In this document: piece by piece, positions 1-31,282 of the stretch | How positions within the stretch are numbered: position 1 is the stretch's first letter | How the letters are laid out: each line of letters begins with the position of its first letter | IMG/VR virus record: IMGVR_UViG_3300006875_000087 | Location: 1 to 31,282 of that record | Strand: one strand, 5' to 3' | Length of the DNA: 31,282 nucleotides | From: a virus | The notes under the pieces: generated by a model | Seen by the model: only the letters and a program-made list of their open reading frames with translations | The model's database searches: none | What the model was told of the DNA's origin: nothing | Program-made: the position numbers and the translations under genes

Positions 1-17
1 TTCGCGTAGACAGCCAT
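1..17 (-). CDS. Start of a further leftward gene (partial)
   Basis: Reading leftward from base 17 there is an ATG followed by four open codons (M-A-V-Y-A) before the window ends. The call rests on position: a perfect late promoter box at 27-34 sits nine bases upstream of this ATG, the same close spacing seen in front of gp25 and the gene at 23220. The product cannot be identified. In related phages other fiber or tail genes commonly follow the large fiber gene, but nothing here proves that. Confidence 0.45.
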
Positions 18-26
18 AAGTCAGTG

Positions 27-34
27 TATTTATA
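27..34 (-). promoter_or_regulatory. T4-type late promoter box
   Basis: The leftward strand reads TATAAATA, a perfect match to the T4 late promoter element recognised by the gp55 sigma factor. It lies between the stop of the large fiber gene and an ATG at base 17. If transcription starts about six bases past the box, as in T4, the leader would be only about four bases. Confidence 0.75.
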
Positions 35-36
35 AC

Positions 37-3000
37 TTACTTATTTGCCTTTAATGACTCGATCTCGGCCTTGAGATCCTTGATGGCCTCGATCAGGAGA
101 GGAACCAGGAGCTCGTAACGAACTGCCTTGAATCCATCCTGACGTTCACCCACAACGTTCGGGAAGACCTTCTCGACCTCCTGGGCGATGACGCCGGAGT
201 TGTCGTTACGAACGAAGTAACCATCCACATCACCGTGAGACTTCTTGTAGGTATCATTCCAGTCATAGACCACACCATTGATCTGAGTAACCTTGTCCAG
301 TGCATTCTCAATCTTGCGGACGTTCGTCTTGAGGCGTTCGTCTGAGGTGTAATATGCAGTGATGTTATCGATCGCACGGATCTCGCCAGACACTCCAGAT
401 GCAGCGGTACCAACTCCAATAGAACCGAACTGGACATTCGATGTTGTTGCTACAGCCTGAGGAATGGACACTGAAATTTCGCCGGCATTTACATAAGCTA
501 CAGTAACTCCTGTACCATTAGAAATCTTTAGCGATGATGTTCCAGAGCTTGAATCCAGCTTATAAACTGTAGAGTTAAGATAGGCGCCTCCGGTGACAGT
601 TTGAGCAGAAAGAGCCAGGCTGCTTACAATCGAACTTTCAGGCTTAGATGAAACATCACTCCACGGAACAGATGCCACAGTAGTGAACGCATTCTGTGCG
701 TTAGCCTTTAGATATCCGGCAGTGAATGTTGTCGCTCCAGTACCACCATTTGCGACTGCAACGGTACCGGTTACGTTTGCGGCAGTACCAGTCGTATTTT
801 GATTGAGCGTAGGGAAGTTTGTTAATGAAGCAGCTGAACCGATAAAGGATGTCGCTGTAAGTGATCCAGAGAAAACAGATGCTCCAGTATGAGCGCTGTA
901 AATCGCATAATTTGTAGTACCCAGCGTGCAGTTATCGATATAAAGACCGCGCGTTTCGGTGACTGCTGTAGTACCAGTACGTGTAACGGCGCCGATTCGA
1001 ATGGCGCTGTACGTCATCGCTGGCGTAGATTCACTCCAGAAGCTCGAGTCAATGATTGGAACAATTCCAATGCCTTCCATCACACCTCCGCCGATGCTGT
1101 TTGGTCGAAACGTTGGACGCAACCAAATCGCTCGTGTTGGCTGAGCGGCAGAAATTGAATCAAATCCTAGGTCAAGGTTTAGAGCAGCAGTCGAGCTCGA
1201 ATTAGAGCCGATGCCCATCTTCTGGCTGAATATCTTAGTTCCAGCAATAGTCTGATTGCCCGAGGTTTTGACGTAATTGCTATCACTTTCTGTTGATCCG
1301 TCACCCTTCAGAATATCGGTTGAGAATGCGCCAGACTTAACAAATGATCCAGCAGTAATGCTAGTCGTCGTTGTGTTTCCAACATTGCAGACAGTTTGCA
1401 GATTTGGATTAGATGTCAGATACGATGATGTATCTAATGACCAGGTATCAGTATTAGTCTTTCTAAGTAGTCCGCTTGTTCCGGTCAATCCAGCGATTGC
1501 TGCAAGATCAGCATCAAATGGCTGGTAATTCAGCGATGGAATTCTAGCAGCATCAAACGTTCCCGTGGTAATTTTAGCAGCATCTAGTGATGGAATTCTA
1601 GCAGCATCAAACGTTCCCGTGGTAATTTTAGCAGCATCTAGTGATGGAATATCTGCTGCAACAAGAGCTCTGAATGTCGGAACCGCCGCTACACCACTCG
1701 GAGGACCTGCCAGAACCGTATTTGCATTCTTTGTACCATATGGATTCTGAGTATCGCCGTAACTGGCAGAAAGACTTATATTCGGGGTTGTTCCTCCAGA
1801 GGAAGAAATTGGAGCTGTGGCTCCAACAGATGTGACGTATGTTCCAATAGGTTGATATGCTGTCGAAGCAGTATATGCCGCAGTACCCAGACCTAACATA
1901 ACCTGAACTTGTGCGACAGTTAATTCTGCTGGAGCCGCTGAGGTGCTAGCACTATTATTTCCCAGAATTCGTTGTGCTGCAATATCTGCAATCTTTCCAA
2001 GGGTAACATTAGAATTAGCAATCTTCGCGGTTGTGATAGCATTATTGGCGATTGTCGTTGAAATGCTTGTTGCACCGGTTCCTGTTACATCACCTGTAAG
2101 GCTAATGCTTTGATTTCCGGTCAGATAAGACGCTGTATCTAATGACCAGGTATCGGCTGCGGTCTTTCTGAGTAATCCAGATGTTCCGGAGATCCCTGCG
2201 ATGGCGGCAAGATCGGCATCAAGGCGGGCAGAATTGATTGTACCGCTAGTAATCTGTTCACCGCTGATAGACTTATTAGTCAGAGTCTGTGATCCGGTAA
2301 GAGTAACAATGTCAGTCCCTGCGATTCCAAGAACAGCGGTTGATGTCAGAACGGCAGTATTATTGATCTTAAACTGCTTTCCAGTCGGAAGGTTCCAATG
2401 TTCGCTGGATGTCCAGTTCGTGTTGGCAGAATCCCAGGTAATCGTCTTGTCAGTGGCGCCTTTCAGAGTAATACCACCGCCGTTTGCAGTTGAGTCGCTG
2501 GCGGCCTCGGCACCAAATGTAACTCCACCAGATCCTAGGTGTGGACTCGTGACAGTAAATTGAGTTAAATTGTTAATTGCAGCAACAGCAATTGAAGCAG
2601 AACCAAATATACCCCCGCTTGAGTTTATATCCGTTAAACGTTGTCCAGGAATTAATCCGGTAGTATTTCCGCTCGTAAGATTTACGACGATCGACCCGCT
2701 CGTGAGAGTCGCAGCCATTCCTGTTTTTACAGGTACACTTCCAAGCTCAATGTTCTTATCGTCAACCGTCACCGTAGAACTATTGATCGTAGTCGTTGTG
2801 CCATTTACAATTAAATCCCCCGAAAGTGTCAGGGTCGCTGCACTGATGGCGCCACTCGTCGTAAGAGAACCGACCGTAATACCGTTTGATGTTGTAGAGC
2901 CTCTGGTAGTTACAGAATCAAGTGTCTCTGTGTTGATAGGAGCGAAACGAGTATCAAGATTGACACTCGTCAATCCTGTGACGTGGCCATTATTCAGTGT

Positions 3001-5964
3001 GACGTCTTGGATAACAGTTCCACCGCTATTATCAACCGATGCCTGACTTCCCATGGTGGCGTGGACGATATTAACCGTCTTATTTCCACCTGCCGTGGAA
3101 GAAGTAAGTGATATCGTACCATCCGACGCAAAGTTCAGAATATCGTTGTTTGCATTGGCAGTTAACGCCGTAGTGCCGGCAATTGCGATATTCTTGAAAA
3201 TGCTCTGCGATGATCCTTTATCACTATTTGTCAGGGTGACAGTTTCACCCAGATTTACTACAGCACCTCCACTTAATCCAGATCCTCCGGCCGTTGTAAC
3301 AGTGATGCTGCTGTTTGCAAGTTTTGCATTTGTTACATTTCCGTTTAGAATCTTTGCGGTGGTTACTGCGTCTGCTGCAATTTTGCTAGCAATCACAGCG
3401 TTATCAATGATAGTGGATGCCAGAGCAATCGTATATGTTCCGGCACCCAATTCTGTTAGAGTTGTGGATGCTGATCCAGAAAGCTCACCAGATAGGGTAA
3501 CACCAACAACCGGTGAAGGCTTGTTGATCAGTGTATTAAAATTAGCAGAAATCGTAGCAGCACCAGTAATCGTCGTTGCGCCACGAACTGTTAGATCTCC
3601 CTTAATTTCCACCGAGCCATCAGCACCAACTGTAAAACGATTTGCTCCTTGTTGCGCCGTGGGAAAACCATTTGTATACGTTGAATTATTATTGACTACG
3701 GCAAGTACAACGGTGTTGTTTGCAAGAGTTGTTAAAACCTGTGTCTTTCCAGAAACATCCAACGTTCCAGATACCGTTTCATTTCCAGTGACCGCAACGG
3801 TTCCTCCTGTAGAAGTAAGCGTAAGATTAGTCGAAGCGGTAGACGTTGAAATCGTATTCGCTGCACTCCCAAGAACAACATTATTTGCTGTAACAGAGGC
3901 AAACGTTGGTGTTGCCCCGGTATGAATGTTCTGAGGCAGAGAAAGGGCAACAGCTCCGGTCGTCGTTGTGGCCGTTATCTGATTTGCGGTGCCGGTAACC
4001 GATACGATCTTTGCATCGGTATATGCGGTACCGATCGATGTTCCTTGCCAGATTCCGGTTCCAATAGTACCAACAGATGTCAGGGAGGATGTAACAACCG
4101 TGCTATTCAGCGTAGTTCCAGTAAGCGTTCCGGCCGCAGCAGTGACTGTGATATTTGCGGTACCGTCAAAGCTGACTCCATTGATTGTTCTGGCAGTTGC
4201 CAACTTTGTTGCCGTATCGGCATTTCCAGTCAGATTACCAGTGACGTTACCGGTCAGAGGTCCGCTAAATGCCGAGGATGTGACAGAAGCCAGACCAGTG
4301 AATGTCGTAACCGTAGATCCGAGAGATACCGCAGTAGATCCGATCGTAACGGAACTATTGACCAGTTTTCCATTTGCAATGCTTCCGGCAAGCATGGTGT
4401 TAGTTACGGTACCGGTATCTCCAGTTGTCACGATTGTACCGGTTTGTGCCGGCATCGTCAAAGTCACCAGAGCATTTGTTGATGCTGGAGTAAGCTTAAT
4501 TACGTTGGTTCCTGCTGTTGGAAAATCAATCGAAGAAATTCCGGTGAGTGCAAGATTTCCAGACGTACGGTTCAGCGCGACCGATGTTGTACCGATAGAG
4601 AAAGTATCAGCACGACGAGCAATAGTTGCATCTGCAGCTATTGTGACTGCTGCAGATCCATTGAAGCTCGTACCACTAAGTCCATCACCGATTGTCAGCG
4701 CATTTGTTGTCGTCGAAGTGATAGTTCCAGATGATCCGAGGGCAACAGTAACACCATTGAATGTGACAGAACTATTGACAAGCTTTCCATTTGCAATGCT
4801 TCCGGCAAGCATCGTGTTCGTAACGGTTCCAGTATCTCCTGTGGTAACAACTGTTCCGCTTGTTGCAGGGAGAGTGATTGTAGTTGTTCCAGCAATCGCC
4901 GTAGGCTGGAGTAGAACTGTTCCAGATGTTGAACCAGGAAGAGTGACCGATGAAATACCAGCCAAGGCAAGATTACCAGATCCACGGCTCAGAGTTATTG
5001 ATGTGGTACCAATGAATGTCGTATCTGAGGTGAGAGCAATCGTTCCAGAATTATCCGGGATCGTCAGTGTGCGAGTAGTGTTCGCGGTAATACCTGATAA
5101 CTGAAATTGCAGCCTCTTTGTCGGTGTTACATCATCGATAAAGAATGTGGTAGAATCCTGCAGGCTCTTATTCGTCAGAGTTTGAGTTGCGGCAAGGGCT
5201 GCGAAATCGTCATCGGTCAGAGCTGTGTTAAACTGAGCCAGAGTACCGCTGATCGTGTTTGAACCCAGAGCGATCGTCTTGTTCGTCAGGGTCTGAGCTG
5301 TATTCAGGGCTGCGAAATCGTCATCGGTCAGAGCTGTGTTAAACTGAGCCAGAGTACCGGTCAGCGTATTGTTCGCCAGGTTGATGGTCTTCGTGGTGAG
5401 CGTTTCGCTTCCAGCCAAAGTAGCAACCGTTCCGCTTGCAGGAAGAGTCAGTGATGATCCCCCGGCCGCTGTCGTCAAGGCCAGATTTCCCGTAGAGATC
5501 GTCAGAGTACGACTACCATTGTTGATGCCTGTTCCACCGTATGTCGGAGAAACGATTGTTCCCTGCCATACACCCGTACCGATTGTACCGACCGTGGTCA
5601 GAGAGGAGGTGACCACGCCGGATCCTAATGTTGTGGCGTTCAGGACCGATGTTCCGTCGATCGTATATGCCTGACCAGAAGAAAGGTTGAGATTCGACGA
5701 AAAGGTCTTCGTCCCAGAGATCGTGACACTTGATCCTGTCTTCAGTTCGTTCAGAGCGGCAACGATGTTTGATGCAGCAAAAGTGGAAAGGCTACCGATG
5801 ACTCCAATGTCACTCTGAAGCTCGTTGATGGCACCCACCAACGATGTGTTCGCGGTGATATTGGCCGAAAGCGTCGCTCTGTCGCCTAGGTCAGACGAAA
5901 CAGTGTTCGTCTTTGTGCGCCATTGCTCAAATGTATCGGAACGTAGGACTTCAGTGAGGGCCAT
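37..5964 (-). CDS. Long tail fiber protein with C-terminal self-cleaving chaperone domain
   Basis: A 1975-residue virion protein, probably the main host-binding tail fiber or its shaft. The N-terminus (MALTEVLRSDTFEQWRTKTN) is of the type that starts many exo-T-even tail fibers. The body is Thr/Ser/Gly/Ala-rich with many short beta repeats, including LAQFNTALTDDDFAAL units, a tandem 18-residue unit (SLDAAKITTGTFDAARIP twice) and two copies of a TGDTGTVTNTMLAGSIANGK block, as expected for a trimeric beta-structured fiber. A less repetitive island near residues 1560-1680 may be a folded knob. The last about 102 residues, from S1874 (SDERLK), form a peptidase S74 / endosialidase intramolecular chaperone domain. 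In this family the serine is the self-cleavage site that frees the trimerising chaperone, and the end is a short helical coiled coil. The start at 5964 has no Shine-Dalgarno sequence and lies 12 bases after the small upstream gene. Confidence 0.9.
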   Translation of the reverse strand: MALTEVLRSDTFEQWRTKTNTVSSDLGDRATLSANITANTSLVGAINELQSDIGVIGSLSTFAASNIVAALNELKTGSSVTISGTKTFSSNLNLSSGQAYTIDGTSVLNATTLGSGVVTSSLTTVGTIGTGVWQGTIVSPTYGGTGINNGSRTLTISTGNLALTTAAGGSSLTLPASGTVATLAGSETLTTKTINLANNTLTGTLAQFNTALTDDDFAALNTAQTLTNKTIALGSNTISGTLAQFNTALTDDDFAALAATQTLTNKSLQDSTTFFIDDVTPTKRLQFQLSGITANTTRTLTIPDNSGTIALTSDTTFIGTTSITLSRGSGNLALAGISSVTLPGSTSGTVLLQPTAIAGTTTITLPATSGTVVTTGDTGTVTNTMLAGSIANGKLVNSSVTFNGVTVALGSSGTITSTTTNALTIGDGLSGTSFNGSAAVTIAADATIARRADTFSIGTTSVALNRTSGNLALTGISSIDFPTAGTNVIKLTPASTNALVTLTMPAQTGTIVTTGDTGTVTNTMLAGSIANGKLVNSSVTIGSTAVSLGSTVTTFTGLASVTSSAFSGPLTGNVTGNLTGNADTATKLATARTINGVSFDGTANITVTAAAGTLTGTTLNSTVVTSSLTSVGTIGTGIWQGTSIGTAYTDAKIVSVTGTANQITATTTTGAVALSLPQNIHTGATPTFASVTANNVVLGSAANTISTSTASTNLTLTSTGGTVAVTGNETVSGTLDVSGKTQVLTTLANNTVVLAVVNNNSTYTNGFPTAQQGANRFTVGADGSVEIKGDLTVRGATTITGAATISANFNTLINKPSPVVGVTLSGELSGSASTTLTELGAGTYTIALASTIIDNAVIASKIAADAVTTAKILNGNVTNAKLANSSITVTTAGGSGLSGGAVVNLGETVTLTNSDKGSSQSIFKNIAIAGTTALTANANNDILNFASDGTISLTSSTAGGNKTVNIVHATMGSQASVDNSGGTVIQDVTLNNGHVTGLTSVNLDTRFAPINTETLDSVTTRGSTTSNGITVGSLTTSGAISAATLTLSGDLIVNGTTTTINSSTVTVDDKNIELGSVPVKTGMAATLTSGSIVVNLTSGNTTGLIPGQRLTDINSSGGIFGSASIAVAAINNLTQFTVTSPHLGSGGVTFGAEAASDSTANGGGITLKGATDKTITWDSANTNWTSSEHWNLPTGKQFKINNTAVLTSTAVLGIAGTDIVTLTGSQTLTNKSISGEQITSGTINSARLDADLAAIAGISGTSGLLRKTAADTWSLDTASYLTGNQSISLTGDVTGTGATSISTTIANNAITTAKIANSNVTLGKIADIAAQRILGNNSASTSAAPAELTVAQVQVMLGLGTAAYTASTAYQPIGTYVTSVGATAPISSSGGTTPNISLSASYGDTQNPYGTKNANTVLAGPPSGVAAVPTFRALVAADIPSLDAAKITTGTFDAARIPSLDAAKITTGTFDAARIPSLNYQPFDADLAAIAGLTGTSGLLRKTNTDTWSLDTSSYLTSNPNLQTVCNVGNTTTTSITAGSFVKSGAFSTDILKGDGSTESDSNYVKTSGNQTIAGTKIFSQKMGIGSNSSSTAALNLDLGFDSISAAQPTRAIWLRPTFRPNSIGGGVMEGIGIVPIIDSSFWSESTPAMTYSAIRIGAVTRTGTTAVTETRGLYIDNCTLGTTNYAIYSAHTGASVFSGSLTATSFIGSAASLTNFPTLNQNTTGTAANVTGTVAVANGGTGATTFTAGYLKANAQNAFTTVASVPWSDVSSKPESSIVSSLALSAQTVTGGAYLNSTVYKLDSSSGTSSLKISNGTGVTVAYVNAGEISVSIPQAVATTSNVQFGSIGVGTAASGVSGEIRAIDNITAYYTSDERLKTNVRKIENALDKVTQINGVVYDWNDTYKKSHGDVDGYFVRNDNSGVIAQEVEKVFPNVVGERQDGFKAVRYELLVPLLIEAIKDLKAEIESLKANK
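1535..1642. repeat. Perfect 54-bp tandem duplication inside the fiber gene
   Basis: Bases 1535-1588 and 1589-1642 are identical head-to-tail copies, followed by the first 8 bases of a third. The unit is 18 codons, so copy changes keep the frame. It encodes SLDAAKITTGTFDAARIP twice. Perfect DNA identity suggests a recent duplication or ongoing homogenisation. Confidence 0.95.
5195..5359. repeat. Two identical 54-bp direct repeats, 111 bp apart, in the fiber gene
   Basis: Bases 5195-5248 and 5306-5359 are identical. They fall in the N-terminal third of the fiber and encode the NTALTDDDFAAL repeat module. The 111-bp offset is 37 codons, so unequal recombination would remove or add a whole module in frame. 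Confidence 0.95.
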
Positions 5965-5976
5965 GGAAGTATGAGA

Positions 5977-6207
5977 TTACTTAGAATTCTGAGTAGAGGA
6001 CAGTAGAGATTGCACCATTGACTTGAGCTCATCAACATCCGACTTGAGCCTTTGAATCTCCGCTTCCTTGTCATCGAAGGTCTTTTTCGCAACCAGGCGA
6101 CGGAGATAGTCTTTAGTGTTTCTATTTATTATAGCTTTCGAATAGCTATCTCTGACAAGAGAAGGATCTTCTTTGACAACTGCGTATTTGGGATCCGTTT
6201 GGCTCAT
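5977..6207 (-). CDS. Small coiled-coil protein upstream of the fiber gene
   Basis: A 76-residue protein of unknown function. The N-terminal half contains DPKYAVVKEDPSLVRD and a basic stretch. The C-terminal half (from about residue 45) is a heptad-rich helix (KEAEIQRLKSDVDELKSMVQ) that should form a coiled coil. Its ATG overlaps the stop of the upstream structural gene in an ATGA arrangement, so the two are probably translationally coupled, and the fiber gene follows 12 bases later. A late promoter-like box lies within it. A role in fiber assembly or as a small virion component is plausible from position only. Confidence 0.75.
   Translation of the reverse strand: MSQTDPKYAVVKEDPSLVRDSYSKAIINRNTKDYLRRLVAKKTFDDKEAEIQRLKSDVDELKSMVQSLLSSTQNSK
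6123..6130 (-). promoter_or_regulatory. Possible internal late promoter for the fiber gene
   Basis: The leftward strand reads AATAAATA, fitting the looser NATAAATA form of the T4-type late box. It is inside the 76-residue gene, about 160 bases before the fiber start, so it could give an extra fiber transcript. One box inside AT-rich coding sequence could also be chance. Confidence 0.4.
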
Positions 6208-7790
6208 GTCACAGCGATGGCTCTCAGGTCAGAGCAGGAAGGAGCTGCTGAGCTGTTCTCCGAGGTAAAGACGATCTTCAATGCAAAGGCCACAAATGGC
6301 CCAGATAACATTGATTCTGTGACAGCATACTCAACATCGGCATATTCTGCTGCATTGTCATTGATCGGAACGGTATCGATTGGATTGACAGCCACCCATG
6401 GTAATGAATCAAAATTAGCATCGATGTTATTGGTTACCTTGTAGTAGAGATTAATATACGATCCAGTTGGACGGTTTACTGCCAGGAAGATACGAAGGGC
6501 CAACGCAGCCGTCGCCAGGTCAACTCGACGGGTGATATACTTCGAAAGGGAAGAAGAACCGCTGGCCGCTGTTTCTGCCTGGTATCCCTCCACCACATTA
6601 TATCCAGTTGCGGCAGATCCGATTGGACGATCGAGACGGTACGAAATGGCAATCGCCGAGGTACGATTCAGATCAATGACCGGAGAAAGTGTAGACTGGG
6701 TTGTGGTAAACGTGCCCTTGAGATACAGGCTCTTTGAGGTCGGACTTGCGCTGTTCACCGCACGAACGATCTGAGGATGATTCATCTCGACATTCTGATT
6801 GACCGGAACCTGATAATATTGACTCAGTGAGTGAGGAATCTCAGATCCGGCCAATGACTTTCCTGTCGTGGTACGAGCGTACCAGTCAGCTCTGGTGTTC
6901 TTGAACACAAGCTGCTGTACATTCGGGTATAGAATATCGTATGTCTTATTCTCGGTGGCAGTCACGACCGTTCCACCAACACGACTTGAGGCAGTAAAGT
7001 TTGAGGCGCCTCCAGCCAAAAACGTATAAGAATCCTGTTCGGCATCAACAACGTTTCGGGTGCCGTTGATATCACTTCCCAGGACTCCGTTGTAACTGGT
7101 ACCTGCCGTCAGACCTGCGATTGTAACTTCTGATGTCCCGGCGATGTGACCGTGGTTCTTCTGGAACACTCTGACCTTCTTTGTTCCGCTATAGGTATAA
7201 AGAGGATTTGATTCAAGTGTAATGACTGGAAGTGTTGCTTCGTTCAGGATGATGTCACCAGTGGAAACAAATTCAGCGCGACGAATCACGAACTTGATAT
7301 CTAGATTCTGCTCAGGGATCCAGGTCGATGCATTCTGAGACTTGAACATCACTCCAGCATATGGCTGTTTGGTGATAGAGAACGACGTATTTGTCACATC
7401 GTTTTTTCCGGTCTCTGCAACCCAGATCTTATAGTTACGAGAGTTAGCATTCACCACGAAGCAGTATTCTGACGTATCAAGTAGAAAAACCGGAGCAGAA
7501 AACGCAAACTTCGTAGGCAACGATGCGCTAGAACTCGTTGCGACGTCAGCGGCATTGACTGTCACCGTTGAAAATGGAACAATGATTCCGGTAGGAATTC
7601 CATTTTCCATCTCTCGAATCTCAAGAGTAACCGGTAGGGTAGAATCTTTAGATGCAAAGTATAGATCGATCGACGTCAAAAATGCTCCACCTGGACTATC
7701 GACGATAAAACTCTGTGCAACAGGATCGACGTAGGTCTTAGCCTGCTGCAGAGCTGACGTTTGTGTTGGTGATAGGTATACGTTGCTCAT
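6204..7790 (-). CDS. Baseplate/tail structural protein with DPxAQSF domain
   Basis: A 528-residue virion protein, predicted beta-rich. The N-terminal region has the signature YVDPVAQSFIVDSPGGAFLT at about residues 20-39, then PVTLEIREMENGIPTG and an EYCFVV.ANSR stretch. From memory, this domain in related phages usually sits inside the large DUF4815 protein, whose gene lies 8 bases upstream here. The C-terminal half has no motif I recognise, and its end (SGPFVAFALKIVFTS) is beta-like. The most likely location is the peripheral baseplate or fiber attachment region. The start at 7790 has no SD. The stop overlaps the next gene (ATGA). Confidence 0.75.
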   Translation of the reverse strand: MSNVYLSPTQTSALQQAKTYVDPVAQSFIVDSPGGAFLTSIDLYFASKDSTLPVTLEIREMENGIPTGIIVPFSTVTVNAADVATSSSASLPTKFAFSAPVFLLDTSEYCFVVNANSRNYKIWVAETGKNDVTNTSFSITKQPYAGVMFKSQNASTWIPEQNLDIKFVIRRAEFVSTGDIILNEATLPVITLESNPLYTYSGTKKVRVFQKNHGHIAGTSEVTIAGLTAGTSYNGVLGSDINGTRNVVDAEQDSYTFLAGGASNFTASSRVGGTVVTATENKTYDILYPNVQQLVFKNTRADWYARTTTGKSLAGSEIPHSLSQYYQVPVNQNVEMNHPQIVRAVNSASPTSKSLYLKGTFTTTQSTLSPVIDLNRTSAIAISYRLDRPIGSAATGYNVVEGYQAETAASGSSSLSKYITRRVDLATAALALRIFLAVNRPTGSYINLYYKVTNNIDANFDSLPWVAVNPIDTVPINDNAAEYADVEYAVTESMLSGPFVAFALKIVFTSENSSAAPSCSDLRAIAVT

Positions 7791-7798
7791 GCTTTAAA

Positions 7799-10700
7799 TT
7801 ATTGTGTATAACGTTCGGCTTCAGGTAGAGTTGAAATATCCAGAGGAGCCGATGCTACGGTAAACGAAATCGTATTCGAATAATACGTTACGCCGCTCCA
7901 AACTGCTCTTGCACGTACCTGATATGTACCAGGCAGAGCCGGAGAAATTCTAAACACCGCATTACCAGATATTCCGGAAGTTGTTCCGCTCTGATATGCC
8001 AGAGGCACCCAATATCCGAAGTTAGGATCCGATGCATTGGATCTTTCTTCCATCACGAGGGATGTGAGAGATCCATATCCGGTCGCAGATGTGACAGCGG
8101 TAAAGTTGAACGGAATTCCGTTATACTTCGGAGTGAGCCCTTGGACTGCGATACCAACAAACGGAGGCACGGAAGGAGCCGGACCAGGCTTTGGCGTTGG
8201 AATCACTACCGGTGGCTGAGGAGCAGGTGTAGGAGCCGGCACAAAGATTCCAGTTGCACGGTAAATGCCTTCGGCATATGTAAAGGCTGAATCCGAGTTA
8301 TTCAGGGAATTATCGATGATTCTGAATGTTCTTTCGCCGGTGCGGAATTTGATAGCATCATTATGAGGAATGATGAATGATCCGATCACCTGTCCAGAAG
8401 AGTCCGTCGTCAGGGTTGTGGCGCCAGATGGATGCGCGGTCAGTCCAGCATAATTTTTATCGTCCGGATTCGTGGTGTAGTTGGTCATCGCAACCTCTGT
8501 ACGAACATAGTTCGTCATATCTACGCCATCGAAAAATGCGTAAACTCTCGAGAGAGGTTTTAGACCAGTAGCTCTAAAATATATCTTTCTGGAACGAATG
8601 TATGGAACAACGGTATTATTGACGACCGTATCAGATACCTGAGAAGTCTGTGTGTTATTGTAGACACCACTCGATGGCTTCGTGTATTGTCCAACAACAT
8701 CACCATTCGAGGCAATGATCGATCCTCCGCGAGCGGTTAATGTTCCCTCGGATAGTTGATTGCGGAGTTCTTCTTCCTCCTCAGGGGAAACACCGAACCA
8801 ATTGACCTGCCAATCGTTAAACAATCCACCATTTGCAGTATCGGCATCGGCTTCATTGAACCAACTATAGCTGTTAGAAGCATTTGCAGCCAGCTGAGGC
8901 TTTGTGGTGACTTCTTTCCATTCATCGGATGGAGGAGATAGCTCTAACCTTCCTTGCCATCCATATACCGCGTGTGGGTTAACGTATTCGGAGTATGACG
9001 AATACGGTTGTTCGATCAATGGTACTTCTGTATAGTTAAGAGTGACTAAAGATCCGGTCTGCTTGATATTAGCCGATCCTGCGATATTAGGAACAAGGTT
9101 GACGTACTTTTGAGTAAATTCTGGCAGAAGGATTCCCTTCTCGGCCTCGATCGAGCAGTGATAGTCTGGATGATTGAGGGCACCGATTCCATGGTCCACA
9201 AACGAATCAACGATGAACCCGTTCTTGTATCTCTGGTTACCTGTACCATCCAGAATCTGGGTATTCGCTGCGGACTTTTCGAGCAGCGACAGCGAGGTGT
9301 AGTACTCAACATTCGAGAGTCTCTTCTCCAGACGACCGATATCACGCATCGTATAGCGCTTGTTGTCGATCATCTTTGCCGAGAGGTCGATCGTGCTGAA
9401 TGTATAGGCATTCAGGTTAATCGAGTATAGTACCATCGAATCTTCCGGATCTTCCGGCGCCTTTGGAATCACGTTCGAGATACCCTTGATTGAGGCAAAC
9501 TCTCCATTCTTATTGACGAAGATCTTGTCGATGCGCGGCAGATAGAATTGAATATCTGTCAGAATCGTAGAATTTGGAACAATGCAGTTCGAGGTCGAAG
9601 CACCAGCGGCCGTGAATCCAGAACCGTCGTTACTCTTGGTCGGGCGGAAGTCGACCGCATCGCGGAGAGCGATCGCTCCCTTGATGGAATTGAATGTAGG
9701 AATATCTCCGTAGTCAACGCCAGAGTAGGAATTGACGCCGAAGTAGTCACCAGGATTGTGAGTGAAATAATCAAAGATTACTAGAATACGACCTGTAGGA
9801 GCACTTGCTCCTGGCTTTAACTGCATGCGGGCCACATCGTAGAAGTTTTCTCGTTGACCGTCATCCAGTGTATAACGACTGGTGATATTCGTGTCGTTGG
9901 TCGTGGCGTCCGTCGAAGCATTGGCAGACATATACACCGCTTTGATTCTCAGGACGTCGGTCTGAGCTAGAGAATCATAACCACCGGGTGTGGTGTTTGG
10001 TGATGAGAATGCCTTCTGACCATTACCGTAGGCGCCGGAGGTCCAAGTCGTAACACCAGATACGAAAGTCTTTGATTTTTCGATCAGGTTTCGACGTGTC
10101 GATGCAATGACGTAGAAGTACAGATTTGCATTTCCACCGCCGAGCGAGAGGGTGACAGATGTTCCACCACTGTTCAGAACAGGAGTTACTGCCTGAGTGA
10201 CCTGAGTTCCGTCACTCGCCTTAACGACCACATAATCCGTAGAGGTAACCGAGTAGAAATTCTCGGAACTTGCTGTAAGCGTCAGTTGACCACTTCCGTT
10301 TGCCTGGACGTTATCAAACTTGCGCTTGACGTAGTAGAAGAAGTCGCACGTCACATCATCAGAAGAGCGCAGAGACTGTACAGCACTGACAGGAAGCTTG
10401 TACAGCAACGAACTATTTGATGGATCATATAGAACTGCATACGTGATATTCGAATCGATATCATTGACCGTTGCAGTGAAGTCGTATCCTGGGACAGATG
10501 TATCTTGAAGTGTACTGACGTTAGAGAATGACTGTCCAGAATTCATTACGATATCGAACAGGTATAGCTTATAGAAAGCTGCTGATCCAATTGTGCCGGA
10601 AACATATTCCATGGCACGAGCGCGGGCGGTACCAATCGTGGTACCTCCAGAATTCTTGAGGTTTATCGGACTAAAAGTAGCAGTATCTGGAAGTCCTACA

Positions 10701-11932
10701 ACCGTATCGATATAGACATATCCTCCGAGCGGAGTAAAGATCGATGCACCATTGATGAATGCCTCATCTCGAGCTTTTTCCACAGTGACATATGTAGTAT
10801 CGAGAGTCTCGATGCGATACCCATTAACATATGCAACCGAGGGTTCAAGTCCTACTGCCAATCTGGCTTTTCCATAATCCAGAGCTTGTTGGCTCGTGAA
10901 TCCTGGATTTGCTGACTGAATTTGTGCCTGCGTGAACAATCCTCCGTTCGTGCCGCTGTTGTAATACTCGCGAACGTTGATCTGGAACGGACGAACTGTG
11001 TAATTGCCAGACTCTTCATAGGTACGAGTGGCCAGAGTGCGTGCAAGTTCTGAATACTCTGTACGGGCACGTCCTGTTACTTGACCACCATTGATCAGCA
11101 GTACCTGAATGATATTGTCCTCTGTTCTGTTCGAGAGGAGATATGGCTCTACGACCAGATCGAGAGCAACCTGATAGCGATGTGCTCCTGGAGCAGATTC
11201 ATTCGGCGTTCCTATTGAGTTGTCTACCAGAGATGCATCCTCTGTTGAGGTAACGATATTCTCTGAAATCTTATAGACTACACGCGCTGATGGGTTTGTG
11301 GTATATTTTGATACAATTACTGAATCAGCCGCTGCATAGACAAAATTTCCTTTTACAAAGTACACCCCTTCGTTGACAGAAACACGGGTTCCTCTTCCTA
11401 CAGGATTATTAACTTCTGATTTAACCTTAAACTTCTTCGTAGAACCATTGACAGTAAATGTCAAAATCTCTTCGGGAGAAAATCTATGGGATGTATTTGC
11501 AGTATCGGCACGCGTATAGCGAACAAAAATAGTGAGAGCATCTGATGTGGTAGATGCCGTTGCTTCAAGGACATCCGCAATGACTCCACTCGTGACACCA
11601 GTGACGGTGAGTCCTACAGCTGATGTGTAATAGGAAAGATTACTGCCGCCGTCACCTTCAGGATAGTACGTGCTACCGCCATCGGTGAATGTGCTTTCTA
11701 GTTTTACGAACTCGTAATTAGTGTCTAGAGATGCCTGACCGCCCAGAACCGGTGATCCTTCCTTGAATACATGGCTTCCAAAACGATCGATCTGTGCTTG
11801 TATTGCGGTCTGCAGTTGAGTCAGCTCGCGGGCCTGTACAGCATAGCCAGGGCGAAACAGAACACGCAGGTAGTTCTTTGACTGATCAAAGTCGTCGTAG
11901 TACGGAGGGATATTATAATTCTTGATTGCCAT
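7799..11932 (-). CDS. Large DUF4815-type baseplate structural protein
   Basis: A 1377-residue virion protein. The N-terminus (IPPYYDDFDQSKNYLRVLFR, then PGYAVQARELTQLQTAIQAQ and GSHVFKEGSPV) is the hallmark of the DUF4815 family, found in exo-T-even phages next to the baseplate wedge genes. The function is not established in detail. It is thought to belong to the peripheral baseplate, in the place of T4 gp9-gp12. A Pro-rich linker lies at about residues 1215-1245 (DNA about 8165-8260), followed by about 120 residues resembling an immunoglobulin or fibronectin-type beta domain (PGTYQVRARAVWSGVTYYSN). That tail looks like an added surface-binding module. The gene lies between gp8 (18 bases) and the 528-residue gene (8 bases). 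There is no SD before the ATG. Confidence 0.85.
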   Translation of the reverse strand: MAIKNYNIPPYYDDFDQSKNYLRVLFRPGYAVQARELTQLQTAIQAQIDRFGSHVFKEGSPVLGGQASLDTNYEFVKLESTFTDGGSTYYPEGDGGSNLSYYTSAVGLTVTGVTSGVIADVLEATASTTSDALTIFVRYTRADTANTSHRFSPEEILTFTVNGSTKKFKVKSEVNNPVGRGTRVSVNEGVYFVKGNFVYAAADSVIVSKYTTNPSARVVYKISENIVTSTEDASLVDNSIGTPNESAPGAHRYQVALDLVVEPYLLSNRTEDNIIQVLLINGGQVTGRARTEYSELARTLATRTYEESGNYTVRPFQINVREYYNSGTNGGLFTQAQIQSANPGFTSQQALDYGKARLAVGLEPSVAYVNGYRIETLDTTYVTVEKARDEAFINGASIFTPLGGYVYIDTVVGLPDTATFSPINLKNSGGTTIGTARARAMEYVSGTIGSAAFYKLYLFDIVMNSGQSFSNVSTLQDTSVPGYDFTATVNDIDSNITYAVLYDPSNSSLLYKLPVSAVQSLRSSDDVTCDFFYYVKRKFDNVQANGSGQLTLTASSENFYSVTSTDYVVVKASDGTQVTQAVTPVLNSGGTSVTLSLGGGNANLYFYVIASTRRNLIEKSKTFVSGVTTWTSGAYGNGQKAFSSPNTTPGGYDSLAQTDVLRIKAVYMSANASTDATTNDTNITSRYTLDDGQRENFYDVARMQLKPGASAPTGRILVIFDYFTHNPGDYFGVNSYSGVDYGDIPTFNSIKGAIALRDAVDFRPTKSNDGSGFTAAGASTSNCIVPNSTILTDIQFYLPRIDKIFVNKNGEFASIKGISNVIPKAPEDPEDSMVLYSINLNAYTFSTIDLSAKMIDNKRYTMRDIGRLEKRLSNVEYYTSLSLLEKSAANTQILDGTGNQRYKNGFIVDSFVDHGIGALNHPDYHCSIEAEKGILLPEFTQKYVNLVPNIAGSANIKQTGSLVTLNYTEVPLIEQPYSSYSEYVNPHAVYGWQGRLELSPPSDEWKEVTTKPQLAANASNSYSWFNEADADTANGGLFNDWQVNWFGVSPEEEEELRNQLSEGTLTARGGSIIASNGDVVGQYTKPSSGVYNNTQTSQVSDTVVNNTVVPYIRSRKIYFRATGLKPLSRVYAFFDGVDMTNYVRTEVAMTNYTTNPDDKNYAGLTAHPSGATTLTTDSSGQVIGSFIIPHNDAIKFRTGERTFRIIDNSLNNSDSAFTYAEGIYRATGIFVPAPTPAPQPPVVIPTPKPGPAPSVPPFVGIAVQGLTPKYNGIPFNFTAVTSATGYGSLTSLVMEERSNASDPNFGYWVPLAYQSGTTSGISGNAVFRISPALPGTYQVRARAVWSGVTYYSNTISFTVASAPLDISTLPEAERYTQ

Positions 11933-11950
11933 GACGGGTTAAATTAAATC

Positions 11951-13309
11951 TTAGAACTCCAGAATCATCTTGATGTCTTCGAGCTGAGAAGCCGAGCGAA
12001 TGATGGCTGCGCGGTTTTCAACGAACATCACGTCTCCGCTGAATCGATCTGCCTCTGGATTCCCCAGCGATCCGATTGATCCGGATCCTGCAGATGCGCC
12101 GGTAATAGTCATTCCGACCGTGAATGCAACGTATCCAGTCTTGTCATTCTGGTGATACTTTAGGACACCGGCTGTAGAATCAAATGCATCGACATATGCG
12201 CGAGCTCCGGATCCACCGCTGTCTGTGATATAGTCTCCGACCTGGAATCCACCGGCAGATCCACCGGCGAGTGTGAGAGACTTAAGAGCCGAAAGAGTCG
12301 TGCCAGTGGCAATTGTGGTGGTACCGTGATTATATGGATTCTTGATGACTCCGATCTGGCGGAATGTTGCACCGTTTACAATAAAGTCACCAGAACCTTC
12401 TGGTCCATTCAGAACGACTCGCATTCCGATGTAGAATCCGCCGAGTTCAGAAACTGGGTCGGTACCATGTCCGCCCTTTGGTGAAAGGATTGCGCGAGCA
12501 GCGGCACCTGAACCACCGCCACCAGTGAATGATATTGAAACTACGCTATAATTCGCGCCATTCGTATCAACATCAATTCTAGTAACAACTCCGCCAGAAA
12601 CGACAGCAGTTGCTGTTGCGCCGGATCCATTTCCGTTGATCACTACGGTTGGAGGCGTAGCATATCCAGTTCCACCGGCTGTCACCTGAATGCGGTAAAT
12701 CTTGCCGACATCCGAGGCCGAATTGTTCTGATAGTTATAGCGCGTCTGATCTTCTGGTGACAGGTCTCCGATAACTCCACCAGCAGGAATCACAGCAGTC
12801 TTCACTGGCATATAAAGATTGGTCATGAATGCAGTGGCTTCCGCGGCAGTCACCGTGTACATGTACTTCCAGATATAACCATCGCCAGCGTTCGTTGGAG
12901 CTTGTGTAGTGTGCGTTGGTTCGAGCTGTACCGTGGTGGCGGTATGAAGCTTATTGATGAGTTTATATACCTTGAATTCGCTCGTGATAACGTAAAATGC
13001 CTGCGTAAAGATAGAATCTGACGCGTCATCCCATGGAATATACGTCTGTCCTAATGTCCAATTATAGCGAGGAATGATATGTGTGACAAGAGAAGAATCG
13101 ATCTTCTTCAGGGCGATCGCGTTCTGCCAGAAATCGTTCCTCTCTACCAGAGTATCAACAGGAGTCGGTGCTGTGGTCTCGGCTCCGCCAAGTGCCGAAT
13201 TCCAATTATCGGACTTACCGATGGAAAGATACACGCTGTCCGACCCGACCGCCTCCTTAAAATTTGAGGCATTTTCGAGACGGAATCTAGAAGTAATGAT
13301 GGCTGGCAT
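11951..13309 (-). CDS. gp8: Baseplate wedge protein gp8
   Basis: A 452-residue homologue of the T4 baseplate wedge subunit gp8 (334 residues in T4). The N-terminus (ITSRFRLENASNFKEA), the NDFWQNAIALKKI segment, the HIIPRYNWTLGQTY motif and GDGYIWKYMYTV are typical of the exo-T-even gp8. Residues about 206-275 hold GxGYxxPPTVxIxGxGSGAxAxA repeats like those in the gene just upstream, and residues about 395-412 hold FTVGMTITGASAG, like a motif in gp53. These inserted beta modules account for the extra length. The gene has its own probable late promoter at 13377-13384. No SD is visible before the ATG. Confidence 0.85.
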   Translation of the reverse strand: MPAIITSRFRLENASNFKEAVGSDSVYLSIGKSDNWNSALGGAETTAPTPVDTLVERNDFWQNAIALKKIDSSLVTHIIPRYNWTLGQTYIPWDDASDSIFTQAFYVITSEFKVYKLINKLHTATTVQLEPTHTTQAPTNAGDGYIWKYMYTVTAAEATAFMTNLYMPVKTAVIPAGGVIGDLSPEDQTRYNYQNNSASDVGKIYRIQVTAGGTGYATPPTVVINGNGSGATATAVVSGGVVTRIDVDTNGANYSVVSISFTGGGGSGAAARAILSPKGGHGTDPVSELGGFYIGMRVVLNGPEGSGDFIVNGATFRQIGVIKNPYNHGTTTIATGTTLSALKSLTLAGGSAGGFQVGDYITDSGGSGARAYVDAFDSTAGVLKYHQNDKTGYVAFTVGMTITGASAGSGSIGSLGNPEADRFSGDVMFVENRAAIIRSASQLEDIKMILEF

Positions 13310-13329
13310 GAGTTATGGTATGTAAAATT

Positions 13330-15042
13330 TTAGACGTAATTGACTCCGAGAGTCGTCCCATTCCACGTCGGTGCTGTATTTATAACTGTTGAGATGGTAT
13401 AATCATCATACGGATATAGCGTTTCCGCCTGTTCGATTGTCATCGAACCGTAGATATTCACCGGGTTATCGTCGAAGAATTTAAGCATGAACGAAGTATT
13501 TGTACCAGTAGGAACATTCAGAGCCATTCGGTAATACGATGCCTCCAGGCTCATCGTAAGATTATTTGCAGCCTGCAGTATAATGATTCTGGCCAAGTCT
13601 TCAGCGGAAATAAGACCGGGCTGCAACAATGGCATGATCGACTTACTATCAAGCAATTGCAGCAAAATCAAGATCTCACCAAAAAATATCATTCCAGCGG
13701 GATGCACTAATTTGTTGAATGTATCTGACCAGACATCAAAGTTGTTACCGGTACGGATAACATACGAAAATTTCTGGTAGAAATACGAATCCTGAAGCTT
13801 GATGTTATCGGAAAGAAATCCCCGGGATTCGTTGTATGTTCCGGTAGAGTATCCTAGAAAATTGCCTGCGACCGTATATCCCTGCCCACAATCGGCAATG
13901 ATGTATGATGCAATTTGACCTGAATCGTTTCCAGTACGATCTACGTTTGGTATAATTTGAGCGTAGGTTGAATTAGGAGCCGATTCATCGAGTACAATTC
14001 CATTTACTGCTACCTTTGCGGTTGTATATCCAGATCCATAAGATGTCGGATTGACCTGAGTGATTGCTCCATTTACAATGGTAGCGGCTGTGACGGCTCC
14101 AGATCCTGTCGCACCACTAACCGCAATATTTGCAGTCGAATATCCGGATCCGTAGGTCAACATCTGGATGTGCTTGATCACTCCACCGGCGCAATATGCT
14201 ATGGCAGTTGCACCAGATCCATTTCCAGTGATTGTTACCGTAGGACTTGCATATCCGCCACCTCCGGCAGTCACCGTGACTGATGAAATTGCTCCTGCCA
14301 CAATCTCGGCTGTCGCTGTTGCAACTGTGGTATTTGTACCAGTAATTACAACTGTCGCGTTCGTATATCCAGATCCTCCGTTTAAAACTTTAATCGATCG
14401 AACAATGCCTCCGGCCACATATAATTCTAAAACAGCGTTTGTTCCATTACCAGTGATACTTGCCGTGGGACAGGGATATAGAGTTCCTCCGTTTGATACA
14501 GTGATACGGCGAATTGCTCCGTTTGAGGTTGTCACCGTCGCCTTCGCGCCTGTACCATTACCGATCACTCCCAGGAGAGGAGCCGCGGAATAAACCGGTC
14601 GCTGAACGTTGGCTAGCCAGACGCCATCCGAGGCGATCAGCATGTCCTTTCTAGGAAAATAGACCTCGGCGTTGTCCTGAAAGATAATCTTGAAGAACAA
14701 TTCGATCGATTCTTTCGATCCACGGACATTGTAGTATCTGGCGAGATTCTTGTAGAGATTGACTCGATTCGCAACGGTGTTCTTTGGAATTACGCTGGCG
14801 ATCTCCTTCTGTATGAGGTCAAGATAGGCTGCCTTCGTTACATCGATATCGCGAGCTTCGACCATCGAGTTGATCTCGGCGCTCGGTTGACCGACCTCAT
14901 TGATATGGGTATAGTAATCCTCGAGTAGATCGATTAACTTTTCGGCTGGCTGACGCAGATCGCTAGGAACAAGTGAATCGACGCGGATCGATTCTTTTGT
15001 CTTTCTACGAGTGCTCGCGATTGTTTCTATCGAGTGAGGCAT
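13330..15042 (-). CDS. Baseplate wedge protein in the gp7 position, with GSGY repeats
   Basis: A 570-residue structural protein between gp6 and gp8, the place of gp7 in T4 (gp7 is 1032 residues there, so this would be a much reduced counterpart). Residues 1-140 are helical, including LRQPAEKLIDLLEDYYTHIN and LYKNLARYYNVRGSKESIEL. This N-terminal pattern is common to exo-T-even proteins at this locus. Residues about 155-350 are five to six beta repeats with the pattern GxGYxxAxVxITGxGSGAxAxAxVxxGxI. The C-terminal part (about 390-570) is mixed. The stop of gp6 is 4 bases upstream, suggesting coupling. The gp7 assignment is inferred from position and general character. Confidence 0.7.
   Translation of the reverse strand: MPHSIETIASTRRKTKESIRVDSLVPSDLRQPAEKLIDLLEDYYTHINEVGQPSAEINSMVEARDIDVTKAAYLDLIQKEIASVIPKNTVANRVNLYKNLARYYNVRGSKESIELFFKIIFQDNAEVYFPRKDMLIASDGVWLANVQRPVYSAAPLLGVIGNGTGAKATVTTSNGAIRRITVSNGGTLYPCPTASITGNGTNAVLELYVAGGIVRSIKVLNGGSGYTNATVVITGTNTTVATATAEIVAGAISSVTVTAGGGGYASPTVTITGNGSGATAIAYCAGGVIKHIQMLTYGSGYSTANIAVSGATGSGAVTAATIVNGAITQVNPTSYGSGYTTAKVAVNGIVLDESAPNSTYAQIIPNVDRTGNDSGQIASYIIADCGQGYTVAGNFLGYSTGTYNESRGFLSDNIKLQDSYFYQKFSYVIRTGNNFDVWSDTFNKLVHPAGMIFFGEILILLQLLDSKSIMPLLQPGLISAEDLARIIILQAANNLTMSLEASYYRMALNVPTGTNTSFMLKFFDDNPVNIYGSMTIEQAETLYPYDDYTISTVINTAPTWNGTTLGVNYV
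13377..13384 (-). promoter_or_regulatory. T4-type late promoter box for gp8 and downstream genes
   Basis: The leftward strand has a perfect TATAAATA inside the last codons of the gp7-position gene, about 68 bases before the gp8 ATG. By T4 spacing, transcription would start near 13371 and give a leader of about 62 bases. It would add transcripts for gp8, the DUF4815 protein and the fiber block. Confidence 0.7.
13993..14580 (-). repeat. Protein-level GSGY beta repeats in the gp7-position protein
   Basis: Residues about 155-350 contain five to six degenerate units of about 35-40 residues, each with a glycine turn (GGSGY, GGGGY, YGSGY), a beta strand ending ITG or VSG, and GSGAxAxA then GxIxxIxV. 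The DNA copies are diverged, so this is an old protein repeat rather than a DNA repeat. A related unit recurs in gp8. Confidence 0.75.
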
Positions 15043-15046
15043 GGCC

Positions 15047-16924
15047 TTATTCGTGACGTGAAACAGTTGTGTAGTTTACTGCACCGGATGATCCAGACAC
15101 CGCAATCGTATCGATCTCACCAGTAACCGTCGATGGTTCAAGATCTCCGCGACCAGAAGGAATGGACAACGCGATATCCAGAAGCTGATTTCTCTTTGGT
15201 GCCAGGTCGAAGGAATTTGGAAGAACCGTCAGGCGAATAATATCAGTCGTATCTGGCAGAAGTTTATTGATAACGATACGTCCGGCTGCTGCATATAGTA
15301 TTCCTAGATTTGCAACTCTCACTTCAGCCCCTGAGGATCTACGGCAAAGAAAGATGTTACGATTGACAGAACCGGTTATCGGAGCATCTCTCAGGTAATG
15401 TACCACGCCACCAATCTTAAATTCGGAAGAACTTAGAATAGATGAGCTTGAAGATGTCGCATAGATCGGAGATGCAAATGTAATATCGATGCTATTTGCA
15501 GTCACGTTCGAAGGAGTTATGTCCTTGAACATGTAAACACGCGTGACGCTGTTTAGAATCGCCTTATCGACAGAATCAACTTCTGCCAGAAGCTTGGAGT
15601 AACGAAACACTCCGTCGAATCTCTGCAGATATGTCTGAGCGTATGTCTGTAGACGGTTTCGAACCAATCCCTCCAGAGCAATCTTTGTGTTGTCTGTCAG
15701 ATTCGGATTATACTTGAAGAAAACATCGAGCTTGATGTAGGTGAAGTCTGGATCGACGATCGTGGGAGTAATCGAAACAATGTTTTTATTCTCGATCGCT
15801 GTGATGATATTGTTCTTCTCAGCTGCATTCAGTGCAGCTGCACCAGTTGGCTTGATAGCAATATAGACTTTGCCATAGTCAGGTTCAGTGTTCTTTTCGC
15901 CACCCCAAACTGAGATCGAATCGATGTTTCCAAACTCACGTATGATGAGTGAGCGATAGTCGTCTGCTGTAACTGCTCGGTTCTGTGAAAGATAGGTCAA
16001 AGGAGCATTGTATCGAATTGACTCGATGGTCTCGGGATCAGCTCCTCCAAAAGTCGAAGAGGTCCCGTTCGAATAAGAGACTGAAATGCTTCCGCCGCTG
16101 AACGATCCGATCGAATCGAGTGCAGTAAATGCTCCGCGGCAATTATTGGCCTCAGCCCCCTGAGTGTAGATATACTCTACCTCTACGATGTTATTGTTGA
16201 TTGGCTTCTTGCCAAGGATTCCATCGCCGAAGAAAACTTCAAATTTACCACTGGCATTTTCCTGAATGAAGTACACCAATGATGTAGCACTGATGCCAGA
16301 AAGACTTGTGAATCGTGTGAATACCTCGTAGTCATCGGAATCTTGATTCGTCTTGACTCGAACGCGAACTGTGGAAGTATCCACATTCGCCTCAGGTATG
16401 ACGAATTTCTGATTCTCGATCGAGTTGTCTACCAGATAAAGCATGCGTTTGAGAACACCTTGCTTTGCAGTCACTCCAGAAAAGACATAGTTATTCGAAC
16501 TATTCTTTGAGGCGGTAGCTGACTCCAGCGTTAAGAACACATAAGGAGATCCACTTATCGGAGAAGCGGTCTGAAAACGAGTACCACGTTCCATTGTCAG
16601 CGTGGCGGGAGAAACGCTTGTTCCGGTAACGGTAATGTTTAACTTTGCGCTGGATGCCTGCACCGAACGTGGTACATATCCAAGCATCTTGGCATGGGAT
16701 ACAACATTACCACGAATCTGTGCAGAATCGAGAAACGACTCATTGATGCTAAAATGAGCCACCATCGCGTTGTAGTGCGTGTTGTAGGCCAGAATATCCA
16801 GCAGCACAGACAGATTTGATCCATCGAAATCAAAGTCATTATATTTTGACTGTGATTTAAAGTGATCCTTGATGGAATCCTTGATGTTTTGAAAGTCTAG
16901 TTCTGTAACGTCGAATTGAGCCAT
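15047..16924 (-). CDS. gp6: Baseplate wedge protein gp6
   Basis: A 625-residue homologue of T4 gp6 (660 residues), the wedge protein that forms the inner baseplate ring and belongs to the broader gpJ-like family of contractile injection systems. Recognisable segments include the N-terminal FDVTELDFQNIKDSIKDHFK, NLSVLLDILAYNTHYNAMV, GNVVSHAKMLGYVPRS and the central ITREFGN-like IIREFGNIDSISVWGG region. Family knowledge says it dimerises and contacts gp25, gp53 and gp7. It follows gp25 by 12 bases and has no recognisable SD. Confidence 0.92.
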   Translation of the reverse strand: MAQFDVTELDFQNIKDSIKDHFKSQSKYNDFDFDGSNLSVLLDILAYNTHYNAMVAHFSINESFLDSAQIRGNVVSHAKMLGYVPRSVQASSAKLNITVTGTSVSPATLTMERGTRFQTASPISGSPYVFLTLESATASKNSSNNYVFSGVTAKQGVLKRMLYLVDNSIENQKFVIPEANVDTSTVRVRVKTNQDSDDYEVFTRFTSLSGISATSLVYFIQENASGKFEVFFGDGILGKKPINNNIVEVEYIYTQGAEANNCRGAFTALDSIGSFSGGSISVSYSNGTSSTFGGADPETIESIRYNAPLTYLSQNRAVTADDYRSLIIREFGNIDSISVWGGEKNTEPDYGKVYIAIKPTGAAALNAAEKNNIITAIENKNIVSITPTIVDPDFTYIKLDVFFKYNPNLTDNTKIALEGLVRNRLQTYAQTYLQRFDGVFRYSKLLAEVDSVDKAILNSVTRVYMFKDITPSNVTANSIDITFASPIYATSSSSSILSSSEFKIGGVVHYLRDAPITGSVNRNIFLCRRSSGAEVRVANLGILYAAAGRIVINKLLPDTTDIIRLTVLPNSFDLAPKRNQLLDIALSIPSGRGDLEPSTVTGEIDTIAVSGSSGAVNYTTVSRHE

Positions 16925-16936
16925 TGTCGTAAAAGG

Positions 16937-17380
16937 TTATCGAACTCTCTGGAGATAAAATGAAATGTCTACTTCCTGGTTCAGAGATATAACCCTAAAT
17001 CCTAGGTCGACCACGTAACGGTTGTTCTCTGATTCATCCTTGACCTCAATGGTGATAGAATCGATACGAGGTTCGTTTTTCCTGAGAACATCAACGATGG
17101 ACTTCCTCAGTACTGCTATCGAAATTCGATCCGCAGGTTCAAAGAGTAATCCCTTGATGGCCGATCCAAGGTTTGGCTGGAATGGTCTTTCTCCGAATGA
17201 AGTAAGAACTAAGTTTTTGACCGCAGCTTTTACTGCTTCAATATCTTTTAATGGAGCGATATCGTTTGTCACATCTCTGGACAGGGATACATCCAGGTCA
17301 GAATACGGCTTTCGCTGAGAAACGATTGCTGATTTTCGTCCCAGTATATTCCTATCGCTTGCTACAAGGATTCCGGCCAT
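16937..17380 (-). CDS. gp25: Baseplate wedge protein gp25
   Basis: A 147-residue member of the gp25/lysozyme-like baseplate family (132 in T4), which joins gp6 and gp53 at the wedge core and touches the sheath. The motif run YSDLDVSL, NLVLTSFGERPFQPNLGS (the EPR-type core motif appears as GERPF) and the conserved NEPRIDSITIEV strand identify it. No catalytic residues are expected, because the family is structural despite its historical name. The only methionine is residue 1, so the ATG at 17380 is the likely start. It lies just 7 bases past a perfect late promoter box and has no SD. Confidence 0.9.
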   Translation of the reverse strand: MAGILVASDRNILGRKSAIVSQRKPYSDLDVSLSRDVTNDIAPLKDIEAVKAAVKNLVLTSFGERPFQPNLGSAIKGLLFEPADRISIAVLRKSIVDVLRKNEPRIDSITIEVKDESENNRYVVDLGFRVISLNQEVDISFYLQRVR

Positions 17381-17387
17381 GGTTTGT

Positions 17388-17395
17388 TATTTATA
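17388..17395 (-). promoter_or_regulatory. T4-type late promoter box directly in front of gp25
   Basis: The leftward strand reads TATAAATA in the 21-base gap between the coiled-coil gene and gp25, with exactly 7 bases between box and ATG. With T4 spacing the transcript would begin about 2 bases before the start codon, so gp25 mRNA from this promoter would be effectively leaderless. Confidence 0.75.
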
Positions 17396-17401
17396 GGCAA
17401 A

Positions 17402-18352
17402 TTACGAGGTATTATTCTTGTACCGGTAGTAGTCCTTCGCCGCATCAGAATTGGAAGTAAGAATGCTATTCACCTTTTCTAGCCAAGGTTTGATGTCTTC
17501 CATATACTGGTAGATGGACCTATCGGTCAGGCTTTCTACTTTAATTGAAAAATAGTCAATAGTGGTAAATACACCGGTATCTTGCGATACTTCCTGTAGC
17601 CTGATCTCATAGTACTTGTCAACCTGACTCGATAATTCAGACGCAGCATTTCTCTTAAGCTTTGCCTGCTCCAATGTGTTAAACACCTCAGGCTTATCAT
17701 CTGTTCCTCCAAAAATAGAAATCGACGATCGTGCTTTCTTATATTCATCAGACAGGAGTATTGCCGCCTCTTCATCGACCGCGGAGGTTACTTTCTTTGA
17801 GAGCGGAATTGTTATTTGTTGACGGTATGGCTGACGTATGAATTCATCGAATTTGCTCTCCGCTTCTGCCAGTATAACACCGGAGTTTCCAGTTGATACT
17901 TTCTGAGAATTATCAACTACCGTTTCCTTGACTGGTTCAACTTCAACCGGTGCGGTGTTTGGTGTGGGAGACTCCTTGGCCTCCTGGACTGTTGCGCCGG
18001 TAGCCGGATTCATCTTGACATTTGGAACGTCTTTACAGAAGTCCAGAGCATCGGCGATTCCACTTGTAGTTTTTGCCACGAGTGCATCCAGTTCTGCCAC
18101 CTTACCTTTCCACTTCTCCTTAAAGGCAGCGATCTTTGCTGCATCTGCTCCTACGAGTGCAGCAAGTTCTGCCTGGAATGAATCAAGGTTCGTGACCTTC
18201 GCCTGGAGCTCGGAAATCTTTGATGTGATAGCAGATACCTGAGAAGCCAGACCTCCCAGAGCGCTCTTCTTGTCAGCAAGCTTGGCTTTGATCTGATCGC
18301 GGATCGCATTGACCGCATCAAGTGCCGGATTCTTTCCACAAAGTAATGACAT
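17402..18352 (-). CDS. Coiled-coil structural protein between gp5 and gp25
   Basis: A 316-residue protein of unknown function that I associate with exo-T-even phages, where a protein starting MSLLCGxNPALDAV lies beside the spike gene. Residues 1-115 are alanine-rich amphipathic helices (ISELQAKVTNLDSFQAELAA) likely to form a coiled coil. Residues about 120-160 are a Pro/Thr/Glu-rich linker. The remainder (about 165-316) is helical and charged, including SKFDEFIRQPYRQQITIPLS. There is no signal peptide or membrane segment. Its place between gp5 (6 bases upstream) and gp25 suggests a hub or wedge component or assembly factor. Confidence 0.75.
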   Translation of the reverse strand: MSLLCGKNPALDAVNAIRDQIKAKLADKKSALGGLASQVSAITSKISELQAKVTNLDSFQAELAALVGADAAKIAAFKEKWKGKVAELDALVAKTTSGIADALDFCKDVPNVKMNPATGATVQEAKESPTPNTAPVEVEPVKETVVDNSQKVSTGNSGVILAEAESKFDEFIRQPYRQQITIPLSKKVTSAVDEEAAILLSDEYKKARSSISIFGGTDDKPEVFNTLEQAKLKRNAASELSSQVDKYYEIRLQEVSQDTGVFTTIDYFSIKVESLTDRSIYQYMEDIKPWLEKVNSILTSNSDAAKDYYRYKNNTS

Positions 18353-18358
18353 GGCAGA

Positions 18359-19720
18359 TTATGGTATTGGCGTAGCAGTATTCGAGAGTCCGGCCTGAAC
18401 ACCGGAGTGGCGGTGCGTGGTGAGCTTGATGTTATTCGATCCAGCCTCGACCTCAACTGTTGCATCCACTGTTCCAGTGACGTTCACGTTATTGGCGATA
18501 TTGGTGACAGCTGCGCTGATATCCTGATTACCGTCGACAGTGATCTTCATCGCTGCCAGGGACTCAAATTCAATGTTTTCCTTGGATGTCAGGAAGAGAT
18601 GCCCGGATGAAGATGTCTCGTGATGACCTCCAGAAAATTCTTGATGTTTGCCAACCACGATGAGCCCGTTGTTTCCGGCCACAGTCAGGTCACTGTTCCC
18701 AGCAATCGTTTGTACCTTGTCACCGTCTATCGTGATGACTGTATTGCCACCGACACGTTCGATCTTATTGCTCGTGACGTTTGTGGCCCATTCTTTCCCG
18801 ATCTCGGTCTGCTCGGACTGACCAATCTTTGACTGTCTGGATCCCTTGATGTACTCAGTCTTATTTCCTTCGACCTCTAGGTGATAGTTGCCCTTTACTA
18901 GCTGCTTCAGGTCTCCATCCACGGTGATGTTACAGGATCCCATGATGTAGATGTTATCCGACTCAAAGACCACCGTATATCGATTTCCAACGACTGTGGT
19001 GGTAATGTTACCGGTGGCATCGATCTCACGGTATGTGCCTGATGCGTGCATTTCAGCAATGCGCTCATAATTCGGAGTGTCATCCACCTCAAACACGTGA
19101 CCTGAGGTCGTTTCCCGTGCATGATTGTTAGGATATGACGGCGATACCACCTGGTCTATTTCTAGATTGCTCCAGGTGCTTCTCGTGTAGTACGAATCTG
19201 GTTCATCGACCGCCACGCTGCTAACTTTAGGGGGAACGGCTGTTTCGATATTTTGAGCACGTAGATCATTCCTACGAACATACGATGGTGCTTGAGTATA
19301 TTCTCCTGTCGATTGTTTCGGAATATCCACACTACCCAGTCGACTTGATCTAGGATACTGACCGGATGGATCGGAAAATCCTCTAGCTGTATCAGGAGCA
19401 ACCGGCATCGACGCAATCGTGCCGAGGATCAGAGGATCCTGCGCCGATGGACCATCACGGAAGAAACCAACAACCCAGGATCCTGGTAGTATTCCAGTTG
19501 GCGATGTTCCGATTCCGCCCATCGCCGCAGAAGTGACAGGCTGAACTACAAATGCCCATGGTAGGTCCTTTGTCTCGATCTGACTTTTATCCTCGGTGTG
19601 ATAGCCGAAGCATCGTACACGTACTCTACCCATCTGCATGGGATCGCTGATATCTTCTACGACACCAGTAAACCAAGAAAATGACTTTGATAGTAGTTGG
19701 TCCTGTGATGTAGCGTTCAT
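18359..19720 (-). CDS. gp5: Central tail spike/hub protein gp5, without lysozyme domain
   Basis: A 453-residue gp5/VgrG/gpV-type needle protein. Residues about 15-105 form the OB-fold (FTGVVEDISDPMQMGRVRVR, then PGSWVVGFFRDGPSAQDPLI). A loop follows, then from about residue 230 a long run of octad-like VxGxxxxx repeats (ITVDGDLKQLVKGNYHLEVE, VITIDGDKVQTIAGN) making the trimeric beta-helix needle. T4 gp5 (575 residues) carries a lysozyme between these parts. Here the gap is too short and has no lysozyme pattern. The C-terminus has T-H436-R-H438-S-G, an HxH pair like the iron-binding tip of P2 gpV. The ATG overlaps the stop of the hub gene (ATGA). Confidence 0.88.
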   Translation of the reverse strand: MNATSQDQLLSKSFSWFTGVVEDISDPMQMGRVRVRCFGYHTEDKSQIETKDLPWAFVVQPVTSAAMGGIGTSPTGILPGSWVVGFFRDGPSAQDPLILGTIASMPVAPDTARGFSDPSGQYPRSSRLGSVDIPKQSTGEYTQAPSYVRRNDLRAQNIETAVPPKVSSVAVDEPDSYYTRSTWSNLEIDQVVSPSYPNNHARETTSGHVFEVDDTPNYERIAEMHASGTYREIDATGNITTTVVGNRYTVVFESDNIYIMGSCNITVDGDLKQLVKGNYHLEVEGNKTEYIKGSRQSKIGQSEQTEIGKEWATNVTSNKIERVGGNTVITIDGDKVQTIAGNSDLTVAGNNGLIVVGKHQEFSGGHHETSSSGHLFLTSKENIEFESLAAMKITVDGNQDISAAVTNIANNVNVTGTVDATVEVEAGSNNIKLTTHRHSGVQAGLSNTATPIP

Positions 19721-21057
19721 GATGCAAATGGTGTCACTGGTGATGTATCTCGTTTCACCTTCATGTCGATAAAGTATTCCTCAGCAAAATTATGGACGAC
19801 CGATGCCGCCACATAGTTTCCGGAAAGATAATCATCAACCTGATTGTTATCGGAGGAATGTGAATTTTTCTTCGCTGGTTTCGGATCTACTGCCGGAGGG
19901 ATTCGTAAAGAAACAACCTTTCCACAGTTAAGCTCTAGATCTCCATTCAAAACGATAGTATGCTGCTGTGTATCTAGTGTCTCCAGCTGAGACTGAGCAT
20001 AGTTTATGATGCCTCTGGATGTCGGGGCGTGATAGTTTCCGACATTTGAGAATGCAGCGGAATTGATAGGTATGTAGTTAATCTTGGTCCTATCGTAGGA
20101 ATTGATGTATTTCTGATTGTCGATCTCGAAATTAGGCGCAACGAACGGATATGCCTCTATTGTAGGAAACCTTGAGACGTTTTCGAGGTAATCAAATTTG
20201 AATGCTGAGGCGGTTTTCGTGGCAATATCGATGTATTCGCTGCGGGAGGCAAAAGCTCCGTTCATTCCCTGAGCCGGCTTCGAGAGACTAAGATCAGAAT
20301 TGATGCTCAGAATGCGTAGCGCCCTTTCTTCGTATGCCTCCTCTGGGTCGCGATTAATATCGTATTGAAAAAACTTTGCGTCTCGGTATTCTTTGTACGG
20401 ATCTTGTCTGATGATATCCGCCTGAGATTTGAGGTGTATCTTCCCATCGAGTGTCTGGTAAAGATAGAACGGACTTCCTTCCTGAGTAAAGGCTCTACGG
20501 AGTGCCCAATGCATAGCATCGATCGGCTCCATGTTCGGAACAATGAATGCCGCCGTGCCGGTGGTATCTGATCCGAATTCTAGATTATCGTAGCCAAGAT
20601 CATTACGGAAAACGTTATGAATAAAATCCGATATTTTACCGTTGAATGCCCGGGAGATCTTCTTGAACTTTGAGACGAACGCATGATCGGATATTCCTCC
20701 GATGCGATACACCTGGACATTGTTATTGTATTTGGCAAATACCGGATATTCTGTCACTCGGAACCATAGACTGATGTTCTGAGATGTTCCATTCGGTAAA
20801 GTTCGGTCGAGTACAACATAGATCCATTCGTGCCCGGTAAGAGCAGCCTGCTCCATGAAATTTCCATCATCACGGATTCCGATATTCAGGGTGAGAGTCG
20901 ATCGATATATGCTCTCAGTGATGGTAAAATCGGCTACAATTCTCTTGATGTCGTATTCCTTACCTGCATGATTTCTGATTACGATCTCCGAGGCTCTGTA
21001 CGCCGATGGTACAAAGATCTTAGATGAATTAAGATCAACGTTGTTTTGTCTACTCAT
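19717..21057 (-). CDS. Baseplate hub protein, gp27-like
   Basis: A 446-residue protein occupying the place of gp27, the trimeric hub ring that links the spike gp5 to the tail tube (391 residues in T4). Features include IVADFTITESIYRSTLTLNI near the N-terminus, WIYVVLDRTLPNG, a DAMHWALRRAF helix, and C-terminal YVAASVVHNFAEEYFIDMKV, which ends like gpD/gp27 hub proteins that sit next to a spike gene. It overlaps gp53 by 8 bases at its start and gp5 by 4 at its end, so the three are probably made in fixed ratio. Assignment by position and general pattern; similarity to T4 gp27 is weak by eye. Confidence 0.75.
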   Translation of the reverse strand: MSRQNNVDLNSSKIFVPSAYRASEIVIRNHAGKEYDIKRIVADFTITESIYRSTLTLNIGIRDDGNFMEQAALTGHEWIYVVLDRTLPNGTSQNISLWFRVTEYPVFAKYNNNVQVYRIGGISDHAFVSKFKKISRAFNGKISDFIHNVFRNDLGYDNLEFGSDTTGTAAFIVPNMEPIDAMHWALRRAFTQEGSPFYLYQTLDGKIHLKSQADIIRQDPYKEYRDAKFFQYDINRDPEEAYEERALRILSINSDLSLSKPAQGMNGAFASRSEYIDIATKTASAFKFDYLENVSRFPTIEAYPFVAPNFEIDNQKYINSYDRTKINYIPINSAAFSNVGNYHAPTSRGIINYAQSQLETLDTQQHTIVLNGDLELNCGKVVSLRIPPAVDPKPAKKNSHSSDNNQVDDYLSGNYVAASVVHNFAEEYFIDMKVKRDTSPVTPFAS

Positions 21058-21856
21058 TGATGAGTTTTCCGAACACCTGAGCGAACTGGTAGATCATATT
21101 CGGTCTCACGATTCGGATGTTTCCGCGCTCTTCATTCAATTGTAGTTCGTACTCGTAATAGGATACTGGCGTGAGACTAAAGTCGGCAGCATTTGGCTGG
21201 ACTCCAGCAATGGTCAGATCCTCATCGATAAATCGAGAGTTGTACATTTCCAGCCCATTCGGATCTTCGTAGTGGTGAGGGGCATCGCGATGCAGGTATA
21301 CCTGACTCGTAACGACCGAACTACCGCTGGTAGCACCCGTGATGCTTTCTGGTTCTCTGAAGTTACCAGATACTGATCCCAGTATCAGCTGACTCATCGG
21401 GACGTTCTTTTCCTTCAATATTCCCGTCGCAAGCGATGTTGCTCCAGTGATCGTCTCTCCGATCGTAAATCTTCCAGCCAATGAGTTGTCATATCTCGCT
21501 ACTGTTCCATCGGGAGTTTTGACCACGACTGGCTCAGTGTCGATCACAGTTCCAGAATACTCTAGACGGATGTAATCCTCAAACTCCGCCGTACCCATTG
21601 GCCATCCAGAGAGTCCCGTCTTTAGGTGTTCATTGATAACGAAAAACGTCCAGTAGTATTCTGGAGTTCCATAGAGAATGTTTGATATGACATCAGGTCT
21701 TTCACCATTTCGTACCTGAAAATACTGGTACGTGGACATGTCATCCAGGAATACTGAATCGGCTCTAACCGTACGAAAGATGTCGATGATCTTCGTGATG
21801 ACACCGTTAGACTCGAAGTCATACCCGGTCTTTGGAAATTGTCGAAAGAATGCCAT
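21050..21856 (-). CDS. gp53: Baseplate wedge protein gp53
   Basis: A 268-residue homologue of T4 gp53 (196 residues), the LysM-like clamp that joins neighbouring wedges. The conserved opening is clear: FFRQFPKTGYDF, then FRTVRADSVFLDDMSTYQYF, NGERPDVISNILYGTPEYYW and FFVINEHLKTGLSGWPM. The extra length is mainly an insertion at about residues 105-190 with two copies of an ITGATS motif (FTIGETITGATSLATGIL and FREPESITGATSGSSVV). The C-terminal YEDPNGLEMYN and ITPVSYYEYE-like LTPVSYYEYELQLNEERGNI complete the family pattern. It follows gp48 with 3 bases between. Confidence 0.87.
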   Translation of the reverse strand: MAFFRQFPKTGYDFESNGVITKIIDIFRTVRADSVFLDDMSTYQYFQVRNGERPDVISNILYGTPEYYWTFFVINEHLKTGLSGWPMGTAEFEDYIRLEYSGTVIDTEPVVVKTPDGTVARYDNSLAGRFTIGETITGATSLATGILKEKNVPMSQLILGSVSGNFREPESITGATSGSSVVTSQVYLHRDAPHHYEDPNGLEMYNSRFIDEDLTIAGVQPNAADFSLTPVSYYEYELQLNEERGNIRIVRPNMIYQFAQVFGKLINE

Positions 21857-21859
21857 GGA

Positions 21860-22732
21860 TTATACAGATTCGGTTGTTCTCGTCTCTCCTCTTTCCAAAT
21901 CTTGAATATCCTTCTTCGTCAGGGCACGAGTTTCCTGGAACGATAAAGCCACATCGGTCTCGACCGGGCTTCCATCTTCGTGGAAGATATTCGTGGAAGC
22001 GTTGAATGTCGCAGTCATTCCGGTCAGATAGCAATCATAGATCTTAGGAAGATATGGATTAACCACGGCATCTTTATCATAGAAAGAGATGTTCCATATC
22101 GGAGGATACGATAGGACTACATCTTTACCCTCTGGGTACATATATTCTCTGAACATGTCTACGATCCTCTTGATCGTCTCAGCTTCTTTCTTCGATCGAG
22201 AAACGAGTTTAAATGTAAAAGAGTATGATCGGATATTCGAGTTCTGAAAAGTTGTATTCGTATTTGGAGCGATGACCTGTCGTTGACTGAAGTCAACTGT
22301 GTCGGCAACGGTTTCGAATCCAAATTTTCTGGCCAATATCGATGCGGCCGCTGCGGCATTCAACTGACCCGCTTTATTGATCACTGAACCTACCATCCCT
22401 CCCACTCCGGCTCCAATCACTCCAGAAACAGATGTTTGTTTTCCCATCTGAGTCATCGTTTCAGCCATGATAGTGCCAATAATACCTAGGTTCATTGATG
22501 AGTACGACATTCCGTCGCCGATCGTCAATCCTGGAGGTATTGGTAAACTAATCGCCGGGCTTTGAGACTTACCGAGAGCAGTAAAAAGAACAAATGGTAG
22601 AGGGTTCTTCCGAAGAGTATCTGGGAAGGTCAGAGCATTCGATTGCGAACCGAACACTCTAAATTGAGGCATCACCAATGTCTCTGAATTCGTTACTCTA
22701 GCTATATTTTGTGCTGTGTCGATAAGTGACAT
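21860..22732 (-). CDS. gp48: Baseplate tail-tube cap gp48
   Basis: A 290-residue protein matching the exo-T-even gp48 pattern (364 residues in T4): an N-terminal TLRKNPLPFVLFTA segment, a glycine-rich hydrophobic middle (SGVIGAGVGGMVGSVINKAG), then NSNIRSYSFTFKLVSRSKKE, IVDMFREYMYPEGK, YPPIWNISFYD, DCYLTGMTATFNASTNIFHE and the closing ALSFQETRALTK. The protein has a tail-tube-like fold and caps the hub so that the tube can start to polymerise. It is the first leftward gene after the divergent promoter pair. The predicted late mRNA leader is only about 10 bases and lacks an SD. Confidence 0.82.
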   Translation of the reverse strand: MSLIDTAQNIARVTNSETLVMPQFRVFGSQSNALTFPDTLRKNPLPFVLFTALGKSQSPAISLPIPPGLTIGDGMSYSSMNLGIIGTIMAETMTQMGKQTSVSGVIGAGVGGMVGSVINKAGQLNAAAAASILARKFGFETVADTVDFSQRQVIAPNTNTTFQNSNIRSYSFTFKLVSRSKKEAETIKRIVDMFREYMYPEGKDVVLSYPPIWNISFYDKDAVVNPYLPKIYDCYLTGMTATFNASTNIFHEDGSPVETDVALSFQETRALTKKDIQDLERGETRTTESV

Positions 22733-22737
22733 AAATA
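22730..22737 (+). promoter_or_regulatory. Late promoter box (CATAAATA) for gp4, rightward
   Basis: The rightward strand reads CATAAATA, fitting the NATAAATA late consensus, 17 bases before the gp4 ATG. It overlaps the start codon of gp48 on the other strand and forms an inverted repeat with the leftward box at 22748-22755. The predicted start is near 22743. Confidence 0.65.
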
Positions 22738-22747
22738 TGTGATTGGA

Positions 22748-22755
22748 TATTTATA
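22748..22755 (-). promoter_or_regulatory. Late promoter box (TATAAATA) for gp48, leftward
   Basis: A perfect leftward TATAAATA lies 15 bases before the gp48 ATG, and its last base on the other strand is the A of the gp4 ATG. With T4 spacing, transcription starts near 22742, one base away from the predicted rightward start. Confidence 0.75.
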
Positions 22756-23195
22756 TGAGTTACCGAGGTAAATTCCTTCCACAGAACCCTTCGAAGTACC
22801 GAGGCGATATCACAAACATCGTCTATCGGTCGCTGTGGGAGCGTCAACTCTTTCGGTGGCTAGACGAGGGATCTCACATCAAATCATGGTCCTCGGAGGA
22901 GGTTGTGGTGCCATACCGGTGTAAGACGGATGGCAAGATCCATCGCTACTTCGTCGATGTCAAGGCTGAGTTCACGGATGGCAGGGTCATACTGATCGAG
23001 GTGAAGCCGAAGAAGGAATCTCAGCCTCCAAAGAATCCTGGCAAGAAGACACGTAAGTACATCACCGAGGTCATGACCTACGCGAAGAACATCAGCAAGT
23101 GGGAAGCGGCCAAGGAATATGCCGCAGATCGTGGTTGGTCGTTCGAGGTATGGACTGAAGAGACTCTGCGTGGACTGGGCATCAAGATACTTTAG
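22755..23195 (+). CDS. gp4: Head completion protein gp4 (PD-(D/E)XK nuclease-like)
   Basis: A 146-residue homologue of T4 gp4 (also called gp50/65), needed to finish filled heads before tail joining. The opening MSYRGKFLPQNPSKYRGDIT and YRSLWERQLFRWLDE are diagnostic. The core YFVDVKAEF...ILIEVKPKKE (D68, E82, K84, with E29 upstream) is a good PD-(D/E)XK nuclease pattern, so it probably trims or processes DNA at the portal. A longer frame opens four codons earlier at a TTG, but the ATG at 22755 begins the conserved sequence and has a weak GGA seven bases upstream. It is the first gene of the rightward late block. Confidence 0.9.
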   Translation: MSYRGKFLPQNPSKYRGDITNIVYRSLWERQLFRWLDEGSHIKSWSSEEVVVPYRCKTDGKIHRYFVDVKAEFTDGRVILIEVKPKKESQPPKNPGKKTRKYITEVMTYAKNISKWEAAKEYAADRGWSFEVWTEETLRGLGIKIL

Positions 23196-23204
23196 AAATT
23201 TCTC

Positions 23205-23212
23205 TATAAATA
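23205..23212 (+). promoter_or_regulatory. T4-type late promoter box before the 198-residue gene
   Basis: A perfect rightward TATAAATA in the 24-base gap after gp4, with exactly 7 bases between box and the next ATG, the same spacing as at gp25. The predicted mRNA starts about 2 bases before the start codon. Confidence 0.75.
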
Positions 23213-23219
23213 GTGAACT

Positions 23220-23816
23220 ATGGCTTCACTATTCAAAACGCTAAGTTCAGAGCTGGCCAGCACTGGGTTTGAGCGCAGGTCCAAGGAAGCCAGAGAATGG
23301 TTTACAGAGAAGATCAAAGAGCTCAACGGGAGAATCAATCGCAATAAACTCCTGAAGGATGAAGCTCTTCAGCAGAAGAATATCCCGAGATGGGGATTTA
23401 TGTACATGTTTGTGTACGATGCTCTGCACAAGGACACTCTACCGTACTACGATCGTTTTCCGCTGGTGATCATGTTGTCTCCGGCTCCCGGTGGTTTCCT
23501 GGGGCTCAACCTGCATTACCTGCATCCAAACACCAGGGCGATCTTCCTGGACAGCCTAATGCAGTCGTTCACTGATGATAATCTGACAGAGAGATCCAAG
23601 CTAAGACTTAGGTACGAGACGCTCGCACGTGCCAGAAAACACCGCTACTTTCAGCCCTGCCTGAAGCACTACCTATTTGACCAGATGAAGACACGTCCTT
23701 CACAGGTCCTGGCTCCCGACTGGGAGATCGCGATCTTCCTTCCGACGGAACACTTCCGCGGTGCCCAGAAGACCAAGGTCTGGAGCGAATCGAAGAAGAT
23801 CTATCAGAAAGCCTAA
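23220..23816 (+). CDS. Conserved T4-type late protein, possibly gp2-like DNA end protector
   Basis: A 198-residue protein with a pattern found in many T4-superfamily genomes: GFMYMFVYDALHKDTLPYYD, RFPLVIMLSPAPGGFLGLNL, HYLHPNTRAIFLDSLM, then KHRYFQPCLKHYLFDQMKTR and DWEIAIFLPTEHF. From memory, proteins of this kind have been annotated as DNA end protector (gp2), and in T4 gene 2 lies beside gene 4 as this gene does here. That would place it at the portal vertex, guarding packaged DNA ends from host exonuclease. I cannot confirm the gp2 link from sequence alone, so no symbol is given. The N-terminal about 60 residues are a basic helix region. Confidence 0.7.
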   Translation: MASLFKTLSSELASTGFERRSKEAREWFTEKIKELNGRINRNKLLKDEALQQKNIPRWGFMYMFVYDALHKDTLPYYDRFPLVIMLSPAPGGFLGLNLHYLHPNTRAIFLDSLMQSFTDDNLTERSKLRLRYETLARARKHRYFQPCLKHYLFDQMKTRPSQVLAPDWEIAIFLPTEHFRGAQKTKVWSESKKIYQKA

Positions 23817-23822
23817 ACTATT

Positions 23823-24485
23823 ATGGCCACACTCATCGGAAAAAGCATCAACGACATGAAAGGCACCATCACGAAGCATGGTGGCCTGGCCCATACAAAT
23901 CGGTTTGCGATCTACATGCAGCCACCAGCTGCAAGCCTTCTGAACATCGATATCCAGAACATACTGGTTTCACTGGTCTCTCGTAGCTTCAAGGCCAGCT
24001 CTCTCATCAATGATCCTCGAGATGTCGGAATCCTGTGCGAGTCGTGCTCGCTACCAGGCCGTCAGATCATGACGATGGATTATCAGAGCAACCGCCAGGC
24101 GATCAAGATCCCGTACGGCTTCATGAATGAGGACGTCACATTTACTTTCCTGCTGACCCATGACTACTACGTCAAGAAGATGTTCGACAAATGGTCGAAC
24201 CTGGTCATCGATGCCAATGCATATCGTGTTCGTTACCAGAACGAATACACCACCGACATCGTCATACAGCAGCTGAACAAGGAGAACCTTCCGGTCTACG
24301 GCATCAAGCTGAAGAATGCATATCCGATCACATTTGTTTCGATTCCGCTGGACAACACCGCAGAGAATTCAATTCAGAAGTTCTCGGTCACGATGACCTA
24401 TGAGAACTTCGAGGAAGAGGGTGCAGTCGCATCGGCGCTCTCCTCGGTCAAAACAGCAATTGGAGGAATCAAGAAGATCTTTTGA
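23823..24485 (+). CDS. Tail-tube-fold baseplate protein (gp54/gp19-like)
   Basis: A 220-residue protein with the layout of the tail-tube family: an N-terminal NRFAIYMQPP strand, a CESCSLPGRQIMTMDYQ segment, the conserved IPYGFMNEDVTFTFLLTHDY (compare the PVGFMNRKI motif of T4 gp19), a helix with MFDKWSNLVI, then LKNAYPITFVSIPLDNTAEN and QKFSVTMTYENFEEE. In T4 the tube initiator gp54, the cap gp48 and tube gp19 share this fold. Since gp48 is already present, gp54-like initiator is the best guess. Main tube protein is less likely because the gene lies amid low-copy hub genes and is longer than gp19 (163). Confidence 0.65.
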   Translation: MATLIGKSINDMKGTITKHGGLAHTNRFAIYMQPPAASLLNIDIQNILVSLVSRSFKASSLINDPRDVGILCESCSLPGRQIMTMDYQSNRQAIKIPYGFMNEDVTFTFLLTHDYYVKKMFDKWSNLVIDANAYRVRYQNEYTTDIVIQQLNKENLPVYGIKLKNAYPITFVSIPLDNTAENSIQKFSVTMTYENFEEEGAVASALSSVKTAIGGIKKIF

Positions 24486-24505
24486 GACAAGCGAAATCAA
24501 CCTAT

Positions 24506-24509
24506 AGGA
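24506..24509 (+). promoter_or_regulatory. Ribosome binding site of the gp26-like gene
   Basis: AGGA seven bases before the ATG at 24517. It is noted because most genes in this window have no such site. Confidence 0.7.
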
Positions 24510-24516
24510 TAACATT

Positions 24517-25227
24517 ATGCCATTACCAGTCATTGAGACCCCAAAATATGAGCTGAGACTTCCGTCCAGCAACAAGCGAATTCAGTATCGCCCATACCTC
24601 GTCAAGGAAGAGAAGATCCTGATGGTCGCTCGTGAGTCGAACGATCAGAAACAGATCACCCAGGCCATCAAGGATACGATCGCGTCCTGCACATTTGGAA
24701 AGATCGATCCTGACAAACTGTCGGTGTTTGACCTGGAGTACATCTTCCTGAAACTACGCGCCAAGTCGGTAGGAGAGGTATCGAAGCTGACATTGAAGTG
24801 CGAGAAGTGCGAGAAGCCGAATCCACTTGAGATCAATCTGGAAGAAGTCTCCGTCAACACCGAGAACCTGCCAGATGCCAAGATCCAGCTGACAGATAAG
24901 ATCGGCGTCGTGATGAACTGGCCAAACGTCAACCTCATCTCCGAGCTCGCCGAACAGGACAAGTCAGACACCGGCAAGGTGGTCATGTCAGTCATCGTCG
25001 GTTGTATCGATTCGATCTTCGATGAGAAGGTCGTGCACCGTGCCTCTGATCATACCACCGAGGAGCTCCACCAGTTCATCGAATCCCTGAACCAGACTCA
25101 ATTCAATAAGATCAGGAAGTTCATTGAATCGACTCCGAAGCTAGAGCACAAGATCGAGTACAAGTGTTCTCACTGTGGTGCCGACAACAGCCTGACTCTC
25201 ACAGGACTCCAGAATTTTTTCTCGTAG
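24517..25227 (+). CDS. gp26-like baseplate hub / tail assembly chaperone with two CxxC pairs
   Basis: A 236-residue protein of the T4 baseplate-chaperone type (gp26/gp51 group), encoded just upstream of the tape measure. The N-terminal region (LPSSNKRIQYRPYLVKEEKI, then FGKIDPDKLSVFDLEYIFLK and LRAKSVGE) is typical of that family. C95-x-x-C98 and C217-x-x-C220 form two knuckles that could hold one zinc ion. The last codons before the stop contain T TTT TTC in the zero frame, and the -1 frame stays open for another 64 codons, so a longer 299-residue form is predicted. Position and expression pattern resemble gpG/gpGT of lambda and E/E' of P2. An AGGA lies seven bases before the ATG. Confidence 0.8.
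   Translation: MPLPVIETPKYELRLPSSNKRIQYRPYLVKEEKILMVARESNDQKQITQAIKDTIASCTFGKIDPDKLSVFDLEYIFLKLRAKSVGEVSKLTLKCEKCEKPNPLEINLEEVSVNTENLPDAKIQLTDKIGVVMNWPNVNLISELAEQDKSDTGKVVMSVIVGCIDSIFDEKVVHRASDHTTEELHQFIESLNQTQFNKIRKFIESTPKLEHKIEYKCSHCGADNSLTLTGLQNFFS
25215..25221 (+). other. Predicted -1 ribosomal frameshift site (T TTT TTC)
   Basis: A perfect X XXY YYZ heptamer in the reading phase of the gp26-like gene, six bases before its TAG begins to be read. Slippage joins it to the -1 frame, which continues to 25415. An SD-like AGGA at 25203-25206 lies 8 bases upstream, as in bacterial frameshift sites that use an internal SD. I do not see a strong downstream hairpin by eye. Confidence 0.7.
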
Positions 25228-25415
25228 GCCTCTCTCATGATAGTCTCGTCAACCACTACCAGACCAACTTTGCTCTAATGCAGCATCACAAGTACAGTCT
25301 GACCGAGCTGGATAACATGATTCCGTGGGAGAGGGAGATCTACGTTTCCTTGCTGGTTGAACACATCAAGGAAGAAAACGAACGCGCCAAGCGTAAGAAC
25401 AAACAGTTGACATGA
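25221..25415 (+). CDS. -1-frame extension of the gp26-like chaperone (or separate 45-residue protein)
   Basis: After frameshifting, 64 residues follow: LVGLSHDSLVNHYQTNFALM, then QHHKYSLTELDNMIPWEREI and a charged helical end. The first 19 of these residues lie upstream of the only ATG (25278), yet they look like protein in continuous register with what follows. The SLTELDNMIPWERE segment recalls the short C-terminal domains of frameshifted tail chaperones such as P2 gpE/E'. Independent translation from 25278 would give 45 residues, but no SD precedes it. The stop overlaps the tape measure start (ATGA), coupling the two. The earlier ATG at 25164 lies within the zero-frame CxxC region and is not a credible start. 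Confidence 0.7.
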   Translation, partial: LVGLSHDSLVNHYQTNFALMQHHKYSLTELDNMIPWEREIYVSLLVEHIKEENERAKRKNKQLT

Positions 25416-27352
25416 ACGAAAAAGACAAACAACAGCGCACATTCGACGACATACTTCTGGAACTGATGGTCCAGAATGAGACACTCGACAAGATTCAGAC
25501 GAGTGCGCTGAAGGTTGTCGATCTATTGACACCAGTCTCTGAGGCCTCGAAGGAATCGCTAAAGGAGGCTTCGGAGGCTCCGGCTACAGCTCAGGCCCAA
25601 GGACTTGTGCAGGGTGGTAGTGATTTGTCCGTTCTACTTCAGCCTCTTAACGGAATACTTCTGGTAGCTGAGGAGTTACTGACCACGATGAAGTCGGTCG
25701 AGGCCGGAGTCGTGATGTTGTCAGACTATTCCGGCCTGATGAGAAACGCTCTGTCGATCATTGCCAATGATCTTTCGGCTACCTATAATTACTTAGTTGA
25801 ATCCGATAGAAGACAGGCATCTGCGCAGAGAACGAAGGATCTACAACAGCAAGAAAGAGACTCGGAGATGATGAAGCTTCTGGCGCGCCTGGGAGCCCGC
25901 CCTGAGAGTAAGCCGACAGCTCCAACTGCACCGAAAGAAGATGGTATTCTGGCCAAACTGCTAGGACCGCTGGCTATCATCGGAGGTCTATTGGCAGGAT
26001 TTGTGGCTGGCGTCGTAGGATATTTCACCAAGCTCTTCACCGGCATACTTTCGTCACTATCGAAGATCCTGGGTGTCGGAAAGTTTCTTTCTAAGATCGG
26101 TCTGAACGGTGAGTTCCTGACAAAACTGGCTGCCCCATTCAAGGAGGTATTTGGTAAGATCAAGAACTTTATCAAGCCCGTCACTGACTTCATCGGTGAT
26201 ACGTTCGGCAAGATCGGCAATCTATTCTCCAAGGGAGGATCTCTCGGTAAGGTTGGTGAGTTCTTTGCCAACATGAAGAACACATTGATGAAGGCCATTG
26301 AGCCATTCCTCGGTAGCTTCAAGAAGTTCTTCGGGATCGGCAAGTTATTCGGTGTGATCTTCGGAAAACTTCTAGTCGTCTGGGACATATTCAAGTCTGT
26401 TCAGGCCGCATTCGACAAGTTTGGAAAAACTGGAGACATCGGAGCCGCCCTCGAGACTGGAGTTTCTGAACTTCTAGGACGAGTCATCGGAGCTCCTCTG
26501 GATCTATTGAAGAGTGCCGTTTCCTGGATACTCGGTAAATTTGGATTTAGCGAGGCCGAGTCGTTCCTCGATTCGTTCAGCTTCACCGATATCATCCAAG
26601 AATTCGTAAGTCGTCTGGTCGCCTGGGGACGTCAGACCTTTGAGATGGTGTTTCAGACCCTCGTCGATGTTTGGGGCGATATCGCAGACAAGTTCTCGTC
26701 CGGAGATATTCTGGGAGGAGTGGTTGAGATCTTCAGAGGTCTAGCAAAGTACCTTCTAGCACTGCCGATGGATCTCGTGAAGAACGCCATTGCAAACGTC
26801 GGAGAATGGTTCGGTGCTGACATGGGTGAACTGAGAAAGTTCAGCTTCAAGAAACTCCTAGGTGGTACAAATACCATCACTGAGGCAGAGTCTGCTACTA
26901 GCCCTCAAAAAAGTATCGTGGCTGCATCGCAGGAAAGAACTGCAGCAAAGAAAATCGCAGAGCAGGCACAAACGGTCACTGATAAGGCTACCGAAAAAAC
27001 ACTAGGTGACCCAAATAAGCCAGAGGGCGAAGAATCTGGAATCTGGGGTCTGCTCAAGAGTGCACAGGACGCTTTCTACAAGGCTCTTGAGGAAAACATT
27101 AACGGAGGCCAGACACAGGCGAAGATTGGCGCAGTACCTTCTACGATTGGTTCCGAGATGTCTGCTCTGGTCTCAAATACCAGAGATCTTGAGGATAATG
27201 CCGAGCTTGCCAAGGCGATGATCCCATCGATGTCAGGCGGTTCCGGAAAGAAGACCACGAACGTCTCTGCCCAGTCTGTCACATACAACAGCAACAACAT
27301 TCCTGACCGTACCAGCTGGATGACCACTCCTCTGGCGAACTGGTCGCTGTAA
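25412..27352 (+). CDS. Tail length tape measure protein (gp29 counterpart)
   Basis: A 646-residue protein that sets tail length and is threaded inside the tube (T4 gp29 is 590 residues). The N-terminal 160 residues are helical and polar, ending in a Gln/Arg/Glu-rich stretch. Residues about 179-205 are a strong hydrophobic segment (LAKLLGPLAIIGGLLAGFVA) that could insert in the host inner membrane during DNA entry. Residues about 205-480 are alternating amphipathic and hydrophobic helices rich in Phe, Lys and Gly. The C-terminus is Ser/Thr/Asn-rich. Size, helical character and position after the chaperone support the call, rather than a specific motif. The gene ends 5 bases before a terminator hairpin. 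Confidence 0.8.
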   Translation: MNEKDKQQRTFDDILLELMVQNETLDKIQTSALKVVDLLTPVSEASKESLKEASEAPATAQAQGLVQGGSDLSVLLQPLNGILLVAEELLTTMKSVEAGVVMLSDYSGLMRNALSIIANDLSATYNYLVESDRRQASAQRTKDLQQQERDSEMMKLLARLGARPESKPTAPTAPKEDGILAKLLGPLAIIGGLLAGFVAGVVGYFTKLFTGILSSLSKILGVGKFLSKIGLNGEFLTKLAAPFKEVFGKIKNFIKPVTDFIGDTFGKIGNLFSKGGSLGKVGEFFANMKNTLMKAIEPFLGSFKKFFGIGKLFGVIFGKLLVVWDIFKSVQAAFDKFGKTGDIGAALETGVSELLGRVIGAPLDLLKSAVSWILGKFGFSEAESFLDSFSFTDIIQEFVSRLVAWGRQTFEMVFQTLVDVWGDIADKFSSGDILGGVVEIFRGLAKYLLALPMDLVKNAIANVGEWFGADMGELRKFSFKKLLGGTNTITEAESATSPQKSIVAASQERTAAKKIAEQAQTVTDKATEKTLGDPNKPEGEESGIWGLLKSAQDAFYKALEENINGGQTQAKIGAVPSTIGSEMSALVSNTRDLEDNAELAKAMIPSMSGGSGKKTTNVSAQSVTYNSNNIPDRTSWMTTPLANWSL

Positions 27353-27357
27353 AAGAA

Positions 27358-27381
27358 AAGAGCGGCCTTTCGACCGCTCTT
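27358..27381. terminator. Bidirectional intrinsic terminator between convergent genes
   Basis: AAGAGCGG (27358-27365) pairs perfectly over 8 bases with CCGCTCTT (27374-27381), with an 8-base loop. Rightward it is followed by TGTTTTG and leftward by TTCTTTT, so it can end transcripts of both the tape measure and gp32. Confidence 0.85.
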
Positions 27382-27405
27382 GTTTTGAGATAGACTAGAG
27401 AAAGA

Positions 27406-28332
27406 TCAGCCTTCCTTGGCCAACTTGGCGAAGTAGCTGAGCGTCTCTTCTTCCTCTTCATCGGCTGCAGGAGCCTTTGGAGCTGCAACCTCACGAGGAG
27501 CCGGAGCTTCAGCAGAGGCACGGCGAGGAGCCGCAACCTTCTCATCCAGCTGAGTACGTTCGGCGGTGGTCAGGATCTGACCTTCCTCACCGAGTACGTC
27601 CCTCAGGCGCTTCTCAAGCTCTGCATAGGACTTGAAGTTCTTCGGATCGATGAAGTCAGCCAGCTTGTGAAGCTGCTTGTAAACAGCCTCGAGCTTAGCA
27701 TCATCACCACCGAACAGAGGAGCCGGAGTCGAGAACTCAGACTTGTCGTAGTTGCGGTAGCCTTCAACGTTACGGATCTTCAGCTTGAAGTCGGCACCGG
27801 TCCAGAAGTCGAACGGATTGACCGGCTTCTCGTCCTGGAACTGAGGCTGCATCAAGTCAAGGATCTTGTCATAGATCTTCTTGCCGTACTTGAAGAGGAA
27901 CACCTTGCCCTCATTGGCAGGATTGGCCGGGTCAGAGATGACCAGGATATTGGAGACGTAGTGCAGACGGCGCTTGCGTGCACGCACCAGCTCCTTGTCG
28001 GACTCCAGACCGCTGTTCCAGAGCTTGGAGTTCATATCCGAGACCGGATCCTTCTGACCGATCGTGGTCAGAGAGTTCTCGATGTACCACTTGCCCGTCG
28101 GGCCCTTGAAGCCGTGGTCCCAGTAACGGACCCAGGGAAGTTCCTCTCCCTCACCGGCAGGCAGAAAGCGGAAGACGGCATAACCGTTACCAGCCTTGTC
28201 TACTCCAGCCGTCCAGAAACGATTGTCCTCATAGGACTTCTCGTTAGGCGTATTGCCGCCGGCCTTGAGCGCCTGCTGCTTCATGAACTCGATGTCGCGA
28301 GAGCGACTGTTCTTTAGATTTGCGAATGACAT
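27406..28332 (-). CDS. gp32: Single-stranded DNA binding protein gp32
   Basis: A 308-residue homologue of T4 gp32 (301 residues), the cooperative ssDNA-coating protein of replication, recombination and repair. Residues about 35-60 (FWTAGVDKAGNGYAVFRFLP), W71-D-H73-G-F, GPTGKWYIEN, the basic ARKRRLHYVSNILVISDPAN, EGKVFLFKYGKKIYDKI and RNVEGYRNYDKSEF match the OB-fold core. The N-terminal basic helix (residues 1-25) corresponds to the cooperativity domain. An Ala/Pro linker leads to an acidic C-terminal tail (DEEEEET) that normally binds gp59 and other partners. The protein has no cysteine at all, so the zinc ribbon of T4 gp32 is missing. A 54-base SD-less leader precedes the ATG. Confidence 0.95.
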   Translation of the reverse strand: MSFANLKNSRSRDIEFMKQQALKAGGNTPNEKSYEDNRFWTAGVDKAGNGYAVFRFLPAGEGEELPWVRYWDHGFKGPTGKWYIENSLTTIGQKDPVSDMNSKLWNSGLESDKELVRARKRRLHYVSNILVISDPANPANEGKVFLFKYGKKIYDKILDLMQPQFQDEKPVNPFDFWTGADFKLKIRNVEGYRNYDKSEFSTPAPLFGGDDAKLEAVYKQLHKLADFIDPKNFKSYAELEKRLRDVLGEEGQILTTAERTQLDEKVAAPRRASAEAPAPREVAAPKAPAADEEEEETLSYFAKLAKEG

Positions 28333-28386
28333 AGTATGTGCGATGTATGGTTAGTATGTGTAACAATGTATGACTGTATGCTGACA
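28333..28386 (-). promoter_or_regulatory. gp32 leader with five CATAC repeats, candidate translational operator
   Basis: The 54-base gap between gp59 and gp32 contains, on the mRNA strand, five CATAC copies (GTATG on the rightward strand at 28334, 28345, 28354, 28368 and 28376). It is poor in G, has no SD and shows no obvious hairpin. T4 gp32 represses its own mRNA by binding an unstructured leader, and this stretch is well placed and composed for the same job. Confidence 0.55.
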
Positions 28387-29001
28387 CTAGGCGGATGTAA
28401 ATCTCGAAAGCACAATTTGCTTGCACTTTGCGAGATCCACGCTCTGCCTTAGGAATGGCCGGTATTTTCGGACTGACTTCTCAAATTCTGGCCAGAAGAT
28501 CGTCTCTGTTACGTTCTGATGCTTCAGGAAGTTGAGTAGCTCATCGAGGACGGTGACCGTCTCCTTTGAGATTTCGCCTTGTCCGAAAAGCTTGACGATC
28601 ACAGGATGATCCTCTCCGGTCCGAGCAAATAATTGATCGAACGAGAGCGAATGGCTCCTGCAATAGTCAGCAAGTTTATCGACTTCTCCAGTAAAAAAGT
28701 ACGTGAACGAGTCTCGCTTCTTCAGCCAGTCTCGGTACGTCTCCTCACCTTCGTTATCGAGTAGGTCTCCAGCCCAGATGCCCTTTCCGTTTTTAGAGAA
28801 ATTGGCAACCAGGAATTCGACCAAAGTTTTTTGTTCGGGATACTTCCTGGCCAGCTTGGCGAAGTGAAAGCGATCCCGTCTTTGAAGGAACGACTTCTGG
28901 CTAGCAGAAGTTCTGAAGTTATACTTTAAGGCGTCGTAGGACTCTGACTCAAAGTGTAGCTTCAGTGCAGTATATATCTGATATGCCTCCCAGGGCTGCA
29001 T
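28387..29001 (-). CDS. gp59: Replicative helicase loader gp59
   Basis: A 204-residue homologue of T4 gp59 (217 residues), an all-helical protein that recognises forked DNA, binds gp32 and loads the gp41 helicase. MQPWEAYQIYTALKLHFES at the N-terminus, then YDALKYNF, a KSFLQRRDRFHFAKLARKYP basic helix and LVEFLVANF match the family; the C-terminal helices (TVLDELLNFLKHQNV, EFEKSVRKYRPFLRQ) follow. The gene order 33-59-32 is the same as in T4, with two small genes inserted between 33 and 59. Its ATG overlaps the stop of the preceding gene (TAATG), so translation is probably coupled. Confidence 0.9.
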   Translation of the reverse strand: MQPWEAYQIYTALKLHFESESYDALKYNFRTSASQKSFLQRRDRFHFAKLARKYPEQKTLVEFLVANFSKNGKGIWAGDLLDNEGEETYRDWLKKRDSFTYFFTGEVDKLADYCRSHSLSFDQLFARTGEDHPVIVKLFGQGEISKETVTVLDELLNFLKHQNVTETIFWPEFEKSVRKYRPFLRQSVDLAKCKQIVLSRFTSA

Positions 29002-29252
29002 TACCTTGTGAGTTGATGCGCAGTCCAGTAGATCTTCTCATACCCATTCTCTTCCTTGTTGAATCCGATGGCGTTTTTCAGCCGCTCAATGAATCCATTT
29101 GGGGTATGGCAGATCATACAGTACTTCGAGAGTTCATCGTATTGCTCCTGAGTGATGACCTTATCAGCCAGAGCCGTATTCAGAAATGCAGTGGTGGCCG
29201 CTTGACCGGTCCTCTGCAGATCGTTCTGATCGAGTGTGTAGACCTTCATCAT
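29001..29252 (-). CDS. Small unknown protein between gp33 and gp59
   Basis: An 83-residue (82 if the second Met is used) soluble protein of unknown function. The first half is a polar helix (TTAFLNTALADKVITQEQYD). Residues 45-49 read C-M-I-C-H, followed by NGFIERLKNAIGF and an aromatic C-terminus. One CxxC pair could bind metal on dimerisation, but nothing more can be said. It overlaps the upstream 64-residue gene (ATGA) and the gp59 start (TAATG), so it is made as part of the replication/transcription operon. Confidence 0.7.
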   Translation of the reverse strand: MMKVYTLDQNDLQRTGQAATTAFLNTALADKVITQEQYDELSKYCMICHTPNGFIERLKNAIGFNKEENGYEKIYWTAHQLTR

Positions 29253-29443
29253 CGAAAGCGACGGATCAGGGAGCTACGACGGTACTTGATGCCATTGTGC
29301 TTGCGGCCGTTGCCGAATGCACCGGCTGTCACCTCAGGATGACGGCCGCGACGAGGACGGTACTTCAACGGGATCTTGGCAGGCTTGGCAGCCAGCGTAC
29401 CATCGGGATTGGCGCTAATGTTTACGGTTTGATCTGTGCTCAT
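29249..29443 (-). CDS. Small basic unknown protein
   Basis: A 64-residue protein with about 15 Lys/Arg and only 3 acidic residues, most of the charge after residue 20 (KYRPRRGRHPEV, then KYRRSSLIRRFR at the end). Such composition fits nucleic acid or ribosome binding, but no family is recognised. An AAAGGG sits 5 bases before the ATG, one of the few clear SD sites here. The ATG overlaps the stop of gp33 (ATGA), and its own stop overlaps the next start. Confidence 0.65.
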   Translation of the reverse strand: MSTDQTVNISANPDGTLAAKPAKIPLKYRPRRGRHPEVTAGAFGNGRKHNGIKYRRSSLIRRFR

Positions 29444-29670
29444 AGGAACCCTTTCAGTGTATTGGTTTTTGGAAGAAGATTGGAGGCCATTCCCTCGGCC
29501 TCGATCTTGGACTTAATGGAGGGTGCGATCAGCTTACCGATGTCGGCCGGATCGACTCCCATCTCGTTGCAGATATGGATGACCGCCTCGATGTAGGACA
29601 TCTTCTCGGATTTGACGAGAGATTCGACCTTCTCGGCCAGCGATGCTTTGGTCAGGATATTGTCTAACAT
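29440..29670 (-). CDS. gp33: Late promoter transcription accessory protein gp33
   Basis: A 76-residue short form of gp33 (112 in T4), as in cyanophage-type phages. Family knowledge: it binds the flap domain of host RNA polymerase, blocks normal promoter use, and joins with the gp55 sigma factor and the gp45 clamp to activate late promoters. The sequence has the expected core (MSYIEAVIHICNEMGVDPAD, then IGKLIAPSIKSKIEAEGM) and the closing NLLPKTNTL. The last residues (LKGFL) are hydrophobic, as expected if the C-terminus contacts the clamp. Its start overlaps the stop of the 406-residue gene (TGATG). The late boxes in this window are its expected targets. Confidence 0.82.
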   Translation of the reverse strand: MLDNILTKASLAEKVESLVKSEKMSYIEAVIHICNEMGVDPADIGKLIAPSIKSKIEAEGMASNLLPKTNTLKGFL

Positions 29671-30890
29671 CAGACGTCCCTCCTCTCGAAGACTCGTAGG
29701 AGCACGACCTCAGATCCGATACGAGCATTGGGTTTGCTTTCCTTGGTGGTCAGCTTCTCCCAGGCCTTGTTGATCTGCTTTGGTGTACTACCGAGTACGA
29801 TAGGCAGGAACTCGTCAGGTTTGCGCAGGCGGATGGACCGAGTGTTGACCTCATCCACGTTCTGCAGTGTGGTACCCTTGATGGAAAGACCCTTCTCGTT
29901 CTGGGCCACGTAATCGATCAGCATGCGGTACTTGACATTGAAGGCCAAGAGGCGGTAGGCACCGACGATCCGTTGAGGATCGATCGAGGCGATCTTATGC
30001 TCGGCGTTCTCCTTGCAGTACTTCAGATTAGCGATCTGCTTCTGAGCAGAGATCGGCTTCTTCTCACGAGGAGCACGAGTGGCCTTGGCTGCATGACGGA
30101 AGCGTTCCAGATCGGCCAGCATCTTCTCGAATGCCTGTACCTTCTTCTTGAGGGCAGGCTTCGGTTCGTTCTGGTAGACCTCCACGAGGTAAGGATCCGA
30201 ACCATCCAGAGCCTTCTGGATCTCGGTCATATGACGCGTCAGGAAGTTCTCCACGGTCGCACAGGCCATGGCAGAGAGGCCATGGTGTTGCATCCTGGCA
30301 TAGATATCGATCGGATCATAGTCCTTCTTGAGGACCCACAGGTCGATCATCTCATCGAGGTCACGGATGATCGTACGCGTGGCCTTGTTCCGCAGCAGCT
30401 CCATCGGAGAAACCGAGGGTGCTGCAGGGCTTCCAGAGTCACCTTTGGATGCCTCCCGGGCCATGCTACGGCCGATCGAGATTGTGTTGCGAATGCTGGT
30501 ATCCACGAACTCCCGATCGCTCGTATAATCGAGTTCTGGGTGCTTCTCCGGCATGCCACGGAGCATGCAGGTGCACAGCGTGCCGGTGGTCACACCAGGA
30601 AGGTAGTCAGCCGTACGGCGAACCGCGGAGACGTCCTCCTTGGAATAGCCGTTGGCCTCCATCCACTCGAGCACACGAGGCTTCATGGCCTTCGAGTCCT
30701 GGTAGTAGTTGTAGAAATTGAACGCGCGAGAGCGTTCCGCATGGAACTTTTCCTTGGGCCACGAGGACCAATTGTCCCAGACCGGTTCGAGACCGGTGTA
30801 ACGCTCATCAGTGGCATCAACACCACCGATGTGCTTGCGGGCCTTCTTGGTGCGCTTCTTGGCGTTCTTGAGTATGTCTTCGACAGCCAT
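29670..30890 (-). CDS. Conserved unknown 406-residue protein upstream of gp33
   Basis: Function not recognised. The first about 120 residues are basic then aromatic (KKRTKKARKHIGG, WSSWPKEKFHAERSRAFNFY, RTADYLPGVTTGTLCTCMLR). A flexible Ser/Gly/Pro stretch lies near residues 148-160. From about 170 to 300 it is helical, with a basic coiled region near 235-285 (KKKVQAFEKMLADLERFRHA). The end holds VKYRMLIDYVAQNEKGLSIK, GTTLQNVDE and RLRKPDEFLPIVLG, which I recall as recurring in hypothetical proteins of marine T4-like phages. The operon with gp33, gp59 and gp32 suggests a role in replication or transcription. It starts 4 bases after the SH3-like gene and has no SD, so it is probably coupled. 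Confidence 0.85.
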   Translation of the reverse strand: MAVEDILKNAKKRTKKARKHIGGVDATDERYTGLEPVWDNWSSWPKEKFHAERSRAFNFYNYYQDSKAMKPRVLEWMEANGYSKEDVSAVRRTADYLPGVTTGTLCTCMLRGMPEKHPELDYTSDREFVDTSIRNTISIGRSMAREASKGDSGSPAAPSVSPMELLRNKATRTIIRDLDEMIDLWVLKKDYDPIDIYARMQHHGLSAMACATVENFLTRHMTEIQKALDGSDPYLVEVYQNEPKPALKKKVQAFEKMLADLERFRHAAKATRAPREKKPISAQKQIANLKYCKENAEHKIASIDPQRIVGAYRLLAFNVKYRMLIDYVAQNEKGLSIKGTTLQNVDEVNTRSIRLRKPDEFLPIVLGSTPKQINKAWEKLTTKESKPNARIGSEVVLLRVFERRDV

Positions 30891-30894
30891 TGGA

Positions 30895-31167
30895 TTAGTC
30901 GTTGATGATGGTCATTCCGGTGACAGAAGCCACGCGGAACGAACGCCATCCATTGGACTGGTCGAGGCCGAAGACTCGGATGACTGAGTCATTCTCCTTG
31001 ATCGGCTTCTCGTTCTTCGGAACCTTGTCGGCCGGGATCAGGTCGTTCTTCAGCGTGCAATACAGGTCACGCACGGTACCATCGACCTTCGTGAAGGTCA
31101 CAACAACCTTGTTGTTGCGGAGGGCCTCGAGCAGATCGGCTCGGGAATACTTGTCAGTCGTGTTCAT
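30895..31167 (-). CDS. Small SH3-like beta-barrel protein
   Basis: A 90-residue protein of the small phage family with an N-terminal helix (SRADLLEALRNN) and an SH3-like barrel (KVVVTFTKVDGTVRDLYCTL, then DSVIRVFGLDQSNGWRSFRV, ASVTGM), similar to DUF2693-type proteins. Function unknown. I chose the ATG at 31167 rather than one 13 codons earlier because an AGGA lies 8 bases before it and the family pattern begins shortly after. It heads the operon that runs to gp32. Confidence 0.75.
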   Translation of the reverse strand: MNTTDKYSRADLLEALRNNKVVVTFTKVDGTVRDLYCTLKNDLIPADKVPKNEKPIKENDSVIRVFGLDQSNGWRSFRVASVTGMTIIND

Positions 31168-31175
31168 AGTGTAGA

Positions 31176-31179
31176 TCCT
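31176..31179 (-). promoter_or_regulatory. Ribosome binding site that sets the SH3-like gene start
   Basis: AGGA on the leftward strand, 8 bases before the ATG at 31167. It supports this start over the upstream in-frame ATG at 31206. Confidence 0.65.
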
Positions 31180-31282
31180 ACCGTGTTCGGTCAGGAAGTA
31201 AATCAAAAAGTGTTCTTTTCAGTGAGCCTACTCCAATTGTGTCTTGAAGTATGCTTTATGGTATTTAGGCCATCTTAGTCGT

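Follow-up and report, generated by a model that had tools for sequence, protein, structure and literature searches.

A probable programmed -1 frameshift in the tail assembly chaperone gene of a T4-like phage and its relatives

In phage lambda, the slippery site of the tail assembly chaperone gene is G_GGA_AAG. Among T4-like phages, Vladimirov et al. 2022 are said to have found that frameshifting is conserved in several groups and that T4 uses genes 26 and 51. In its passage on the subject, a 2016 review describes G-T frameshifting as widely conserved "except T4". The work of Vladimirov et al. 2022 is cited in part of PMC12846349 for poly-T -1 signals in the TAC-N genes of T4-like phages, and in a passage of the PRFect paper (PMC10885494) for T4-like phages with a short gene and a longer fusion gene. 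For the Pseudomonas phage Adele locus, the same part of PMC12846349 argues, from frames that stay open in 56 alleles, that a -1 site with a T-rich core is conserved ahead of the tape measure gene. In a passage of PMC3037559, gp51 of cyanophages looks truncated and gp51 of Aeh1 is called missing.

We analyzed a viral DNA stretch of 31,282 bases, called here the window. The gp26-like gene of the window is preceded by tube-, gp2- and gp4-like genes, recognized by Pfam and phrog profile matches, and this short ORF and an extension overlapping it sit between the tube gene and a putative tape measure gene (Table 1). The 3' end of the gp26-like ORF, read directly, is GGA CTC CAG AAT TTT TTC TCG TAG. 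T TTT TTC ends one codon ahead of the TAG; the TAG is followed by GG, and no start codon is near. An earlier note on this DNA had described an in-phase heptamer at this place, an AGGA 8 bases upstream of it and a -1 frame open across it to position 25415. Direct reading agrees with all of this, down to the coordinates, and the two products of 236 and 299 residues that it had proposed are both right by computed translation. The note had also claimed CxxC knuckles. Both pairs (95/98 and 217/220) are kept in 27/27 aligned relatives and are lost in some distant isolates. The 646-residue ORF is likely the tape measure protein, judging from its position and from relatives, whose ORFs at this position match tape measure phrogs and align to it. 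Its own profile match is phrog_27688 only, a family of unknown function. Elsewhere in the window, a 406-residue ORF on the minus strand (29670-30890) matches phrog_11903 (unknown function, E 8.1e-66) and adjoins gp59- and gp32-like genes, and two very long ORFs of 1975 and 1377 residues lie on the minus strand at 37-5964 and 7799-11932.

Table 1. Features of the chaperone locus in the window (positions from the first base of the window)
Feature	Position	Strand	Evidence
Tube-type gene upstream (context)	23823..24485	+	PF06841, E 5.2e-9
gp26-like gene, tail assembly chaperone short form (TAC-N), 236 aa	24517..25227	+	PF12322, E 2.1e-63; phrog_150, E 3.5e-66
First CxxC pair, gp26 residues 95-98	24799..24810	+	invariant in 27 aligned relatives
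Second CxxC pair, gp26 residues 217-220	25165..25176	+	invariant in 27 aligned relatives
SD-like AGGA, candidate stimulator, 8 nt ahead of heptamer	25203..25206	+	read directly; in 70 loci, pairing stronger on average than in synonymous shuffles
Slippery heptamer T TTT TTC, phase right for a -1 shift	25215..25221	+	read directly; conserved in relatives
-1 extension, gp51-like tail (TAC-C), stop TGA at 25413-25415	25221..25415	+	phrog_634, E 5.2e-30 for 25215-25415
Zero-frame stop TAG, terminates short form	25225..25227	+	read directly
First ATG of the -1 frame, rejected as a separate gp51 start	25278..25280	+	no SD; conserved codons upstream
Likely tape measure gene, 646 aa	25412..27352	+	position and relatives; ATG overlaps the -1 stop as ATGA

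We consider it highly probable that a programmed -1 frameshift joins the gp26-like gene and the -1 frame as one tail assembly chaperone gene. From the anatomy, conservation, selection and homology described here, we infer the shift, its frequency and the roles of its products as follows. Most ribosomes would halt at the TAG and release the 236-residue short form. At T TTT TTC, a minority would move back by one base, probably aided by the SD-like AGGA upstream, and would make the 299-residue long form with the gp51-like tail at its end. If the two forms act like lambda gpG and gpGT, the tape measure protein would be coated by the short one, and the long one would bring in tube subunits.

The bare string TTTTTTC occurs 4 times in the window, against 4.7 expected. 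This is about the chance frequency, and so the case rests on phase and conservation. To assess conservation, we pooled 180 loci, made up of 81 viral contigs or copies, 77 further contigs and 22 isolates. They are a sample drawn from the nearest relatives (the viral scans gave up to 80 loci each); L001 is the window itself, and L002 and L003 are nearly identical to it. The T-even-type loci L086, L093, L106 and L108 were kept out by design, as was L107, where gp26 lies off the record end. It turned out that 179 of the 180 pooled loci (142 of 143 non-redundant ones), among them 21 of the 22 isolates, have both the heptamer and a gp51-like tail lying in the -1 frame; the sole exception is Pseudomonas phage Cygsa01. 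The last codon of the heptamer is TTC in 128 of these 179 loci, TTT in 49 and TTG in 2, and the gp26-like proteins compared are as low as 26% identical to that of the window. In the first 81 loci, the window's copy included, the T run stands directly before the gp26 stop in every case, and the tail always lies in the -1 frame, where similarity sets in at the very first residue. In 130 of 142 loci, no more than 3 nt separate the heptamer from the zero-frame stop. The heptamer is also found in 8/8 unpooled loci (L186 and L207-L213, of which L207 is Aeh1 again). The earlier note had named conservation of the heptamer in relatives as a check, and relatives with the two frames fused without a shift as evidence to the contrary. 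The first was borne out by the pool, and the second was seen nowhere in it: the tail is in the -1 frame in 81/81 first loci, in 77/77 viral contigs and in the 22 isolates.

The codon phase was examined in 71 non-redundant loci, of which L104 has no site, leaving 70. All 70 have T as the last base of the codon preceding TTT TTY/G, and TTT as the first Phe codon. Given the genes' own codon usage, the chance of the T-ending codon and of the TTT Phe codon is about log10 P -22 and -21, with relatedness ignored. The residue encoded before TTT TTY/G varies (Asn, Ser, Asp, Ala, Thr) under the fixed third-base T, and amino acid constraint is therefore no explanation. Two loci have unusual surroundings. 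In Rhizobium phage RL38J1 (L107:1-246), the record end, lying in a marked repeat, splits gp26 from the gp51-like ORF. In Synechococcus phage BUCT-ZZ01 (L101:3190-4106), a late sigma factor gene, not the tape measure gene, stands after gp26 and the -1 tail.

The AGGA ends 9 nt before the P-site codon, and a passage of PMC5009743 gives an SD spacing of 9-14 nt for -1 stimulation. Across 70 loci, the anti-SD pairing of the 15 nt upstream of the pre-heptamer codon has a mean of -5.41, versus -4.32 in synonymous shuffles (sd 0.15; 0/200 shuffles as low as observed). Among the 27 cases in which the codon preceding the conserved Gly leaves a choice, 24 have a purine as third base, versus 12.6 expected. 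The window's own SD-like pairing is weak (-3.7 versus a shuffled mean of -2.9). No RNA structure that could act as a stimulator was found downstream of the heptamer in the window (z 0.08).

The tail in the -1 frame matches a family labeled "baseplate hub assembly catalyst" (phrog_634). It could be thought that gp51 is a separate short gene read from an internal ATG such as that at 25278 and that the heptamer is incidental; several records, e.g. P-RSM6, Mosig and S-PM2, annotate a separate gp51 in this way. The ATG at 25278 indeed has no SD, as had been claimed (duplex energy +0.4), and an SD of <= -5 kcal/mol is almost absent from this position, being found at the first -1 ATG in 2% of 128 loci; among gp26 starts (129), 66% have one, and among ATGs in general 12%. 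As a further check, the earlier note had proposed conservation of the codons upstream of this ATG. In 50 loci, -1 frame codons 5-19, which run from the zero-frame stop to the first conserved ATG, have pN 0.168 and pS 0.893 (ratio 0.19) and contain no stops. The other two frames over the same codons have pN/pS of 1.15 and 1.70, with stops in 26/50 and 46/50 loci. Downstream, in -1 frame codons 22-49, pN/pS is 0.20 (48 loci). Thus, the codons that would go untranslated with an internal start are under as much constraint as those that would be translated, and the -1 product is protein-like on both sides of 25278, as the note had read it. The extension is under protein-level selection from the shift site on and has no start of its own. 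The heptamer codons are also fixed beyond amino acid need, and we regard a separate gp51 gene as very unlikely.

Annotation of these tails is uneven. The -1 gp51-like tails of Aeh1 (L088:3705-3884), Cronobacter phage S13 (L096:4711-4887) and Aeromonas phage 65 (L186, just after 3205) are not annotated as gp51. In 0/30 annotated regions is gp26 flagged as joined (two without annotation, one without gp26).

Slightly less credible still is a restart, in which ribosomes would terminate at the end of gp26 and initiate again in the -1 frame, using a start codon close by. An ATG, GTG or TTG does occur within the first 17 -1 codons in 34 of 70 non-redundant loci, and in several loci an ATG overlaps the gp26 stop. 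Moreover, SDs near gene ends may help restart, according to a passage of a review, and the upstream SD could have this alternative role. Against restart, the remaining 36/70 loci have no such codon there, and in Desulfovibrio phage 7757 the whole -1 stretch is devoid of them. The window likewise has no ATG, GTG or TTG in the -1 frame from the heptamer to 25278, and the heptamer is kept in phages both with and without a nearby start. In 20/142 loci, a -1 stop directly abuts the heptamer. In these loci, the -1 frame must therefore be entered at or after the heptamer, which counts in favor of the shift.

RNA polymerase slippage on the T run, giving mRNAs with an extra base, ranks lower again. The site is a homopolymer run, but in the window it has only 6 T and then C, while a passage of a review gives 9 A or T in bacteria; in addition, slippage of this kind would not need the strict codon phase of the run. 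Finally, a sequencing error or a decayed fusion gene, for which one could invoke the error-prone nature of homopolymers and the single-frame fusion in T-even gp51, is refuted by the pool, where the same arrangement is found in 179/180 loci, including 21/22 isolates, and its probability is negligible.

We also compared the predicted frameshift product with T-even gp51. In line with the statement that T4-type hub genes 26 and 51 are separate, gp51 of the T-even type is a separate gene in the records examined, divergent from gene 26 in three annotated ones. In hhalign, a profile of four T-even gp51 sequences aligns over 7-203 with the profile of gp26 (E 9.6e-15) and over 200-251 with that of the -1 tail (E 6.4e-11). 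The predicted frameshift product aligns in one piece with T-even gp51, e.g. with that of Escherichia phage ECD7 over residues 13-280 (E 3e-6), among the best 60 of 994 records matching the fusion query. Because T-even gp51 matches gp26 followed by the -1 tail over its full length, the T-evens appear to encode in a single frame the product that this phage would make by shifting. The phrog_150 profile continues past the end of gp26 and also matches the -1 tail; some members of this family thus seem to be annotated as fused. Aeromonas phage 65 was considered as a one-piece fusion and rejected: the alignment ran through the stop, and the DNA has the heptamer and a -1 tail. Within the 31 kb record, no separate full-length gp51 lies beside gene 26, and the tail directly follows gp26. 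In Vibrio phage phiTY18 (L108:2808-4153), gp26-like and full-length gp51-like ORFs stand in tandem on the same strand, versus the divergent T-even order; this is a possible intermediate.

The AlphaFold2 model of the 236-residue form has a pLDDT of 87.7. The top VIA-align rows of the model are 3fgx, 2ob9 and 3klu (Z 8.0, 7.6 and 6.8; next row 4.8), which cover approximately residues 1-94. The 2ob9 entry is the HK97 tail assembly chaperone; 3fgx and 3klu are presumably chaperone relatives. Foldseek alone gave no match to the model at E 0.001 or better, so the VIA-align match is no more than supportive of an N-terminal fold like that of the HK97 chaperone. The gp26 profile gave two weak, unrelated matches to PDB sequences. 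In LIMEstone1, gp26 is annotated as a confirmed structural protein, and T4 gp26 was placed in the hub by genetic work, as cited in a passage of PMC3004832. Both fit poorly with a chaperone absent from virions.

The heptamer is not universal. It is absent from 21 loci: Cygsa01, LIMEstone1, Vibrio K452 and 18 contigs retrieved with the protein of LIMEstone1, which itself recurs as one of them (L189). Among the unpooled loci L187-L206 it is absent in 20/20; most of these were viewed at the final codons, with a wider 90-nt check on six plus L104. LIMEstone1, K452, Cygsa01 and three of the contigs have TAATG, that is, a -1 frame ATG overlapping the gp26 stop; the other 15 contigs have ATT at the position of this ATG. 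The Ackermannviridae-type loci L187 and L189-L206 lack T TTT TTY ahead of their gp26 stop, which lies near position 3305 of each locus, and their junction is strongly conserved as ATTTTCAT(C/T)TAAT(G/T)TTTGAAA, with ATG in four and ATT in fifteen. Heptamer-less loci may restart at the stop or shift in some other way. A scan for relatives of Vibrio K452 gp26 found none. In addition, the T-evens have two separate genes.

We also considered whether frameshifting sets the dose of the tape measure protein, which seems rather unlikely. The tape measure ATG, overlapping the -1 stop, has no SD, so mainly shifted ribosomes would arrive and restart there. If so, ruler output would be tied to long-chaperone output. 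The spacing between the -1 stop and the next start was taken in 123 non-redundant loci: the two overlap in 45, are no more than 10 nt apart in 60 and lie further apart in 18. An SD of <= -5 kcal/mol precedes 24% of 136 next starts (paired p 0.01); the figures for ATGs overall and for the 129 gp26 starts are 12% and 66%. Against such coupling, the tube gene of the window likewise has no SD, and tight gene packing is common in phages.

Compared with known systems, the window resembles the T4-like phages of Vladimirov et al. 2022, as described in the passages citing them: the gene and the kind of site are the same. The window fits the poly-T sites cited for these phages, and the principle is thus already in print. 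The earlier note had proposed that G/GT logic extends to a T4-superfamily phage; the site, selection and homology support this, and its novelty falls to Vladimirov et al. 2022 as they are cited. What is added here is how far the site is conserved, the SD signal seen against synonymous shuffles and the heptamer-less exceptions, all of which may already be in that work. The Adele locus, likened by description only, differs in its GTTTTT motif and its families, Vandenendeviridae and Andersonviridae. In the T-evens, T4 genes 26 and 51 have homologous parts but are two separate genes with no frameshift site seen. As with lambda gpG/gpGT, in the arrangement as a passage of a review gives it, one gene before the tape measure gene would yield a short and a -1 extended chaperone; only the arrangement was compared. 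Unlike lambda, the gp26 family has an extra CxxC-bearing domain. The frameshift offers a reason for the truncated-looking gp51 of cyanophages and the "missing" gp51 of Aeh1 noted in part of PMC3037559. Three arrangements can now be compared: the frameshift, the separate genes and the heptamer-less type of the Ackermannviridae-type loci. Apparently, the sequences support a lambda-style trick in a wide part of the T4-like phages, namely cyanophages and relatives on Pelagibacter, Rhizobium, Vibrio, Aeromonas and others, which is absent in T4 itself.
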